Virus record (IMG/VR): IMGVR_UViG_3300049793_000366
Location: 248,865 to 312,864 of that record
Direction: 5' to 3' (one strand)
Origin: a virus
DNA length: 64,000 nt
The notes beneath the pieces are model-generated. The model ran no database searches. It saw nothing but the letters and a program-made list of their open reading frames with translations, and had not been told where the DNA came from. Positions 1 to 64,000 of this stretch are shown here, in pieces; the first letter of the stretch is position 1; the number at the start of each line of letters is the position of its first letter. A program made the position numbers and the translations under genes.

Positions 1-18
1 AGGGAGAAGACTATTACG

Positions 19-27
19 GATATATAA
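19..27 (+). promoter_or_regulatory. Late-type AT motif (GATATATAA)
   Basis: GATATATAA lies 18 nt before the ATG at 46. It matches the recurrent AATATATA-type motif seen before many late-type genes here, but with the longer spacing class and a G at position 1. Promoter activity is inferred from recurrence only. Confidence 0.35.
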
Positions 28-45
28 AAGAAAAATCTAAAAATC

Positions 46-441
46 ATGGAATTTTTAAAGAAAATAGCGAAATGGTGGAACGAAGACGTTAGAGGAAAAA
101 AATGCACGGATGCTACGAAGTGTACCGAAAGTACAACTTGTTGTGCTGAAGTTAAGTTAGAAGCTCCTGTTGCTGAAACTCAAGTTGTTGAAGAAATCAA
201 AACTGGGTTACCTATCGAGAATTATATTCCACAGGTAGAAGATGAGGCTAAGGAAGTTATCACGATGTCTCCTGTTTCTGTAACTGAAACACCGGCTGCT
301 GAGAATGAATTATCTCCTGCTGAGAAAGTAGAAAAGAAGAAATCAGCTTCTCCTGCTAAAGCACCAGCTAAAAAGAAGAAGCCTTCTAATAAGAATAAGG
401 CTAAGAAATCCCCTACACCTAAGAAGCCAAAAGCAGAATAA
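46..441 (+). CDS. Lys/Ala/Pro-tailed basic protein, function unknown
   Basis: 131 aa. The first 30 residues carry an amphipathic, Lys-rich start and several cysteines (residues 19-33); the middle is acidic and Val/Glu-rich; the last 35 residues are almost only Lys, Ala, Pro, Ser and Asn (blocks such as KAPAKKKKPS), like the tails of histone H1-like or Hc1-type DNA-condensing proteins. No enzymatic motif is visible. It ends at the base next to the stop of the leftward gene, so the two genes are tail to tail with no spacer. DNA or nucleoid binding is inferred from composition alone. Confidence 0.75.
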   Translation: MEFLKKIAKWWNEDVRGKKCTDATKCTESTTCCAEVKLEAPVAETQVVEEIKTGLPIENYIPQVEDEAKEVITMSPVSVTETPAAENELSPAEKVEKKKSASPAKAPAKKKKPSNKNKAKKSPTPKKPKAE

Positions 442-1929
442 TTACTCTGCTTCTGCTTCGGCGGTAGGTTCTGGTACAGGAACTTCCTCAACGGAAGTTT
501 CCATGTCCGGGCTCAATGCTGTTTCTAACGTTGTTAGTGCGGTATCTAACCAAGTAGATGCTCTACTTCTCCTTCGAGTAGTTCTTGCTGGTCGAGCTTG
601 TTCTTGAGACCTTTCATATTCTATCTCATTAGTTCTTTGCTCAAGGTAGCTTGTCATTATTGATATGATATCACTACGCTCGTGTATGGTTCTATAATGA
701 TTATTTAAGATGTCAATAATCTCACCTTCAGTGATGATTTTATTTTCAATCTTTTCCAATTCTTCTTTAACAACCTTATCACGATTTTTGATAGCATCAA
801 GTCTTTGATTTATCAATTCTCGGTCATTGAATTCTTCGAAGTTTTCATTGAAAATGTAATCATCAAATTCTCTGATGAATTCAGAATCATCACGCAATAA
901 ATAACAATCATTTATAGAAGACCAGTATAAATTGCACTCTGCTGTATTAAACGGTTCTTCTTTGGATTTATAGTGAAGATTTTTCAGCAAATCTTTATGC
1001 TCATAGGCATCTGTTAGACTATCTACACCCAATGATCCTGCGTATCGATTAACAGAACCATCACCAGAGATAAGAACTTTAATGTTGTTCTCGTTATCTG
1101 GTTTGTAGTTGAATAACTCACCAGTCTCAGTATTTATCCATTTGAACGTATCAACATATGGATAGTATTCAAATGAGAAATTCTTAAGCTTAAGTGAAAG
1201 TTTTTGACGAACTTGTTTACCATTTGATTCTAAATGATAAGTCCAGTTCCAATTCTGTTTGGCTTTGTATAGAAACCCATTCTTATTAGCCCATTGTTTG
1301 AAGTAATAAGACCACTGTTCATCATTGATAGTGTAAATTCTATCCATGACCTTATGTGATTCTAATTCCCACAATAACGCTCTACCAATTAACTTATCAT
1401 CAGAGTCGAGAGCTATTAGCATTTTAACTGACTCTGGATTCTGTGTGTATAGTTCTAAGAATTTACCACAACCATCGTGCTTCATACAAGACTGTCCTAA
1501 TGTACCAGCCTGGTCAGCATATGATGTATAGTGATAGAATTCCGGGATTTCATCGCCAGAAACAACCTTGAATTGTAAGTCTCTTTGTCCTACTACTGAA
1601 CGTAATAGGTTTGAAAACTTTTCAACTTCTCTGTTATCGAAGCAGTTGAAAATTTTATTTACGAACGAACCATATTTTGTATGGTATCGCGATGGTGATG
1701 TCCAAACATCTTCATCATTCTTCTGAATCTTCTCAACACGTTCTGGTGTTAAGTATGATATTTTATACGGGTCGTCATTAGAGATAGATAAAAAATCAAT
1801 ATGATTTTCTACTAATCTACTCGCATCTATATTCTGAGAAGCGAGTAGGGCGGCAATCGGTGAATCTTCTTTTATTTGCTCTAAGTAGCGGTGAAAAGAA
1901 TCAGAAATGTAAATGTGCTTAGACTTCAT
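442..1929 (-). CDS. Conserved phage protein of unknown function (GRALLW motif)
   Basis: 495 aa from the ATG at 1929. An upstream in-frame TTG at 1938 is rejected because it is the last three bases of the promoter element TACATTTG. The centre (about residues 145-190) has a Cys-containing QSCM segment, a YTQNPE segment and IGRALLW, a combination I associate with conserved but uncharacterised large-phage proteins. The C-terminus has an Arg-rich stretch (about 445-460), then an acidic Pro/Glu/Ala tail. It has its own promoter with a very short leader, so probably early. No catalytic motif was recognised. Confidence 0.8.
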   Translation of the reverse strand: MKSKHIYISDSFHRYLEQIKEDSPIAALLASQNIDASRLVENHIDFLSISNDDPYKISYLTPERVEKIQKNDEDVWTSPSRYHTKYGSFVNKIFNCFDNREVEKFSNLLRSVVGQRDLQFKVVSGDEIPEFYHYTSYADQAGTLGQSCMKHDGCGKFLELYTQNPESVKMLIALDSDDKLIGRALLWELESHKVMDRIYTINDEQWSYYFKQWANKNGFLYKAKQNWNWTYHLESNGKQVRQKLSLKLKNFSFEYYPYVDTFKWINTETGELFNYKPDNENNIKVLISGDGSVNRYAGSLGVDSLTDAYEHKDLLKNLHYKSKEEPFNTAECNLYWSSINDCYLLRDDSEFIREFDDYIFNENFEEFNDRELINQRLDAIKNRDKVVKEELEKIENKIITEGEIIDILNNHYRTIHERSDIISIMTSYLEQRTNEIEYERSQEQARPARTTRRRSRASTWLDTALTTLETALSPDMETSVEEVPVPEPTAEAEAE

Positions 1930-1935
1930 ATTTGA

Positions 1936-1967
1936 CAAATGTATATAATTTAATCCTAATTACCAAA
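1936..1967 (-). promoter_or_regulatory. Bacteroidetes-type promoter for the 442-1929 gene
   Basis: On the minus strand, TTTGG (1963-1967), 19 nt, then TACATTTG (1936-1943). This fits the Bacteroidetes consensus TTTG / TAnnTTTG. The ATG follows after 6 nt, giving a nearly leaderless mRNA. Confidence 0.75.
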
Positions 1968-1969
1968 TT

Positions 1970-2314
1970 TTACGGACATAAAACTGGTTCAAATTTTCCC
2001 TCAATGACTGCTCCCTTCTCTACTGATAGCTGAGAAGCGGATATTGTTCCTTTTATTTTAGCTGTTGATTTTACCACTAAAAGTCCTGAAACACAGATAG
2101 TTCCGTCAAATAGTCCGGAAATCTCTGCTTCGCCACTTTTTAGTGATCCTTCGTAACTACCTGATTTACCGATGGTTGACTTTCCGACTATATCGGCTTT
2201 CCCGATGAATGACCCGTCCAGTCTTATATTTTCCCCAGTTAACTCACCACTAATGTGTGTACCTTCACCGAAGATGTTTACTGAGATATTTTTTGATGTT
2301 GCTTTTGTGAACAT
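1970..2314 (-). CDS. Bactofilin-like cytoskeletal protein
   Basis: 114 aa, the size of a minimal bactofilin core. After a short N-terminus it runs as a regular beta-helix pattern: GEGTHISGELTGE, IRLDGSFIGK, GKSTIGKSG, GEAEISGLFDG, STAKIKGTISA, GAVIEGKF. Bactofilins polymerise without nucleotide into filaments, often at membranes or poles. It is last in the leftward operon that begins at 3821, 12 nt after the previous gene. A phage copy could organise a structure in the infected cell or interfere with host bactofilins; both are guesses. Fold assignment from the repeat pattern is good. Confidence 0.85.
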   Translation of the reverse strand: MFTKATSKNISVNIFGEGTHISGELTGENIRLDGSFIGKADIVGKSTIGKSGSYEGSLKSGEAEISGLFDGTICVSGLLVVKSTAKIKGTISASQLSVEKGAVIEGKFEPVLCP

Positions 2315-2326
2315 ATTTTTTGGTTT

Positions 2327-2791
2327 TTATTCTGAAAATGTTAATATTCTAACTTCTTTATTGTGGTGTAGTTTCTTGATTAAGAAATACAATTCTTTAC
2401 CATTTTTCGTTAAGTCCTTGAAGTCAGCATACCATAGGGTATAGTCACGCTTCTCAAAGATTGCATCAATCCATCCAACACAAATTGCTGTTTGCATGGG
2501 TACTGATTCTTGGTTTTCCTCATGCGGGAAATATAGTTTGTCATATTGTTGGTATTGTTTTTCTAAATCAAGAATATCATCTACCTCACTTATATTTTTA
2601 CTAATTGGTCTGGACATAACATCGTCTGATACAAATGTACCAACACGATTGACATGAATATTTGCTGTCTCTGTCCATCTGTCTTTTGCGTTGAGTGTAT
2701 CAAAAGCACATATGTATATCATGGTTCGACCTTGGTCAACCCTGTTTATAGACGGATTATTCACTGGGAATTTTACAAAGCCGTTATTCAT
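2327..2791 (-). CDS. Hypothetical protein
   Basis: 154 aa, no recognised domain. A middle stretch is rich in acidic and aromatic residues, and the C-terminal third (WYADFKDL, YFLIKKL) looks like a small alpha/beta domain. The start overlaps the end of the upstream gene by 8 nt, so translation is probably coupled. Fourth gene of the leftward early operon headed by the gene at 3429-3821. It does not carry the R-x3-[IL] C-terminal peptide of its upstream neighbours. Confidence 0.7.
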   Translation of the reverse strand: MNNGFVKFPVNNPSINRVDQGRTMIYICAFDTLNAKDRWTETANIHVNRVGTFVSDDVMSRPISKNISEVDDILDLEKQYQQYDKLYFPHEENQESVPMQTAICVGWIDAIFEKRDYTLWYADFKDLTKNGKELYFLIKKLHHNKEVRILTFSE

Positions 2792-3038
2792 CTACGACTT
2801 TTTTAATTAATTCATCGCGCTTATCACTCTTATAAGTTTTTTCATCATAAACTTCAATAATGAATCCATCTATTGTGAATTCACTAGCCCAGCAATCCCA
2901 GGTTTTATATTGTGGATGCTCGTTGAGTGCCAATTTCTTGGCTTTGTCTTCACTTTCTGCTACATAAGTAAATGATGGTAATGATTGGTGCCACCCGCCA
3001 TCATTAAATGTAACTTTCCAAATTTTCAGTGCGCTCAT
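2784..3038 (-). CDS. Small hypothetical protein with variant C-terminal tag
   Basis: 84 aa. The sequence resembles small phage proteins built around a beta-strand, Trp-containing core (KIWKVTFND, WDCWASEFTI). The C-terminus is KRDELIKKVVDE, a variant of the R-x3-[IL]-x-x-[ILV]-[ILV] tag found on many proteins here. Both ends overlap neighbours by 4-8 nt inside the 3821 to 1970 operon. Function unknown. Confidence 0.7.
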   Translation of the reverse strand: MSALKIWKVTFNDGGWHQSLPSFTYVAESEDKAKKLALNEHPQYKTWDCWASEFTIDGFIIEVYDEKTYKSDKRDELIKKVVDE

Positions 3039-3439
3039 GTTATTATATTTAGAATCTTGTTATCTCTTAAATCCGTATATCCCTTAAAGCAGAATAGGTC
3101 TATTCTAATGATAACCTGTGAAAATCCATAATACAAGCTATCGACTATTCTCTGTACTGGTACACTCGTTGTTCCGTTCTTTCTCGTAATGGGACCAGAT
3201 ATTATCTCTAAGTAACAATTGAGTTCATCTGTCCAATCTCCAACTTCATCTATCTCGTATTTGTGAAAAGGTTTAAGTTTGCTGTATGCGTTCTTAAAGT
3301 TTTCTCTATCTTCTTCGTCATTGAATCTATTGATGTGATACTCTGTGAACCACTTATCTATAAATTCGATATCATTTATCTTTTCATTGAAGATGATGTA
3401 TTTACCGTCAAATATGTAATCATTCGGATTAATCACCAT
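3035..3439 (-). CDS. Hypothetical protein with C-terminal tag
   Basis: 134 aa, no recognised domain. It contains a Trp/Tyr-rich central part (FIDKWFTEYHINRFND) and ends RDNKILNIIT, matching the shared R-x3-[IL]-x-x-[IL]-[IL] C-terminal peptide. It overlaps the upstream gene by 11 nt and the downstream gene by 4 nt, so all are read from one message. Confidence 0.7.
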   Translation of the reverse strand: MVINPNDYIFDGKYIIFNEKINDIEFIDKWFTEYHINRFNDEEDRENFKNAYSKLKPFHKYEIDEVGDWTDELNCYLEIISGPITRKNGTTSVPVQRIVDSLYYGFSQVIIRIDLFCFKGYTDLRDNKILNIIT

Positions 3440-3821
3440 CTTCTTTATTTAAAATATCACCAAGTCTTTTATCTCTCATGTATTGATTGGCATTGTTAAA
3501 CCATTCAATACTTCTACTTTCTACCCAAGCTTCGTTCTTACCTTTACAGTGTATTGTAGAAAGACAATCATTCTCATTTGATGATGTATTTGGATATACC
3601 TTAACTATTCTTACTTTAGTGTGTGTACCAGCTATTTGTAGTTCTTCTACTTCGATGTAACCCTTTGAGCTATATCCACTGACGTTTATGATACCAAATC
3701 TACCAGTACCTCTTTCTTCCCATAAAGTCTTAACGAATTGAATCTTCTGTTTAGTCATTAGACTCCAGACGATAAATCCGCCAAAGACTGCTCCGCATAT
3801 GATATAAATAATTTCGGTCAT
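3429..3821 (-). CDS. Membrane-anchored small protein with C-terminal tag
   Basis: 130 aa. Residues 4-22 (IIYIICGAVFGGFIVWSLM) form one transmembrane helix at the N-terminus, followed by a basic KQK, predicting an N-out, C-in anchor. The soluble part has beta-strand character. The C-terminus RDKRLGDILNKEDGD contains the shared tag. First gene of the leftward operon 3821-1970, with a clear promoter 8 nt upstream. Function unknown. Confidence 0.75.
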   Translation of the reverse strand: MTEIIYIICGAVFGGFIVWSLMTKQKIQFVKTLWEERGTGRFGIINVSGYSSKGYIEVEELQIAGTHTKVRIVKVYPNTSSNENDCLSTIHCKGKNEAWVESRSIEWFNNANQYMRDKRLGDILNKEDGD

Positions 3822-3829
3822 ATTTTAAA

Positions 3830-3861
3830 CAAAGATAATCTAATTATTGGACTTTTCCAAA
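3830..3861 (-). promoter_or_regulatory. Bacteroidetes-type promoter for the 3821-1970 operon
   Basis: Minus strand TTTGG (3857-3861), 19 nt spacer, TATCTTTG (3830-3837); ATG at 3821. It overlaps the 3' end of the gene at 3844-5169. Confidence 0.75.
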
Positions 3862-5169
3862 TGTTTTTTCTAATCTATTATTAAATATGGACTCAATTTC
3901 GGACTTCCACTTCTTAGGAAATACAATAGAATCGTGAATTGTAAACAACTTAACATCCGGATATTTGGTCATTATTTCTTTAATTACCTCATTGAAAATA
4001 AACTGAGACTCAGCACGTTGAAGCTCGTGAGCTAAAGTACGGTGGTTCTTATTAAGATTCTTATAAGTCTTGATGAAATCGTGGATGGTTGGGAAGACTT
4101 TATGGAATAAATTATCTTCTTTTGCTTTTCTGTGGTTAGTTCCAAAGAAAACCTTGTAAATCAGAGTTTTAACTTCTTTCTTATCTTTAATACCCAAGCA
4201 ATCCATCAAATGTTGATATAATAATCCTTCGTGTGTTAAAAATTTAAATAGTTCGTATTCCCTTGAGCTTATTACTAAGTTAAGCTCGTGAGCATCAATA
4301 ATTTTGGTTAGAAATAACGGTTGTGAGTTTGAAATATCTACTTCACAAACTTCTTCACCATCTATCATAAGATGCGTCTTTCTAATATATGATTTGAGTC
4401 TGGTAAAGTTTGTATGAAATCTACCATATTCATCAAAATGATAATGTATGTGTTTTTCGTGAATACAATCTATTGCATATCGGTTACTGTTATAAACATC
4501 AATATCCCTTCTTAATTTATCAACATAGTCATCAGCTTGTTCTTTATCAATTGATATGTAGAATAAATCATTTACTAATTTCTCCTGTATATGTTTCTCA
4601 ATATTAGACTCAATGGTATCGTTCTCATTAGATACATTGATTTTATATTTCTTAAGTAATGTACTATCGTAGTTTTTAAATCGCTTGCTTGTGCCTACAA
4701 ATAGCTCTGGTGATAATTCAAATGTTTTACAACGTGAGCGTTGCTTACAATAATTGTGTATTAGTTTCAATACACCACTTTGATTTAGGTATTCGAGATA
4801 GTGATTATAGTCAGTGCCATATTTTTCTCTTAGAATTTCAGATGAAAGTCTTATGGCTAATTTCTTTTCGTAGTAATATTTGAACATCAAACCACTTGTG
4901 ATGTCTATTAGATATGAAACTTTTAGTCGAACTTCTTTGTCAATCTGAGCTTTCTTTTTCCTTGAGTATATACTTCGTTTTAAGAAGACATATTTCTGTG
5001 ACGAAATAGATTCAAGTTGTGGTGGTAATAATTGTAATAAGTACTTTTTGCTTTTTAATTTATTCTTTGTGTCTAAAGCATGAGCGGATGTTTTTACTGT
5101 TGGTCTTTCAAGTTCGAGTAGCATTAAAATTGATAATTCTTTTTTAGTTCTATGTAAAAAAGAAATCAA
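3844..5169 (-). CDS. Family A polymerase-like palm protein (DNA or RNA polymerase)
   Basis: 441 aa from a TTG start; the first ATG (5124) would give 426 aa. The C-terminal half shows the ordered motifs of the PolA / T7 RNA polymerase superfamily: RFHTNFTRL (250-258); motif A EVDISNSQ with D278; motif B K330-x3-K334-x3-Y338-x3-F342-G343; motif C TIHDS with H412-D413. The steric-gate position (D+5) is Gln283, where DNA polymerases usually have Glu and T7 RNAP has Gly. There is no 3'-5' exonuclease and the N-terminal 230 residues are unlike PolA, so it is about half the usual size. Template-dependent polymerisation is inferred; substrate is open. Downstream of 5195 with a 25-nt gap. Confidence 0.65.
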   Translation of the reverse strand: MISFLHRTKKELSILMLLELERPTVKTSAHALDTKNKLKSKKYLLQLLPPQLESISSQKYVFLKRSIYSRKKKAQIDKEVRLKVSYLIDITSGLMFKYYYEKKLAIRLSSEILREKYGTDYNHYLEYLNQSGVLKLIHNYCKQRSRCKTFELSPELFVGTSKRFKNYDSTLLKKYKINVSNENDTIESNIEKHIQEKLVNDLFYISIDKEQADDYVDKLRRDIDVYNSNRYAIDCIHEKHIHYHFDEYGRFHTNFTRLKSYIRKTHLMIDGEEVCEVDISNSQPLFLTKIIDAHELNLVISSREYELFKFLTHEGLLYQHLMDCLGIKDKKEVKTLIYKVFFGTNHRKAKEDNLFHKVFPTIHDFIKTYKNLNKNHRTLAHELQRAESQFIFNEVIKEIMTKYPDVKLFTIHDSIVFPKKWKSEIESIFNNRLEKTFGKVQ

Positions 5170-5194
5170 AGTTCATACAACATCATGATATATT

Positions 5195-5386
5195 TTAACC
5201 TAATAAATCATCTATTTTAGAGTCACGTTTCATCATTTTTTCAATCATTTGGTATTCCTTGATTAGTCTGGTTTCTTCCGCTGCATAGTCTATGTATTTG
5301 AAGTTTTTTAAATCTTCAATCATCTCCGGTGTCCATACTGCGTTGACTTTAAAGGTACCAACCATACCATTCTCATCGACACTCAT
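5195..5386 (-). CDS. Small hypothetical protein with C-terminal tag
   Basis: 63 aa, mostly helical after residue 15, ending RDSKIDDLLG, a near-ideal copy of the shared C-terminal tag. Its ATG overlaps the stop of the preceding gene by one base (TAATG). Nothing follows within 25 nt, so the tag here cannot serve translational coupling to a next start. Confidence 0.75.
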   Translation of the reverse strand: MSVDENGMVGTFKVNAVWTPEMIEDLKNFKYIDYAAEETRLIKEYQMIEKMMKRDSKIDDLLG

Positions 5387-6729
5387 TATTGTTGAAATCC
5401 TTTTTCTTCACCACCTAATTTATCATCTTCCATATCCTCCATACCCTCTTTTCCTGGTACGCCTTTTTTCTTCTTATCCTGTGGTGTTTGAAACTCTCTA
5501 TATACATCTGGGTAAACATTATCCTCAGCATCTACATCATATTTTATTTCGAAGAAATCCCCGAAATCAAGTAATCCTGATTTAGCAAGTGTTACTTCGG
5601 TGTGCTTTCTTAAAGATAAATCGATAATCTGTGATATTTTATCAACGAATGCATTAAATAAACCAATTGTAGAATCGTTAAATACACCGATTGGTTTCTT
5701 TCTTTTTTTGTTGAATGAACCCAAAATAACTTTAAATAAATATTCAATCTTAGGGTCTTCTATAAGTAAATCTTTTGTAACCTTATTCTTAATTAACTCT
5801 ACGTTAATCTTGAATTTTTCCTTATCAAAGAAATCTGGAATAGAGAACTGAAATTCTAAAATATCATCCTTAGCATCTGACATATACATATTGAATAATT
5901 TTGAAATCAATGATATATAAGCGGTATCTCTTCTTGTTTCTTTTATCTTAACATCATCTACGTTTATAGATTGACAGTAATTCATAAAGTTCAATAAGAT
6001 TAGAGAATATACTTCAACAAACTCAGTAGTGTTTGTATCAGATATACGTCTGTATAATGGATTGAATATCTCGAATGATAAATCCTTGTCTTGTAATCTG
6101 ATGATAATCTTCTCAGTATTTTGCTGAAAGTCATCCATCAAGAAAGAATTCTTAGAATATGGGTTAAGTAGCTTATAGAAGAAAAACGCAAAGTTCTTTT
6201 CACCAAAAACATATTCTAAATCATCAGGAGATGTATTTATGAAGTATTTTATAGCTTGTACTTGGTCTTGCCCTAAATTACCCTGAAATATAACTGGTAA
6301 GTGGTCTACATCAAATAAGCGAGAAAACTCAATAAGCTCATCAAGTGAGTAATCAAATTTGTTACCTTTACACATACCCGTCAACACTAAGCCATTTTTT
6401 GGCATACGCTGATATTGAATATTTGCTGGTTGATTATCTGGGAAGTATTCGAATATGAACCACCATTTCTTTGGCATTAGTGATTTAACTCTATCATCAA
6501 ATTTATTGAAATAGTCAAGAGCCGCATTATAGAAGTTCTGTAATGCTAGATCAATCTGATTAATTGGTTCTGACCCAAGAGATTTTGGTTTTATTCTGAA
6601 CTGAGAGCCATCCCAGTTGACATATATTTTAGATCCTTGTACATCTTCATATACAATTATTTCATTCTCGAAAAGCTCATTTAAAAGCTGTTTATCACTA
6701 TCGTGATTAAGGGTTATAAGTTTACTCAT
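5386..6729 (-). CDS. Large phage protein of unknown function
   Basis: 447 aa, no domain recognised with confidence. The N-terminal third has short patterns that faintly recall nucleotidyltransferase/RNA-ligase cores (IYVNWDG near 35-41, WWFIFEYF near 88-95, GLVLTG near 112-117), but the ligase Lys nucleophile motif is not convincing. The rest is helical and charged, ending in a Gly/Lys/Glu-rich tail. It leads a leftward unit with the 63-aa gene, and a late-type AT motif lies 27 nt before its ATG. Confidence 0.75.
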   Translation of the reverse strand: MSKLITLNHDSDKQLLNELFENEIIVYEDVQGSKIYVNWDGSQFRIKPKSLGSEPINQIDLALQNFYNAALDYFNKFDDRVKSLMPKKWWFIFEYFPDNQPANIQYQRMPKNGLVLTGMCKGNKFDYSLDELIEFSRLFDVDHLPVIFQGNLGQDQVQAIKYFINTSPDDLEYVFGEKNFAFFFYKLLNPYSKNSFLMDDFQQNTEKIIIRLQDKDLSFEIFNPLYRRISDTNTTEFVEVYSLILLNFMNYCQSINVDDVKIKETRRDTAYISLISKLFNMYMSDAKDDILEFQFSIPDFFDKEKFKINVELIKNKVTKDLLIEDPKIEYLFKVILGSFNKKRKKPIGVFNDSTIGLFNAFVDKISQIIDLSLRKHTEVTLAKSGLLDFGDFFEIKYDVDAEDNVYPDVYREFQTPQDKKKKGVPGKEGMEDMEDDKLGGEEKGFQQ

Positions 6730-6756
6730 AAGTATTTACGTTTTTTATACTATATG

Positions 6757-6765
6757 GTATATATT
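6757..6765 (-). promoter_or_regulatory. Late-type AT motif (AATATATAC)
   Basis: AATATATAC on the minus strand, 27 nt before the ATG at 6729. Long-spacing class. It is back to back with the plus-strand copy at 6794-6802. Confidence 0.5.
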
Positions 6766-6793
6766 AAATTTTGGTTTTGTTCAAACAATATTT

Positions 6794-6802
6794 AATATAT
6801 AC
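6794..6802 (+). promoter_or_regulatory. Late-type AT motif, 3 nt before ATG (AATATATAC)
   Basis: AATATATAC ends 3 nt before the ATG at 6806, the first gene of the structural block. Same sequence and same spacing recur before at least seven other genes here. Likely a phage-specific late promoter -10 element giving a leaderless mRNA (inference). Confidence 0.6.
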
Positions 6803-6805
6803 ATC

Positions 6806-7168
6806 ATGGGTAAGGAAATTAAGAAGTTTAAGGAATACAGTAACCTGTCATCAGACGCGGAATCTGAGACTTTTGACATGGATGGAAATAAAATTTCGGG
6901 TCCACTTGAGATAGAGTCAATAATTGACGTATTTACTGACCCTTCTGAAATCCCAGGAGTTAGCGAATCCGCATCTGGTATTAGTTTCAATACGGATCTC
7001 TCTGTTAAAGAGGTTAAAAGAGGTGATAATATTTGGATAACTGCTCTTTTGAGAAAACCAGGTACAACATCGTTCAATTCCCCAGCCGTACAAGGTGTTA
7101 TAAAAGTTAGAGTTGTTGATATATACTACGGATTGCAATACTTAAATAAAGTAATTAATAATGGCTAA
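6806..7168 (+). CDS. Small late protein with N-terminal tag
   Basis: 120 aa. The N-terminus MGKEIKKFKEYSNL carries the [IL]-[KR]-x-[FY]-x-x-[FY] peptide shared by several late-type proteins and resembling T4 capsid targeting sequences. The remainder looks like a compact beta domain (VKRGDNIWITALL, GVIKVRVVDIYYG). First gene of the structural block; overlaps the next start by 8 nt. A virion-associated or small baseplate-type protein is possible but not shown. Confidence 0.75.
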   Translation: MGKEIKKFKEYSNLSSDAESETFDMDGNKISGPLEIESIIDVFTDPSEIPGVSESASGISFNTDLSVKEVKRGDNIWITALLRKPGTTSFNSPAVQGVIKVRVVDIYYGLQYLNKVINNG

Positions 7169-7685
7169 GAAAATACACGGTAAACAATTATTAGATAATA
7201 CTATCGTGAAAACGATAAATGGTGTGACTTATTCACACCAAGGTATTACGTCATCTAATGACAGTAATGTTACTCTTAGTATTGTATCTGGTCAGACACA
7301 TTCATTTAATCTTGGTTGGACTGGTGTATTACCAGTTAGTAGGGGTGGTTTGAGTAATTCAACATTCACTGCTTCACAGATTTTGATTATTGATTCAATG
7401 ACATCATCTGTTATTAGTTCTGGTTATCTTTTTAATGATGCTGGAACATCTGCTTTTGATGTGTGGTCAGCAAATAAGATAATTTCTTATACATCAATGA
7501 TAAGTGGTTCTGGTTTATCAGCATCGTTAGCAGTTGGTAATAATGCTGGAACATATTCGATTGATATGAACCAAAATAAGATAATGAATGTAGCAACTGG
7601 TTCAAATAGATTAGACGCGACTAACTACGGTCAAATGTATGATATGAGTGTTGAGATGTTAAAAATAATAAGCCTAAGAGTATGA
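7161..7685 (+). CDS. Fibre-like structural protein
   Basis: 174 aa. Ser/Thr/Gly/Asn-rich with the phage-fibre module seen again in the next gene: TSSND-x-NV, THSFN, then LPVSRGG (LPVNRGG in the neighbour). C-terminal segment has the NKIMNVATGSNRLDATNYGQ pattern common just before fibre C-termini, where it mediates trimer registration. It overlaps the next gene by ATGA. Probably a short tail-fibre or fibre-connector protein. Confidence 0.75.
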   Translation: MAKKIHGKQLLDNTIVKTINGVTYSHQGITSSNDSNVTLSIVSGQTHSFNLGWTGVLPVSRGGLSNSTFTASQILIIDSMTSSVISSGYLFNDAGTSAFDVWSANKIISYTSMISGSGLSASLAVGNNAGTYSIDMNQNKIMNVATGSNRLDATNYGQMYDMSVEMLKIISLRV

Positions 7686-9763
7686 TAATTTTAAATGCGA
7701 CAACTAAATTATTGGAAATATCAGTCGATTCTGCACCATCAGTAAATATTGATTGGGTATCGAATTGGATTGATATGGGTCAAGCATCTTTCGTACCGAT
7801 GGCTTATAGTGGTGCTTTAGGTCCTTTGCTAACCTCTGATGTAGTAGTTCCAGCGCCAATATCCAATCATCAACATCAATTAAAATATCTATCGATATAC
7901 AATTCTGATAGCACGGCTTTAACTTTTAATGTTTTCTATAATGATAATGGTACACTTAGAACTATTACTAAGATAACATTAGATTCAGGTGATACCTTAA
8001 GATATATTGATAGTGATGGATTTAGTGTTTTATTATCAAATGGTGCTATTAAAACTGGTGTTGTTGGTCCTGCTGGTGCTACGGGTGCTGGTGCTGATTT
8101 CACAATTAATAGTTTAACATATTCAGCTCAATATTTAACATCATCTAATGATACGAATGTTAAATTAAATATAGTATCTAGTGTTGATACACATTCGTTT
8201 AATGTAACTTGGAATGGACAACTTCCTGTAAATAGAGGTGGTTCTAATAATGCTACTTTCTCTAACTTGGAATTACTTAGAATGAATTTAGCTGGGACAG
8301 CTTTTGAAAGTTCAGGATTAACATCTGGTCAGATATCGGTAGTTGGTCATACTCATAACGCAATCGATACAATAGGATTCACATCATCTACAAGGGGTGT
8401 GTTAAGTGCTACTTTGCCTATTTTATATAGCTCATCTACTGGTATAATATCAAGTCAACAATCTACTTCAACACAGTCTGGTTATTTATCGACTACTGAT
8501 TGGAACACATTTAATAACAAACAGTCATCTTTAACATTCACTAATGGAGTGACGAATAATAGTGGAACTGTATCATTAACAACGACTGGTGCTACTGCTG
8601 GTGCGTATTCATTCGTAAATGCTACAATAGATGCATATGGTAGAGTAACAAATATATCAAGTAACCCTGCTTCGTCTTCAACACAGTCTGGTTATTTAAC
8701 AACAACTGATTGGAACACATTTAACAACAAGCAATCAGTATTGACATTTGTGAATGGTGTGACTAATAACAGTGGAACTGTTTCATTAACAACTACTGGT
8801 GTTACACCAGGTACATATACATTTTCAACATTTGTAGTTGATACTTATGGTAGAATCTCATCAGCTTCTAATGGTTTGCAATCATCTTCAACACAATCAG
8901 GTTATTTAACAACAACTGATTGGAACACATTTAACAACAAGCAATCAGCATTAGTATTTGTAAACGGTTTAACAAACAATGGTGGTACTGTTTCATTAAC
9001 AACTACCGGAGCAACTGCTGGTTCTTATACATTCTTGAGCGCGACTATTGATGCCTATGGTAGAGTAACTGATATATTCAGCAATCCTGCTTCGTCTTCA
9101 ACACAATCAGGTTATTTGACATCAACTGATTGGAACACATTTAACAATAAACAATCAACACTTGCTTTTCCTGATGGTGTTCAGAATGTGGGTGGTACTG
9201 TTTCGCTTACAAATACTGGTGTTACTGCTGGTACATATACAAATACAACTCTTACAGTAGATGCTAATGGTAGAATAACTTCTGCTTCAAATGGTTTAAC
9301 GCAATCAGCATCTAATGTGATGTTCACTAATAATGAATGGTTATCTACGGTAGTTGGTTCTGGTACAACAGCAATTGTAAACTCACTTGCTACTGATGGT
9401 AGATTATATACGAGATATACTGCGGCAAGTGGTGGTGGGCAATCTTGTACATTTATTTTTCAATCTCGTATACCAAGAGACTTTGTTGGATTCCCTTCTA
9501 ATAACGTATTTATCGATTCGTATAAATCTACTGGTACACCAACTTTCACATTTGAATTTTTGAATCCAAGTGGTGTTGTATATCAAACAACAAGTATTTT
9601 ACCAGGTTCTAATACAACATGGACTAATAATAATTTTAGTTTAACTGGTACGTGGTCATCTGGTGATATAATAACATTCAGAGTTACTATATCGAGTCCA
9701 TCGAATACGGCTGAACACCGAATTGATAGATTTGAATTACAGTATAATAGTAAGATAGGGTAA
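7682..9763 (+). CDS. Tail fibre protein with four 70-residue repeats
   Basis: 693 aa. Order: beta-rich N-terminus (1-120); a short collagen-like GPAGATGAGA near 130; the TSSND/THSFN/LPVNRGG module shared with the upstream gene; then four tandem 70-residue repeats (about 263-541), each with STQSGYL, DWNTFNNKQS, GTVSLTTTG and DAYGR or DTYGR; then a unique beta-sandwich-like C-terminus (545-693) with paired Phe/Trp strands that may bind host surface glycan. Repeats like these build elongated trimeric shafts. ATGA overlap with the upstream gene shows co-translation. Confidence 0.85.
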   Translation: MIILNATTKLLEISVDSAPSVNIDWVSNWIDMGQASFVPMAYSGALGPLLTSDVVVPAPISNHQHQLKYLSIYNSDSTALTFNVFYNDNGTLRTITKITLDSGDTLRYIDSDGFSVLLSNGAIKTGVVGPAGATGAGADFTINSLTYSAQYLTSSNDTNVKLNIVSSVDTHSFNVTWNGQLPVNRGGSNNATFSNLELLRMNLAGTAFESSGLTSGQISVVGHTHNAIDTIGFTSSTRGVLSATLPILYSSSTGIISSQQSTSTQSGYLSTTDWNTFNNKQSSLTFTNGVTNNSGTVSLTTTGATAGAYSFVNATIDAYGRVTNISSNPASSSTQSGYLTTTDWNTFNNKQSVLTFVNGVTNNSGTVSLTTTGVTPGTYTFSTFVVDTYGRISSASNGLQSSSTQSGYLTTTDWNTFNNKQSALVFVNGLTNNGGTVSLTTTGATAGSYTFLSATIDAYGRVTDIFSNPASSSTQSGYLTSTDWNTFNNKQSTLAFPDGVQNVGGTVSLTNTGVTAGTYTNTTLTVDANGRITSASNGLTQSASNVMFTNNEWLSTVVGSGTTAIVNSLATDGRLYTRYTAASGGGQSCTFIFQSRIPRDFVGFPSNNVFIDSYKSTGTPTFTFEFLNPSGVVYQTTSILPGSNTTWTNNNFSLTGTWSSGDIITFRVTISSPSNTAEHRIDRFELQYNSKIG
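8468..9307 (+). repeat. Four tandem 210-bp coding repeats (fibre shaft)
   Basis: Units begin at 8468, 8678, 8888 and 9098, exactly 210 bp apart, each starting TCAACACA(G/A)TC. Copies differ at many silent and some coding positions, so this is an old in-frame protein repeat. Related units occur at 12617 and 12827. Confidence 0.9.
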
Positions 9764-9772
9764 AAAATAAAA

Positions 9773-9781
9773 AATATATAG
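9773..9781 (+). promoter_or_regulatory. Late-type AT motif, 3 nt before ATG (AATATATAG)
   Basis: AATATATAG ends 3 nt before the ATG of the 1860-aa fibre gene at 9785. Confidence 0.6.
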
Positions 9782-9784
9782 GAC

Positions 9785-12700
9785 ATGGCATTTTTAGGTA
9801 AGTATAAGATATATCAACCAGTTGACTTTGGAACTACAATTGATCCAAACTATGTAATACAAACATCACTTGATAGTCAAGTATTTGATGATATTACGAG
9901 TTTGGAAAATTTTGATAATGTTATTGGTAGAATCAGTGGTACGGTTGGATATTATTCTAATATACGTAATGAGATGTCTTTGCTTATTGATAACTTTGGT
10001 GGATTCTTAGACCTTAGTACTGCTGAACAAGAAATTGTTTCAAGACATTTCTTAGTTTCTAAAGCTGATAGAGATACAATACATACAAGTGATGAACAAA
10101 TAGCAAACGCAAAAAGAATACAAGCATTATTAGCAAAGGAAAATGAGGATGCTGGTTATAACTATAATGCTGTTGTATATGCTGATAGTAATTTAATAGC
10201 TGATGTTACCGATTATCAATCAATTGACTATTTATATACACCACATTTAACTGTTGGTAGTATTTCATTTGGTGCTAGCGGCCCAACTGGTGGTTCTGAT
10301 TTATATGCTACAATTTCAACTAAGGTTGATACAACTGATAATAGACTACACTACCAGAATGTTCTTAAAGTTAAGAAAAATCCTGGTGTTGGTGAATATT
10401 CAAGTATTAATGCCGCTTTAGCTGCTATTACTGATAATAGTACAACTAATAGATATAGTATTACTGTTTATCCAGGTAAATATACTGAGAGTACAATTTA
10501 TACTAAGCCTTTCGTTGAGATATCGGGTATAGCTAACTTCAACACAATAATTGAAGTTAATGATTATACTAAAGATGTTGTTGTGTTATGTCCTAATACA
10601 TCATTTAATAATTTCTTATTAACGGGAGCAACAGCAACAGGAGCAGCTGCTTTCGCGGTAACTGCTTCTTTTGGACCTGGTGCTTCTTGTGAAATTAATA
10701 ACATATCATTCCTAACAGTTAATACTATTTTTAGGTCTGCTCTTAGTGTTGGTCAATTTGCAATAGTTGGATTTTTAAATTCTAATGTTTCAACGTTTTC
10801 TAATGTTAAGAAAGGTATTGATATAAGTGGTGCTGGTTATACAATATTATCGTGGGCTAACTCTAAGAACAGCGTTGTTTCAACTATTAGTGATTTTGCT
10901 GAATTGAGAGGTTCTAATAATCGATTAATATTTACTGATTTTGGTTTGATTACACAACCTGCTTTGGGTGGTACAATGTCCAATTTCGTAAGAATATATG
11001 ATGGTGCTACTATTGACTTAGTTGGTGTTTCTATTGATGGTGCTGGGACAGCACTTAATAACGAAAATACTGGTTCTGGTGTTAACATACGTGCGAATGG
11101 ATTTAATATTATTAATTCATTAACGAGTGATGTTGTAATTGGTCATCCATCTACAGTTGGTAACTTACAGGGTATTGTTGATTCATCAAAAGTTACAATA
11201 GATTCTACTAATTTTAGATTATCATATTCAGAACCAACTGGTGGTTTCGTAATTACAGGTGATTTCACACTTGGTCAATCACAAGGTACGTTGGTTGAAA
11301 TGGGTGCTATCATCGAAAGAGCATTAACTATGGGTGTTTATGAAGGTGGTGATATAGCTACTGTTTCAGCAAGTGGTTTTACCGTTTCGGTTGAAGCTGG
11401 TTTTGGTTACCTATGTGATGATGGTGAAGCAGACCATACTATTAGAAAGATTTTCTGGGATAATGATTCAATTGCGGTATCACCATATACTAGTGAGTTC
11501 TTATATTACAACTCAAGCGGTACTTTATTAAAGTCAGCAACTAGATTAGAGTCTCAACATTATATATTCTTAGGTAGAACTGTTACTGATAGTAGTTCTA
11601 TTGTTTCAATCATACCATCTAAATTATATGGTATGCATTATAGCAATGATGTTGATACATTATTGAGAGATGGTTTTGGTTCTATTTATAAGAGTGGTTC
11701 ATTGGTAAGTGAAGGAACATCTGATAGAACATTAGATGTTACAAGTGGTGTTTATTACAATACCCAATATAAATACACACCTTCTGGTGGACTTCCAATT
11801 ACATTTGATGCGTTTTATAAAAATGGTAGTGGTGGATTTACAATAAGTCGTAATCAACAAGTATTACCTAATAGTACATATGATAATGGTTCGGGTACTT
11901 TAGTAAGTGCTACTGCTGGATATTATATGAAGTTCGCACTATACGTAGTTGGTGATGGTGCCAATGAAAAATATTTCATAGTACACCCACAAGAACAACA
12001 TCTTACCCAGTTAGCAGCGGAACAAGGTAGTATTCCAATTGCTCCTTCATATTTTGATGCAAGTATTACATTGATAGCGAGTATCGTTGTTCAACAAGGT
12101 AATAGTAGCATAGTTAGTATATTTGATAATAGACCAACATTATCATTTAAGGCAGAAAGTGTAACAGCATTATCTACACATGGTAACTTAGCTGGTCTAT
12201 TAGAAGATGACCATCCTCAATATTTATTAGGTAATGGTACAAGAGCAATGAGTGGTAACTTAAACTTAGGTAACAATAATATTACCAATGTTGCTAATAT
12301 AAATGGTATTAGTATTGCTACACACTCAAGTAGACATTTACCAAATGGTGCTGACCCTCTTACAACTGGTACACCATCTACGGTTGGTACATCAAATCAA
12401 GAAGGTATTGGTAATGCTTTCTCAAGACAAGACCACGTACACGCACATGGTTTTCAGACAAATGAATTACATCATGCCTTATCAACAACAGTATCACATG
12501 GTTTCATGTCATCTGTTGATAAGTATAAACTGGACTATATACCAGGCAGTAGTGCAAGCTATTTCTCAGAACCTTTATATGTTAATGGTTTAACGGTTTC
12601 TGTTTTTCAAGCTACATCAACTCAATCTGGATATCTATCTACGACTGACTGGAATACATTTAATAATAAGCAATCAACATTAACATTTACGAATGGTTTA

Positions 12701-15367
12701 ACAACATCGTCTGGTACTATATCGTTAACGACTACTGGTGTGTCATCTGGTAGCTATACATTCTCTAATGTGACTGTTGACCAATATGGTAGACTTACTT
12801 CTGTTTCTAATGGTAGTCAAGCTACATCAACTCAGTCTGGATATTTATCTACGACTGACTGGAATACATTTAATAATAAATTAGGTACATCACTTACTTC
12901 ATCTTATATACTTGTTGGTAACGGTTCTAATGTTGCTGTTGGTGCTACTGTAAGTGGTGATGCTACATTATCAAACACTGGTGTATTGACATTAAATAGT
13001 TCTGTTGTGAATGATAGTAAAATAGCATCACATACATCTACTAAGATTACAATTACTAATAAGAGTCAATTAAATACAAGTGTTGTATATTCTGACCAAG
13101 GAAATACATTTAGTGTTGCTAAACAATCTTTCCAATCAGATGGTACTTATGCTCCAATTAAACTTGGTGGTTTAGCATCTGACCCATCTTCATTAGAGGC
13201 TGGTGACTTTTGGTATAACTCAGCAGATCCTTCACTTAAGTTTAGAACTGGTAGTAATACTACACGCATTGTTGTTGATACCAGATTATCACAAACATTG
13301 TATAATAAGACTCTTGAATCACCAATGATTGCTACTATTAGTAATGGTGGTGGTAGTATATCTGTACCATCTATATCAGTAATTGATACAATGGTTCTTA
13401 GAAATACTGCGGAGACATTGACAAATAAAACGTTAACTGGTCCAACTATATCTTATATTTATAATACCGGAACAGTAACATTACCGACATCGACTGATAC
13501 ATTAGTTGGTAGAAATACAACAGATACATTGACAAACAAAACGTTAACTGGTCCGACTATATCTACTATTTATAATACCGGAACATTGACACTTCCTACC
13601 ACAACAGATACGTTAGTTGGTAGAGCTACTAGTGATGTATTAACAAATAAGACAATTAGTGCTTCTGGTAATACAATCAGTGATGCTTCAATAGCAACTG
13701 GTGATTTATTGAAATCAAACGGTTCTAAATTCGTTAGATTTGGAATGGGTTCACCTTTACAAGTATTACGTGTTAATGCTGGTGGTACTGATTTAGAATA
13801 TGCTAATCCATCTGCTGGTTCCGGAACTGTTACGAGTGTTGGTATGACAACATCGGGTGTCTTATACAACGTTAATACAACAATAACAACAAGTGGTACT
13901 TTCTCACTGACCTTATTAACACAAAATGCTAATTTAATATTTGCTGGTCCATCTACTGGTGGTGCTACTACTCCATCATTTAGGTCATTGGTTACGGCTG
14001 ATATGCCATCAACTGTTGTATTAAATAATCAATCAAATACAATAACAAACACTGCTAATACATCAGTATTATCATTGGTTAGTAGTAACGCTTCATTCAC
14101 GGGTGACGCATTAACTGTAAATGTTAGTGGTAACTCTGTATCACCATATAACCTATTTAAATTAACATCTACTTTATCTGGAACAAGTACTGATAAGTTA
14201 GTTGTTAGTAAAGAGGGTATGTTGAGAGTTCATGTTGGTACTGCTTCAATGATAACGGCACCAACATATTCTATTGCTCACTTTGTATCAAACATTGGTG
14301 CGAGCGCGAGCGTAATTGTCACTGATACGTATGGTACTATTGGTGCTGGATATATGGGTCGTAGAGCAAGAGGTACATCTGATGCTCCAACAGCAGTTCA
14401 AACAAATGACATATTGACATCATTTATTGGTAGAGGTTATGGTGCTACTAATATGAATACATCAGATGGTTATATTAGGATTGTGGCAAGTCAGAACTTT
14501 ACCGACACAGCACATGGTACTTATATTTCCTTCTACACAACTGGTACATCCAGTATTGTTGCTTCTGAGAAAATGAGAATAGGAGATGATGGTACTATCA
14601 CATTAACAACTGCTCTACCTATTACGTCTGGTGGTACTGGTCAGATAACACCGAATGATGCATTAAATGCTTTATTCCTATCTGCTACTGCCTCTGGTAC
14701 AGATACATACACAGTTACATTAACTGGTATTACATCCATAACAACTGGTACAATTATTAGAATTGGCTTTACAAATGCCAATACAAGTACTGCTACACTT
14801 AATGTTAACTCATTGGGTGCAATAGCCATTGTAAAAGAAGGTGGTATAGCATTGAGAGCATCTGACATTGGTCCTGGTTCAATACATCACTTGATGTACG
14901 ATGGTGTAAGCTGGACTATTGTGGCATCAAGTATGACTCTGAAGTCTATTGTATTCTTCTCACCATCACAGGTTACTTCTGGTACAGCATTCACGCTTAC
15001 TTTAGTTTCTAATGATAGAGTTGTTAGAACTTTATCTGGGTCTAACGTAACCAACACATCATATACTGAGATTGCTTTACCAGCAGATTTCATATCGTTT
15101 CCAACAGGAGCTTATAGAGTTGATTCGAATAGGTCTGGTAACGGTACTCTTACGGTTACTATTGGTAAAGGTGGAGTAGCAGATGCTACGATGAATGCAT
15201 TAAGCTTAGTTGCTACTGCTACCAACTCAACTTGGGAGACCAAAAGTGGTACACCAACTAGTTCATATACTGCTGGTGATAGATTGTTAATTACTATGAC
15301 TACAACAACTTCTGGTAACACAACAACGGCTGTTGGTAACGTAATACTTCAATATTATGGTAGATAA
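9785..15367 (+). CDS. Giant tail fibre / adhesin with beta-helix and repeat shaft
   Basis: 1860 aa. The N-terminus (1-120) resembles that of the next gene (KYK start, ID-x-NY, DD-x-T), probably a shared particle-attachment domain. Residues 195-430 look like a pectin-lyase-like right-handed beta-helix (VGEYSSINAALAAI, ITVYPGKYTES). Two 70-residue STQSGYL/DWNTFNN repeats start near 945 and 1015. Two to three 37-residue NKTLTGPTIS / TDTLVGR repeats lie near 1210-1295. LPITSGGTGQ appears near 1620. The end (ILQYYGR) closes a beta-rich tip. Likely the main host-recognition fibre; the beta-helix could be a depolymerase, but no catalytic residues were identified. Confidence 0.85.
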   Translation: MAFLGKYKIYQPVDFGTTIDPNYVIQTSLDSQVFDDITSLENFDNVIGRISGTVGYYSNIRNEMSLLIDNFGGFLDLSTAEQEIVSRHFLVSKADRDTIHTSDEQIANAKRIQALLAKENEDAGYNYNAVVYADSNLIADVTDYQSIDYLYTPHLTVGSISFGASGPTGGSDLYATISTKVDTTDNRLHYQNVLKVKKNPGVGEYSSINAALAAITDNSTTNRYSITVYPGKYTESTIYTKPFVEISGIANFNTIIEVNDYTKDVVVLCPNTSFNNFLLTGATATGAAAFAVTASFGPGASCEINNISFLTVNTIFRSALSVGQFAIVGFLNSNVSTFSNVKKGIDISGAGYTILSWANSKNSVVSTISDFAELRGSNNRLIFTDFGLITQPALGGTMSNFVRIYDGATIDLVGVSIDGAGTALNNENTGSGVNIRANGFNIINSLTSDVVIGHPSTVGNLQGIVDSSKVTIDSTNFRLSYSEPTGGFVITGDFTLGQSQGTLVEMGAIIERALTMGVYEGGDIATVSASGFTVSVEAGFGYLCDDGEADHTIRKIFWDNDSIAVSPYTSEFLYYNSSGTLLKSATRLESQHYIFLGRTVTDSSSIVSIIPSKLYGMHYSNDVDTLLRDGFGSIYKSGSLVSEGTSDRTLDVTSGVYYNTQYKYTPSGGLPITFDAFYKNGSGGFTISRNQQVLPNSTYDNGSGTLVSATAGYYMKFALYVVGDGANEKYFIVHPQEQHLTQLAAEQGSIPIAPSYFDASITLIASIVVQQGNSSIVSIFDNRPTLSFKAESVTALSTHGNLAGLLEDDHPQYLLGNGTRAMSGNLNLGNNNITNVANINGISIATHSSRHLPNGADPLTTGTPSTVGTSNQEGIGNAFSRQDHVHAHGFQTNELHHALSTTVSHGFMSSVDKYKLDYIPGSSASYFSEPLYVNGLTVSVFQATSTQSGYLSTTDWNTFNNKQSTLTFTNGLTTSSGTISLTTTGVSSGSYTFSNVTVDQYGRLTSVSNGSQATSTQSGYLSTTDWNTFNNKLGTSLTSSYILVGNGSNVAVGATVSGDATLSNTGVLTLNSSVVNDSKIASHTSTKITITNKSQLNTSVVYSDQGNTFSVAKQSFQSDGTYAPIKLGGLASDPSSLEAGDFWYNSADPSLKFRTGSNTTRIVVDTRLSQTLYNKTLESPMIATISNGGGSISVPSISVIDTMVLRNTAETLTNKTLTGPTISYIYNTGTVTLPTSTDTLVGRNTTDTLTNKTLTGPTISTIYNTGTLTLPTTTDTLVGRATSDVLTNKTISASGNTISDASIATGDLLKSNGSKFVRFGMGSPLQVLRVNAGGTDLEYANPSAGSGTVTSVGMTTSGVLYNVNTTITTSGTFSLTLLTQNANLIFAGPSTGGATTPSFRSLVTADMPSTVVLNNQSNTITNTANTSVLSLVSSNASFTGDALTVNVSGNSVSPYNLFKLTSTLSGTSTDKLVVSKEGMLRVHVGTASMITAPTYSIAHFVSNIGASASVIVTDTYGTIGAGYMGRRARGTSDAPTAVQTNDILTSFIGRGYGATNMNTSDGYIRIVASQNFTDTAHGTYISFYTTGTSSIVASEKMRIGDDGTITLTTALPITSGGTGQITPNDALNALFLSATASGTDTYTVTLTGITSITTGTIIRIGFTNANTSTATLNVNSLGAIAIVKEGGIALRASDIGPGSIHHLMYDGVSWTIVASSMTLKSIVFFSPSQVTSGTAFTLTLVSNDRVVRTLSGSNVTNTSYTEIALPADFISFPTGAYRVDSNRSGNGTLTVTIGKGGVADATMNALSLVATATNSTWETKSGTPTSSYTAGDRLLITMTTTTSGNTTTAVGNVILQYYGR
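12617..13036 (+). repeat. Two 210-bp coding repeats shared with the 7682-9763 fibre
   Basis: Units start at 12617 and 12827 (TCAACTCA(A/G)TCTGG), again 210 bp apart, and encode STQSGYLSTTDWNTFNNK as in the neighbouring fibre. The second unit decays after DWNTFNNKLG. Shared modules suggest recombination between fibre genes. Confidence 0.8.
13415..13665 (+). repeat. 111-bp coding repeats (NKTLTGPTIS units)
   Basis: ACATTGACAAA(T/C)AAAACG occurs at 13415 and 13526, with a degenerate copy at about 13637; period 111 bp (37 aa). NKTL(T)-x-PTI repeats are common in phage fibre shafts. Confidence 0.8.
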
Positions 15368-15382
15368 AAATTAGAGATATAA

Positions 15383-16009
15383 ATGAAGATAGCGAAATAT
15401 AAAACAGAACAAGGCTGGGATTTAAGCAATAACATCGATAAGAATTATACGCTTGTTAGCTCAGTCAATACGGAGACTCAAGATGATTATACTAATGTTA
15501 TGACATGGGTTTCAATTGTCTATAATTGTGTTTTTGATTACACTAAGATGAGAGATTTTGCTAAGTCTGAATTTCTTCCTAATTGGGATAACTTATCATT
15601 AGATGAGAAGCGAGTTTTAGCTATACATTATATCTATCCTCTTACTATATCACAACAAGATTTTGATGACTTAATAACACCAGAAACACAATTAAATGTA
15701 TGGGTTAAATTAGCAAGAGATACTAAAACTTGTCGTGAAAAAAGGTGGGAAGCCGCTAGAAGAAAGATAAGTTTTTATTTAACCGAGGCTCAAACACTTG
15801 ATTTGTATTTGGCTACCAAAGATTACTCTGTTGAATATAAAGATGCTAATATACCTAAGTTGAGTTGTTGGATAGCAAGTTCGGCTTATGCTCCGCTTGG
15901 TATTGACTTTACGGCTACTGGATTTTCTCAGAAGTCTTACTACACAACAACATTGAGAGATATACTTCTCGATATCTTGATTAATGGAAATTATGAGAGA
16001 ACAATTTAA
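15383..16009 (+). CDS. Structural protein, fibre-attachment-like
   Basis: 208 aa. Its N-terminus aligns by eye with the first 50 residues of the giant fibre upstream (KYK..Q, ID-x-NY, DD-x-T), suggesting a shared attachment or oligomerisation domain. The middle is helical and basic (KLARDTKTCREKRWEAARRK near 115-134). No enzyme motif. It lies 15 nt after the fibre gene and before the C92 hydrolase. Could be a fibre hinge, a chaperone or a minor tail protein. Confidence 0.7.
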   Translation: MKIAKYKTEQGWDLSNNIDKNYTLVSSVNTETQDDYTNVMTWVSIVYNCVFDYTKMRDFAKSEFLPNWDNLSLDEKRVLAIHYIYPLTISQQDFDDLITPETQLNVWVKLARDTKTCREKRWEAARRKISFYLTEAQTLDLYLATKDYSVEYKDANIPKLSCWIASSAYAPLGIDFTATGFSQKSYYTTTLRDILLDILINGNYERTI

Positions 16010-16024
16010 AAATTAACAATTTAT

Positions 16025-16645
16025 ATGAATTCATTCGTGTCAAAAAAATATAACGATAGTAGAGATACTATACAAAATGGAGATATTATTCTTTACAGGG
16101 GTAGTAGCTTGATGGCACATTCAATTCAATATCTTGATAAAGCTTATTATAATCATGTTGGTGTTGTATGGAAGGTTGAAGATCCAGACACTAAAGAATA
16201 CAGACTATTAACGATGGATATGTGGACTAAAGGTTTATGTCTTGTTCCACTTTCTGAAAGAATGTCTGAATATGATGACTTCTGTATCATCAGACCAGTT
16301 GTTAAAGATGCTGTTACTGATTCTGCTATATTTTCTTCACTAAAACAATGGGAGGGTAAAATCGGTTATGACTATATGTTATTATTGAGAATCGCGCTTA
16401 TTAAGAAAATGGGTGTTGATATAAGCAATCTTGGTAAGTCTGATAAATATATTTGTTCAGAGTTCGCTCAATATTATTGTTCATTGTTAAATATAACAAC
16501 ATATGATAACATTAAGCTAATCACACCAGAAGATTTCCGAAGATTCATTGATTCTAACTTTAATATAATGCTGGATGATGCTCCATCGGTTAAATATCAC
16601 AATACTAAGAAAGTTTGGAGCTTAAAGGGTACCTATAATATTTAA
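16025..16645 (+). CDS. YiiX/C92-type permuted papain-like hydrolase
   Basis: 206 aa, matching the family size. Ordered motifs: NGDIILYRG (18-26), catalytic His in NHVGVV (H44), and catalytic Cys in YICSEFAQYYC (C144, with S145-E146 after it), the permuted NlpC/P60-like (YiiX, peptidase C92) layout where His precedes Cys. Family members hydrolyse amide or ester bonds in peptidoglycan or lipids. Placed directly after the fibre genes, it may be a virion-associated wall hydrolase for entry. No signal peptide. Reaction specificity cannot be read from sequence. Confidence 0.75.
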   Translation: MNSFVSKKYNDSRDTIQNGDIILYRGSSLMAHSIQYLDKAYYNHVGVVWKVEDPDTKEYRLLTMDMWTKGLCLVPLSERMSEYDDFCIIRPVVKDAVTDSAIFSSLKQWEGKIGYDYMLLLRIALIKKMGVDISNLGKSDKYICSEFAQYYCSLLNITTYDNIKLITPEDFRRFIDSNFNIMLDDAPSVKYHNTKKVWSLKGTYNI

Positions 16646-16650
16646 AATTT

Positions 16651-16659
16651 TATATATAG
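16651..16659 (+). promoter_or_regulatory. Late-type AT motif, 4 nt before ATG (TATATATAG)
   Basis: TATATATAG ends 4 nt before the ATG at 16664. Confidence 0.5.
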
Positions 16660-16663
16660 TACT

Positions 16664-17428
16664 ATGGGAATTAAGTCTTATAACAACTATATTGTGGAGG
16701 AATTCGAAGAACAAGACTTCGAGCCTATTAAATCGTTCAAGATACACAATACATTGAATGATTCTGTATGGGATGGTGATAAAATTAAACCGGAAATAAA
16801 GAAGTCTCTTATCAATGTAGCACAAGATTATTTCGATTATATCGAAGTTAAAGCTGATATAAAAGATATCTACTTTACTGGTTCTCTTGCTAATTACAAT
16901 TACTCCGAATATTCTGATTTTGATATACATTTAGTGATTGACTTTACTGATGTTAATGATGACGTTGAACTTGTTCAGAGATATTTAGACTTTGCTGAGA
17001 AGTTATGGAAAGAACAACACGATATTAAAATAGAGGGATATGAAGCTGAATTATACTGTCAGGATATTAATCACAAAATGATTGCTACTGGTATATACTC
17101 GTTGATGAGCGATGAGTGGATAAGAAAGCCATCTAAAATTGACTGGGAACCAGACGATGAATTAATTAAGAAGAAAGCTTCTAAGTTAATGAGTGCAATC
17201 GATGAGCTAATAGAAACATCGGAAGATGAGCATATTGATTATCACGAATTGAAAGATAAGATGAAGAAGACCTGGAAAAAGGTTAAAGGTATGAGACAAG
17301 CTGGGCTTGACTCTAAAGAGGGTGAATACTCTACTGAGAATTTAGTTTTTAAATTACTCAGAAGAAATGGTTATATTGGAAAATATATGGCACTCAAAAG
17401 AAAAATGTTCGATAAGAAATATGCTTAA
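16664..17428 (+). CDS. Nucleotidyltransferase with N-terminal tag
   Basis: 254 aa. Residues 70-90 show the polymerase-beta superfamily signature: YFTGSLANY (G73-S74), then SDFDIHLVIDF with metal-binding D85 and D87. The family transfers NMPs to nucleic acid, protein or small molecules (for example MNT-type). The N-terminus MGIKSYNNYIVEEF bears the late-protein tag, and a second similar segment (PIKSFKIHN) follows at 21-29. If the tag is a capsid-targeting signal, this enzyme would be packaged and injected. The C-terminal third is helical and charged. First of three overlapping genes. Confidence 0.75.
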   Translation: MGIKSYNNYIVEEFEEQDFEPIKSFKIHNTLNDSVWDGDKIKPEIKKSLINVAQDYFDYIEVKADIKDIYFTGSLANYNYSEYSDFDIHLVIDFTDVNDDVELVQRYLDFAEKLWKEQHDIKIEGYEAELYCQDINHKMIATGIYSLMSDEWIRKPSKIDWEPDDELIKKKASKLMSAIDELIETSEDEHIDYHELKDKMKKTWKKVKGMRQAGLDSKEGEYSTENLVFKLLRRNGYIGKYMALKRKMFDKKYA

Positions 17429-18086
17429 AATATCAGAGGTTGACCAATTATTTAAAAGTATATTCGAAGAAGCGAAGGTTCTATCGGTTGAATCTGTATT
17501 TGAGACCGAAGCTGAATTTGATAAACTTGTTATTTCAATACATGAGATAACAATGGATGACATTGGTATTATTCATACTAAGTTTATTTTTATGGTTAAT
17601 AAAGAAAGAACTGAATTGGTTGAAGACTCGTTCATTTACTTATTTGATATAAACTGTGTATATCACAAGGTTAGCATTGGTGATTTAGAAGAACTAAGAA
17701 CTAAGATTAAAGATATTTTTGAATCAGTATCATTTGGTGATGATATTACTGCACTGTCTGACTTCCTTGAAGCACCAGCTATGTTTTTAAACTACTATAT
17801 GATGAAAGCTGATGTAACTGGGTATTCTGTGTTTAATGTTAAATACACACCGAAGTTTAAATTGGCTCCTTGCTCAGAAACGACATTTGATTTCGAAATT
17901 TCAGTTAATAACTCATATAATATTCATTTGAGTATTAAGAAGGTGAGTACACAAGATTCTCCTTCTATGTATAAATTACAATTCAGATTCTTAGACCATT
18001 CGGAAAATATAGAACTTGATTCGTTGAAAAATATTCACATGAAGATAGGTTCTGGTATTGCTGAAATACTTGATAAATATTTATAA
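17421..18086 (+). CDS. Hypothetical protein
   Basis: 221 aa from the ATG at 17421, which overlaps the upstream stop by 8 nt; an ATG at 17367 would overlap by 62 nt and is less likely. Mixed helical and strand protein without recognised motif; the C-terminal half has alternating strand patterns (FDFEISVNN, YKLQFRFLDH). Translationally coupled to genes on both sides (TAATG at its end). Confidence 0.7.
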   Translation: MLKISEVDQLFKSIFEEAKVLSVESVFETEAEFDKLVISIHEITMDDIGIIHTKFIFMVNKERTELVEDSFIYLFDINCVYHKVSIGDLEELRTKIKDIFESVSFGDDITALSDFLEAPAMFLNYYMMKADVTGYSVFNVKYTPKFKLAPCSETTFDFEISVNNSYNIHLSIKKVSTQDSPSMYKLQFRFLDHSENIELDSLKNIHMKIGSGIAEILDKYL

Positions 18087-18475
18087 TGAAATACCTAGAG
18101 AAATATAACGACACTTATTTAGCTAATGCTCCAAAAGAGGATATAGTTAAAGATTGGTTTATGGCTGAATTTGAAGGTAATAAATACTGTGATGTAGAGA
18201 ATATCACGGTTACCAGAGGTGCCTATAATATGAGAAAGGGTATAAGATTTTACCAATATAAAGTAATACTGTTACAAGACTTTAGTAAATCCTCAGATAT
18301 TCTTGCGAATAAAAGTACTAAGAGTGTAGAAAATTTTAATGATATCACTCTTAATAAGATGGAAAGAAAGTATAGTATAATAATCAATGAACATATGGTT
18401 AAGTTTAAATCATATAGTGAAGTAGAAACTACAATTAGCTTCTACTTCAGTGATCCTATATCATTTCATAACTAA
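18086..18475 (+). CDS. Hypothetical protein, partner of the preceding gene
   Basis: 129 aa. The start (MKYLEKYNDTYLANA) is a weaker version of the late-protein N-terminal tag, with Tyr-x3-Tyr instead of x2. The rest is a small beta-rich domain (GIRFYQYKVILLQDF, ETTISFYFSD). It shares one base with the upstream stop, and its stop is 1 nt from the stop of the convergent gp46-like gene. Confidence 0.7.
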   Translation: MKYLEKYNDTYLANAPKEDIVKDWFMAEFEGNKYCDVENITVTRGAYNMRKGIRFYQYKVILLQDFSKSSDILANKSTKSVENFNDITLNKMERKYSIIINEHMVKFKSYSEVETTISFYFSDPISFHN

Positions 18476-18476
18476 A

Positions 18477-20168
18477 TTATTGAACTTCTTCTATATTAGA
18501 GAAGATATCTTTATTAATTCTTATAATCCTATCAAAATACTCCTGACTCAAAATAGAGTGATGTACTAAGAAGATATTGATGTTATAATCATTAGCAAAC
18601 GCACGTAATAGCTCCAATATTGAATAAATACCCTCAACATCAATTGAAGCGAAAACCTCATCTAAGAATAGAATATTAATGTGTCGCTTAGTTCTTATTA
18701 ACTTTAAATAGGCAATCATAATTGCAATATTTACTTTCTTAGTTTCACCAGTTGATAGACTTTCATGTTCTACTTCACTTGACAATACTTTAATAGTAGC
18801 CGTGAATGTATCATCCAATATTACTTCAAATGGTAGACCCATTTGCTTAATGTTCTCAGCAATGAAGTGGTTAATCGGTTTAATGATTGACGATATAATA
18901 GACTTCTTAACACCATCTTCTGAGAAGATTTTAGAAAGTTCTTTGTAGTATAATTCCTTATCCTTACAGTTATAAGAGTTATCCTGTGATATAGTCTTCT
19001 TCTCAGTTAATTCTACAATAGTGTTTTTAAATTCTGCTGTATTATCACTTGAATTGTCTTCATTGATTGACTCTTGTTGTTTCTGTAATTGCTCTAATTT
19101 AGTTTTAAGGTTGCGTAAGTAATAAGTCATATCATTATAGACTTTATTGGTCTCATTAGATATACCAGTCAATTTATTCTGACGTTCTCTTATTGCTTTA
19201 ATATTATTCTCAAGCTCAATTCTCATAGCATCCAATGATGCTTTCTTCTCAACCAAACTATCTTTAAATTCGCTATGAATAGCATCAGTTAAATCGGATT
19301 GACAGGTAGGACACTTACCCAACTCATATAAGTCAAGTTGCTTCTGAACGTTCTTAATTTCATTCTGGATAGTGATGAATTCTTTCTTCTCTTTATCAAT
19401 CTCATCGGTCAATTCTTTTTCCTTAACCTTTATTCTTTCAATCTTATCCTTTAAAGTTTGATACTCATCTTTCTTAGATGATATGTCTTCCTTAATTTGT
19501 TCTATCTCTACTTGCTTTGATTCTTTCTCTTTCTGAATCGCTGTTTCGATTGAACGCTTGATAGAGTTTATTGAATCTTCGAGAGTTCTTATCTCAGAGT
19601 CTAATCTTACTATCTGTGCTTTATTCTCTTTATTGATATCTTTTAATATTGAATTTAATATATTGATAACTTCTAAATTGAATAACTTATCCAATAACAA
19701 TTGCTTTTCTTCTGTTGATAATGATATGAAGTTTTTGAAGTCGTTTATACTCATTGATATGAAAGACTTGAAAGTTTCTATATCTACCCCAACATACTTT
19801 TGTATCTTATCTTCAAGATTTGATTTACCAGCTTTGTCATTAGGTATACCATTTTCGATTAGGGTTAAAACATTCGGGTTTAGACCACGTTGTATTTCAA
19901 CTTCTGTTCCGTTTGAAACAAATTCAATTTTAGTGAATAATTCGTTGTTGATTCTGTTTGGTAGAGTTGCTTGTGTAACCCATTTTTTCCTTTTTCCTCT
20001 AACTTTACCGTAGAGTGAATAATCGATTGATTCTATCAGAGAAGATTTCCCGTTACCGTTCTGCCCGACTAATAATATTAGTTCGCCTTTTTCTGTATTT
20101 AATACTAAGTGTTGTTCGTTGTTTCCAAATGATTTGAAGTTACGTAGACTGATGCCTTTTATAATCAT
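18477..20168 (-). CDS. SbcC/Rad50-like recombination ATPase (T4 gp46-like)
   Basis: 563 aa, the size of phage gp46. Walker A GQNGNGKSS (35-43); long coiled coils on both sides of a zinc hook KCPTC (about 285-289); ABC signature LSTGETKK (about 470-477); Walker B ILFLDEVFASID (about 500-511); a final His-containing switch (VHHS). With the Mre11-like nuclease gp47 it resects DNA ends for recombination-dependent replication. The gp47 partner is not in this window. It is convergent with late genes and divergent from 20234. Confidence 0.92.
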   Translation of the reverse strand: MIIKGISLRNFKSFGNNEQHLVLNTEKGELILLVGQNGNGKSSLIESIDYSLYGKVRGKRKKWVTQATLPNRINNELFTKIEFVSNGTEVEIQRGLNPNVLTLIENGIPNDKAGKSNLEDKIQKYVGVDIETFKSFISMSINDFKNFISLSTEEKQLLLDKLFNLEVINILNSILKDINKENKAQIVRLDSEIRTLEDSINSIKRSIETAIQKEKESKQVEIEQIKEDISSKKDEYQTLKDKIERIKVKEKELTDEIDKEKKEFITIQNEIKNVQKQLDLYELGKCPTCQSDLTDAIHSEFKDSLVEKKASLDAMRIELENNIKAIRERQNKLTGISNETNKVYNDMTYYLRNLKTKLEQLQKQQESINEDNSSDNTAEFKNTIVELTEKKTISQDNSYNCKDKELYYKELSKIFSEDGVKKSIISSIIKPINHFIAENIKQMGLPFEVILDDTFTATIKVLSSEVEHESLSTGETKKVNIAIMIAYLKLIRTKRHINILFLDEVFASIDVEGIYSILELLRAFANDYNINIFLVHHSILSQEYFDRIIRINKDIFSNIEEVQ

Positions 20169-20221
20169 GCATATTCGTTAATTTTTCTCTTGTATTCTAT
20201 GCTTTTATTGTTGAATTGTTT

Positions 20222-20230
20222 AATATATAG
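20222..20230 (+). promoter_or_regulatory. Late-type AT motif, 3 nt before ATG (AATATATAG)
   Basis: AATATATAG ends 3 nt before the ATG at 20234; perfect match to the recurring motif and spacing. Confidence 0.6.
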
Positions 20231-20233
20231 TAG

Positions 20234-21019
20234 ATGCGTTTGAAAAAATTCGATACTTTTAATGAGAGCTGGTATTCAGTAGCCGCTAGAATGGTTAACT
20301 CTACACCAAGTAAAGATAGAATTATGGATTTCAGTAAGCCAAGTAATAACGACTTTAGAGTACCAAGTGCTAAAATTATATATCCAGACAACGCAATTAT
20401 TGAATTTGTCATACAGGAAAATATATACTCAGACATCGAAACTTACAAATTATTAGAGCCAAAAATGGCAATGAATGGTGATAGAAGATGTTATAGTACG
20501 GCGCTTATGTATTATACATTATTTGGTAGTGGTCTTCAATTTGATAACTTTGAAGAATATACATTGGTTAGGGGATATTTAAATAAAGCTGACGTAAATG
20601 AACACACATTTGATGGTTATATCGTGGGTGATAATGGATTTTATGAAACTGGTATAAGATTATCTACGAAAGAAGCGGGAAATTACGTATATTCACCTCT
20701 TGATGATGGTCTTATACAAATATTAACTAGTAATAAAGATACTTTTCACTATTTACGAAAGAATGTATCTGTTGGTAAGAAGTTACTTTATAAGGTAAAG
20801 GATCACATTTTAGATGATAATGAAATAGATTTAAGAACAGAAATTGGTGGCGTACCAGCGGTTTTAATATTATATAGCAATATAGCATTTAACTGGGATT
20901 ATAAACAAGCAGAAGCTTGTAAAGCCATTCTAAACTATGCTGGATTAGCATCATTTAGAGGTATAAACATTGCTTCGATAAAAGGATTTAGTGATTTAGG
21001 AGAACTATTCTATGTATAA
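20234..21019 (+). CDS. Late protein with N-terminal tag, function unknown
   Basis: 261 aa. N-terminus MRLKKFDTFNESW fits the tag [IL]-K-x-F-x-x-F followed by N-E-S, the same ending as the protein at 23728 (IFNES); Glu-Ser there could be a prohead-protease site. The body is alpha/beta with no recognised catalytic motif. Followed by an overlapping M28-like peptidase and a 48-aa tagged peptide, forming a three-gene unit behind one late-type motif. Confidence 0.72.
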   Translation: MRLKKFDTFNESWYSVAARMVNSTPSKDRIMDFSKPSNNDFRVPSAKIIYPDNAIIEFVIQENIYSDIETYKLLEPKMAMNGDRRCYSTALMYYTLFGSGLQFDNFEEYTLVRGYLNKADVNEHTFDGYIVGDNGFYETGIRLSTKEAGNYVYSPLDDGLIQILTSNKDTFHYLRKNVSVGKKLLYKVKDHILDDNEIDLRTEIGGVPAVLILYSNIAFNWDYKQAEACKAILNYAGLASFRGINIASIKGFSDLGELFYV

Positions 21020-21755
21020 TAAAATATATGAATTCTGCGCGGTTAGAAACCTTGGTGGTGTTTTTAAAAACAGTGCTGATGAACCAACACCAAGAGTTAA
21101 ATTTATAATGAATCTTCTGAATTCAGAGGGTATCGAATTCACACTTGATAAGTTTGTCTCTAATGAAACTACGTGTTATAATATCATAATGAAAGGTACA
21201 TCAAATAGAATGGTTGTAGCTCATCATGATGTTGCTAACCCTGCTGTTGATAACGCTAATGATAATAGCTGTTCTGTTATAAATGCTATAATGGTTAAGA
21301 AGTTATTACCGGCTATGAATGTAGTTCTAACGGATGGTGAAGAATACGGTGGTATAGGCGCAAATTATTTGTCTGCTCAGATAAACAACGGTGATTTCGG
21401 AGCTATTGAATGGGTTCTTAACTTGGAATTAACTGGTATTGGTGGTAAGAATTTCTTCATAGGAAATTACACTGGTAAATTATACGACCACATCAAATCA
21501 CTATTTGAATGTCCAGTTTTAAATACACCATTTAATGATTCTGTTATTTTCAGAAAAAACAATATAGATTCGGTTGTTATAAATCCGTTACCAATATTAT
21601 TAGACGGAGAATCACCACTTAAATACAATGGTGTTTTCTTAGACCATAAAATACTATACAGATGTCACACACCACAGGACACTGTTGATAAAATAAGTAC
21701 GGGCGAAATGAAAGAGTTCGTAGAAGAAGTGGTTATAAAAATACTAACATCGTAA
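21012..21755 (+). CDS. M28/M20-like zinc metallopeptidase
   Basis: 247 aa. Ordered metal and catalytic motifs of the co-catalytic zinc peptidase fold: VVAHHDV (H71/H72, D73), DNANDN (80-85, bridging Asp), TDGEEYGGIGA (E110 base, E111 ligand), NLELTG (E139), and a late RCHTPQDT (His near 222). Such enzymes are aminopeptidases, carboxypeptidases or peptide amidohydrolases. Phage copies are unusual. It overlaps the upstream gene by 8 nt and abuts the downstream 48-aa gene (TAAATG). It could process peptides from the prohead or host; substrate unknown. Confidence 0.8.
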   Translation: MYNKIYEFCAVRNLGGVFKNSADEPTPRVKFIMNLLNSEGIEFTLDKFVSNETTCYNIIMKGTSNRMVVAHHDVANPAVDNANDNSCSVINAIMVKKLLPAMNVVLTDGEEYGGIGANYLSAQINNGDFGAIEWVLNLELTGIGGKNFFIGNYTGKLYDHIKSLFECPVLNTPFNDSVIFRKNNIDSVVINPLPILLDGESPLKYNGVFLDHKILYRCHTPQDTVDKISTGEMKEFVEEVVIKILTS

Positions 21756-21902
21756 ATGAAGTATATTAGGTTATATGAAGAATTTGTACTTAGTGGAGTA
21801 GAAACAGAAGAAGATGAATTACAGGATGTAAAAATCCTGAATAACGAAGTTACCCAGGATTCAAATGGTGTAATAAACATTAAAGGTTGGTCTAAGTATT
21901 AG
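21756..21902 (+). CDS. 48-aa late peptide with N-terminal tag
   Basis: Short gene starting directly at the upstream stop (TAAATG), stop TAG at 21900-21902. Its N-terminus MKYIRLYEEFVLSG is the closest match here to the T4 internal-protein capsid targeting sequence MKTYQEFIAE (Tyr-x-Glu-Phe-[IV]). The rest is acidic (ETEEDEL) then strand-like. It overlaps the convergent gene's stop by 11 nt. Coupling and the tag support a real gene; possible internal head peptide. Confidence 0.65.
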   Translation: MKYIRLYEEFVLSGVETEEDELQDVKILNNEVTQDSNGVINIKGWSKY

Positions 21903-22248
21903 ACTGAGTACCAACTGTAATCTCAGATTCATCAATATGTTCACCGAAAATTAAATCTTGTGGTACATATTTACTCAAATCTAAATCATCGATAGAATTA
22001 ATCATCTGTGCGTGTGGTACTGTTAGTTTCTTAAGCTGAACCAGTAATCCCTCGTAGTGAGAATGTTCTTCAATATCTGATACATTTAGTTTATCTTTTA
22101 ATGCATCTGTTATAGTAACAACACACTTTTCGTTGTTATACCAGTAAGTGATATCATAAGCAGTGCTATCTATCACTAAAGTCACTAATGTTAATATACC
22201 ATCACCGACTCTACCCATGTAGTCTTTTATAGAAATGTTCCAATTCAT
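21892..22248 (-). CDS. Hypothetical protein
   Basis: 118 aa, beginning MNWNISIKDYMGRVGDG, with a strand-rich first half (LTLVTLVIDSTAYDITYWYN) and an acidic C-terminus lacking the C-terminal tag. Last gene of a leftward trio (22652, 22450, 22248). Function unknown. Confidence 0.65.
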   Translation of the reverse strand: MNWNISIKDYMGRVGDGILTLVTLVIDSTAYDITYWYNNEKCVVTITDALKDKLNVSDIEEHSHYEGLLVQLKKLTVPHAQMINSIDDLDLSKYVPQDLIFGEHIDESEITVGTQSNT

Positions 22249-22252
22249 AATT

Positions 22253-22450
22253 TTATTCTTCTTTTAATAATTCGTCTATTTTAGTTTCTCTGTTTGACAT
22301 TTTAATTCTGCTTATCAATTCATCAGATGTACTATTTAGATATTCTGTATATGAGATGCTTTTATCCAACTCTTTTGCTATATACTCAGAATAGTCAATT
22401 TGTGCATTTAATGCTTCCATAACATATTCTTGGTAGCTAATTGTGTTCAT
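22253..22450 (-). CDS. Small hypothetical protein with C-terminal tag
   Basis: 65 aa, largely helical, with three similar SYxEY(I/V/L) segments (ISYQEYVMEAL, IDYSEYIAKEL, ISYTEYLN), an internal repeat of about 16 residues. It ends RETKIDELLKEE, a clear copy of the shared tag. It overlaps the upstream gene by 14 nt. Confidence 0.72.
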   Translation of the reverse strand: MNTISYQEYVMEALNAQIDYSEYIAKELDKSISYTEYLNSTSDELISRIKMSNRETKIDELLKEE

Positions 22451-22652
22451 CTATGACAATTTTTATTTTTTCATCTCGTTTTCTACTACCGAAAGTAGAT
22501 ACTATTTCATTTAACTCAGATAAATCATCTGGTATTGAACCAGCGTTATACCAATTGCCATCCAAAAACACACATATTATACTTTCATCTGCGTTAAAAA
22601 AACAATCTCCATGTTGTGGGTTCTTAATAGGACCTGATAACCAATTTAGCAC
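22437..22652 (-). CDS. Small hypothetical protein with variant C-terminal tag
   Basis: 71 aa from a GTG at 22652. The frame is open upstream to 22683, and an ATA codon followed by DEFTITK could be the true non-canonical start; no ATG exists. It has a beta-rich core (DESIICVFLDGNWYN) and ends KRDEKIKIVIDEHN, a variant of the R-x3-[IL]-x-x-[IV]-[IV] tag. First gene of a leftward trio. Confidence 0.6.
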   Translation of the reverse strand: MLNWLSGPIKNPQHGDCFFNADESIICVFLDGNWYNAGSIPDDLSELNEIVSTFGSRKRDEKIKIVIDEHN

Positions 22653-22690
22653 TTTGGTTATAGTAAATTCATCTATGTTTGTTTAAATAA

Positions 22691-22717
22691 AAAAAGCGAC
22701 CATTTAAGTCGCTTTTT
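22691..22717 (-). terminator. Rho-independent terminator
   Basis: Perfect 10-bp stem AAAAAGCGAC / GTCGCTTTTT (22691-22700, 22708-22717) with a 7-nt loop and T/A runs on both sides. It lies just past the stop of the leftward gene 22719-23084. Confidence 0.85.
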
Positions 22718-22718
22718 A

Positions 22719-23084
22719 TTATTGTCCTCCGCCATCTGGTGGCAATGGTGGTTGTGGTTCCTCAATCGGTGGAGTTGGTGGTGTAGGTGGTGTATTAGTT
22801 AATACATCCTTCTCACCAGACTTCTTCAAACCTAATAATACAAGGTGATGTGATAGAATCATACCGAAGATAACAATGTGTGGAGTTGGTACTTCATACG
22901 TTTCTCCACCACCTTTATTCCAAGTAACAATAGCGTTTCCTATTTCAATACCAGCGAATACTATTCCAGCGAATAGAATACTAGCTAATATATAATATGA
23001 AGAAACTCTGATGTGTGAAACCTTCCCAGCAGCGTTAAGCACAGATTTAGCAATGATGCTAAAATTTTTCTTTAAAAAATCCAT
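22719..23084 (-). CDS. Two-helix membrane protein with Pro-rich tail
   Basis: 121 aa. Two predicted membrane helices (about 29-50, YYILASILFAGIVFAGIEIG; and about 69-85, HIVIFGMILSHHLVLLG) and a C-terminal Pro-rich tail (TPPTPPTPP, PQPPLPPDGG). A late-type AT motif lies 20 nt before its ATG and a terminator follows it. Size and two-helix topology fit a holin or other lysis/membrane protein, but no lysin is adjacent, so this is only a possibility. Confidence 0.7.
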   Translation of the reverse strand: MDFLKKNFSIIAKSVLNAAGKVSHIRVSSYYILASILFAGIVFAGIEIGNAIVTWNKGGGETYEVPTPHIVIFGMILSHHLVLLGLKKSGEKDVLTNTPPTPPTPPIEEPQPPLPPDGGGQ

Positions 23085-23104
23085 AGTTTTCCAGTTATTT
23101 TATA

Positions 23105-23113
23105 GTATATATT
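23105..23113 (-). promoter_or_regulatory. Late-type AT motif (AATATATAC)
   Basis: Minus-strand AATATATAC, 20 nt before the ATG at 23084; long-spacing class. Confidence 0.5.
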
Positions 23114-23128
23114 ATTCTATAAAACAAA

Positions 23129-23150
23129 GAAGCCCTCAACTGAGGGCTTC
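23129..23150 (-). terminator. Rho-independent terminator
   Basis: GAAGCCCTCA / TGAGGGCTTC, a 10-bp perfect stem with a 2-base AC core (effective loop larger), followed on the minus strand by a T-rich run. It sits just past the stop of the leftward gene 23153-23677. Confidence 0.8.
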
Positions 23151-23152
23151 TA

Positions 23153-23677
23153 CTATTTCTTTTTCTTAGTCTTACCTAAGTTTTTAACCTTTTTGTCGTC
23201 TATCTTTTCGTCTTTATCTTTAGACTTTTTAGTATCGATGACTTTCTTCTCAGATAATACAGCACTTCCTACTAAGTCCATTACTCTATTTACTGCGTCT
23301 TCGATATCACCAGCAACTACTGGGATTTTCTTAGTACCAGTATTCGCGCCTTTGACTAAGAATCCGTCAAATTCTGCTACATACTCAATTCTGGTACCAT
23401 CTTGTTCAATTGTATTACCCATTGGTTCAACACCCAATGCTTCTGCTAACTGTTTCATAGCTCTGTCACCAATATAACCAGTTTCTCCTTCATATTCATC
23501 TACAACATCAGTAGAAGCTTCTGGTGCTATTTCTGGTGAATTACCTTCGTGTGGTACTTCTTGTGTATCATCTGGCGTAGAAGCCTCTAAATTAGCATCC
23601 TCGTCATTTATAATTGAATCTTGGAATTCCTCGTTTTTCTTGATAAATTCGCCATATCCTTTAATAATTCTGTTCAT
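23153..23677 (-). CDS. Acidic/basic late protein with N-terminal tag
   Basis: 174 aa. N-terminus MNRIIKGYGEFIKKNEEF matches the late-protein tag and T4 CTS spacing (Tyr-x-Glu-Phe-Ile). Residues 25-70 are acidic and low complexity; 72-145 form a small folded domain (MKQLAEALGVEP, VEYVAEFDGF-like, DAVNRVMDLV); the last 30 residues are Lys-rich (KKSKDKDEK, KTKKKK). A processed, DNA-contacting internal head protein would fit this layout (inference). Own late-type motif upstream and terminator downstream. Confidence 0.72.
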   Translation of the reverse strand: MNRIIKGYGEFIKKNEEFQDSIINDEDANLEASTPDDTQEVPHEGNSPEIAPEASTDVVDEYEGETGYIGDRAMKQLAEALGVEPMGNTIEQDGTRIEYVAEFDGFLVKGANTGTKKIPVVAGDIEDAVNRVMDLVGSAVLSEKKVIDTKKSKDKDEKIDDKKVKNLGKTKKKK

Positions 23678-23700
23678 AGTAAAAATATTTTTTAGTAAGT

Positions 23701-23709
23701 CTATATATT
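23701..23709 (-). promoter_or_regulatory. Late-type AT motif (AATATATAG)
   Basis: Minus-strand AATATATAG, 23 nt before the ATG at 23677. It is back to back with the plus copy at 23716-23724. Confidence 0.5.
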
Positions 23710-23715
23710 ATAAAT

Positions 23716-23724
23716 TATATATAC
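23716..23724 (+). promoter_or_regulatory. Late-type AT motif, 3 nt before ATG (TATATATAC)
   Basis: TATATATAC ends 3 nt before the ATG at 23728. Confidence 0.55.
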
Positions 23725-23727
23725 ATT

Positions 23728-24189
23728 ATGAAACACTTGAAGTCATTTAAGATATTTAATGAGTCTTATTCAACAAGGGCTAACTTTAATCCACTTGAAC
23801 CTGTTCATATGCCACACTCTGATAATGTTTATGGTTATAGAATGCCTGGTGAGGGTGGTGATGATAGCGTTGTTGGTGATGAGTTTAGCAAACTAATGGT
23901 TTCTAAGTTAGTTTCTGAGGATGACATTCGTTGGTCTACTTATAATGCTGTTAAAATAGCACTTGATTATTGGGATGCGATAAGTGATGAAGAATGGATA
24001 GAAGTTGACGAAGAATTTAAGCAACGTGTAATAGAAAATCCTGAGAACCCAGCACCAGCTATAATTAAATTTCTGAAAAGATATGATAACTTAGATGAAG
24101 AGTTACTAAGACTCAAAGCTAAGATTGAAGGATTTATCGAGAAGGATAAAGGATTCTTCGGTAGATTGAAAGACCGTTTTAAAAAGTAA
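23728..24189 (+). CDS. Late protein with N-terminal tag
   Basis: 153 aa. N-terminus MKHLKSFKIFNESY has the tag L-K-x-F-x-x-F with N-E-S, identical in layout to the protein at 20234. The C-terminal half is helical and acidic, ending in a basic GRLKDRFKK. No catalytic motif. Single gene behind a late-type motif; its end overlaps the convergent nucleotidyltransferase-like gene by 11 nt. Candidate internal head protein. Confidence 0.72.
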   Translation: MKHLKSFKIFNESYSTRANFNPLEPVHMPHSDNVYGYRMPGEGGDDSVVGDEFSKLMVSKLVSEDDIRWSTYNAVKIALDYWDAISDEEWIEVDEEFKQRVIENPENPAPAIIKFLKRYDNLDEELLRLKAKIEGFIEKDKGFFGRLKDRFKK

Positions 24190-25426
24190 AATACTCATCT
24201 TGCTTTGCATACTTTCTCTGTTCGTGTATTATCTTACGAGCTTTCAAAGACATGAGTAAAACATCATCATCTGATATATCAGCATTTGATATCTTACACA
24301 CTCTCAATATACCGTTTGTTGTTTCAGTATCAGTGAGTTCTTCTAATTTTTTAATAACCAATATTTGCTCATTGAAGTTTAATCCTTCTAACGTTATTTC
24401 AATCTGTTGTATGTTTGTATAATATTTGTTTAACAGTTCAATATCTGAGTCAGATGTAGTTGATGTTAAATATTCCTTATCTCTTGACCACATATGACCG
24501 AACTTATCCCACATACGTTCTCTTACAGGGCTATCGAATACATTTCTAATATAGAAATCCAAATCATTCAGAGAATGTAGATGTCTAACACCAGTATAAC
24601 CAGATGTAAGTAAAATCTCTGATAATAGATCCTGATTCCTGGTTCTATCAACCGTGTTGAATGTCCATAGCTTACCATTTGTCTCACCCTTCCAACCAGC
24701 GTCTTTCCATTCATCCGTATCAACAGATTGTAGTATGATATTATATTCGGCTAATTCTTCAATCCACTCGAACTTAATCATATTCATATATTTCTCACCA
24801 AAGTAATGTCTGATGTAATTTTCAAAGCCTTGTTTACGAGCTATTGTTAAATATTTAAATTCGATTTTCTTATTTAACTTAGCACCTAACTCATCTCTCT
24901 TCTTAAGAATTCTAACAAGTGTATGAGATGGTGTATTGGCACAAACTACTTTCAATTCACTCGTTTTTATGAATTCATCGAAATGTTTTGAGTAAAACAA
25001 TTCACCAGTTTCTAAATCATAACCAACTTGTGTACAGTTTATATCAAATGATTCGATTATCAGATTAGGGTCACATATGTTTGATGTATATGTAACCGTA
25101 TTCAAAAGACCATCTCTGGAATGTTCTTCTATGCGATAGAATTTATTATGACTTGACTCGTATTTAATACCAGAATATGTATCAATCTTCCTGGCCTTTT
25201 CTTTTTCAATCCAAGTATATTTTTTGTATCTATCCTTATCTAAAGATGAAGACTCAATGAATCCACCATAAACAAAAATATCAATGTCGTTGACCGGTAT
25301 TGATTTTCCTGTAACCTTTTCCCAGATTTTATTTGCGATGGCACCACCGGCTAATAATCCTTGCTTTGGTAATTGTTGTAATTGGTTTAGTTCGTTGATT
25401 ATCTCTGGAACATATTTAGTCCACAT
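24179..25426 (-). CDS. Nucleotidyltransferase-like protein
   Basis: 415 aa. Residues 22-54 contain GLLAGGAIANKIWE and NDIDIFVYGG: the Gly-Gly helix start and D-x-D metal site of the pol-beta/CCA-adding superfamily. Its further regions contain a helical part (RILKKRDELGAKL) and a long C-terminal region without recognised motifs. Last gene of the leftward operon running from guanylate kinase through PolB. The acceptor could be tRNA, another RNA or protein. Confidence 0.7.
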   Translation of the reverse strand: MWTKYVPEIINELNQLQQLPKQGLLAGGAIANKIWEKVTGKSIPVNDIDIFVYGGFIESSSLDKDRYKKYTWIEKEKARKIDTYSGIKYESSHNKFYRIEEHSRDGLLNTVTYTSNICDPNLIIESFDINCTQVGYDLETGELFYSKHFDEFIKTSELKVVCANTPSHTLVRILKKRDELGAKLNKKIEFKYLTIARKQGFENYIRHYFGEKYMNMIKFEWIEELAEYNIILQSVDTDEWKDAGWKGETNGKLWTFNTVDRTRNQDLLSEILLTSGYTGVRHLHSLNDLDFYIRNVFDSPVRERMWDKFGHMWSRDKEYLTSTTSDSDIELLNKYYTNIQQIEITLEGLNFNEQILVIKKLEELTDTETTNGILRVCKISNADISDDDVLLMSLKARKIIHEQRKYAKQDEYFTF

Positions 25427-25428
25427 AA

Positions 25429-25977
25429 TTAAATTTTATTAAGGTTGATAGTTCGTGTTATATGTTTGCATATCTCATCTGCTGCTAAATGGATATCGTC
25501 TTTTTCAATATTATATTCTATGTAAGGAATTTTATTATCAGTCAATAGTTTTTTGTATTCACTATCTACTTGTAATGCACCTTCTAATGTTTGTGTTCTA
25601 CCGTTTGGATTGTATTCAGTAGAACGACATAAATGATAGTTTACTGTGTTTAATTTAAAAAACTCATATAGAACTAAGTCTTTTAAATATGTGTTATTTG
25701 TTTCATCATATATGATTGAATTAATCAAAGGTGAATCAGTAATAACAACATCTACTTTACCATTTAATCTATATAATCGACTGTGTTGTTTTCCGAAAAT
25801 ATAAATTTGATTTTTAAGCTTATGAAAACTCTCTTCCCAAACAACATCCTTTGCATATTCTAATGCCATTTCGCAATCGATATTTCTCTTCTTTAATATT
25901 GCGAATATTTCAGCACAGAAGGTACTTTTGCCAGTACCAGGTCCTCCAAATAAATTTACAAATAATGTTTGTTTCAT
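25429..25977 (-). CDS. P-loop kinase-like ATPase
   Basis: 182 aa. Walker A FGGPGTGKSTFC (10-21); Walker B-like VDVVITDSPL (about 74-83); Arg-rich lid region near 119-133 (CRSTEYNPNGRT). Layout matches small nucleoside or nucleotide kinase-like AAA proteins found in phages (NadR-like fold). Between PolB and a nucleotidyltransferase in a nucleotide/replication operon, so a metabolite or end kinase is likely; substrate unresolved. Confidence 0.75.
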   Translation of the reverse strand: MKQTLFVNLFGGPGTGKSTFCAEIFAILKKRNIDCEMALEYAKDVVWEESFHKLKNQIYIFGKQHSRLYRLNGKVDVVITDSPLINSIIYDETNNTYLKDLVLYEFFKLNTVNYHLCRSTEYNPNGRTQTLEGALQVDSEYKKLLTDNKIPYIEYNIEKDDIHLAADEICKHITRTINLNKI

Positions 25978-25991
25978 GTTTCTCTCTTGTA

Positions 25992-27437
25992 TTATAGTCC
26001 ACCGAATATATCCATAATCACGGTCAATCTTGATGTTATCTCAGGCATACCTAATGGATCAATAATTGAATTGATAGGTGATAAGATACATTTAAAAAAT
26101 TGTGTGTCGTAATCAATTTCTGGAGCATACTCTACTGGATGCGATCCTCTTATGTATGCGAATACGTTATTGTCACCCTTACAATAGTAATATTTAATCT
26201 TAGTACCAGATTTGATAAATGTGTATTTATCTTGATACTTTTGATTCTTATATAGTAAGTGATTATATAACGCCGCTGCTTTTACTGCAAAGTGCGCTCC
26301 ACTCACGAATTCTAGTTTCTCTTTATCATCAAGAACTTTCTCGTTGTAGTTAGAACATGATGACTGCATTGCTATCTCATCGATATCTGCTAATTCAAAT
26401 TCTTTACGTAAGCCTTTTACTAACTTTAATAATTCTTTGATGTTGAATGATTCTGGATTTGTAAATAAATATTTTACAATATCTACAATCTTCTCCCTTG
26501 CGAAAGCTGGTGTTGATGAACGTACAAGCTCTACACCTTTTGGATATAAGTACTTGAAACGTTCGTGTGGAATACCATCCTCCCAAGATACGTGTTGTAT
26601 GTATTTCTTCTTAGCGATGTTTATAATAGACTCTGATACACGCTCTAACTCGAAATCTTCCTTATTGTCTACACCGAATGAACCAGCGTATTCTTCTAAT
26701 GAATCTCTAAAGAATTGTGCTATTCTGAATTTATCAACAGCGTGTACAAAATCTAACTCTCTGAAAAAGTTAGGGATAATCTTAGTAGTAACATCTTTTA
26801 AATCCTTACTACCAACAAAGTAGCCATCAATAACTAATGTTTCTATATTATTATCAGCTATAACATTTTTAATGTTTTTTAAGCCACCTATACCAAAGTT
26901 ATCATACTCTGCTATGTAACCAATGAAACTTGGATTATCAATTTCAATATCAATTTCATTTCTAAGTAATATTGCAAATGGTTTATCGATAGTTGATAAG
27001 AACTCATCATTGATTACTTGATTTTTCCAATCACATCTTTTTATAGCTGGACCAAATCCAACAAACACTGAGTCGGTATCAGCGTAGATACTAACTTCTA
27101 AATCGCCTGGTTTTTCTGGGTCTATTGGTGTTAATGGTTTTACATTTTTAATATAAAGCATATTATGTAAATCAGTATCAAGATGCCATTGATTCCACCA
27201 ATAATCTTGAGTTTTCTTAGACATGGTTTTAGTTAAATCACGTCCTTGTGCTGTTATCGTACCAGCTACTTGGTTATTGAATAATATGAAGTGTTGATTA
27301 GCGAAGGCTCCATATGAACCATTTAGTACGAGTTTAAGAGCTAATTGCAAGGCATTATAATAATCCACTTCTTTTTTAAGTGTATTAGCCTTGTTTTTAA
27401 GTTCTTCTATTTTATTTATCTTTTCCGTCCTTGTCAT
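25992..27437 (-). CDS. Family B DNA polymerase, C-terminal part only
   Basis: 481 aa. It begins with about 28 helical residues, then motif B ALKLVLNGSYGAF (about 33-45), then motif C SIYADTDSVFV (116-126), followed by palm/thumb. The 3'-5' exonuclease domain and motif A (DxxSLYPS), normally about 450 residues upstream, are absent. No frameshifted remnant is present in the adjacent sequence, which encodes a terminase-like protein. So this is a split replicative polymerase whose N-terminal subunit must be encoded elsewhere. T4-type phages with gp43A/gp43B splits are known. Confidence 0.88.
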   Translation of the reverse strand: MTRTEKINKIEELKNKANTLKKEVDYYNALQLALKLVLNGSYGAFANQHFILFNNQVAGTITAQGRDLTKTMSKKTQDYWWNQWHLDTDLHNMLYIKNVKPLTPIDPEKPGDLEVSIYADTDSVFVGFGPAIKRCDWKNQVINDEFLSTIDKPFAILLRNEIDIEIDNPSFIGYIAEYDNFGIGGLKNIKNVIADNNIETLVIDGYFVGSKDLKDVTTKIIPNFFRELDFVHAVDKFRIAQFFRDSLEEYAGSFGVDNKEDFELERVSESIINIAKKKYIQHVSWEDGIPHERFKYLYPKGVELVRSSTPAFAREKIVDIVKYLFTNPESFNIKELLKLVKGLRKEFELADIDEIAMQSSCSNYNEKVLDDKEKLEFVSGAHFAVKAAALYNHLLYKNQKYQDKYTFIKSGTKIKYYYCKGDNNVFAYIRGSHPVEYAPEIDYDTQFFKCILSPINSIIDPLGMPEITSRLTVIMDIFGGL

Positions 27438-27477
27438 ACAATTAATTATACTCAGAAGAGTGTGATTGTTTAATTTT

Positions 27478-28428
27478 TTATGATACTAATTTTTCCAAAT
27501 TATTTATCCGCTTCCATTCTTTAGTTCCCATAAATATTAGCTCATATTCTTGTAGAAAAGCTGCATAACTACCCATAACTTTTATGGCATCTTCTGCCCA
27601 TTTGGAATCTCTGTTTGGTACTAAGTGATATGGAATCCATTGTTTGACGTATATGTTTTTATCATCATAAACAAGGTCTTTGAAATGATTCTCACCATTA
27701 GGAGTACCGAGTATTGTTATCTTAGTGTTTTTTCGCGCTATTGCTGTTAGTTGATATACTTGACTGAATCTTCTTACAGCAGTAGGTGATAAGTGACCAT
27801 AACCATCTACAATAGTAAAATCATAAGTCATACCCAAAGTTGAACCAGCACTGCCGTAGAATGTTCCTATTTTAATACATGAGCCATTATCGAATACTAT
27901 TCTACTATTTGACATACTGAGTATACCAAGTTTAGCATAGTAAGGTAAATTCTCATATAGAATTTTAATTTTTTCTAAAATTCTTTTAGCACCATCTATT
28001 TTATTATCCGTTATAAGTATTTTCTTATCATCCTGATATGCATAGTGTAAAGCTTGTAATGCCAATATCAATGTCATTCCACTTTGTCTGGAATTGATTA
28101 TAGTGTTAAACCTATTTGATTTGTAATTTTGTAAGGCTTGTGCTTGATATGGACGAAGTGAGACTGATGCGTAGCCTAAGTTACCAGTTAATGTTTTTGT
28201 AAGAGATAATAAATACTCAGGATCATCTTGTATTTTAAGTTTAGATGCTATTTCTTCTTCTGTGTAGTCGAATATAATACCAGATGCGCGATGTGCCTCA
28301 TTTCTCCTATAATATGGTTGTGTGCGTGGGTATTCTGGTTCAATACCTAATAAACCTCCTAATTTCTTATCTCGGTTCTTTTGTTTCTCACTTCTACATT
28401 CTAATAATTCTGTTGACCAATTACTCAT
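27478..28428 (-). CDS. Terminase large subunit-like ATPase domain lacking catalytic residues
   Basis: 316 aa. By eye it aligns with the ATPase half of T4 gp17: LRPYQAQAL (91-99), SRQSGMT (113-119) where gp17 has SRQLGKT, FDNGS (179-183), FTIVDGYG (204-211) where the Walker B Asp-Glu is expected, and GTPNG (241-245). The Walker A Lys is Met118 and the catalytic Glu is Gly209, and there is no nuclease domain. So it is probably not an active motor: a pseudo-ATPase. It ends RINNLEKLVS, a copy of the C-terminal tag. It overlaps guanylate kinase by 8 nt. Confidence 0.8.
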   Translation of the reverse strand: MSNWSTELLECRSEKQKNRDKKLGGLLGIEPEYPRTQPYYRRNEAHRASGIIFDYTEEEIASKLKIQDDPEYLLSLTKTLTGNLGYASVSLRPYQAQALQNYKSNRFNTIINSRQSGMTLILALQALHYAYQDDKKILITDNKIDGAKRILEKIKILYENLPYYAKLGILSMSNSRIVFDNGSCIKIGTFYGSAGSTLGMTYDFTIVDGYGHLSPTAVRRFSQVYQLTAIARKNTKITILGTPNGENHFKDLVYDDKNIYVKQWIPYHLVPNRDSKWAEDAIKVMGSYAAFLQEYELIFMGTKEWKRINNLEKLVS

Positions 28429-29020
28429 TTATAAAATCGCGTACTATTTTCTCTGCTTCAAGCAGTGCAATATCTAAATCACGATTTAGTATTTGATAGT
28501 CGAACTTATCTGCTGTTTTTAGTTCAGTTTCCGCTTTATCTAAGCGTCTTTCTATACTCTCAGGTGTTTCGGTTCGTCTTAACTTCAATCGTTCTTCTAA
28601 GTCTTTAATAGAGGGTGGTAATACTATTATTGATATGGCTTTATCACCAAATTGCTTTTTAAGATTTAAAGCACCAATAACATCCATATCAAATATCACA
28701 TCTTTACCATTTTCCCATATTCTATTCACTTCTGACTTTAATGTACCATAGAAATTATTGGTATATACCTCTTCCCATTCAACAAATTCTTCTTTTTCAA
28801 TTTTATTTTTGAACTCATCAATTGATAGAAAATGGTAGTCTTTACCATCGATTTCGCCCCTTCTTATTGGGCGACTCGTTGCTGATATAGAAAATGATAT
28901 TTCATTACTTAAAATACTCAGCAAATGCTTTACTATCGTGGTTTTACCAGCTCCAGATGGTGCCGCAAATATTATTAATTTACCCTTCATAGACTTAATT
29001 ACTTTAGAACTTATATTCAT
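28421..29020 (-). CDS. gmk: Guanylate kinase
   Basis: 199 aa (189 from the internal Met11, the usual start context MKGKLIIF). P-loop APSGAGKTT (20-28); SATSRPIRRGEIDGKDYHF with the GMP-binding Arg and Tyr residues; FVEWEEVYTNNFYGT; ERLKLRRTETPESIERRL lid. It converts (d)GMP to (d)GDP. Full length with all motifs present, so probably active. Heads the leftward replication operon; together with adenylate kinase and PurA it points to purine nucleotide supply. Confidence 0.95.
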   Translation of the reverse strand: MNISSKVIKSMKGKLIIFAAPSGAGKTTIVKHLLSILSNEISFSISATSRPIRRGEIDGKDYHFLSIDEFKNKIEKEEFVEWEEVYTNNFYGTLKSEVNRIWENGKDVIFDMDVIGALNLKKQFGDKAISIIVLPPSIKDLEERLKLRRTETPESIERRLDKAETELKTADKFDYQILNRDLDIALLEAEKIVRDFINE

Positions 29021-29037
29021 AAAGAGATGATTGTTTC

Positions 29038-29046
29038 AATATATAC
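29038..29046 (+). promoter_or_regulatory. Late-type AT motif, 3 nt before ATG (AATATATAC)
   Basis: AATATATAC ends 3 nt before the ATG of the HNH gene at 29050. Confidence 0.6.
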
Positions 29047-29049
29047 TAC

Positions 29050-29526
29050 ATGATTAATTTTTTAAAAATGTTGAAGTTGATTCTCAGGTCTAAAATAAAT
29101 CATTTCATATCTATTGATTCTGCTACTTACTTTAAGTGGCGTTATTTGATACAGATATTAATAAGACTAAATAAGAACTACGTAGCGTGTGAGGTATTCA
29201 GAACGCGATACAAGGGACTAAGGAATATTGTGATTATTGGTTTAAAGTGGAATGGTAAGAATGTAAAGAGAAGAACAAATGGGTACGCAAAGCAGTGGAT
29301 ATTAAGACATAAGAAGTATAACTGCCCTTATTGTGAACAAAAGCTAACACCAGTTAATGCTACTAGTGACCATATTGTACCAATATCAGTTGGTGGTAAT
29401 AATTGTCAAGTAAATATAATAGTTTGTTGTAAAGATTGTAATGGTGAGAGAGGTGATAGAGAATTCTATTCCTACTTAAGATATAAGAATAAAAAATATG
29501 CGAATATTAAATTCCCATTTTTATAA
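29050..29526 (+). CDS. HNH endonuclease
   Basis: 158 aa. Zinc-bound HNH core: CPYC (92-95), TSDHIVPIS (H108), NCQVNIIVCCKDCN (N122, C127, C130). The N-terminal 85 residues are basic and may bind DNA. Free-standing HNH genes are often mobile; its position on the opposite strand between two leftward operons, overlapping the next gene by 20 nt, is consistent with homing into an intergenic site, but the late-type motif with exact spacing shows it is integrated in phage regulation. Confidence 0.88.
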   Translation: MINFLKMLKLILRSKINHFISIDSATYFKWRYLIQILIRLNKNYVACEVFRTRYKGLRNIVIIGLKWNGKNVKRRTNGYAKQWILRHKKYNCPYCEQKLTPVNATSDHIVPISVGGNNCQVNIIVCCKDCNGERGDREFYSYLRYKNKKYANIKFPFL

Positions 29527-30223
29527 GTGCTAACTCTCTTGATACGCTTTTCATCTCATTATATTGCTCTTCGTTTACGATGACACTAAGCTCTTTCAAT
29601 TTACCAACTTCGTGTAGATTGTAACCACCTCTTATTTCAACCTTGTCATCCGTTACTGATGCGTCAACAACTGATAATTCAAGTATTGATGATTTTTTAC
29701 CGAATAAAATTCGAGTATCGAAATAATTTATATATGGGTCAACATAGAGTGGTATATTATTCCATCTACCGACTACATCTATTATACCAGCACTACCATT
29801 TCTAATTCTTGCATCTGGTGTGTAATACATTGAATCTTGTAGATATGAACCAATTTGTGCATTTGTTATAATAAAATCAGCTTCTCTGGTTTCATACGCT
29901 AACCTTATATCTAAATCTCTAAGTATATCTTTATATTCAAATGATATAACGCCATTTATATGACTAAATACAAATCCTGCTTTTTCAGCACTGTCATAAA
30001 TTGTTTGACATAGTTTCCTTTGAATTTGTGTGATGTATTGTTCTATTATAGCAGTAGTAAATCGTCCTTCACCAACTGAATCGAATGCTGGGTCGTTTCT
30101 ATTTATAGCTATGCTAATACCAATCTCTTCTGATAGTGTATTTACTTTTGGTGTAGACCAATTAAATATTTCTATTATCTTTAACTTGTTTATTAAATTT
30201 GCTGTTATATTTTCTTTTAGCAT
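29507..30223 (-). CDS. Major capsid (gp23)-like fold fragment
   Basis: 238 aa from the ATG at 30223 (a farther upstream start would overlap the primase by over 100 nt). The sequence tracks the C-terminal half of T4 gp23: LSEEIGISIAI (30-40), FIITNAQIGSYL (118-129; gp23 FIIASRNV), a GRWNNIPLYVDPYI segment (152-165; gp23 KYRVYIDQYA), then LFGKKSSI. The N-terminal arm and insertion domain are missing. It may be a shortened capsid/vertex paralogue or another HK97-fold protein. It overlaps and follows the primase, an unusual place for a head gene. Confidence 0.55.
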   Translation of the reverse strand: MLKENITANLINKLKIIEIFNWSTPKVNTLSEEIGISIAINRNDPAFDSVGEGRFTTAIIEQYITQIQRKLCQTIYDSAEKAGFVFSHINGVISFEYKDILRDLDIRLAYETREADFIITNAQIGSYLQDSMYYTPDARIRNGSAGIIDVVGRWNNIPLYVDPYINYFDTRILFGKKSSILELSVVDASVTDDKVEIRGGYNLHEVGKLKELSVIVNEEQYNEMKSVSRELALIKMGI

Positions 30224-31370
30224 CCGGATTGTACTCTTTTTTTTGCTTAGGGATCCACACCGCATCGTATTGGTCTCTAGAGAAAAACTTTGGTAAGTCT
30301 AACTTCTTATATGGGTCACCACCTGTAAGCTGTGCTAACTTATTTAAATCTTTTATAGCTGATATCCTTTGTAAGTAAGTAAATGGGTCTGATGGCTTTT
30401 TCTTCTCTATTAAATTATCAAACAATTTCTTCCAAAGAAATACAGAGAAGCCTTCTTTTAATTTCATTGCTGAGTTCTTATGTCCTGTACCATCATTATC
30501 AAAGAAATATTGCATATCGAGATTGGCTTCTATGAATCTCATGTCAGTATTAACACCAACAACACCAATAGAATTAGGATAGAACAATGAGTCGAGATAT
30601 CCTTCGAATACTGTTACTTTTTCCATAACATCGATATTTAAAATACCAAAATAATAAGATAGCTTATTATATAGTACCAATTCGTTTAAGTCAAAGTCTG
30701 CTAATTTTTCCTCACCATATAACCATTTGTATAAACTCTCATAATTATAGATTTTGAAAAATCTGGCTCTACCATCTTTCATATTTCTAATCTGCATCCC
30801 TAATACTTTACCACCTCTTCTATTCAGAAGACATATAATACCTTCTTTTGATTCAGCATTTCTCCAATAGTTACCTTCATAAATATTACTAATTACATCT
30901 TCTGGTATACCTCGTTTTGTAACCAGGTAGTGATATGTTGGTGAACCTTTTTCTACTGGTTTAAAATCTGTTATTGGTGTTTCGTATGTATTGAATAGCT
31001 TAGTCAATTCTTCCAAAGAAAGAAGTTTACTCATCTGTGTCTCAACCGCATTGTCCTCGAAGTCTGAATAAGTTACATTACTTGCTATGTGTTCTATGAT
31101 TTCCAATTTAACACCAGGGTCCAATTGTTGATTGAAATCTCGACACATCTTATCAAACGATGTTCTGTGGTCACAGTTAAAGCAAACGAATATTAATTTA
31201 TTCCACCATATATTTCCTCTCTTGGCATTTCGGTCAGTAGAAGAGTCACCACAATATGGACAAGCAAAATTCATCCTATCGTGGTAGTCATATATACGTC
31301 TCTTCTCAACCAATTTAAATTGGGTGTTAAGTATGTCTTGAAGACTATTTTTTATATATGATTTGTCCAT
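30162..31370 (-). CDS. DnaG-like primase with zinc ribbon and TOPRIM
   Basis: 402 aa. N-terminal zinc ribbon CPYC (37-40) and CFNC (63-66); core with KRGIPEDVI and GKVLGMQIRN as in DnaG-type RNA polymerase domains; TOPRIM motifs VFEGYLDSL (about 253-261) and FFDNDGTG (about 287-294). A basic C-terminal tail (KRKYNSKFNKQVK). It makes RNA primers for lagging-strand synthesis, probably with a replicative helicase outside the window. A second TOPRIM protein without the zinc ribbon is at 42269-43234. Confidence 0.85.
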   Translation of the reverse strand: MDKSYIKNSLQDILNTQFKLVEKRRIYDYHDRMNFACPYCGDSSTDRNAKRGNIWWNKLIFVCFNCDHRTSFDKMCRDFNQQLDPGVKLEIIEHIASNVTYSDFEDNAVETQMSKLLSLEELTKLFNTYETPITDFKPVEKGSPTYHYLVTKRGIPEDVISNIYEGNYWRNAESKEGIICLLNRRGGKVLGMQIRNMKDGRARFFKIYNYESLYKWLYGEEKLADFDLNELVLYNKLSYYFGILNIDVMEKVTVFEGYLDSLFYPNSIGVVGVNTDMRFIEANLDMQYFFDNDGTGHKNSAMKLKEGFSVFLWKKLFDNLIEKKKPSDPFTYLQRISAIKDLNKLAQLTGGDPYKKLDLPKFFSRDQYDAVWIPKQKKEYNPDAKRKYNSKFNKQVKDNRNI

Positions 31371-31372
31371 AA

Positions 31373-31404
31373 TTTGGATTTTAAGCCTAAATTTATTATC
31401 TTTA
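31373..31404 (+). promoter_or_regulatory. Bacteroidetes-type promoter for 31437
   Basis: TTTGG (31373-31377), 19 nt, TATCTTTA (31397-31404; last base off consensus). ATG at 31437. Confidence 0.6.
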
Positions 31405-31436
31405 CATATTGTATTATTTTTTTAGAAATGGTTTAA

Positions 31437-31748
31437 ATGAAGTATGGAACATTCTTAATAATTGAAGCTTGTGAGAAGCTTGGGTTTCCTGTTGTAATAA
31501 ACAAGACTGATAAAATAGTGACTATAACTGATGTGTATAATGATATCACTTATACATTTAGCGTGATTAATGTTGATAATTTCACCAAAGAGTTTTACGA
31601 GAACTCTGGTAGAATTAAATATCGCAATCAATCTATATCCGCGTATGTACACAAAGAGATTAAAGAGCTTAGAAAAGATCCACATTTCGATAAAAGATGG
31701 AATACCATAAGACTGAGAAACAGCAACTTAGCTCAGTTATTAGGATAA
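31437..31748 (+). CDS. Small hypothetical protein with C-terminal tag
   Basis: 103 aa, alpha/beta, no known motif (LIIEACEKLGFPVVI, TITDVYNDITYTFSVI). It ends RNSNLAQLLG, a variant of the shared tag with Ala at the D/N position. Monocistronic by spacing; own promoter upstream, strong promoter of the next gene 12 nt after its stop. Confidence 0.72.
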   Translation: MKYGTFLIIEACEKLGFPVVINKTDKIVTITDVYNDITYTFSVINVDNFTKEFYENSGRIKYRNQSISAYVHKEIKELRKDPHFDKRWNTIRLRNSNLAQLLG

Positions 31749-31760
31749 AAATGATCCAAA

Positions 31761-31792
31761 ATTTGGTAGTCCGGTATTTATTTACTATATTT
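31761..31792 (+). promoter_or_regulatory. Strong Bacteroidetes-type promoter
   Basis: TTTGG (31761-31765), 19 nt, TATATTTG (31785-31792). It shares extended identity (GGTA-x-TCCG-x-GTATTT) with the promoter at 49563, more than the host consensus requires. Confidence 0.85.
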
Positions 31793-31821
31793 GTATCAAA
31801 TAAATCTAAAAACTGAAAAAC

Positions 31822-32985
31822 ATGGCTATTAGAACACGCAGAAATTTCAACGAAAGAAAACCTTTCAATAAGCAAGAACTGTTTAAGTTCATTGATAAAT
31901 TTGAAATCGAAATGGATGGTGATTTGCTTATCACTAAGTTTGACGGACGTATTGTTAAGTCTGTTAGTGTTTCAAATAGATATGAAATATTTGATTTCCG
32001 TAGTTACTTAAAAGATAAGATTGCTCTTATCTCTGAGAATTTCGAAATCACTGAGTACAGTCACTACTTCACTGGTGGTATTCAAGAAATTCGTTTGTTC
32101 TCTGATAAAGTTACAATCGGTGAAGACGTTTATGAGAAGTGTTTCTACTTCCTTAACTCAACCGATAAGACAAGAGTTCTTAACATGAACCTTGGTTTTT
32201 ACAACCGCACGAAAGATGTGTATTTCGCATTCTCTAAGTCAGAGTTCTCTCTTCGTAAGAAACACTTAACGGGTGTTACTGAAGCTGCTAACAGTTTGAC
32301 TATCAAGTTTTCTGAGCAACCATTTGATGAAGAGATTAAAGCGATGAAATCTCTTTTGAATCACTCAGTTAAGCTTTCTAAAATTCAAGAAATTCTTGTA
32401 CAAACAGAACGCGAGTCTGACACAAATTCATCAGGGCATTTACGTTTCGATGCTTTCAAAACAGCACTTGAAAGACGTATGCGTACAAACAAAAATGAGC
32501 AAAACATTTTACGCACAAGTTCTGAGAGTTTAGAAAAGAAATACAGTGGTAAAGACGGTGATAGATATGACTTCTACGTAGATGCTTATGATACATTCGT
32601 TATCTATACAAGCTTATTCGCTTACCGTGACTCATATACCATCGCAAAAGAAACTGAACGCATTTTGAACATCACACAACAGATGATTCGTAATACAAAG
32701 CTTGATGCTTTATTCTCTTTACTTGATGAAAAGCTTGACCCATCTGAAATCGTTAAGACTAAGAGAGAAAACAGAAGTGTAGAAGAATTCGATGGATTCA
32801 AAGTGGGTGATAAAGTAACTTGGATGTTGCGTTCAGCTAAAACCAAGATGCGCGGTAAGATTACAAACCTACGAGCATATAAAGGTGATACAAGCAAGAT
32901 GATTGCTAAAATCAAAACAAAGGATGCTACTTATGAAGCATACGTATCTAAATTAGTAAAAGAAGAATCGAAAGTAGTAGCATAA
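31822..32985 (+). CDS. Probably highly expressed early protein, unknown function
   Basis: 387 aa. Codons differ from neighbours: many C-ending and CGT codons (AAC, TTC, CGT, CGC), as in highly expressed genes, and the promoter is the best consensus match seen. A strand-rich N-terminal half (residues 20-160), a helical middle (FDAFKTALERRMR, ILNITQQMIRNTK) and a C-terminal SH3/KOW-like segment (FKVGDKVTWML, MRGKITNLRAYKGD, YVSKLVKEE). No catalytic motif. Possibly a host-takeover or nucleic-acid-binding protein. It shares one base with the HTH gene downstream. Confidence 0.8.
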   Translation: MAIRTRRNFNERKPFNKQELFKFIDKFEIEMDGDLLITKFDGRIVKSVSVSNRYEIFDFRSYLKDKIALISENFEITEYSHYFTGGIQEIRLFSDKVTIGEDVYEKCFYFLNSTDKTRVLNMNLGFYNRTKDVYFAFSKSEFSLRKKHLTGVTEAANSLTIKFSEQPFDEEIKAMKSLLNHSVKLSKIQEILVQTERESDTNSSGHLRFDAFKTALERRMRTNKNEQNILRTSSESLEKKYSGKDGDRYDFYVDAYDTFVIYTSLFAYRDSYTIAKETERILNITQQMIRNTKLDALFSLLDEKLDPSEIVKTKRENRSVEEFDGFKVGDKVTWMLRSAKTKMRGKITNLRAYKGDTSKMIAKIKTKDATYEAYVSKLVKEESKVVA

Positions 32986-33212
32986 TGGTAGAACGTCCTT
33001 GGAAGAAAAGTAAAAACACAAATAATAACGATAAGATTTACTCACCAGAAGATTATTCTGGTGAGTTTAATCATTTAATAATGGAGAAGGAAGTTATAAC
33101 ACAGCTACTCTCTTTAACTAAGGATTATAATCAAACAGCATACGGGCTTAAAATCTCAAAGAGAACTCTGCTGAGAAGAATCAAAGCACATCAAATACAA
33201 GTAGATGTATAA
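32985..33212 (+). CDS. Fis-type helix-turn-helix protein
   Basis: 75 aa. C-terminal half EVITQLLSLTKDYNQTAYGLKIS-type helix pair followed by KRTLLRRIKAHQI is a Fis/NtrC-type (HTH_8) DNA-binding unit: N-x-T-A after the first helix and the recognition helix RTLLRRI. The N-terminal half is polar and charged. Likely a small transcription regulator, co-expressed with the strong upstream gene (TAATG overlap). Confidence 0.75.
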   Translation: MVERPWKKSKNTNNNDKIYSPEDYSGEFNHLIMEKEVITQLLSLTKDYNQTAYGLKISKRTLLRRIKAHQIQVDV

Positions 33213-33597
33213 GAAAATGACCACCGATTTACTCACAGCTTATGATTTAATCTGGGAGTCAAAGTACACGACAGTTATACTTGGTGTTGGTACGCAGATA
33301 GATGAAGGAGTGACTGAGCTTGTTATCGATTATGTAGAAATATCAAAGTCTAAAATACCTCTTAGAGATAAAGAGGTATTTGGCGTTTCAGATGATTGTA
33401 TAACGCTATCTGACTTTATATCAGATGTTTACTATCCGCAAAGACAGGCACCGGATGATTCCTGTGTAAAGGATGTTAATAAAACTTTAGGTAAATGGTG
33501 GGTTAATAATCAACTATTTAAGATTGTGAGTATAGAAGAATATCTAAACTGGAAATCAGAACAACGTAATAACACCATTGATACAATAATAGAATGA
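33205..33597 (+). CDS. Hypothetical protein with C-terminal tag
   Basis: 130 aa from the ATG overlapping the HTH stop by 8 nt. Beta-rich core (TTVILGVGTQIDEGV, LVIDYVEISKSKI) and a WW-containing segment (LGKWWVNNQLFKIV). It ends RNNTIDTIIE, matching the shared tag. Coupled to the CoaE-like gene (ATGATGA). Function unknown. Confidence 0.72.
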   Translation: MYKKMTTDLLTAYDLIWESKYTTVILGVGTQIDEGVTELVIDYVEISKSKIPLRDKEVFGVSDDCITLSDFISDVYYPQRQAPDDSCVKDVNKTLGKWWVNNQLFKIVSIEEYLNWKSEQRNNTIDTIIE

Positions 33598-34190
33598 TGA
33601 AAGTAGCTATAACTGGTGAAATGGGAGCAGGTAAATCCTTCTGTGCGGAATTATTCGCAAAGCTTGGTGTACCTGTTTTTAACTTTGACAAAGCGGTTAA
33701 GGAGCAACAGAATATAAATAAAAAACTAAGAGCGGAGATTATCGAAGCATTTGGAAATGTTTATATTGATGATAGGCTTAATATTCCAGTTGTTAGAAAA
33801 TTAGTATTTGAAGACTCTGATGAATCAAGAAGTAATCTGAAAAGACTAACAAAAATATGCTCTCCTTATGCACAAAACGCTTTTGATGAATTCTCTGAAC
33901 AAAATTCAAAACACCCTTACACACTCGCTGAATCTGCTATCTTATTTGAGTCCGGACTTAATCGCTCTTTCGATAGGATTATTTATGTCACCGCAGATGC
34001 GGAATTAAGGCTAAAGAAAGCCATTGAACGCGATGGTATAACAGAGTTTGAATATAAACAGAGAATGAAAGACCAAATGGATTCTGAAATGAAGAAGAAG
34101 GGTTCTCAATTTATTATTACAAACGACTACACTGATAATCTATTAACTCAGGTTGAGTCTTTACATAAAAGATTAGTATCGCTATGTTAG
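33594..34190 (+). CDS. Dephospho-CoA kinase-like / dNMP kinase-like P-loop kinase
   Basis: 198 aa, CoaE size. P-loop ITGEMGAGKS (6-15), then FAKLGVPVFNFD (CoaE has LG..V.DAD), helical lid, SAILFESGLNRSFDRIIYVTAD (CoaE L.ES....D.vi.V), RDG...EYKQRMKDQM and the terminal FIITNDYT (CoaE VI.N.G). T4 dNMP kinase (gp1) is structurally related, so it could act on CoA precursor or on deoxynucleotides. In an operon with PurA, the latter is attractive. Motifs are intact. Confidence 0.8.
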   Translation: MMKVAITGEMGAGKSFCAELFAKLGVPVFNFDKAVKEQQNINKKLRAEIIEAFGNVYIDDRLNIPVVRKLVFEDSDESRSNLKRLTKICSPYAQNAFDEFSEQNSKHPYTLAESAILFESGLNRSFDRIIYVTADAELRLKKAIERDGITEFEYKQRMKDQMDSEMKKKGSQFIITNDYTDNLLTQVESLHKRLVSLC

Positions 34191-34561
34191 AAGCCAAAAT
34201 GCTCTCATATAAAAAGTTTGCACTGGTATTAGACCTACCAGTTATGTCTACTGAGAAAGCCGCTAAGTATGGTGATATAACAGAGCATAGATGGACTACG
34301 ATTGAATATATGATTCGATACCGTATTCCTGTTTCTGTTGTTTCTAATAACTATATCAATCCTTGCGATGATAAGAAATCGATAAAGCAATTTTTCGATA
34401 GCAAATTCAAAGGTCGTTATAGAATTGTATCTGAGAATAAATCTGTTAGACTACCAGATGGTAGAATAATGAATGTATATTTACCAACAAACATAAAAGT
34501 ATTTAAAAGTTTACAAGAGTTGAGAGATATCTCAATTGAATCACTATTAGAGGAAGATTAA
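34184..34561 (+). CDS. Hypothetical protein with C-terminal tag
   Basis: 125 aa. It starts 7 nt inside the kinase gene. Contains a likely HTH-like or mixed segment (STEKAAKYGDITEHRWTTIE) then strands (VRLPDGRIMNVYLP). It ends RDISIESLLEED, the shared tag with a 3-residue acidic extension. No recognised family. Confidence 0.7.
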   Translation: MLEAKMLSYKKFALVLDLPVMSTEKAAKYGDITEHRWTTIEYMIRYRIPVSVVSNNYINPCDDKKSIKQFFDSKFKGRYRIVSENKSVRLPDGRIMNVYLPTNIKVFKSLQELRDISIESLLEED

Positions 34562-34562
34562 T

Positions 34563-35024
34563 ATGACAACACGACCATTTATTTTATATTTTAGCTTCAT
34601 GCTTACATTTTTAGCACTCGCTATATTTGTACACCCGTTATACACGATAGGCTGTGCTGTACCGGCAGTTGTACTCACTATTATGGAGTTTATAATATGC
34701 TCTGATTCTGATGATAGTAAAATTTTTGCGTTTGTCTATATTGGTAAACTAAAAAGGGTGAAAACAGAATTTAGTAGATTCTATGTAACCGTCAATAATA
34801 AAAAACGTTCTGTTTTATATCAAGATAAGTTTTTTTATATGAAAAGTATATCATATACAGGTTTTGAAAATATGGATAAGCTAAAGGAGTGGGTGAAGCA
34901 TAATGTTGAATATACTTGTTCAAACATTAAAGCTAAATCAGATTTAAAGAAGGAATTGATGTTATGGAATGGCCACATTGATAAACAGGTCGAAAGAAAT
35001 GAAAAATTAAACGAAGTATTATGA
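34563..35024 (+). CDS. Two-helix membrane protein with C-terminal tag
   Basis: 153 aa. Two adjacent hydrophobic helices (about 6-24, ILYFSFMLTFLALAIFV; and 28-46, IGCAVPAVVLTIMEFII), then a soluble domain with KRV/KRS strand patterns, ending RNEKLNEVL, a good tag copy. The tag would be cytoplasmic if the helical hairpin has both ends inside. It overlaps the PurA start by 4 nt (ATGA). Confidence 0.75.
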   Translation: MTTRPFILYFSFMLTFLALAIFVHPLYTIGCAVPAVVLTIMEFIICSDSDDSKIFAFVYIGKLKRVKTEFSRFYVTVNNKKRSVLYQDKFFYMKSISYTGFENMDKLKEWVKHNVEYTCSNIKAKSDLKKELMLWNGHIDKQVERNEKLNEVL

Positions 35025-36295
35025 AGGTAGATGTACTATTAGGATTGCAATGGGGTGACGAGGGAAAAGGAAAACTTGTTGATTTTATAACTCCGAATTA
35101 CGATATAATCGCGAGATTTCAAGGTGGTGCTAATGCTGGTCATACACTTATATTCAATGGTGAGAAACACGTATTACATTTGATACCATCTGGTATTTTC
35201 AGAGATAATTGTGTGAATGTTATTGGTAGTGGTGTAGTTATCGATCCTATATCATTAAAAGAAGAAATACAAACATTAGAATCATTTGGTATAGATGTTA
35301 AATCTAAACTTCTGATTTCAAGAAGAGCGCATTTGATATTACCGACACATAGACTTTTAGATAAAGCTTCTGAGCAATCAAAAGGTAAAAGTAAAATTGG
35401 TTCAACACTTAAGGGAATTGGACCAGCTTATATGGACAAGACTGGTAGAAATGGAATTCGCGTTGGTGATATAAAGAATGATAGTAAATTAAATTATCAG
35501 AAGTTAGTTCAAAAACATTTGGATTTATTATCTATCTATGAAGATTTTGAAATTGATGCAAATCAATATGAAGCAGAAGAATTAAAATGGTTTGATGCTA
35601 TTGAGTTCATTAAATCATATAATATTGTTGATGCTGAACATTATATTAATAAAGCACTGAGTAATAGAAAGACTGTACTTGCTGAGGGCGCACAGGGTTC
35701 TATGTTAGATGTTGACCATGGTACATATCCATTTGTTACATCTTCCAACACAACAATCTCTGGTGTTTGCTCTGGTCTTGGTGTATCACCACACGCAATT
35801 GGTAACATAACTGGTATATTCAAAGCGTATGCTACTCGCGTTGGTTCTGGTCCATTTCCTACTGAGCTTGATAATGAAGTAGGTGAAAAGATGAGAAGTA
35901 TCGGTGGTGAATTTGGTGCTACGACAGGTAGACCAAGACGCTGTGGTTGGTTAGACCTACCAGCATTGAAATATGCTATAATGATTAACGGTGTTACTGA
36001 GTTAAATATGATGAAACTTGATGTACTCAGTGGATTTGAAACTATACAAGTTTGCACTGGGTATCAAATTGGTGATGAAATATTTACAGAAACAATTCCA
36101 TTTGATTTAAGCACTGAGATAAAACCAATATTGAAAGAATTCAAAGGTTGGAATGTGGATATCACGGCTATTAGAAATTTCGAAGACTTACCTCAACTTG
36201 CTAAGGATTATATTTCATTTATACAATTGGAAACCAATAAACCAATCACTCGTATATCTGTTGGTCCCGACAGAACACAGACTATTATGAGATAG
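35021..36295 (+). CDS. purA: Adenylosuccinate synthetase
   Basis: 424 aa, full bacterial length. N-terminal GLQWGDEGKGK (8-18) with the catalytic Asp13 and P-loop; GGANAGHTL with catalytic His; STLKGIGPAYMDKTGRNGIRV; EGAQGSMLDVDHGTYPFVTSS; ATRVGSGPFPTEL; GRPRRCGWLDL; SVGPDRTQTI. It makes adenylosuccinate from IMP, GTP and Asp. The Asp13 and full length argue against PurZ, the phage 2-aminoadenine enzyme. Last gene of the early operon from 31822, coupled to the membrane protein by ATGA. Confidence 0.95.
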   Translation: MKVDVLLGLQWGDEGKGKLVDFITPNYDIIARFQGGANAGHTLIFNGEKHVLHLIPSGIFRDNCVNVIGSGVVIDPISLKEEIQTLESFGIDVKSKLLISRRAHLILPTHRLLDKASEQSKGKSKIGSTLKGIGPAYMDKTGRNGIRVGDIKNDSKLNYQKLVQKHLDLLSIYEDFEIDANQYEAEELKWFDAIEFIKSYNIVDAEHYINKALSNRKTVLAEGAQGSMLDVDHGTYPFVTSSNTTISGVCSGLGVSPHAIGNITGIFKAYATRVGSGPFPTELDNEVGEKMRSIGGEFGATTGRPRRCGWLDLPALKYAIMINGVTELNMMKLDVLSGFETIQVCTGYQIGDEIFTETIPFDLSTEIKPILKEFKGWNVDITAIRNFEDLPQLAKDYISFIQLETNKPITRISVGPDRTQTIMR

Positions 36296-36349
36296 TATTA
36301 AACTTTTTGATTTTACATCATAGAAGTAAAATAACTTAAATTTTACTAT

Positions 36350-37510
36350 ATGATTATTAACTTAAAATCAAAAACAGATTTATCTGGTATCTACGTTGTT
36401 TACACTGGGTCTACAAACTTAGAAAAAGCAGGATGGTACGGACTATCACATTTAATGGAGCATTTAATGTGTAAAACTTTCGACCATTTACAAGAAGAAT
36501 TTGACCAAGACGGTATCGACTGGAATGCTTGGACATCTGACAACGAGATTGTATTTTATCTAACTGGTTTAGATAAGAAAATCGAGAAGTGGAAATATAA
36601 ATTTGTAGAGTTACTTGGTAACTTCACAATTACTGATGAACAGCTTCAAAACGAAAAGCGAATTGTACTTGAAGAGTATATGGATTCGTTTAACGGTCAA
36701 GCTGAAGCACACTTTCAGAATCTATCAAGAAAAAAGTTCGGTCACTACTCACCAATTGGTTTGAGAAAAGACATCGAGAACACAACTCTTAAAGACTGTA
36801 AAGACTTCTTCGACTTACAGTATGCTAAGCCAACTAAAATTATCAATGTATCAGCTAAATCTAAATTTGATGCTGATGTAGAGTTTTCAACAACTGAAAT
36901 AGCACCAGATTATAAATTCGGTGATTATGATGTAGAACTTGAGTTAAATAACGACTTCAAAGACAAAACATCAATTATCATGTTAACACCATTAATCGAA
37001 GAAGACTTCGCTTATGTTAACATCATCACTGCTATGTTGGGTTATGGTTTGAACTCACCTTTATATCAAGAAGTTCGTGAGAACAGAGGATTGTGTTATT
37101 ACATATCAACTTATCAATCAAGAATGTTTGATAAAGGTATCGTTAGTATCTCAACAGTAACATCTAATGCAAATGCTCAAGCTGTTATTGACACGGTTAA
37201 AATGGTATTAGCAGATCCGGATAAATATTTGACAAAAGAAAGGTTGAATACGATTATCGAGAACATGAAAGTTCGTAAGAAGAAATCAAAAATCAATCGT
37301 TATAACAATGTTTATAAATGGATTGGACCGAGTGAGTGGTCAAATGATGATATAATTGATACCATCAAATTAAAAGACATCAAGAAAGTATATAAAAAAT
37401 ACTTCAACCCTGATATGTTATACATATCAAATGATAAAACCGAATTCACTACACCAAAAGAATCAAAAGCTAAAAAGGCACCAGCTAAAAAAGTTAAAAG
37501 TGCCCAATAG
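36350..37510 (+). CDS. M16 (pitrilysin-like) zinc peptidase
   Basis: 386 aa. Inverted zinc motif HLMEH (H34-E37-H38) in GLSHLMEHLMCK, with a downstream ligand Glu in NEKRIVLEEYMD (101-112). The second half contains the M16 C-lobe pattern LGYGLNSPLYQEVRENRGLCYYIS (residues about 230-255). M16 members degrade or process peptides inside a clam-shell chamber; this is a one-repeat version that would dimerise. Codons resemble the highly expressed 31822 gene. Ends in a Lys/Ala/Pro tail like the protein at 46-441. A phage M16 peptidase is uncommon. Confidence 0.88.
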   Translation: MIINLKSKTDLSGIYVVYTGSTNLEKAGWYGLSHLMEHLMCKTFDHLQEEFDQDGIDWNAWTSDNEIVFYLTGLDKKIEKWKYKFVELLGNFTITDEQLQNEKRIVLEEYMDSFNGQAEAHFQNLSRKKFGHYSPIGLRKDIENTTLKDCKDFFDLQYAKPTKIINVSAKSKFDADVEFSTTEIAPDYKFGDYDVELELNNDFKDKTSIIMLTPLIEEDFAYVNIITAMLGYGLNSPLYQEVRENRGLCYYISTYQSRMFDKGIVSISTVTSNANAQAVIDTVKMVLADPDKYLTKERLNTIIENMKVRKKKSKINRYNNVYKWIGPSEWSNDDIIDTIKLKDIKKVYKKYFNPDMLYISNDKTEFTTPKESKAKKAPAKKVKSAQ

Positions 37511-37730
37511 TTTTAACTACTCATACACCGCGTGTAAATGTGGTACAGTACCAGTAAAGGGCGATATATTTAGGTATATATCGCCCTATGGTTCTGAGTA
37601 TGAAGCAACAGTAAAATCAATAGAGGGTTCTAGTATTGTATCTGAAAAGGGTATTAAATATGCTTGTAGTGAGGTAATAATTATTACCAAAATAAAAGAA
37701 AGGCAAAAAAAGTTGGACAAATTGTTATAA
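37500..37730 (+). CDS. Small SH3-like protein with C-terminal tag
   Basis: 76 aa from the GTG at 37500, overlapping the M16 gene by 11 nt; the frame is open farther upstream but only inside that gene. A Cys pair (CKCG) and a KGDIFRYISP strand pattern suggest a small beta-barrel. It ends RQKKLDKLL, an ideal tag. It contains the 11-bp hairpin at 37559-37586, and the next gene's promoter lies in its 3' end. Confidence 0.68.
   Translation: MPNSFNYSYTACKCGTVPVKGDIFRYISPYGSEYEATVKSIEGSSIVSEKGIKYACSEVIIITKIKERQKKLDKLL
37559..37586. other. Perfect 11-bp inverted repeat inside a coding region
   Basis: GGGCGATATAT (37559-37569), loop TTAGGT, ATATATCGCCC (37576-37586). It is unusually GC-clamped for this AT-rich sequence and has no T-run after it. 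It could be an RNA hairpin controlling the 37500 gene or a protein-binding site. Confidence 0.7.
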
Positions 37731-37743
37731 TGTCCTATATTTG
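37712..37743 (+). promoter_or_regulatory. Bacteroidetes-type promoter, leaderless
   Basis: TTGG (37713-37716, preceded by G), 19 nt, TATATTTG (37736-37743). The ATG at 37747 is 3 nt past the -7 element, so the transcript should be leaderless. Confidence 0.8.
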
Positions 37744-37746
37744 CAT

Positions 37747-38025
37747 ATGAATCCGAGTGAACTTTGGTTATTAAAACAAACCATTAAAAACGGCACATAT
37801 AAATTTAAGGTTGGTGACGTAGTTGTTGTTTCACATAGAAACAATAAAGGTTATCCTAAAAAACTGCACGATGATGTTGACTATAAAATAGTAGCAATTG
37901 AAGGTGAGTCAGTGAGCCTTGTGAGTGACGGCTTGGATAAGTATAATGCTATTAAAGTAAATAGATACTACGTTATGCCAAAAGGTATAATACGTGATAT
38001 AAAACTTGATTTAATATTTAAATAA
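37747..38025 (+). CDS. Small SH3-like protein with C-terminal tag
   Basis: 92 aa from the ATG at 37747; an upstream in-frame TTG at 37741 is part of the promoter -7 element. VGDVVVVSHRNNKGYPKKL is a typical short beta-barrel start, seen also in 37500 and 44480. It ends RDIKLDLIFK, a tag variant with Phe. Two nt separate it from the NADAR gene. Confidence 0.72.
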   Translation: MNPSELWLLKQTIKNGTYKFKVGDVVVVSHRNNKGYPKKLHDDVDYKIVAIEGESVSLVSDGLDKYNAIKVNRYYVMPKGIIRDIKLDLIFK

Positions 38026-38027
38026 TT

Positions 38028-38459
38028 ATGAATACAATTGACTCCTTTGACGGAGAATATAGATTTTTATCAAACTTCTGGCCATGTGTGGTTGTTTATG
38101 ATGGTATTACATATCCATCTACTGAACATTATTATGTAGCAATGAAAACCACTGACCCTTCATTAAGAAAGCAAGCTTCTCTTGTGTCAACTTCTGGTCA
38201 AGTTAAAAAGTTCGGAAGAACTCTTGAGTTACGTCCTGATTGGGATGATGTTAAACTTCAAGTAATGGAATATGCCTTAAAACAAAAATTTGCTGACCCT
38301 GAATTACGTGCTAAACTAATAGCAACTGGTGACGCTGAATTAATTGAAGGCAATTGGTGGGGTGATGTATTCTGGGGCGTTTGTAAAGGTAAAGGTGAGA
38401 ATCACCTTGGTCGTTTATTAATGAAACTTAGAAAAGAAATTACTTCAAATTCTCAATAG
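38028..38459 (+). CDS. NADAR-family protein (YbiA/DUF1768-like)
   Basis: 143 aa, usual size. Family motifs: FLSNFWP (13-19), YPSTEHYYVAMK (29-40), KKFGRTLELRPDWD (60-73), MEYALKQKF (80-88), EGNWWGDVFWGVC (107-119). NADAR proteins act on N-glycosidic bonds in ADP-ribose-like compounds; bacterial members remove ADP-ribose from guanine in DNA (DarT-NADAR systems), and plant/bacterial RibX acts on riboflavin intermediates. In a phage it might reverse host DarT-type DNA ADP-ribosylation or degrade an NAD-derived signal (inference). Confidence 0.9.
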   Translation: MNTIDSFDGEYRFLSNFWPCVVVYDGITYPSTEHYYVAMKTTDPSLRKQASLVSTSGQVKKFGRTLELRPDWDDVKLQVMEYALKQKFADPELRAKLIATGDAELIEGNWWGDVFWGVCKGKGENHLGRLLMKLRKEITSNSQ

Positions 38460-39183
38460 CAAAGTTATAGTGTTCTTCTTTTAGTTCACTACCTATATAA
38501 TCTCTACCCATCTTAATACAACCTTTAGCTGTTGTTCCAGAACCCATAAATGGGTCATATATTAATGAACCTACTGGGAAGTAAACATCAATTAACTGAC
38601 AAACTAAATCTGTTGAATATAGAGCTTTCAATGGTGCCTTATTTTGGTCATTGTTTGGTGCTTCAATATAATTAAGATAGTTTTTATAGAACTTCTGTTT
38701 AGTCTTTTCGTTTATTTTAGAGATAGTCTTATTAGCAGTGAAATTAGTAAGATGTTTCTTCTGAACAAAAACATACACTGGTTCAACTATTCTGGATAGC
38801 TTAGTTGGGCTTGTTTGAAATGGAATTGCATTCGATTTCTTCCAGTAAATAATATCTGCTAATGTAAGATCCGTTTCTTGGTGAACCTTTGCTACTAATA
38901 GATTAGGTAGTACCGGATTTTCGTGTGTATATGAAAGATTATATAATACAACTCCGGTATCTTTCACTACTCTCTGAAACTCTTTAAACTCACTTAATCT
39001 AACAGATAGATATTCCTCTTCGGTTAGATTATCGAACTCAGCATATCCCGTATTATAATACATATCACTACGAGTGGTTGATATATTATAAGGCGGTGAA
39101 CAAATGACACCATCGATGAAATTATCGGGCATTTTGTTCATAGTATTTAAACAATTCTCGTGGAATATGTTGTTTCTAAGCAT
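38440..39183 (-). CDS. DNA methyltransferase, SPPY type (likely N4-cytosine or N6-adenine)
   Basis: 247 aa. Beta-group order: catalytic motif IV CSPPYNIS (28-35) first, AdoMet-binding motif I YDPFMGSGTT (about 207-216) near the C-terminus. SPPY is commoner in N4-cytosine enzymes, DPPY in N6-adenine enzymes. The middle (about 60-190) holds the target recognition region. No restriction gene is adjacent, so it probably protects phage DNA. Ends 20 nt inside the NADAR gene, convergent. Confidence 0.88.
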   Translation of the reverse strand: MLRNNIFHENCLNTMNKMPDNFIDGVICSPPYNISTTRSDMYYNTGYAEFDNLTEEEYLSVRLSEFKEFQRVVKDTGVVLYNLSYTHENPVLPNLLVAKVHQETDLTLADIIYWKKSNAIPFQTSPTKLSRIVEPVYVFVQKKHLTNFTANKTISKINEKTKQKFYKNYLNYIEAPNNDQNKAPLKALYSTDLVCQLIDVYFPVGSLIYDPFMGSGTTAKGCIKMGRDYIGSELKEEHYNFAIENLK

Positions 39184-39259
39184 ATTAACTTATATGTTAA
39201 AAACGAAGTTGGTTGATAACTTTGCTTAAACTTTTTCAGTGATATCAGATACAACTTCA

Positions 39260-39523
39260 ATGAAAGTTATGTGTATTCAAAACAATTTGGATAATAAACC
39301 AGTGAAAAATATCACTGTTGGTAAAGTTTATGTAGCTCAGGATGTGACAGATATGAAAAAACAATTTGCACATCAATCAGAAAGTCCGTATATTTTCAAT
39401 ATTCCTGATAAGGACGTATATCAGATACCAGATGATGCTGGTGGTAGATATAGTCTTTATGATATTAGGTTATTTAAACCGATATCAGAAATAAGGTATG
39501 AAAAACTAAATTTGTTGTTATGA
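39260..39523 (+). CDS. Small SH3-like protein with C-terminal tag
   Basis: 87 aa from the ATG at 39260; a GTG at 39239 is possible. MKVMCIQNNLDNKPVKNITVGKVY-type start followed by short strands is a common small phage beta-barrel. It ends RYEKLNLLL, the shared tag. Overlaps the HD-domain gene by 4 nt (ATGA). A TAACTTTG element at 39217-39224 may be its promoter, but the -33 part is weak. Confidence 0.68.
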   Translation: MKVMCIQNNLDNKPVKNITVGKVYVAQDVTDMKKQFAHQSESPYIFNIPDKDVYQIPDDAGGRYSLYDIRLFKPISEIRYEKLNLLL

Positions 39524-40086
39524 GTAATGAAGAAATACAAGCAATTTTAAATAAGTGGTCTATTAAAATGACCATCGAAGATATTATTAAATGTTGGTCT
39601 GAATCACATAGACACTTTCATACAACCAAGCATTTATATGATTTAATTGACAAAATAAATCAACGAAAAAACTCTATATCAGTAAACGATTATGAGAAGC
39701 TTATTATAGTTGCTTTATTCCACGACATAGTTTATGACCCTAAATCACCAACAAATGAAGAAGACTCAGCCAGAGTGTTTATCAATTCTTTAACTAAAGA
39801 AGATGCTGGTACTAAAGAAATATATCAAGCTATTCTTGATACAAAGACACACGAAGCAAATACATTCATATCAAAAATATTCTGTTCACTTGATATGTCA
39901 GTAATCGAGGGTAATTTCAATGATTTACTTGAGTGGGAAAAAGGAATATGGGGTGAGTATCAAATATTTGGTAAAGAAGCCTATAAAATGGGTAGATTGA
40001 AATTTCTAAATACTTTACCAGCCGAATATCCGCAAAATGCTGATAATTTAAATAAGCTCATTAAATGGGTTGAAGAGAATTATTAA
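39520..40086 (+). CDS. HD-domain metal-dependent hydrolase
   Basis: 188 aa. HD-superfamily ligands: RHFHTTKHL (His near 31-37), ALFHDIVYDP (HD at about 67-68), NEEDSARVF, and a later SLDMSVI (Asp near 128). Predicted phosphohydrolase acting on nucleotides or nucleotide second messengers. Coupled to the tagged protein upstream and convergent, with 4 nt overlap, with the 40083-40688 gene. Confidence 0.8.
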   Translation: MSNEEIQAILNKWSIKMTIEDIIKCWSESHRHFHTTKHLYDLIDKINQRKNSISVNDYEKLIIVALFHDIVYDPKSPTNEEDSARVFINSLTKEDAGTKEIYQAILDTKTHEANTFISKIFCSLDMSVIEGNFNDLLEWEKGIWGEYQIFGKEAYKMGRLKFLNTLPAEYPQNADNLNKLIKWVEENY

Positions 40087-40688
40087 TTCTGATTCGCTTG
40101 GTCTAATTCCTTAGATAATGGTGTGTTAAGAAAGCTACCTAAACCTAAATCAGTTAATACATCTTTAAGTGTGATATCAATTACACCGTTTATCAATTCT
40201 TCGAACGGTAAATCTTCATACACTTCAATTACTGCCTTAGTTTCATCATATTCATTTGGATTAGAACCTTTGATTATGACTAAATTTTCTTCGGTCATTT
40301 CTAAGTCGTATCTTCTGTATAATATCGTAGATAAGAAAGAGCCTTTTGCTTCTTTCTCAATCGAAAGAACAACAAGCCAAATACCATCAGAGAAATAGTA
40401 TTTAAATATACCATTTTCATCTTTACCAGCACCACAAGCTTTTGGGTTATTAGATATCAAGCATTGTTCTAAGAATGTATGGAAGTGTGCTAATTTATCG
40501 TGAAATATAACAAATTGAGAATCGGTATCGATGCCAGTTGGAGTTGATGCTAATTGTTTGAAGTCTATCAATCCCTGTAAGATTGGAATTTCCATTCTGG
40601 ATTTTATATCATCAGTGTCAAACAATTCGTTAAACTTCTTTAATCTACTATTCAATCCAAAGGATTGTCTACTATTTAATCTTGACAT
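40083..40688 (-). CDS. Hypothetical protein, late-type
   Basis: 201 aa. The N-terminus (MSRLNSRQSFGLNSRLKKFNELF) contains a weak form of the late tag (RLKKFNELF). The middle has strands and an Asn/Lys/Gly loop (NPKACGAGKDENG), and the C-terminal third is acidic. A late-type AT motif lies 19 nt upstream. No family recognised. Confidence 0.68.
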   Translation of the reverse strand: MSRLNSRQSFGLNSRLKKFNELFDTDDIKSRMEIPILQGLIDFKQLASTPTGIDTDSQFVIFHDKLAHFHTFLEQCLISNNPKACGAGKDENGIFKYYFSDGIWLVVLSIEKEAKGSFLSTILYRRYDLEMTEENLVIIKGSNPNEYDETKAVIEVYEDLPFEELINGVIDITLKDVLTDLGLGSFLNTPLSKELDQANQN

Positions 40689-40707
40689 CGAATATACCTA
40701 TTTTTAA

Positions 40708-40716
40708 GTATATATT
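40708..40716 (-). promoter_or_regulatory. Late-type AT motif (AATATATAC)
   Basis: Minus-strand AATATATAC, 19 nt before the ATG at 40688; long-spacing class. Confidence 0.5.
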
Positions 40717-41452
40717 AATAGTTCATTATAAGAATTTCGTCACGAGTACCCTTTCTGGTATGCCATTCCCATCTATAAGAATCAGTAGGATATAGTTCTT
40801 CTAACATTCTGTTATAATAATAGCTTAAACAGAATTTACCATCAATATTTGATAGAATGTTGCTCAATTCGCGATGTCTCTGTCTATCGAAGTTATGAAA
40901 GTGATAATAATTTTCAGTATTGAAATATGGTGGGTCAACATAGAACAATGTATTCTCCGAATCATATTTATTGATACAATCAATGAAGTCTAATCCTTCT
41001 ATATCAGAAATGTTTGCTATTTTATCACTAAATCTTTTCTGATTGATGTGTATCTTATATGCTTGCCAACCGCCAGCTCTGAATGAGCCGCTTAATATAG
41101 TTTGTTGTGATAAGCTATTAGCTAAAACATATGCCCACCTCATAGCCATTTCGAAATTAGGTGCAGTGAAGATATCTGTTATTTCAGATTGATATTGATA
41201 ATATAATTTCTCGGATGTTGGTATTTCACTTATGAAGTCAGCAAATGCTGGGTCTTTCATACACAGAAATAAATTGTAGTTTAGTGGATTGATATCATTA
41301 TAGACTGCTTTGATATCATTTCTGAATAATGAAAAATAAGTGGAGTACATTCCACCAAAAGGTTCAATGAATGTATTCCACGATTCATCAGGGGGTAAGT
41401 TTCTAAGTATAAATGGACTTAGTTTAACTTTATTTCCAATATATGGTAGCAT
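40715..41452 (-). CDS. D12-class DNA N6-adenine methyltransferase (Dam-like)
   Basis: 245 aa. PYIGNKVKLSPFI (3-15, AdoMet-binding motif X), IEPFGGMYST (about 29-38, motif I), YNDINP (51-56), FYVDPPYFN (about 170-178, catalytic motif IV). Class members methylate adenine, often GATC; specificity here is unknown. It shares one base with the upstream gene's stop. No cognate nuclease nearby. Confidence 0.9.
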   Translation of the reverse strand: MLPYIGNKVKLSPFILRNLPPDESWNTFIEPFGGMYSTYFSLFRNDIKAVYNDINPLNYNLFLCMKDPAFADFISEIPTSEKLYYQYQSEITDIFTAPNFEMAMRWAYVLANSLSQQTILSGSFRAGGWQAYKIHINQKRFSDKIANISDIEGLDFIDCINKYDSENTLFYVDPPYFNTENYYHFHNFDRQRHRELSNILSNIDGKFCLSYYYNRMLEELYPTDSYRWEWHTRKGTRDEILIMNY

Positions 41453-42246
41453 TAAATATTAAGTATTAAGTCCGTTTTAACGTATTCGTATTCTTCAAAT
41501 ATCTCACCAAAGTAAGTGATGCACTCTTGTACAAAGTCTTCGTATTCTACTTCACCTTCAAATATGTTTTCATGTTGAAGCTCGTGAAACACACCTTTTA
41601 AATCAATTTTAAATTGTAAAGTTGCCTCATCCTTTTGTACAAATTGTGATAGTTGCGATATTGCATCATCATCTAAATCTTCTAACATCGGTATATGTTT
41701 CCAATAGAACATATCATCAATTCCCTGAAATACTAATTTTTTGTATTCTTCAACGCTTGGGAAAACCACTGAGTTTGCTAATTTACCATATTTAGTTTTA
41801 TGATAACCATACGCATATCTCATAGTTGCTTCTGCTACTAAATCATCAGGATTATGACCACCGCCACCACCAAATTCAAATTTGTATTTCTTCTGACCAG
41901 TCAGTGACTCACAATACATAAGATATAAATCTACTAACCCATTCATTTGACTAATAGGGTGAAGGTCTTCTTCAAACTCTTCATCTATGTCAACATATCT
42001 TGTTACATCTTCTTCTGATTCGAATAGTTGAACTACGGTTGACTTATCCCAACCCTTAGCTAACATACGTTGTTTGAATAAATTCAAATCTGAGTTTGGA
42101 TCTCTATTTGTCTTAGCAAGTTCATTACCATATAATGATATTTGTGACCCAAACTTCGCACAAACGCTGTATAAATCAATTACAAACTTTTCCAACGTTG
42201 GATTAGAGCTTGATTCTTTGTATAGATTGTATTTCTTTATAATCAT
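41452..42246 (-). CDS. Late protein with N-terminal tag
   Basis: 264 aa. N-terminus MIIKKYNLYKESS has the tag I-K-x-Y-x-x-Y followed by K-E-S, like the F-N-E-S ends at 20234 and 23728. The body is helical and acidic, with one Gly-rich turn (EFGGGGGHN near 124-132). Preceded by a late-type motif at the exact 3-nt spacing, and coupled to the Dam-like gene, which would then be expressed late too. Candidate internal head protein. Confidence 0.72.
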   Translation of the reverse strand: MIIKKYNLYKESSSNPTLEKFVIDLYSVCAKFGSQISLYGNELAKTNRDPNSDLNLFKQRMLAKGWDKSTVVQLFESEEDVTRYVDIDEEFEEDLHPISQMNGLVDLYLMYCESLTGQKKYKFEFGGGGGHNPDDLVAEATMRYAYGYHKTKYGKLANSVVFPSVEEYKKLVFQGIDDMFYWKHIPMLEDLDDDAISQLSQFVQKDEATLQFKIDLKGVFHELQHENIFEGEVEYEDFVQECITYFGEIFEEYEYVKTDLILNI

Positions 42247-42249
42247 AGT

Positions 42250-42258
42250 TTATATATT
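42250..42258 (-). promoter_or_regulatory. Late-type AT motif, 3 nt before ATG (AATATATAA)
   Basis: Minus-strand AATATATAA ending 3 nt before the ATG at 42246. It shows the motif-spacing rule holds on both strands. Confidence 0.6.
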
Positions 42259-42268
42259 AAAAATTGTC

Positions 42269-43234
42269 TTAAAATTTACGCTCATTTAAATATTTTAAGA
42301 AGTTAAAAGACATATCTTCTTTACCGGCAATCATTTCCCTTGTAATCTTTATCTCTTCTACATTATCCCATGTTAGTCCTTTTTCTATGAAATGTTCAGC
42401 CGCATCTTTAGCTACTTTTGATTTAACGGTTTTACAGGCAATTCCATACATAGCAAAGAATCTTTGTAGAACCTTAGCACATCTTAAACCAGCCTGGTCA
42501 TCATCCGCCCATATTGTTATGCTTTTTGGGTAATATTCTATCACTTTTAGTAACTGTGGACCTGACCACATCGCTGATGATACTGATATTGCTTCTTTAC
42601 CTTGTTTAATGAGTGCCATCATATCAAATAGACCTTCACAGATGAAGATTTCATGTGATTTGAGGTTATTTATATTCCAAACCGACAAATCCGGACAAGC
42701 TAAACCATATTTTAGCTTACCAATGTCTGATAATTTACGAATAGCGCAATTTACAAGCTTATTATTCTCAAATAGTGGAATAAGTATGCCACCACCTTCT
42801 AAGCCATCGGATAATATTGGTGCTAAAAGCGGATGAACAGTGCAATTAAGTATCTCTAATGCTCTGTGGTCGGTTATATAGCTCATTCCACCAAGTTTGT
42901 ATGTATCAATCATACTATTATCTATACCACGAGCATTTAACCAATTTCTTTCTAAATCTGATATATTTTTATGGGCATCCAATACTAAATCAGTCAAATT
43001 GCTTAAATCCAGTGGTTTAACTAAGACATCAGGTGCGTTCATATCTATTTGACTCTTCTCCACCTCAACCATTCTATCTTCTTGATAGATGTTCTGAACC
43101 CATTCTATTTTACTCTCGATATCGTCCAGTAAATCCCAATTTAAATCACTTGGTACGAAATTCTGTACAACACCTTCTACTGAGCGATTATTGTATAAAA
43201 TGAAAGCTAATTCATCCGTTTTCCACTTCTTCAT
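42269..43234 (-). CDS. TOPRIM primase-like protein without zinc ribbon
   Basis: 321 aa. Core GMSYITDHRALEIL and GGGILIPLFENNKLVNCAIRK (DnaG-like), then TOPRIM EIFICEGLFDMMAL (E200, D204) and ITIWADDDQAG (D244-D246). It lacks the N-terminal CPYC zinc ribbon of the other primase at 30162. The first 90 residues are unique and helical. It could be a second primase, a helicase-associated primase subunit or a topoisomerase-like nuclease. Monocistronic on spacing. Confidence 0.78.
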   Translation of the reverse strand: MKKWKTDELAFILYNNRSVEGVVQNFVPSDLNWDLLDDIESKIEWVQNIYQEDRMVEVEKSQIDMNAPDVLVKPLDLSNLTDLVLDAHKNISDLERNWLNARGIDNSMIDTYKLGGMSYITDHRALEILNCTVHPLLAPILSDGLEGGGILIPLFENNKLVNCAIRKLSDIGKLKYGLACPDLSVWNINNLKSHEIFICEGLFDMMALIKQGKEAISVSSAMWSGPQLLKVIEYYPKSITIWADDDQAGLRCAKVLQRFFAMYGIACKTVKSKVAKDAAEHFIEKGLTWDNVEEIKITREMIAGKEDMSFNFLKYLNERKF

Positions 43235-43261
43235 AGGTCATGTTATTTTGTATTGTATTTA

Positions 43262-43293
43262 TTTGGATATTCAATGTTCATTTTGTATATTTG
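43262..43293 (+). promoter_or_regulatory. Bacteroidetes-type promoter for the 43316-47681 operon
   Basis: TTTGG (43262-43266), 19 nt, TATATTTG (43286-43293); ATG at 43316. Confidence 0.85.
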
Positions 43294-43315
43294 TGGACTA
43301 ATCCATAAAATATCT

Positions 43316-43762
43316 ATGAACTACGGGAAAATTGATAAGCTTATTGGTAAACACATGAGATCCAACTTCGGAAAAAGTTCCGAAAGACGAGATTATTTTA
43401 AAATGGAGCGAGAAGATAAGCGCGGTGGTTTCAAAGGGTATGGTGAGAAGAATGGCATTATGTATTTAGCCGATGTAATGAATTCTTACTACATCGATGT
43501 GAACATAATGCCTAAGGTTGAAGAAAAAGATGCAACAGAGGGTACTGTTAAGATGGTATTTCGTGCTGACGATGATGATTTGATAAGAATATACTTTAAC
43601 TTCAAAGACACGAATGAAATAAATGTAAAATATTTTATGGAGCTTGTGTGGGAATATTTACAGATGGAGAAAAGATGGCACAGCAAAGTTCACGAGTTCT
43701 CGAATGGAATCTTATCACCGGAATTCTTGAGAAATAATCAAATAGAAAATATTTTAAAATGA
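43316..43762 (+). CDS. Hypothetical protein with C-terminal tag
   Basis: 148 aa from the ATG at 43316; an in-frame TTG at 43253 lies upstream of the promoter and is rejected. A charged N-terminus is followed by strands (EGTVKMVFRADDDDLIRIYF) and helices. It ends RNNQIENILK, the shared tag. Heads an operon of overlapping genes to 47681, five of whose eight members carry the tag. Contains a 7-bp inverted repeat TTCGGAA/TTCCGAA near 43367-43384. Confidence 0.72.
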   Translation: MNYGKIDKLIGKHMRSNFGKSSERRDYFKMEREDKRGGFKGYGEKNGIMYLADVMNSYYIDVNIMPKVEEKDATEGTVKMVFRADDDDLIRIYFNFKDTNEINVKYFMELVWEYLQMEKRWHSKVHEFSNGILSPEFLRNNQIENILK

Positions 43763-44499
43763 GAGCATTATTAGAAAAAAACGAACTTAAAGAATGGATT
43801 GATGATTTCGTTTATATGTCGAAGTCTAAATTTATGGATTTGGGTGTAGAAGTTATTGCTTTCAATGGTGATAACTTAAAAACACTCGAAGCTTTAAACC
43901 CATCAAAGAATGATATTCTAATTGGTTCTGTTGAAGCAACCGAAAGGTTTTTCAATCTGATTGGTGTACCTGTTCCGAATTATATCGGTTATCCTGAGTC
44001 TTTAAAGAAATATCTACACCGCAATATTGAAACTATGAAGTTCAGTGAACTTGATGGTAAAACATTTCCTTATTTCGTTAAACCGAAGAACGGTGTTAAA
44101 GCATTTACTGGCTCACTTGTTCAGAATGAAACACAGAAGAGTTTTCTTGTTAGTTTCGATAATGTTATTAGTGATACTGAGTTATACGTTAGTGATCCTA
44201 TCAATTTCATTACTGAATACAGATGCTTTGTGCATAAGAAAGAACTGAAGGGTATTCAGTATTATTTGGGTGACTTTAAAAAGTTTCCAAGCATAGAAAC
44301 AATTGAATCTATGATACGCGACTATGATAACTGTAATGTATCATATACGCTTGATGTTGGTGTGCTTGAGAACGGTGAAACTGCTTTGGTTGAAGTCAAT
44401 GATATGTGGGCTATTGGTTCATATGGGTTTGATGCTAAAACATATGTGAGAATGAGCATTGATAGGTTTGTGGAGATTTATGCTAAAGCCAAAGTATAA
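43759..44499 (+). CDS. ATP-grasp protein (phage R2K-like)
   Basis: 246 aa. FPYFVKPKNGVKAFTG (about 107-122, ATP-binding Lys), FITEYRCFVHKKEL (about 155-168), and the metal-binding end LVEVNDMWAIGSYG (about 215-228; Glu and Asn). The compact size and the EVND-x-WAIGSYG ending resemble the R2K ATP-grasp families described in phages, proposed to ligate amino acids or peptides to a protein or small molecule. ATGA overlap with the upstream gene. Confidence 0.8.
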   Translation: MRALLEKNELKEWIDDFVYMSKSKFMDLGVEVIAFNGDNLKTLEALNPSKNDILIGSVEATERFFNLIGVPVPNYIGYPESLKKYLHRNIETMKFSELDGKTFPYFVKPKNGVKAFTGSLVQNETQKSFLVSFDNVISDTELYVSDPINFITEYRCFVHKKELKGIQYYLGDFKKFPSIETIESMIRDYDNCNVSYTLDVGVLENGETALVEVNDMWAIGSYGFDAKTYVRMSIDRFVEIYAKAKV

Positions 44500-44797
44500 T
44501 ATAGGCGACTTCATTGTTAATGACTCTGATGATTGGGCATCATTCTATCCACACTGTCAGAGATTCAGACAAATAGGACATATCGGTGTTATAATAGATA
44601 GAAAAGTAGAAACTAATCCTTTATGTCCACTATATGGTACTTGGGGTTATTTAATTGCTTTTAATGTTGGTGTGTATTGTAGCAAAGCAGAAAATCAAAT
44701 TAGAAGAGATAATAGGATTTTAGAATCAAGTAAAATAAAACTCGAAGCTATTAAATTAATAGAATTGAGAGAGATAAAATTGAATGAATTATTATGA
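44480..44797 (+). CDS. Small SH3-like protein with C-terminal tag
   Basis: 105 aa from the ATG at 44480 (20-nt overlap with the ATP-grasp gene; a GTG/TTG farther up would overlap more). KYNIGDFIVNDSDDWASFYP and IGHIGVIIDR are beta-barrel-like. The C-terminal third is one charged helix ending REIKLNELL, an ideal tag. Overlaps the phosphoesterase by ATGA. Confidence 0.7.
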   Translation: MLKPKYNIGDFIVNDSDDWASFYPHCQRFRQIGHIGVIIDRKVETNPLCPLYGTWGYLIAFNVGVYCSKAENQIRRDNRILESSKIKLEAIKLIELREIKLNELL

Positions 44798-45570
44798 AAG
44801 ATGTTTATGTACTCGGTGACATACATTGTAACTTTGCAGTTATAGCAAACTGGATTATACAAAATCAAATAACAAACACCATACTTATACAGGTTGGTGA
44901 TTTTGGTATTGGGTTTTCAAATCTACAAGCAGATGTTATGAAGAAGCTTGATGATTTGCTTGCTAGTACGAATAATATATTATATGTTATCAGAGGCAAC
45001 CACGACAATCCATCGTGCTTTGTTTATTCTACTAACGTGGTAATATCATTATATGATAGAAATGGTGAAGTAGATTGTAGTGACTTAGAACAAGTCATAC
45101 GTAATCTTAAACAGATACATTTATTACCAGATTACACAGTTCTTGATATCAATGATGAGAAGTGGTTGTTTATTGGTGGTGCTATTTCAATTGATAGAAA
45201 GGTAAGAGTGCTTGGTACATCTTATTGGATTGATGAAAAGTTTATATACGATGAAGAGAAAGTATCTACGTTTGAAAATATAGATAGAGTAATAACACAT
45301 TCATCACCGGACTTTTGTCCACCAGTTAAACTTACACCAATTGTTTATTCTTTCGCGAAGCACGATGGTTCATTGATATCAGAGCTATTATATGAGAGAA
45401 AACAATTCACAGCAATGTTTTCTAAGCTACAAGAGAAAAACAAAATAAAGAGTTGGTACTTCGGTCACTTTCATCAGCATTCACATATCTATCACGGTGT
45501 AACTGAGTTTATTGGTTTAGATATAGATGAATTCAAACAAGTATTATCTAAGGACGACTATGTACATTAA
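44794..45570 (+). CDS. Calcineurin-like metallophosphoesterase
   Basis: 258 aa. Ordered ligands: LGDIHCN (7-13), VGDFGIG (about 33-39), RGNHDNP (about 67-73), THSSP (about 168), YFGHFHQHSH (about 222-231). It hydrolyses phosphomonoesters or diesters. It is too short for the Mre11/gp47 nuclease and lacks its capping domain, so a nucleotide- or RNA-end phosphatase is more likely. Sits between two tagged proteins. Confidence 0.85.
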   Translation: MKDVYVLGDIHCNFAVIANWIIQNQITNTILIQVGDFGIGFSNLQADVMKKLDDLLASTNNILYVIRGNHDNPSCFVYSTNVVISLYDRNGEVDCSDLEQVIRNLKQIHLLPDYTVLDINDEKWLFIGGAISIDRKVRVLGTSYWIDEKFIYDEEKVSTFENIDRVITHSSPDFCPPVKLTPIVYSFAKHDGSLISELLYERKQFTAMFSKLQEKNKIKSWYFGHFHQHSHIYHGVTEFIGLDIDEFKQVLSKDDYVH

Positions 45571-45880
45571 AGGCAACGCTACATGGAAGTGTAAAATTAC
45601 AATGTCTTCATCACCAAGAATGGAGAATGCAATATGGAAACAAGATTTTATAAAAGATAAATGGTACGATGTAGAATATGAGATTCATTCAAATCCTGAA
45701 ACAGCGAGAATAAATGGTGGTTACAGAAAGATATGGGTGGTTAATGAGTCTGGTAAAAGAGTTGAGTTTGGTTCTACGCACATTAGGATTATGTTCCATA
45801 ACGAATACAACAAAACTGATATGAGGGAAAGTCAAATTGATAATATTTTAAACGACGATGGACACAGCGAGAATACTTAA
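45560..45880 (+). CDS. Hypothetical protein with near-C-terminal tag
   Basis: 106 aa from the ATG at 45560 (11-nt overlap). A small beta domain (MYIKGNATWKCKITM, WYDVEYEIHSN, YRKIWVVNESG). The tag RESQIDNILND lies nine residues before the end, followed by a polar tail. Function unknown. Confidence 0.68.
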   Translation: MYIKGNATWKCKITMSSSPRMENAIWKQDFIKDKWYDVEYEIHSNPETARINGGYRKIWVVNESGKRVEFGSTHIRIMFHNEYNKTDMRESQIDNILNDDGHSENT

Positions 45881-46928
45881 ACAATTAAAGCTTGAAATAC
45901 CTGATGATAGCATAAGACAAACATATCTTATGATGTTACTATCAAAATCATCCGGTAGTGATTCATTTAAAGGTGTTACTGATTCAGTATTGTTATCAAT
46001 GGAAGATATGTTCAAAGATAAAGATGGTATATTCAATGATATGTATAATGATATACTAAGAGAAAAGCAATCACGTAGAAATAATAAGTTAGAAAGTCTA
46101 AATTTAAAGAGTATGAAAAGATTTGAATTCAACGCAAACAATATGGTTGATGCTTCTCATTATATTTATAACCGAGCTATTCAGTTATTGAAATATGGTG
46201 TTAAACTAAAGTCTATGGACGAAGTTGGCTTCGGTGTTGATGCTACATTCATCTATAATGGTGAAGAATATCATGGTATATACATACTCGAAGAATTCAG
46301 AGGTAAAAAGCTCTATGATTCTTATGTCAAAACAAATGACTATAAAGTAATCACACATATCGATTGTCAGATAGAAGATTATTTGAAGAAACATAATATT
46401 GAATATGTTTGTTTAGGTGAATTTGAACAAACACCGGAGTATAAATGGATGCAAAGTATTTATGGTGATGATAGAGCTAAACGTTCTGATGTTTACTTTA
46501 TGAATCATGTAGATGAAGGTCTTGCTGTATTAGAATGGATTGGTGCCTCTGATGTTGCGAAAAGAGCATATACTCTTCATCCTATTTTTCAATCTGATGA
46601 AGACTTGAAGAATAATTACAATGCTGATTATAAGGATATAGATGCTAAAGTAATTGTTGCTTCAATGGAATATCGTTCTGTTGCTAATGAATATTTATCA
46701 ACCAGAAGCATCAATGATATATCAGAGATTAGACTATCACCATTGAAAGATGTGAATGATATGTTAATTGCTGATAAGGTTCAGAATTACAAAGACTTCG
46801 AACAATATCACATGGGTAAACACATTCGTTCTATTGAATTGAATGAATATTTTATCAATTGGTTAATGAAATTAGGCGTAAGAATGAATTACGAAAAATG
46901 GAAAAGAGACTTACAAATAAAATTCTAA
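45858..46928 (+). CDS. Two-part phage protein, GNAT-like N-half (tentative)
   Basis: 356 aa. Residues 110-185 (EEYHGIYILEEFRGKKLYDS, then HNIEYVCLGEFE) have the strand and RGK-loop pattern of a GNAT acetyltransferase, weakly. Residues 215-275 contain AKRAYTLHPIFQ and IDAKVIVASMEYRSVANEYL, a segment I associate with conserved but unassigned large-phage proteins, possibly hydrolase-like through its His. No C-terminal tag. Overlaps genes on both sides by 23-31 nt. Confidence 0.65.
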   Translation: MDTARILKQLKLEIPDDSIRQTYLMMLLSKSSGSDSFKGVTDSVLLSMEDMFKDKDGIFNDMYNDILREKQSRRNNKLESLNLKSMKRFEFNANNMVDASHYIYNRAIQLLKYGVKLKSMDEVGFGVDATFIYNGEEYHGIYILEEFRGKKLYDSYVKTNDYKVITHIDCQIEDYLKKHNIEYVCLGEFEQTPEYKWMQSIYGDDRAKRSDVYFMNHVDEGLAVLEWIGASDVAKRAYTLHPIFQSDEDLKNNYNADYKDIDAKVIVASMEYRSVANEYLSTRSINDISEIRLSPLKDVNDMLIADKVQNYKDFEQYHMGKHIRSIELNEYFINWLMKLGVRMNYEKWKRDLQIKF

Positions 46929-47263
46929 AAAAGAATTTAGAAATACATATTTTAGAATCAGAGATTGCCTTTTCATATATGCTACGTAAGAGAGAAGCAT
47001 ATGAAAGAGGTTCTGATGTTGATCCATTTCAAGTATTTACTTATAATGAAATTATAACTAAGTTAGATAGACCATTGTGTGTAATGAAGAATGCAATGCA
47101 ATTGGACTTAGAAGATGATAAAAATTATAGTAATACTTTTTCATATATCTGTATGTCAATGTCTGAGAGGGGTAATAATGAATTTAAAGCAAATGATTTT
47201 AAGAGTTATAGAGATAGTTATATAAGAGAAAATAAAATAGAAAGCATATTAAATGATATCTGA
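46898..47263 (+). CDS. Helical protein with C-terminal tag
   Basis: 121 aa from the ATG at 46898 (31-nt overlap; a TTG at 46859 would overlap by 70 nt). Almost all helical: basic N-terminus (MEKRLTNKILKKNL) then an amphipathic body. It ends RENKIESILNDI, the shared tag. Function unknown. Confidence 0.68.
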   Translation: MEKRLTNKILKKNLEIHILESEIAFSYMLRKREAYERGSDVDPFQVFTYNEIITKLDRPLCVMKNAMQLDLEDDKNYSNTFSYICMSMSERGNNEFKANDFKSYRDSYIRENKIESILNDI

Positions 47264-47681
47264 AATTAAAGACATACTTAAAGAGGGTAAGATAGAAACG
47301 TTGGAACAATTTAAGCCCATATTTATGGGATTTGCTGATGTCACTTATTCATATTGTGGTTATATAAGAACATCTGTTTATGTAAAGGCAAAAGAAGCTG
47401 GTGAGTTAGAATATTATAAAGAGAAATCAAATCAATGGGAAGTGTTTATGCGAGGTCATGTTGATTTGTTTATTGATATGTATGAGCAAGACCGTTATAT
47501 GTCAGTTTATAACAATAGTAATCTAGAAATGTTATTTAATCAAGTGGGTACAGTATGGCAAAATGTATCACAACTATCAGAAGAAGCTAACTACCGATTG
47601 GATCTTAATTTACTCACTTTTATGAATTATTACAGAGATTTAATCAGAGTGGATAAGCTTAATAATTTATTAAAAGAATAG
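47253..47681 (+). CDS. Helical protein with C-terminal tag
   Basis: 142 aa, helical and rich in Tyr/Trp (YSYCGYIRTSVYVKA, MRGHVDLFIDMYEQDRYM). It ends RVDKLNNLLKE. Last gene of the 43316 operon; 52 nt to the adenylate kinase gene, so its tag region does not overlap a following start. Confidence 0.7.
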   Translation: MISEIKDILKEGKIETLEQFKPIFMGFADVTYSYCGYIRTSVYVKAKEAGELEYYKEKSNQWEVFMRGHVDLFIDMYEQDRYMSVYNNSNLEMLFNQVGTVWQNVSQLSEEANYRLDLNLLTFMNYYRDLIRVDKLNNLLKE

Positions 47682-47732
47682 TAGAACTTTCATCCCAATA
47701 GCTATATAAATGGATAAATCAAATGTATCCAT

Positions 47733-48296
47733 ATGAATATAGTTTTAATTGGGAAACCAGGTTCCGGTAAGGGAACAGCTTGTAAGCAGATAGCAGATGA
47801 ATTCGGTCATACAGTTGTAGTAGCTGGTGATTTATTAAGAACTGAGAGAGCATCTGGTTCTAAACTGGGAAAGAGAATACAATCTATAATTGATAGAGGT
47901 AACTTAGTTCCGAACGACATGATTAATGAAATCATGGAACAAGAATTCAAAAAAGAATCTAACAATCCAAACTTTTTAATTGATGGTTACCCAAGAACTG
48001 TTATGCAAGCAATTTCGCTTGACCAAATGGTTAAGGTTGACTTAGTACTTTACTTCGATGTTGCGGATGATATAATTCTTAAACGAATTGAAGAGCGTGG
48101 TAAAGTATCTGGTAGAGCAGACGACCAGGACATCGAAATAACCAAACAACGTTTATCAAATTATTATACTGAGACTTACCCAGCAGTTGAATATTACAAA
48201 AAGCAAAATAAGCTTAAAACTCTTGATGCTTCGAAATCGGCAGAAGATGTTTATGTTGATATACTTGATATATTAGGTCAAGTTGAAAAAAATTAG
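47733..48296 (+). CDS. adk: Adenylate kinase
   Basis: 187 aa. P-loop GKPGSGKGTA (7-16), VVAGDLLR, GNLVPNDMI, FLIDGYPRTVMQA, RIEERGKVSGRADD and the YY...AVEYYKKQ C-terminus; short-lid type without zinc finger. Converts (d)AMP and ATP to (d)ADP and ADP. All motifs intact. Complements guanylate kinase and PurA in purine supply. Confidence 0.95.
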   Translation: MNIVLIGKPGSGKGTACKQIADEFGHTVVVAGDLLRTERASGSKLGKRIQSIIDRGNLVPNDMINEIMEQEFKKESNNPNFLIDGYPRTVMQAISLDQMVKVDLVLYFDVADDIILKRIEERGKVSGRADDQDIEITKQRLSNYYTETYPAVEYYKKQNKLKTLDASKSAEDVYVDILDILGQVEKN

Positions 48297-48305
48297 TATA
48301 TTAGT

Positions 48306-48755
48306 GTGGGATTTAACAAACGGTTCGTGAATAAAGAAACAATATTAATAGCATTAAAAGAAGAAGGAGTAAAGGGACTTATACAAGTACTTAATGCTGA
48401 TGCTTTGATAACCGATGAGTGGGCAAGTCTATTCATTGATGATTACTCAAAAAACACGAAGGGGTTTTTAAAAGCAAGAACATTAATAGAATCTGAAACT
48501 AAATTCTCATCAACGCATAGTGTTATCTATGGTCACAAGTGTTGGAATGATATTGAATCACCAGCTTGTTTATTGGTTATGATGTACACTGACCCAAGCT
48601 GGACAGAAGTACTTAAATCTATCGAAATGTTTAACCCAATTATAGATAAAGATGATGTTGGTAAATTCGACAGATTAAAAGTCAAAGCAATCAAATCTGC
48701 AACTCAGTACTTCGATTTAAAAGTAAGAACTGAGAATTTAGAAAAACTTATTTAA
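48306..48755 (+). CDS. Hypothetical protein with C-terminal tag
   Basis: 149 aa from a GTG, 9 nt after adenylate kinase; the next in-frame ATG would remove over half of it. Helical with a central STHSVIYGHKCWND segment containing His and Cys. It ends RTENLEKLI, a tag copy. Function unknown. Confidence 0.65.
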   Translation: MGFNKRFVNKETILIALKEEGVKGLIQVLNADALITDEWASLFIDDYSKNTKGFLKARTLIESETKFSSTHSVIYGHKCWNDIESPACLLVMMYTDPSWTEVLKSIEMFNPIIDKDDVGKFDRLKVKAIKSATQYFDLKVRTENLEKLI

Positions 48756-48775
48756 AAATAGAGGCTGGTATATTG

Positions 48776-48784
48776 AATATATAA
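48776..48784 (+). promoter_or_regulatory. Late-type AT motif, 3 nt before ATG (AATATATAA)
   Basis: AATATATAA ends 3 nt before the ATG of the DnaJ-like gene at 48788. Confidence 0.6.
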
Positions 48785-48787
48785 TTA

Positions 48788-49510
48788 ATGGATTTTTCTG
48801 TTAATTATTACCTAGTGTTGGGTGTCTCCAATAAATCTACGGATAAAGAAATAAAGCTTGCTTATTACGATAAGTCAAAGACGCTTCACCCAGATAAAGG
48901 TGGGGATCCGGAAGAGTTTAAAAAAGTAGCTGAAGCCTACAAAGTATTATCTTCAAAAGAAGGTCGATTAGAATATAATAAGAAATCAAAATTCGGAAGT
49001 GATTACGAAGAATTGTGGGACTTATTAAACTTCGAGTTCTCAAACATCAACAAAGTTTACGATAAGGATGGATTAGATAAATTCAAGAAGAACGAAATTC
49101 TTGATATTGTCTATACAATCGATGATACCTTCAATGGTAACATAGAATATGAGCGTTGGATTACTTGTAAAACGTGCAATGGTTCTGGTGGTGTCGAAGG
49201 TAAGTTCGCGATTAAAGATGCGTCAGGTAAAGTTATAACCAATTTACAGACAGGTGATGAATGTGACTTCTGTGAAGGTTCTGGTAAACAAATGTGGGAT
49301 GGTCAAGAGTGTTCATATTGTAATGGTAAGGGTAAATTCAGCTCTGTCGCTTGTAGTTCGTGTAATGGCCAGAAAAGAATTCTATTTAAAGAGCGATTTA
49401 AAATATCACCCAATAAGATAAGTTCGGACAAATTTAGGGTGGATTTCCGAGGAAATCAGTCTAAAGATGGTAAAATAGGTCACCTTTGGTTGGTTAAGAA
49501 GAAACTTTAA
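48788..49510 (+). CDS. DnaJ-like co-chaperone, shortened
   Basis: 240 aa versus about 370 for DnaJ. J-domain with HPD (34-36) in KSKTLHPDKGGD; no Gly/Phe linker; a zinc-finger domain with four CxxC pairs (127-130, 159-162, 175-178, 189-192), each followed by G or NG; then only the start of the substrate-binding domain (DKFRVDFRGN, GHLWLV). It would recruit host DnaK. Behind a late-type motif, so it may assist virion assembly. Confidence 0.9.
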   Translation: MDFSVNYYLVLGVSNKSTDKEIKLAYYDKSKTLHPDKGGDPEEFKKVAEAYKVLSSKEGRLEYNKKSKFGSDYEELWDLLNFEFSNINKVYDKDGLDKFKKNEILDIVYTIDDTFNGNIEYERWITCKTCNGSGGVEGKFAIKDASGKVITNLQTGDECDFCEGSGKQMWDGQECSYCNGKGKFSSVACSSCNGQKRILFKERFKISPNKISSDKFRVDFRGNQSKDGKIGHLWLVKKKL

Positions 49511-49562
49511 TTGACTGATAATCAGCATTTTAGCAATTATTTTTAATTTTAGGACGAAAAAA

Positions 49563-49594
49563 TTTGGTAATCCGAGTATTTCATCCTATATTTG
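49563..49594 (+). promoter_or_regulatory. Strong Bacteroidetes-type promoter of the T9SS cargo gene
   Basis: TTTGG (49563-49567), 19 nt, TATATTTG (49587-49594), extended identity with the promoter at 31761. ATG at 49629. Confidence 0.85.
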
Positions 49595-49628
49595 TATTAT
49601 AAATTAATAATAACTTAAATCAACTACT

Positions 49629-50201
49629 ATGAAAATGCTAAAAAGTCTACTTATCGTTTTAATGACAGTTTTAACTGTTAATTCATTCTCTCAGACTGTT
49701 CATACTTTTAACTATACCGACAATGGTATGACTTTCACTTGTAATTCCGGTGATACCGTATTATTCTATAATAATAGTGGTGTTAATGTGTATGCAATAT
49801 CTGTTGATGGTGGTTCTCCTATAACTGGTGTGACCTCGAATGGTTCATTTGCTACTTATAAGTATGTAGTTCCAGTAACAGCATCAATGACTCACACGTT
49901 AGTAATGGCTACCGCTGGTGGTAATAGCACATCATATTGGAATGTCACTTCTATTACAACGGGTATTAGTTCACATAGTTCTCTTGAAACTAATATTAGA
50001 GTGTTCCCTAATCCTGTTATTGACTTCTTAAATATAACAACTCCTATTGACGCTACTCTTAAATTATACAATATCAATGGTCAATTAGTTATGACTGAGA
50101 AAGTAACAGAGGGTGATAATAAAATTTTTGTTGAAAATTTAGCATCTGGTATCTATATCGCTACGGTGAATAGTAAAGTTGTTAAGTTAGTCAAGCCGTA
50201 A
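49629..50201 (+). CDS. Secreted protein with type IX secretion (T9SS type A) sorting domain
   Basis: 190 aa. Signal peptide MKMLKSLLIVLMTVLTVNSFSQ split after SFSQ (22 residues), typical of Flavobacteria. Residues 23-115 form a small Ser/Thr-rich beta domain (FTCNSGDTVLFYNNSG near 36-51, faintly cupredoxin-like). Residues 118-190 are a T9SS type A C-terminal domain: RVFPNP (124-129), LKLYNINGQLV, LASGIYIATV, final KVVKLVKP. Such domains send proteins through the outer membrane and anchor or release them. It is a stand-alone unit with its own strong promoter and terminator. Likely alters the infected cell surface. Confidence 0.9.
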   Translation: MKMLKSLLIVLMTVLTVNSFSQTVHTFNYTDNGMTFTCNSGDTVLFYNNSGVNVYAISVDGGSPITGVTSNGSFATYKYVVPVTASMTHTLVMATAGGNSTSYWNVTSITTGISSHSSLETNIRVFPNPVIDFLNITTPIDATLKLYNINGQLVMTEKVTEGDNKIFVENLASGIYIATVNSKVVKLVKP

Positions 50202-50230
50202 TGAGTGTGTGTATCGTGTATGTCAAAGAC

Positions 50231-50259
50231 AAAAAAGGGAGATAATATCTCCCTTTTTT
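50231..50259. terminator. Bidirectional Rho-independent terminator
   Basis: AAAAAAGGGAGAT / ATCTCCCTTTTTT, 13-bp perfect stem with a 3-nt AAT loop (50231-50243, 50247-50259), T-runs on both strands. It ends the T9SS cargo gene rightward and the 2131-aa gene leftward. Confidence 0.92.
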
Positions 50260-50266
50260 GTTTCTG

Positions 50267-53200
50267 TTATTCTGGTATTATGAAAACTGCTATCTCTATT
50301 TCTACATCTATTGGATTGAAACCACCACCACTTCCTGGTGCTGATACTATCGAGTCAGTACTTAATACGACATTATCAATGAATGAGAAGTTCTGGTTAG
50401 TATAATCAATATATGGAGCTACCGCAGTGTATGGTATCTGTAAACCATAGTTAATATTAGATGCTGTCGCATTCGTATATTTATAGAACGGTATCATGTC
50501 TACCTCATAGAACTTTAGATTATCTAATACAGCAGAGAAAGATCCACCGATGTACATATCCATATCAACTCTATTATAGAAATATTCCATTTTTTTCATT
50601 GTTGGATCTGGATTACTTCTCACTGGATTATGCTGATACATATACGCACCATCTATATCAGCATTGAAGTATAAATTTTCCAATGGACCTATTGGTATTA
50701 CAACTTCAAATCCTAATATTATAATGGTTATAAATTCAACTCTATTACCATACATATCACCACCATATATTCCAGCAGTACCAGACCAAGTATAACTATC
50801 AAACTCAACCATTGTGTATCTACCAATTTCTAAACTATCCAATATAGAATCATGTGTTAGTATTGCTAAGTTACTCTCATCAGTTGAGAAAGATACTCCT
50901 TTTGGTTTTGTATTATTTGGATATCCATCCATTATGAATAATGCTGGTTCGCTAATACCATCCACTAACGATGGATTAGTTACATCTTGATATAATGCCT
51001 TACTAAGAGTACCATAAACATTAGATACTGTCCAACCATACGTGTAGATGTTTGGTCTGTTGAATTTGGAAGCTCTATCAATAAAATCGACATATGTATT
51101 ATACTTATAACCTAAATTATAATCTCTAAATGTGAGTGAATTACTATCACGCATATTAGATACTGATTCTAAAATATCACTTGTAATTAAACCTTGATAG
51201 TTTGTTCTAGTATATTCATTACCACTATCATCTAATATAATTTGGTCAAAGAAAATATTAGATACATACTTAGTATCATAATTGATATCCATCCAAGAAT
51301 TATATAAATGTGTTGTTGATGTTGTAGCAACGTCCATATCTTTGAACTTCATCTTCTGAATAACAGATGTAGAAACAGTTCCAGTTTGAGTAGCTATAAA
51401 TCTACCACCTTCGAAGCTACCATCTATCCAGTGTGTCTTATCCATCACTGTTAAGAAAGGGAATCCAGCAAATAACCCTGAATTCCAAATACCAGTAAAC
51501 TTACCATTTAAGAAAGCACCTGATAACCAAATATTCTTACTGACATGAATTTTATGACTCTCTGAATCTTTAACAATTTCATGTATAGGGAAATTAACCA
51601 TTGCTTCAACAGTTAAACTTCTCGATGTTGGATTAGAAACAATTGTATAGTAACCTCTTATTAGTTTTCTTCTCTCATTAATATCATGTGATGTGACGTT
51701 ACTAATAGAAACAACATCACCAGCAGTTAAACCACCGAATGTTGCACCAGTAACAGTAAATTGCCATCTACTGCGTGTTATTTGAATACAGCGAGTAACA
51801 TCATCTAATTCAATATATGATGATGCAGTAGCGTATTGTACACCGCCTATTATGCTTGTAGTATCAACTCTCCATCCATTATTCCAAACACCATTTTCCC
51901 AAACACCACCTAAGAATCGGCCATTACCAGCTTTTGTTCTGATACCTTTACCACTAACTGTTGCTGAGTATGTCCAGCTACCATAGCTTGGTAATGGACC
52001 AACTGTACCTACAATTGAACCAGAACCATAAACGATTGGTGTGTTCAATATGGTATTATTCAGTGTACTATATGTGCCTGTTGTGTTGAACGCATTCCAT
52101 AAGTGTAAATTGGTATTTGTTGCCGAAGTATCAATTTTTACGTAGTTTAATATTTGATGCGCTCTTAATAATAACTCAGTTGTTTCTTTTGAGTATGTTC
52201 CAATATTTCCACTGCCGTTTGATACGCTACCAACTATATAGTCAGAGCCATACCAGTTACCATTTTTCCATGTACCATCTTTCCACACTATATTCCTTGC
52301 GAAACCATACCACCAAACACCATCTTTCCAGAAAGCACCAGACATTGTACCATTTTTCCATAAACCATTCTCCCAACATGAATATGCGAATTCACCATCA
52401 TTCCATATACCGTTATTCCAGTAACAAGATTGTGTACCATATTCAAATGTACTCATTGTAGCATTGTTAGCTTTATATGAGTAACCATCAGAACCTAAGT
52501 ATGTATCTACACGATAGTCAGTTCTTGACAACGGTGTTGGTAGTAAACCACCCGCTGTACCGTAAATATAATTTAAACTCAATGGGCGAAGAACAAACGG
52601 ATTGAAATAACCATTTGTCCATGTACCATTCTTCCAAACACCATTCATCCACATAGAGTTAGTGAACTCAGCATTAGAGTGGTCTACTGTACCATTTATC
52701 CATTTGACATTTTCGAATAAAACTTTGTTGTTATTCTTAACTTCATCCTTACGTCTAATTAATGTTGTGAATAATTTCTTATCCTTATTTAATTTTCTTG
52801 TATCATCGATTACAGTTCCATTTACCCAAAGACCTCTGAAAGAAGCAGTAGGATTCAAGAAGAAGTTATTGAATTGTGTCTTACCAGCAACAGCAGAAAA
52901 AGTAGCTGCGTTACTTGTAAATGTACCTTTCATAAATACACCATTCTTCCAAACTTTACCTTGAAATCTACCATCGTTAAATGAACCATCAGCCCAAGAT
53001 GAATCAAATACACCATTGTTGAAATTACCATTATGCCAGTTAGTAATAAAGTTATGTCGAACTTCATCAAATGGTGCATATGTTAATTCACCTTGTGTAA
53101 TAATCTGTGCGTGGTCGAAGCTATAGCCATCGGCTCCGAAGTAACCATTATTGAAGTTACCATTCATCCAGAACGCGGCATTTCCTTGAAAATAACCACC

Positions 53201-56200
53201 ATTAAAGTTACCGTTTTTCCAAACAGCGAAATTCTTAAATATGGCCCCACTTTCCATAACAGATGAATTACCAAATGGTAAATCAGTTATTACTACTGAA
53301 TATGTTCCTGTCTTCTGAACACCTGTAATTACAGCCGCATCATTATATGATGTGTTTAATGAATCAGAGAATTTATTAATGAATATTTTAGATCCGGTTC
53401 CGTAAACACCATTATCAACATTTGTAGAATCATTAATAAATAATCCTAAATTACCAGACACATAACTTGTGTCAATCCAATAGACTGGTGCTGGTGAATT
53501 TCCTTGAAATATACCATCATTAAATTCTCCATTCTCCCAAATAAATGTATCTAACCACGTAGAACCCAGTGTAGCATTTCTAGCAACACCATTATACCAA
53601 TGACCAGATAACATAGAATTCTTCTCTATGCTAAATCGAGTATCACCGAATTCACCATTATAGTGATTACCAAAATACCAATATGTATTATAAATTTTAC
53701 CATTTAGCTTATCACCATTATACCAAATACTGTTGTACATTTCTCCATTTTCGAATGTACCGTTATGCCATGTATAACCATAAGGAGACTGCATCCAGCT
53801 TCTATATAAGACAGGATTTACCGGATTAGTAGTCCAAGTCCATACGATTGGTTCAAAGTCACCAGTAGCGTTCTGATTCGTTGAGTCAGCGAAAATACCG
53901 TTCTTAAATATACCACTATTCCACATAGATTGCTTTATCAATCCATTTGTAAATGTACCCTTAACCCAATATGAGTCATAAACTATACCACTTGTAAATG
54001 TTGGATAGTCGAATACACAATTGTAGAAAATACCTGATTTGATATTGGTATTATTACCAAGTCTTGTTTGCTTGAAGTATGTGCCATTAACTGCATCATA
54101 ATATTGAGAGTCAACATCAGTTACATCAGATGTGAATAAGAAATTAATTACTTTAAGTGTATCAACATTAGTTCTAACAAGTGATGTATCAAAATTATTA
54201 AAGTTTCTATTCGCTATCGTAGAGTTTTTGAAGAATGTTCTTGCAAATACACCAGACTGTACAGTTGACTTGTTTATTTTTACTTTACTAATACTTAAGA
54301 AGTTTGGCATATTCATACCGAAGTAACTACTTATGTTACTAGGGTTTGTAGTAGCATCATATGTATAGAAGAAGCCTGAGTTAAATCCATAATTAGTTTG
54401 GATTAACAATCTTGTGTTATACATAGTATTTAAGTTAGTAATTGCCTCAGAATCTAAAGCATCTAAATATAAAACTCTCGTTGAGCCAGAGAATGCCATT
54501 GTTGTAACAGTATAAGCACCATTCAATGAATATGCTTGTGTCGTTTCAGACATAGTAGCAGACATAGGATCAGGACTTGAAACTGGAATCCAAACAATAT
54601 TATCTAAATAAATAACATCACCTGGTGTGAAGTTATTATCTAACCAACTCGTATTAAGAGCTGAATATTTTAAATTTATCTGTAATGATTGTGTTGAACC
54701 AACTGAAATATCCAATTGATTATTAGCATTCTGACTAACTTGATAGTTGTAGTTATTAATTAAGTTACCATACTCCCATGTTGAGTTATCCATGTAGCCA
54801 GATTCATACTCAGCATCAATAATATATGGTGTTTCAATTACATCAAGTCTATTGAATTTCAATACCCAATCATACCACTGTTTAGCAGTAGTAATTGATG
54901 CTATGAATCCTGGGAAATTATATTCCATAGTGATATCCAATGACGGCTTCTCTATGTCAGCAACCTGTGTTGTAATTGGTAATACAAGTCCTATTCCAAA
55001 GAATGTGAAGTACGCAAATGTAGTTTCATCTCTCACTGTGTTTTCAGCCGCAGTTTTAACAACGCAGTTAATTTCACCAGCCATTGAAGCACCACTGAAC
55101 ATTTTTATTTCTTCGTTGTACTTATTTAAGTAAAATACATTTTCGAACTTATCGAATGTTGCATCCTTGTCAAATTTAATACCCTTTAAATAGAAAGATT
55201 CAAGGTTTGATAATTTATGAATATCTGTTTCATTGATGTATAGCTTATATCGAACTGTTTGCTTACCGTCTATCGTTGTGTAAAAGAATTTACTAATATC
55301 AGTTATAACAATAGATGAATCGGCTTTGAATTTTGAATTAGATAAAACTGATTTAGAAATATGTGAATTCAAAACACTTGAATTTGAAAACTTACCTTCT
55401 AATACATTAGTTGATTGAACCTTTACGTTTGAATAGTTACCATTGTAAATAAATGAATCAGCTATTTTACCACTTTTGATAGTAACATCAGTTGAGAATG
55501 TAGTTCCTGTTATATAATTTGGTACAGCAGAAGCAGTGTATGATAATTTACCCAACTGTGCGTTAATGAAGTTACCATTAGTAACTACACTTGATTGTAT
55601 AGAACAGTCAAGGAAATAATTATAACCATTCCCTCTATTATTTGATTTATCTGTTGTTTGTTTTGCTAATCCATTATCAATAGTTGAATAGTAGGAGTCC
55701 TGTACAATAGAATCTGATAATGATTGAATATCACCTGATATCCAGTTAGTATTAACAGCAACACCAGATTGCCAAAGACTCTTTTCGTTTTTCTTCCAAT
55801 TAATTCTATTATCATATGAACCATATACACCATCTGACCAAGAACCATTAAATTCACCTCTTCTGAAATTTGATTTGGATATTATTGCTTCTCTGTATGT
55901 ATGATTAACCTTCCATGTCGCAGTAGGTGAATCAAATTCATATACAAACGATGTTTTATAATCAGTAGCATTACCACTACCATTGATATGCGTAAAATCA
56001 TTACCCATAACAACTACGTTACCAGATTGACTTGCTGAAACATATGTATTGATATTATTAATATCGTATATGTTAGTCATATTAAACCAAGAGTATGTTC
56101 CTGGTGTAGGCTCATTCAATACATAAAATCCAACACCTACGTTTCCGAATATTGTTGAGTATGTACCATTTGAGTATAAGATGTTATCTAATCCAATTTC

Positions 56201-56662
56201 AAATCTGTATTGTTCAGTTGATGTTGAATTTACTCTCACTTGAGATAAATATAAAGCTTCACTATCAGAAAAACAGCTCCAAACTTTAATGTGTTCATCA
56301 AATTTAGTTTCATTCCAAGGTAGTGCGTCATTATAATCCAAGTCAATAGTGATTGCACACTTATCAATTTTTAAGATTCTATAACCATCGTTACCTGCTC
56401 TATATCTGTCTTTCTTGACCTTATCATTAGAATCGTAGTTACCATTTATAATGAATACTCTGTCACCAACTACTAAGTTGGTATTTACTTCAGTATAAAT
56501 CTTAGTTTTAGCAAATCCACCAATTTCATCCGGTTCTATAAAGTTTATTAATCTTGATGAAAACTTTCTCGATTTTCCTGATATAGAAGTTAGTGATGCA
56601 ATTGAGGCGGATGCGCTTAATATTAGATTTCTAAGAGAACTTGAATTAAGTGTAAGAGCCAT
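50267..56662 (-). CDS. Giant NG-repeat structural protein (2131 aa)
   Basis: 2131 aa. Non-repeat N-terminus (1-210), then many short repeats of the form W-x-N-G-x-[FWY]-x-[ND]-G-x-[FWY] (e.g. WKNGNFNGGYF, WMNGNFNNGYF, WENGIWNDGEF), dense at about 260-300 and 900-1750, interrupted by beta-sandwich-like inserts (about 480-850, 1560-1700). A C-terminal 300 residues resemble a carbohydrate-binding beta domain. The 5-residue spacing suggests a solenoid comparable in principle to pentapeptide or MORN-like repeats. No transmembrane or signal segment. Most likely a long tail/baseplate appendage or virion surface protein. Confidence 0.8.
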   Translation of the reverse strand: MALTLNSSSLRNLILSASASIASLTSISGKSRKFSSRLINFIEPDEIGGFAKTKIYTEVNTNLVVGDRVFIINGNYDSNDKVKKDRYRAGNDGYRILKIDKCAITIDLDYNDALPWNETKFDEHIKVWSCFSDSEALYLSQVRVNSTSTEQYRFEIGLDNILYSNGTYSTIFGNVGVGFYVLNEPTPGTYSWFNMTNIYDINNINTYVSASQSGNVVVMGNDFTHINGSGNATDYKTSFVYEFDSPTATWKVNHTYREAIISKSNFRRGEFNGSWSDGVYGSYDNRINWKKNEKSLWQSGVAVNTNWISGDIQSLSDSIVQDSYYSTIDNGLAKQTTDKSNNRGNGYNYFLDCSIQSSVVTNGNFINAQLGKLSYTASAVPNYITGTTFSTDVTIKSGKIADSFIYNGNYSNVKVQSTNVLEGKFSNSSVLNSHISKSVLSNSKFKADSSIVITDISKFFYTTIDGKQTVRYKLYINETDIHKLSNLESFYLKGIKFDKDATFDKFENVFYLNKYNEEIKMFSGASMAGEINCVVKTAAENTVRDETTFAYFTFFGIGLVLPITTQVADIEKPSLDITMEYNFPGFIASITTAKQWYDWVLKFNRLDVIETPYIIDAEYESGYMDNSTWEYGNLINNYNYQVSQNANNQLDISVGSTQSLQINLKYSALNTSWLDNNFTPGDVIYLDNIVWIPVSSPDPMSATMSETTQAYSLNGAYTVTTMAFSGSTRVLYLDALDSEAITNLNTMYNTRLLIQTNYGFNSGFFYTYDATTNPSNISSYFGMNMPNFLSISKVKINKSTVQSGVFARTFFKNSTIANRNFNNFDTSLVRTNVDTLKVINFLFTSDVTDVDSQYYDAVNGTYFKQTRLGNNTNIKSGIFYNCVFDYPTFTSGIVYDSYWVKGTFTNGLIKQSMWNSGIFKNGIFADSTNQNATGDFEPIVWTWTTNPVNPVLYRSWMQSPYGYTWHNGTFENGEMYNSIWYNGDKLNGKIYNTYWYFGNHYNGEFGDTRFSIEKNSMLSGHWYNGVARNATLGSTWLDTFIWENGEFNDGIFQGNSPAPVYWIDTSYVSGNLGLFINDSTNVDNGVYGTGSKIFINKFSDSLNTSYNDAAVITGVQKTGTYSVVITDLPFGNSSVMESGAIFKNFAVWKNGNFNGGYFQGNAAFWMNGNFNNGYFGADGYSFDHAQIITQGELTYAPFDEVRHNFITNWHNGNFNNGVFDSSWADGSFNDGRFQGKVWKNGVFMKGTFTSNAATFSAVAGKTQFNNFFLNPTASFRGLWVNGTVIDDTRKLNKDKKLFTTLIRRKDEVKNNNKVLFENVKWINGTVDHSNAEFTNSMWMNGVWKNGTWTNGYFNPFVLRPLSLNYIYGTAGGLLPTPLSRTDYRVDTYLGSDGYSYKANNATMSTFEYGTQSCYWNNGIWNDGEFAYSCWENGLWKNGTMSGAFWKDGVWWYGFARNIVWKDGTWKNGNWYGSDYIVGSVSNGSGNIGTYSKETTELLLRAHQILNYVKIDTSATNTNLHLWNAFNTTGTYSTLNNTILNTPIVYGSGSIVGTVGPLPSYGSWTYSATVSGKGIRTKAGNGRFLGGVWENGVWNNGWRVDTTSIIGGVQYATASSYIELDDVTRCIQITRSRWQFTVTGATFGGLTAGDVVSISNVTSHDINERRKLIRGYYTIVSNPTSRSLTVEAMVNFPIHEIVKDSESHKIHVSKNIWLSGAFLNGKFTGIWNSGLFAGFPFLTVMDKTHWIDGSFEGGRFIATQTGTVSTSVIQKMKFKDMDVATTSTTHLYNSWMDINYDTKYVSNIFFDQIILDDSGNEYTRTNYQGLITSDILESVSNMRDSNSLTFRDYNLGYKYNTYVDFIDRASKFNRPNIYTYGWTVSNVYGTLSKALYQDVTNPSLVDGISEPALFIMDGYPNNTKPKGVSFSTDESNLAILTHDSILDSLEIGRYTMVEFDSYTWSGTAGIYGGDMYGNRVEFITIIILGFEVVIPIGPLENLYFNADIDGAYMYQHNPVRSNPDPTMKKMEYFYNRVDMDMYIGGSFSAVLDNLKFYEVDMIPFYKYTNATASNINYGLQIPYTAVAPYIDYTNQNFSFIDNVVLSTDSIVSAPGSGGGFNPIDVEIEIAVFIIPE

Positions 56663-56711
56663 TAAATTAAACTACTTTTTCTTATATATAAATAAAGTTA
56701 TTCTATCAATT

Positions 56712-57473
56712 ATGTTTATAGCTACCAACCTAAAAATATTTCTAATGGCACTGTTACCGGCTATAACATACGGTATGGTTATCTTTATATCATCTCGATA
56801 TAAGTCAATTTCAATCAAAAAAGGCTTAGGTTACTTTGCACTCGGTGCTATTTCGGTCACTTTCGTTAATGCCTTTCAATTTACTTTCCCGTACTATCAG
56901 GATTGGGTTTTAAGCGAATCCATGCCTATTACAACACTATTATTCAAAGCTATATTACAAGTAGCGTTATTAGAAGAGCTGTGTAAATTAGCATCATATA
57001 GATTCATTGACTCAGTAAGGCATCGAATTGAACTCAGACGAGATAAACCAGTAGCTACTATGTTCTATGCGTGTATGGTGTCTGCTGGGTTCGCGGTTAT
57101 AGAGAATCTTCATTATGTGATGGCTTTCTTTGATAAAGTAGCACCAAGTGAGTTATTATTAACAAGAGCTTTGAGTGCTGTAATTGTACATATGGTTTGT
57201 GGGTTATTTATGGGCTATTTTATAGCACTTGGTAATTTAAAGGGTGATATTGATATTTCCGCTATTTCAATCATTCTAAGAAAGAATCCTAGGTGGAGAA
57301 AAACACTATACACGACAATTGGTGTCAGTGTTGCTATTCTATATCACGGTATATACGATTTTATGGCTTTCTTGGGTGCCAATTTGTTTAATATCATAAT
57401 TGTCGGACTCTTGATTGCTTATATAATGCATAAACAATTGAATTCCATATCAGGTGTCAGAAAACTTCGATAA
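56712..57473 (+). CDS. PrsW-like intramembrane metalloprotease
   Basis: 253 aa with about eight membrane segments. PrsW signatures: LLEELCKL (E88-E89-x-x-K92), AGFAVIENLHY (E131, Y135), IVHMVCGLFMGY (H160) and YHGIYDF (H212, D216). PrsW cleaves the anti-sigma factor RsiW in Bacillus (site 1), and relatives belong to the CPBP/Abi-like superfamily. In a phage it could cut a host anti-sigma factor or a membrane defence protein. Divergent from the giant structural gene; the intergenic TTATATATAAAT resembles the late motif. Confidence 0.85.
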   Translation: MFIATNLKIFLMALLPAITYGMVIFISSRYKSISIKKGLGYFALGAISVTFVNAFQFTFPYYQDWVLSESMPITTLLFKAILQVALLEELCKLASYRFIDSVRHRIELRRDKPVATMFYACMVSAGFAVIENLHYVMAFFDKVAPSELLLTRALSAVIVHMVCGLFMGYFIALGNLKGDIDISAISIILRKNPRWRKTLYTTIGVSVAILYHGIYDFMAFLGANLFNIIIVGLLIAYIMHKQLNSISGVRKLR

Positions 57474-57479
57474 TTTTTA

Positions 57480-57510
57480 TTTGGTTTGATTTAAATTTTT
57501 AATATATTTG
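57480..57510 (+). promoter_or_regulatory. Bacteroidetes-type promoter, leaderless
   Basis: TTTGG (57480-57484), 18 nt, TATATTTG (57503-57510), ATG at 57515, 4 nt after the -7 element; predicts a leaderless mRNA. Confidence 0.8.
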
Positions 57511-57514
57511 TATT

Positions 57515-58090
57515 ATGATAATATGGACAATTATATCAGTTAACGTCTTAGTAAGTACGTTTTTATTGATAAAGGTTTTGAGAATGAAGGAAATTACAAT
57601 AAAGGAAACTATTATTAAAGAAGTTCCAGTTGAAAGAGTAGTTTATAAAGCACCTGACTATTTACTAAATAATCCACAGGTATTATTCAGAATGCCAGAG
57701 TTTACTATGTCAGAAAAAGACATATTCAATATAGTTAGGTCTTTGGAAGAAGATATTGACAAATGGGCATTCTCACTGAGTACACTTGGTGGTGATTCTT
57801 TCTTTGTAGAACGTACAACCGCAAGTAATAAAAGAATTCAGTTATATATCGATGGTTTAAGTAAAAAGGACGATAAGGATTTAAGAGTCAGAATGCTTCA
57901 ACCTATAAACATGGATATTGACAAGAAATGGAATGATACTTTCAAACATCTTTTGTTTCCAGAGTTTAGAACACTTTATAATAAAAAAGTAAAAGCTGAA
58001 ATGGACAAAAGCTCAGAATTGAGTGAGGATATCAGTGGTTTATTAAGTAAAACTCAGAAAAGAGACGACACTCTAAATAAGTTATTATAA
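57515..58090 (+). CDS. Membrane-anchored protein with C-terminal tag
   Basis: 191 aa. N-terminal membrane helix (about 2-21, IIWTIISVNVLVSTFLLIKV), then a charged, Lys/Glu-rich strand-helix region; no known domain. It ends RDDTLNKLL, an ideal tag. Shares one base with the HAD gene. The topology places the tag in the cytoplasm if N-out. Confidence 0.75.
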   Translation: MIIWTIISVNVLVSTFLLIKVLRMKEITIKETIIKEVPVERVVYKAPDYLLNNPQVLFRMPEFTMSEKDIFNIVRSLEEDIDKWAFSLSTLGGDSFFVERTTASNKRIQLYIDGLSKKDDKDLRVRMLQPINMDIDKKWNDTFKHLLFPEFRTLYNKKVKAEMDKSSELSEDISGLLSKTQKRDDTLNKLL

Positions 58091-58470
58091 TGCGATATTC
58101 ATTTGATTTCGACTGTACTTTAGGAGAGCCAATTATACAAAAGTTGGCTTCTTTTCTTATTGCAGGTGGTGCAGAACTTTGGATAATAACGACCAGATGT
58201 AGCGATTCTGATGGTAGAAAACCAGAATTCGGTAGAAATAGTTCTGTTTATAGCGTTGCTAAAAGACTTGGTATACCAGAAGACAGAATAATTCTTACAG
58301 AGGGTGATTTCAAGTGGAAAAAGGTCAAAGAACTTAATATAGACATACACTTCGATGATGTTCCAGAAGAAGTAGAATTTATCATCCAAAATGGCGGAAA
58401 CGCCATGTTAATCTGGGATGATACGTGTAAATTATCAATAAAATCAGAGCATTTCGGTACACTTGCATAA
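58090..58470 (+). CDS. HAD-superfamily phosphatase-like protein
   Basis: 126 aa. HAD motif I FDFDCTLGEP (D6, D8), motif II-like IITTR (Thr near 35), Lys in KWKKV (near 77), motif III HFDDVPEEVEF (DD about 88-89). Minimal cap. Similar small phage HADs are putative nucleotidases or polynucleotide phosphatases. Near its 3' end is a GGCG-GAAA-CGCC hairpin (58393-58404). Confidence 0.8.
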   Translation: MRYSFDFDCTLGEPIIQKLASFLIAGGAELWIITTRCSDSDGRKPEFGRNSSVYSVAKRLGIPEDRIILTEGDFKWKKVKELNIDIHFDDVPEEVEFIIQNGGNAMLIWDDTCKLSIKSEHFGTLA

Positions 58471-58493
58471 TTGGAATTTTATCCGTACATTTA
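58463..58493 (+). promoter_or_regulatory. Probable Bacteroidetes-type promoter
   Basis: TTG (58463-58465), 20 nt, TACATTTA (58486-58493, last base off consensus), inside a short palindrome CCGTA/TACGG. ATG at 58512. Confidence 0.5.
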
Positions 58494-58511
58494 CGGTAAA
58501 TTAAATCAAAA

Positions 58512-59027
58512 ATGGTAATAAAATTATCCCCTGCTAAATTAGAGTTTGTTTTGAATAAAGCAATTGCTCACTTTGAGGCTGGTAGTTCGATTAAGATAGA
58601 TACCCCAATTTATAGTGATACTGAGTACAAATTCAGTGGTGAAGAAACGATTGATATGCCACTAAAACCAAATGAAACAGGTTATGTAGCCGGTACTTCT
58701 AAAACAAAGAGGAAGCAATTTCATTTCAGTTATTGTATATCCATAAAGGATAATAAGTTAACCAGAATCAGAGTGAATAGTGATGGTGACATAACATATG
58801 TATTCGATGGTACTGAGAGTAAGAAGTTAACATCTGATTTTATTAAGCGTTTCTTTCTCAAGATATATGAAATTGAGAATGCTGAATTTAAAAAGGTTTA
58901 CGCATCCTATGACGATACAGAAGAGCGAAATGAAAAATTATCGGAATTACTTGGTAGCACAGAAGGAGAAGAAAAGAAAGAAATTATAAACAATAAAGAA
59001 GTCGCCAAGAAGAAATGGTGGCAATAA
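58512..59027 (+). CDS. Hypothetical protein with internal copy of the C-terminal tag
   Basis: 171 aa. Beta-rich body (HFSYCISIKDNKLTRIRVNSDG). The tag RNEKLSELLG is at about 139-148, followed by a 23-residue Lys/Glu-rich tail ending KKWWQ, so the tag is not strictly terminal here. Seven nt before the exonuclease gene. Function unknown. Confidence 0.72.
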   Translation: MVIKLSPAKLEFVLNKAIAHFEAGSSIKIDTPIYSDTEYKFSGEETIDMPLKPNETGYVAGTSKTKRKQFHFSYCISIKDNKLTRIRVNSDGDITYVFDGTESKKLTSDFIKRFFLKIYEIENAEFKKVYASYDDTEERNEKLSELLGSTEGEEKKEIINNKEVAKKKWWQ

Positions 59028-59034
59028 AAAGAAA

Positions 59035-59577
59035 ATGAAATATATTATATTAGACCTTGAAGCAACCTGTTGGGAGCAAAAAGGACACGGAAACAAAAAC
59101 GAAATCATCGAAATTGGTGCATTATGTATCAACGATGATGGTAAGATTGAGAGTGAGTTCTCTGAATTCATTAAACCAACATTAAACCCTATTTTATCAG
59201 ACTTCTGTAAGAGTTTGACCAGCATCAAGCAAGAAGATGTTGATTATGCTGATAAATTCGATAAAGTGATTGAACGCTTTAAGAGTTGGATTGGTGATAA
59301 TGACTATGTGTTATGTAGTTGGGGATTTTATGATAAGACTCAGTTCGAATCAGACTGTAACATACATAAATTAGATACTAAGTGGTTGAGGAATCATATT
59401 AGTCTGAAACATCAATACACGGGCATTAAGGGTCTTAAAAAGCATATTGGGATGTCTGGTGCGTTAGCCTTAGAAAAGCTTATGCTTGAAGGTACACATC
59501 ACAGAGGTATTGATGATGCCAGAAATATTGCTAAGATATTCGTTAAACAATTTAATAATTGGAAATTCAATGTGTGA
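59035..59577 (+). CDS. DEDDh 3'-5' exonuclease (ERI1/RNase T-like)
   Basis: 180 aa. ExoI DLEATCW (D7, E9); NEIIEIGAL; ExoII near CSWGFYDKTQFESD (Asp); ExoIII HHRGIDDARNIAKI (H about 159, D about 164). The DLEATCW start and the size are typical of ERI1/KapD-type exonucleases that trim RNA or DNA 3' ends. All acidic residues present. Flanked by tagged proteins in the 58512-60401 operon. Confidence 0.9.
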   Translation: MKYIILDLEATCWEQKGHGNKNEIIEIGALCINDDGKIESEFSEFIKPTLNPILSDFCKSLTSIKQEDVDYADKFDKVIERFKSWIGDNDYVLCSWGFYDKTQFESDCNIHKLDTKWLRNHISLKHQYTGIKGLKKHIGMSGALALEKLMLEGTHHRGIDDARNIAKIFVKQFNNWKFNV

Positions 59578-59992
59578 TTATAGAGTTTTATTAGTTAATG
59601 ACAAAGAAGAATGCTTTGTTATTGATAAGGGTTTAAAATTCTTCTCCAAAGAAGAACCTAAAGATAAAAACTCATTTGTTTGGTATTCACCAACCACTAA
59701 GGTTTTTAACCTTACAATCAGAGTTAGAATGAATGCTGATTGTCAAAATTGGTTGAGTATAAACAATACTGAATTAAGTGTTTATGTTTATAATAAAGAA
59801 AGTAAGAAATGGTTAGGTTATGCTGAGACCACTCTTAAAAGAAGGGGTTTATCTAAGACAACTGAATGGACAATAGAAGATGTGATGCTGAAGTATAAAA
59901 GTGAAGTTAGTATGACATCCGATTTAATTGAAAGCTTGGATTCATTCACTAAACAAGTATTGCGAGATTCGACTTTAAATGAACTATTATAG
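59570..59992 (+). CDS. Hypothetical protein with C-terminal tag
   Basis: 140 aa from the ATG at 59570, 8 nt before the exonuclease stop (farther starts would overlap by over 70 nt). Strand-rich (YRVLLVNDKEECFVI, VFNLTIRVRMN). It ends RDSTLNELL, an ideal tag. Overlaps the next start by 14 nt. Confidence 0.7.
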   Translation: MCDYRVLLVNDKEECFVIDKGLKFFSKEEPKDKNSFVWYSPTTKVFNLTIRVRMNADCQNWLSINNTELSVYVYNKESKKWLGYAETTLKRRGLSKTTEWTIEDVMLKYKSEVSMTSDLIESLDSFTKQVLRDSTLNELL

Positions 59993-60401
59993 GTTATTCG
60001 AAAGAATTGGCTTTAAGAGAAAGAAGGAAGCTATGCTACCTGGTTCTGAGTATGACTATACTAACAGAAAGGGAACATATGTTCTTAAAAATCACATTCT
60101 AAGCGAAGTGAAAGGCTATGAATCTACACATAGATATTACACAAGCTGGGAATATAAAATTAATGATGAATTGTCAATTTGGATTAATACATTCAAAATG
60201 TCTTCATTCACTGCTTACATCATCGACACAAGACCAAACGATAAATATAACATCGTTAATCAAATAATACTTGACAAGTACGATAGGTCACAGTCTTTGT
60301 CACCAAATATATGGGAAGCAATACTATTATCTCTACCAGAGAGATATTCCTATGTGTCCAATCAATTATTAAGAAAAATACAGTTAGATAGACTTTTCTA
60401 A
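59979..60401 (+). CDS. Hypothetical protein with clamp-motif-like C-terminus
   Basis: 140 aa, beta-rich with Trp/Tyr strands (YYTSWEYKINDELSIWI, SFTAYIIDTRP). It ends RKIQLDRLF: the shared tag in a form (Q-L-D-x-L-F) close to bacterial sliding-clamp binding motifs (QL[SD]LF). Last gene of its operon; its stop overlaps the convergent 60398 gene by 4 nt, so no downstream start depends on this sequence. Confidence 0.72.
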   Translation: MNYYRLFERIGFKRKKEAMLPGSEYDYTNRKGTYVLKNHILSEVKGYESTHRYYTSWEYKINDELSIWINTFKMSSFTAYIIDTRPNDKYNIVNQIILDKYDRSQSLSPNIWEAILLSLPERYSYVSNQLLRKIQLDRLF

Positions 60402-60610
60402 GCTTCCGCAAGCTTTATGAATAGCTGTGAGTAGTGTAAAACACTCACTGGTACAACCATAAAAGTACCATCATCCAAATAAGCCTGAAATGGCTCATTG
60501 AAGTAGGTCACTGTGTAATCCTTCAATTTTTCGTATTCTTCCTCGGTCACATCAAGTGTCTCGCACTTGTATTGTCCAAACTGTGTATGTAGTTCTAAAA
60601 ACACTTTCAT
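60398..60610 (-). CDS. Small hypothetical protein
   Basis: 70 aa. MKVFLELHTQFGQYKCETLDV then an acidic helix (TEEEYEKLKDY) and strands; a compact alpha/beta fold. No tag at either end. Single leftward gene, convergent with the operon upstream and divergent from 60688. Confidence 0.6.
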   Translation of the reverse strand: MKVFLELHTQFGQYKCETLDVTEEEYEKLKDYTVTYFNEPFQAYLDDGTFMVVPVSVLHYSQLFIKLAEA

Positions 60611-60675
60611 AAGCTATTTATTAATTTATTTTCTAAAGTTTACAAAACAAAGTGAAAATAAAGACATATAGAAAT

Positions 60676-60684
60676 GATATATAA
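60676..60684 (+). promoter_or_regulatory. Late-type AT motif, 3 nt before ATG (GATATATAA)
   Basis: GATATATAA ends 3 nt before the ATG at 60688. Confidence 0.5.
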
Positions 60685-60687
60685 TTT

Positions 60688-61329
60688 ATGAAAAACCTTA
60701 GCTCAAGATTTAAGAAGTTCAATGGCGAGTTCATTCCAGATATTGTAGAATATCTACGGACTTACATCGAAAGAGACCCAACTGTAACAATTTCAGTTGG
60801 TTGTGACTCAATTCAGAAACGTAGAAGAACAATTTACGCTGTGACGATTATGTTGTATAACACGGATATTCGTAATGGCGCCCATGTAGTCTTCTTCCGT
60901 GAATCTTGTATTAAGATCCGCGATACCAACGAAAGGTTGGATAGAGAAGCTATGCTTGCTTATGAAGTAGCAGAAGAGTTAAATGCATTATTAGAACCAT
61001 TTTATTCAAGAAGTGACCTAAACGTTTCTAGTAGAAGAGCATATAAGTATCACTTAGCCAAATGTATGGGTGAATATGCTAATGTTGCACTAATTGATGA
61101 ACAAAAAGTTGTTGAAAATATTTCTTTATCTGAGGATGAAAAAACAAGGGAATATCGATTAATTGACTTACATTTGGACTTTAATCCAAGTGCCGGACTT
61201 AGCGGACGCAATCGTTCAAATGCGGCTTATAAAAAACACACACCTTGGTTAAGAGGATGTCTGTATCGTGTATGGTGTAAACCACTAGCATACGCTGCTA
61301 CATCTGCTGCTGATTTATTGTTACAATAA
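60688..61329 (+). CDS. RNase H-like protein (YkuK/DUF458-type)
   Basis: 213 aa. VTISVGCDSIQKRR (D40) followed by IYAVTIMLYN is the YkuK-type RNase H-like first strand pair; later conserved Asp in LIDLHLDFNPSAG and a C-terminal NRSNAAYKKHTPWL. The N-terminus MKNLSSRFKKFNGEF has a partial late tag (F-x-x-F). YkuK proteins are predicted nucleases of unknown substrate. Followed 10 nt later by the BFN gene. Confidence 0.78.
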   Translation: MKNLSSRFKKFNGEFIPDIVEYLRTYIERDPTVTISVGCDSIQKRRRTIYAVTIMLYNTDIRNGAHVVFFRESCIKIRDTNERLDREAMLAYEVAEELNALLEPFYSRSDLNVSSRRAYKYHLAKCMGEYANVALIDEQKVVENISLSEDEKTREYRLIDLHLDFNPSAGLSGRNRSNAAYKKHTPWLRGCLYRVWCKPLAYAATSAADLLLQ

Positions 61330-61339
61330 TAATTAAAAA

Positions 61340-61933
61340 ATGAAAAAAGTATTAGTAAATGTATTGGGACTATCTTATAGTCAAACGCAAAGCGGAGCTT
61401 ATGCTGTTGTATTGTCTGAACCCAAAGGTAACAGGAAGTTACCAATTATCGTTAACTCAACCGATGCACAAACAATTGCACTTAGGTTAGAAGGTATTAA
61501 AACACAACGTCCACTGACACATGATTTGTTTAAGTCATTCACAGAGGTCTTTAATGCGGATCTTGTTGAGGTTAGTATTTATAGCTTAGTAGAAGGTATC
61601 TTTATGACTAAGTTAGTATTTAATGATGGTGTTCAAGATATTGAACTCGATTGTACAATTGGTGATGGTATAGCACTTGCTATGATTTACCAAAGTCCAA
61701 TCTATGTCGCTGAGTTTGTAATCAGCTCTGCTGGTATTGTTGTTGATGAAGACGATGTTGCTCGATATGAAGATGGTGAGGACGTTGACGATGCCGAAAT
61801 TATTGAAGAAAAACCAAGAAGAAGCACTGTCGAAGAGTTGGAAATTATGTTACAAAAAGCACTTGATGATGAACAGTATGAAGTCGCTGCTCAAGTGCGT
61901 GATAAAATAAATTCGTTAAAAGAAAATCGCTAA
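61340..61933 (+). CDS. Bifunctional nuclease family protein (DUF151) with UVR tail
   Basis: 197 aa. DUF151 core: LGLSYSQTQSGAYAVVLSEPKGNRKLPIIV (first 40 residues), DAQTIALRLEG, RPLTHDLF, with strands to about 130; an acidic linker (about 135-160); then a UVR motif LQKALDDEQYEVAAQVRDKI (174-193), which in UvrB/UvrC and ClpC mediates protein contacts. This domain pair is characteristic of Bacteroidetes chromosomes, suggesting the gene came from the host. Codon use is less AT-biased than small neighbours. Possible nuclease or regulator of host adaptor proteins. Confidence 0.88.
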   Translation: MKKVLVNVLGLSYSQTQSGAYAVVLSEPKGNRKLPIIVNSTDAQTIALRLEGIKTQRPLTHDLFKSFTEVFNADLVEVSIYSLVEGIFMTKLVFNDGVQDIELDCTIGDGIALAMIYQSPIYVAEFVISSAGIVVDEDDVARYEDGEDVDDAEIIEEKPRRSTVEELEIMLQKALDDEQYEVAAQVRDKINSLKENR

Positions 61934-61959
61934 AACGTAATATCCATAAGGAAAATTAT

Positions 61960-61968
61960 TATATATAG
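61960..61968 (+). promoter_or_regulatory. Late-type AT motif (TATATATAG)
   Basis: TATATATAG ending 6 nt before the ATG at 61975; near but not at the usual 3-nt spacing. Confidence 0.4.
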
Positions 61969-61974
61969 GATATT

Positions 61975-62190
61975 ATGACCTCTATTATTAAGATATACTG
62001 CTTACGTATTCGATTACGAAAACTCAAAAAAAGAAGAGACGAGGCGATGGCCAAACTCATTTCAGCTCACCCAAGTAGGGCCGCTAAAATGGATAGACCT
62101 GAGGACTTAGACTCGAAATTATTTGAGGAAATAGACAGACAGATAGTAAAGTATAAAAGACTTATAGAAAAAGCAAAAAAAGAGAGTTAA
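61975..62190 (+). CDS. Small basic helical protein
   Basis: 71 aa, one or two long helices, very basic (RIRLRKLKKRRDEAMAKL, KYKRLIEKAKK). Coiled-coil-like or nucleic-acid-binding by composition. Its stop lies in the stem of the terminator at 62175-62206. No terminal tag. Confidence 0.65.
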   Translation: MTSIIKIYCLRIRLRKLKKRRDEAMAKLISAHPSRAAKMDRPEDLDSKLFEEIDRQIVKYKRLIEKAKKES

Positions 62191-62206
62191 TTAACTCTCT
62201 TTTTTT
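62175..62206. terminator. Bidirectional Rho-independent terminator
   Basis: Perfect palindrome AAAAAAAGAGAGTTAA / TTAACTCTCTTTTTTT, 16 bp per arm, centred between 62190 and 62191. It supplies the stop codons region of both convergent genes. Confidence 0.9.
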
Positions 62207-62777
62207 ATAGTAGCATATTTAAGCTTATAATTCTTTCCAGTGATGCTATCTCATTTCGAATATCTTCTCTATCTATAACAGGAACACGACTAGTATTTTG
62301 ATGGAAAATATTACCACCTGGATAAGCATATCTTGTACTCTTCACTAAATCCTTTTCTATTTTAGGATATAACTCTCTGAATAAATCGAGAGCATTATGT
62401 ATTTTAATGTAGTCAGTTAGTATTTGAAAAAAATCAACATCGTGTTTACTAAATGTATCGTGTATCTTTGGATTCATAGCGTATGTTTTAACCGCATTTA
62501 ATATATCCTCTTTGACTATCTCTTCACCTCTCTTATTGAGTAAGAGAAGTCTTCTATCTGGCTTAGAGAAGTTTTTTACAAAATAAAATGGCTTATCTAA
62601 TTTATGTAGATGTGTTATTATTTTCTTAATCTCGGTATAGTACCCAATGTCAAAATTTATAAGATAGCTATCGGAATTTGATTCGTATCTAAGTATTGGT
62701 CTTGTGTGTATATTGAAACAATACAAACAATCATCCTTTATACTCCAGCTATTATTTAATATTAATTTATCAAGCAT
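62205..62777 (-). CDS. Hypothetical protein with C-terminal tag
   Basis: 190 aa. Mixed fold with an aromatic first half (CLYCFNIHTRPILRY, YLINFDIGYYTE) and a helical second half. It ends RIISLNMLL, the shared tag, directly before the terminator, which excludes a coupling role for the sequence. Function unknown. Confidence 0.72.
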   Translation of the reverse strand: MLDKLILNNSWSIKDDCLYCFNIHTRPILRYESNSDSYLINFDIGYYTEIKKIITHLHKLDKPFYFVKNFSKPDRRLLLLNKRGEEIVKEDILNAVKTYAMNPKIHDTFSKHDVDFFQILTDYIKIHNALDLFRELYPKIEKDLVKSTRYAYPGGNIFHQNTSRVPVIDREDIRNEIASLERIISLNMLL

Positions 62778-62820
62778 CTATATTTTACTACTAAAAGTAA
62801 GAATGTTTAAATATAATAAT

Positions 62821-62829
62821 AATATATAG
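62821..62829 (+). promoter_or_regulatory. Late-type AT motif (AATATATAG)
   Basis: AATATATAG, 30 nt before the ATG at 62860; long-spacing class. Confidence 0.45.
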
Positions 62830-62859
62830 TAATAAGAAATAAAAATACTAAAATACTAG

Positions 62860-64000
62860 ATGTCAGGAATAATTCAGGGTAAAAATGATATAAACGCTGT
62901 TGAGGTGCCTACTGATAAGTATCACATTGTTGTGGATTTAGATGGTAAGCTTAAGAAGAAGTCATTCGATGGATCAATTGTTGATTTAGAGACTGGTGCC
63001 GCATATACAAGTGTTGAGAAGGTTTTCGAGTGTAATATAAACTATGATTTTGATGCAGGATTCACCGCAACAAATCTAACGAGTTTAATGGAACATAAGA
63101 ATAGTCACATAGGTGCAAGTTTTTCTCATTATCAGAATATGCTATGGACTCTATTTGGTGGTAACTTTGATGATGGTGGTTCTGCTTTATTTGAAGGTAT
63201 GACTTTTTCATCATATGATGAATTAGCAGCTGAGATTCAATCTGTTGCTGAAGGTGTTACAAATACTACGGTATTAATATGTTATTATCTAATAGATGGT
63301 TCATTACCAAAAGTTAGTTTTCAAGGTAGAAATTCAACTTATTGGAGACTAAAAGGTGGTGATAACTATTATGGTAATACAGACTTTAAAACACTTAAAT
63401 CAATAACACCTACTGGTCAAACATTATCATCAGTAGCAAGCTTTGTGACTGCTGTTCAAGCACAGTCAGAATTTCCAAATTATACAATGGAAACATTATG
63501 GATAACAAATGGTAGGAATTTATATGTAAATGAATCTAAAGTATCAAGTGACCATCCATTCAAAGGTATGTATGAACTTGGTGGTCCAAGTAGAAGTACT
63601 ATGAATTTAGCACAGACAGTAGCTACACCACTATCCACTTTTCAAGGTGAGTGTACACCTACAAATTATTGGAAATTATTTGCATTAGATAGATTTGGTA
63701 GTGGTAACCCTACGGTTGAGCTTAATCTAAGTTTCAGAGGTAGAGTATATGTTAGAAAATATAGTGTTAATAGTAGTTACTTCGCAATGGTTAGACCATG
63801 TGGTATAGATACGTTATTAATTGACTATATTGATATTCCAGTTGGGTATAAACTATATGCAGTTTATACTAACTCAAATAATGTAACTAAGAAGGTTAAA
63901 GAGATTACATCAGCGGATCTTAAAACAAGACCAATAGAGGAAGTGAGAGATTTTGAAGGTGGTGGTCAAGGAAATAGTCAGTATTCAACTGGTAGACTTG
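62860..64000 (+). CDS. Structural protein, start only (cut by window end)
   Basis: Open from the ATG at 62860 to the window end without a stop; 380 residues visible. It begins MSGIIQGKNDINAVEV, then a helical/strand mix and many Ser/Thr/Asn/Gly/Tyr-rich strands (YYLIDGSLPKVSFQGRN, VELNLSFRGRVYVRKY), resembling the beta-sandwich parts of phage adhesins or fibres. It shows the same style as the fibre genes at 7-15 kb but no shared repeat unit in the visible part. Late-type motif upstream fits a virion protein. Confidence 0.75.
   Translation, partial: MSGIIQGKNDINAVEVPTDKYHIVVDLDGKLKKKSFDGSIVDLETGAAYTSVEKVFECNINYDFDAGFTATNLTSLMEHKNSHIGASFSHYQNMLWTLFGGNFDDGGSALFEGMTFSSYDELAAEIQSVAEGVTNTTVLICYYLIDGSLPKVSFQGRNSTYWRLKGGDNYYGNTDFKTLKSITPTGQTLSSVASFVTAVQAQSEFPNYTMETLWITNGRNLYVNESKVSSDHPFKGMYELGGPSRSTMNLAQTVATPLSTFQGECTPTNYWKLFALDRFGSGNPTVELNLSFRGRVYVRKYSVNSSYFAMVRPCGIDTLLIDYIDIPVGYKLYAVYTNSNNVTKKVKEITSADLKTRPIEEVRDFEGGGQGNSQYSTGRL

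Follow-up and report, generated by a model that had tools for sequence, protein, structure and literature searches.

A candidate type IX secretion cargo gene in a moron-type cassette of a 508-kb megaphage

Phage-encoded type IX secretion cargo and the present locus

Cargo proteins of the type IX secretion system (T9SS) are already known to be encoded by phages. Cryophage encodes cargo with T9SS type A sorting domains, which varies between phage variants and for which superinfection exclusion has been suggested (Bellas et al. 2020, PMC7468147). T9SS-domain proteins are also encoded by cluster 2 of the BACON-encoding phages, whose predicted hosts are Bacteroidetes; the part of that report considered here places their genes near head genes and together with BACON domains, and that part describes no cassette anatomy (PMC6949934). 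Surface-localized proteins of huge phages have been noted in general (PMC7162821). In bacteria, the type A cargo proteins RemZ and NucA of Flavobacterium johnsoniae (PDB 8GLJ, 8GLK) are encoded on the chromosome, and their export was shown by experiment. Once exported, type A cargo has one of two fates: release, or linkage to lipopolysaccharide (LPS) at the surface (PMC10994853).

We analyzed a 64,000-base stretch of viral DNA (hereafter the window), which spans bases 248865-312864 of a virus record 507,910 bases long. The record has a terminase-like gene at 75636-76091 (record coordinates) with an open frame of 725 codons, and phage-type replication genes for DNA polymerase, primase, and SbcC lie within the window. 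The gene of interest encodes a 190-residue protein with a type A sorting domain. Whereas the Cryophage cargo comprises an endoglucanase, a GH39 protein, and a PA14 protein, the present cargo has a small, cupredoxin-like passenger and belongs to a 508-kb megaphage, in which the cassette also has a defined empty site and same-slot homologues. As far as the literature shows, the new elements are a cassette whose empty site is defined, the patchy distribution of this cassette among megaphages, and the cupredoxin-like passenger. The original prediction had described a stand-alone unit of promoter, gene, and bidirectional terminator, and the coordinates it gave are right. The features are as follows.

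48788-49510, + strand: left flank, dnaJ-like gene with a DnaJ domain and zinc-finger-like repeats (Pfam); adjoins the giant gene in relatives too
49563-49594, + strand: putative Bacteroidota-type promoter, TTTG-N20-TATATTTG (pattern search; the homologous genes of L003 and L004 are preceded by this motif as well)
49629-50201, + strand: predicted T9SS type A cargo gene, 190 aa (ORF; PF18962 and TIGR04183 above cut-off)
49629-49691, + strand: predicted cargo signal peptide, residues 1-21, MKMLKSLLIVLMTVLTVNSFS (hydropathy scan; 48-67% identity with two homologues)
49692-49964, + strand: cargo passenger domain, residues 22-112, cupredoxin-like without copper ligands (two-way profile comparison with bacterial cupredoxin-T9SS proteins)
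49965-50198, + strand: T9SS type A sorting domain, matched residues 125-189 (domain profiles; C-terminal K186 and K189 conserved)
50227-50263, either strand: putative bidirectional hairpin terminator common to the cargo gene and the convergent giant gene (17 pairs, T runs on both strands)
50267-56662, - strand: right flank, giant 2131-aa WxNG-repeat protein (ORF); conserved beside dnaJ in relatives

The sorting domain had been predicted from short motifs, and profile searches bear this out. The cargo C-terminus matches Pfam PF18962 (E 8e-12, 45.7 bits; curated cut-off 27) and, over residues 125-189 of 190, NCBIfam TIGR04183 (E 3e-11, 43 bits; curated cut-off 23). The match sits at the extreme C-terminus of the protein and is the sole T9SS type A sorting domain in the whole 508-kb record. 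This C-terminal domain (CTD) also matches the CTDs solved in the SprA/PorV translocon (PDB 8GLJ and 8GLK), sharing with the F. johnsoniae cargo the sorting domain family and a conserved C-terminal lysine, although the passengers differ. In an alignment of phage and bacterial CTDs, the PNP motif, an Asp, a G-x-Y motif, and two C-terminal Lys are invariant. A near-invariant Lys close to the CTD C-terminus contacts PorV (PMC10994853), and one of the two invariant cargo lysines should correspond to it. Structure models of the cargo built from the single sequence reached pLDDT values of 39 and 35, too low for use on the seven-stranded beta-sandwich fold of the CTD. PADLOC gave no defence-family match for the cargo.

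The cargo N-terminus has the strongest N-terminal hydropathy peak among all ORFs of the window, which agrees with the signal peptide claimed originally; we take it to be of the Sec type, a call made from the hydropathy scan only. TTTG-N20-TATATTTG is a known form of Bacteroidota promoter, and four such sequences occur in the window compared with 0.17 expected from shuffles. This agrees with the description of the promoter as host-type. Its form is not unique to the cargo gene, as three further TTTG-N19-21-TATATTTG promoters lie at 31762, 43262, and 57480, in each case on the + strand; the first and last of these three are directly upstream of ORFs. Downstream of the gene, the RNA of 50195-50275 is predicted to fold at -24.6 kcal/mol (z = -5.4), consistent with the terminator that had been proposed. 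By sequence, the cargo gene thus has its own promoter and its own terminator, as a moron does.

Elsewhere in the window, the + strand gene at 35021-36295 has a PHROG name suggesting a base-modification enzyme; we rejected a reading as phage PurZ, as NCBIfam identifies it as PurA (adenylosuccinate synthase). The region 36350-37510 (+) encodes an M16-family peptidase (insulinase type), and a membrane protein with weak similarity to the intramembrane protease PrsW is encoded at 56712-57473 (+), adjoining the giant gene. Rfam found no family in the window.

The dnaJ/giant-gene slot in related megaphages

A tblastn search of 50,697 phage records yielded two full-length homologues of the cargo, both in curated genomes of huge phages: one in LR756502 (642 kb, 32% identity) and one in LR745206 (635 kb, 28.5%). 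Genomes above 634 kb were predicted to replicate in Bacteroidetes and placed in the Mahaphage clade (PMC7162821), in agreement with the host phylum that the original prediction had drawn from the sorting domain. In all three phages the cargo gene lies between the dnaJ-like gene and the giant WxNG-repeat gene, in convergent order, and the same promoter motif stands upstream of it; in LR756502 a small ORF intervenes between promoter and cargo. The giant protein contains many WxNGxF-type repeats, its C-terminal part is conserved, and its gene is split in two in both LR756502 and LR745206. It has no family match above cut-off and is possibly a structural or adhesion protein.

To survey the slot, we used the two flanks as anchors in IMG/VR and obtained 15 further distinct relatives with both flanks. 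In 12 of the 15, dnaJ and the giant gene abut (gap of -8 to +28 bp), compared with a 756-bp gap in the window. The other three (L020, L022, and L023) have different content of 654-1132 bp, which includes a 221-aa protein in L020 and two similar nucleotidyltransferase-looking genes in L023; that of L022 is unassigned sequence. Because the slot is empty in 12 relatives and differently filled in 3, promoter, gene, and terminator appear to be gained or lost as one unit, which is the anatomy of a moron; because other content occupies it in three relatives, the slot may be an insertion hot spot. Judged from its sequence, then, the unit at 49511-50266 is a moron-type promoter-gene-terminator cassette of patchy distribution. 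Scans of IMG/VR with the cargo proteins gave no further homologue, an absence that is weak evidence since short exact peptides were used.

We also considered whether the phages that carry the cargo form one clade. The SbcC-like tree rejects a grouping of its two carriers, the window and LR745206 (p-AU 0.010). A single clade of all three carriers is nearly rejected by the dnaJ tree (0.06), and the giant-gene tree is uninformative on this point (0.17). On these trees the carriers seem not to be a single clade, and the history of the cassette would be either ancestral presence with repeated loss or repeated gain or exchange.

Other phage proteins with export signals occur in related megaphage contigs. 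Nucleases with signal peptides are encoded in L041 (863-1555 bp upstream of dnaJ), L021 (14532-15338), and L052 (1501-2241); they belong to the DNA/RNA non-specific endonuclease and the endonuclease/exonuclease/phosphatase families and may be exported scavenging or anti-competitor enzymes. Because such secreted nucleases lie close to the same dnaJ gene in L041 and L021, we favor a wider pattern of exported phage proteins. T9SS-tagged or T9SS-like proteins are additionally found in L010 and L011 (both LR756501, 735 kb), L008 (LR745206), and L043-L047. The L010 protein has its sorting domain in mid-protein, followed by a Fib_succ_major domain, and the L043 protein has a cohesin domain.

The passenger domain and bacterial cupredoxin proteins

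The three parts of the cargo are conserved to different degrees. Among the three phages, identity is 48-67% in the signal peptide and 31-38% in the sorting domain, compared with 14-23% in the passenger, and the passengers of LR756502 and LR745206 are pairwise no more alike than shuffles. We built a profile from the three phage middle domains alone, without either end, and ran it over 395 Bacteroidia genomes. Matches at E <= 0.01 occurred in 7 of the 395, which is near chance level. The best match (E 0.001 per genome, weak over 395 genomes) is a 205-aa protein composed of a signal peptide, a plastocyanin-family (cupredoxin) domain that matches PF00127 above cut-off, and PF18962. Its layout and size are those of the phage cargo, though the query had neither end. 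That cupredoxin domain is present in 72 of the 395 genomes, mostly in open frames of ~200-220 aa.

We then compared the two groups in both directions. A profile of 26 bacterial cupredoxin domains ranked the phage domains 2, 3, and 7 among 1595 targets, including 692 decoys and 900 shuffles; in the reverse search, the first 18 places of 1238 targets were all taken by the bacterial cupredoxin-T9SS family; and hhalign gave a probability of 88% for the phage passengers against that family. As this comparison was seeded by our own best hit, its figures are not fully independent and amount to moderate evidence. Pfam finds no PF00127 match in any of the three phage proteins, and in the alignment all three lack the copper ligands (His, Cys, His, Met). 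The small Bacteroidia cupredoxin-T9SS proteins (e.g., L135/L147) thus resemble the phage cargo in size (~195-210 aa), in the order of their parts, and in the profile of the middle domain, but they keep copper-ligand residues (His, and in many Cys and His with a downstream Met), whereas the phage proteins do not. On the strength of these comparisons, we think it likely that the passenger is of host origin and is cupredoxin-like but copper-free, a beta domain whose probable ancestors are small Bacteroidia proteins with this layout. Because the copper site is lost, the passenger would most likely act by binding rather than by redox chemistry.

Several other similarities were set aside. Residues 22-100 match proteins of rV5-like Salmonella and Cronobacter phages (E 0.07-0.7), which we attribute to chance; the protein of PVP-SE1 lacks a signal peptide and bears no other resemblance to the cargo. 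WD-repeat matches in the PDB are an artefact of the short NGQL motif, which is repeated in each blade, and Pfam TcfC and other weak matches fall under cut-off.

Export and possible purpose

Taken together, the sequence features make it quite likely that this is a cargo exported via the host T9SS and carried on a moron. In an infected cell, transcription would start at the Bacteroidota-type promoter of the cassette. Sec would then carry the protein across the inner membrane, and its type A CTD would pass it on to the SprA/PorV translocon of the host for export. The original prediction went further in stating that the protein is probably displayed by the infected cell. This is not supported as stated; with both release and LPS linkage open to type A cargo, display on the surface is possible rather than established. 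Receptor masking, superinfection exclusion, and altered adhesion, the roles it put forward, would likewise be speculative.

What the phage would gain is a more speculative matter. In Flavobacterium columnare, mutants in the T9SS-associated gld and spr genes resist phage (PMC9233685), so T9SS-dependent surface features appear to matter for phage entry, and a surface change directed against competitors is for this reason a natural guess. The most likely purpose, held tentatively and with rather less than even confidence, is that the cargo changes the infected cell's surface or its surroundings, for instance so as to hinder competing phages. A passenger linked to LPS or to the surface could mask or modify the receptor of such phages, and superinfection exclusion of this kind has also been proposed for Cryophage (PMC7468147) and likewise for huge-phage surface proteins (PMC7162821). 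The cassette has its own promoter and terminator and is inserted between conserved genes, and its passenger diverges fast relative to the sorting domain, a pattern expected for a protein engaged in an arms race. The same divergence, however, also fits relaxed selection, and type A cargo may simply be released. A released cargo might instead act away from the cell as a community or nutrient factor, accessory to extracellular scavenging by infected cells. The Endonuclease_NS and Exo_endo_phos proteins with signal peptides near the same dnaJ gene and the T9SS-tagged proteins elsewhere in relatives would fit such a role, but the passenger has neither an enzyme match nor copper ligands, and we regard this as somewhat improbable.

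Another reading is that a host gene was captured by chance and is drifting without benefit to the phage. Its patchy presence, with the slot empty in most relatives, the loss of the copper ligands, and the near-random similarity of two of the passengers are all in line with such a history; yet promoter, signal peptide, and sorting domain remain recognizable and the frame remains open in three deeply diverged phages, which makes a gene of no use to its carrier unlikely. Conservation of the two ends but not of the passenger could alternatively mean that the passenger sequence hardly matters, the cargo merely occupying SprA/PorV and thereby cutting the export of T9SS-dependent receptors. The phage resistance caused by gld and spr mutations in F. 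columnare is compatible with competition for the translocon, but it is not obvious that a lone cassette driven by one host-type promoter would be strong enough, and we consider this quite unlikely. Returning to action against competing phages, it is possible, though we would not call it likely, that Mahaphage-type megaphages keep an export-cassette slot in which a copper-free cupredoxin passenger diversifies between a retained promoter and signal peptide on one side and a retained T9SS tag on the other, such that a rapidly changing viral protein is presented or released through the host T9SS, probably against competitors.

The use of the T9SS by phages can be tested here with one cloned gene, as the gene is small and self-contained and T9SS mutants of F. 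johnsoniae exist; the reported phage resistance of gld and spr mutants suggests a direct assay. The link to cupredoxins with a lost metal site would provide a concrete example of a secreted host protein that was captured and put to viral use. If export is real, the virus commandeers the outer-membrane secretion machine of Bacteroidota and changes what the infected cell shows or releases.
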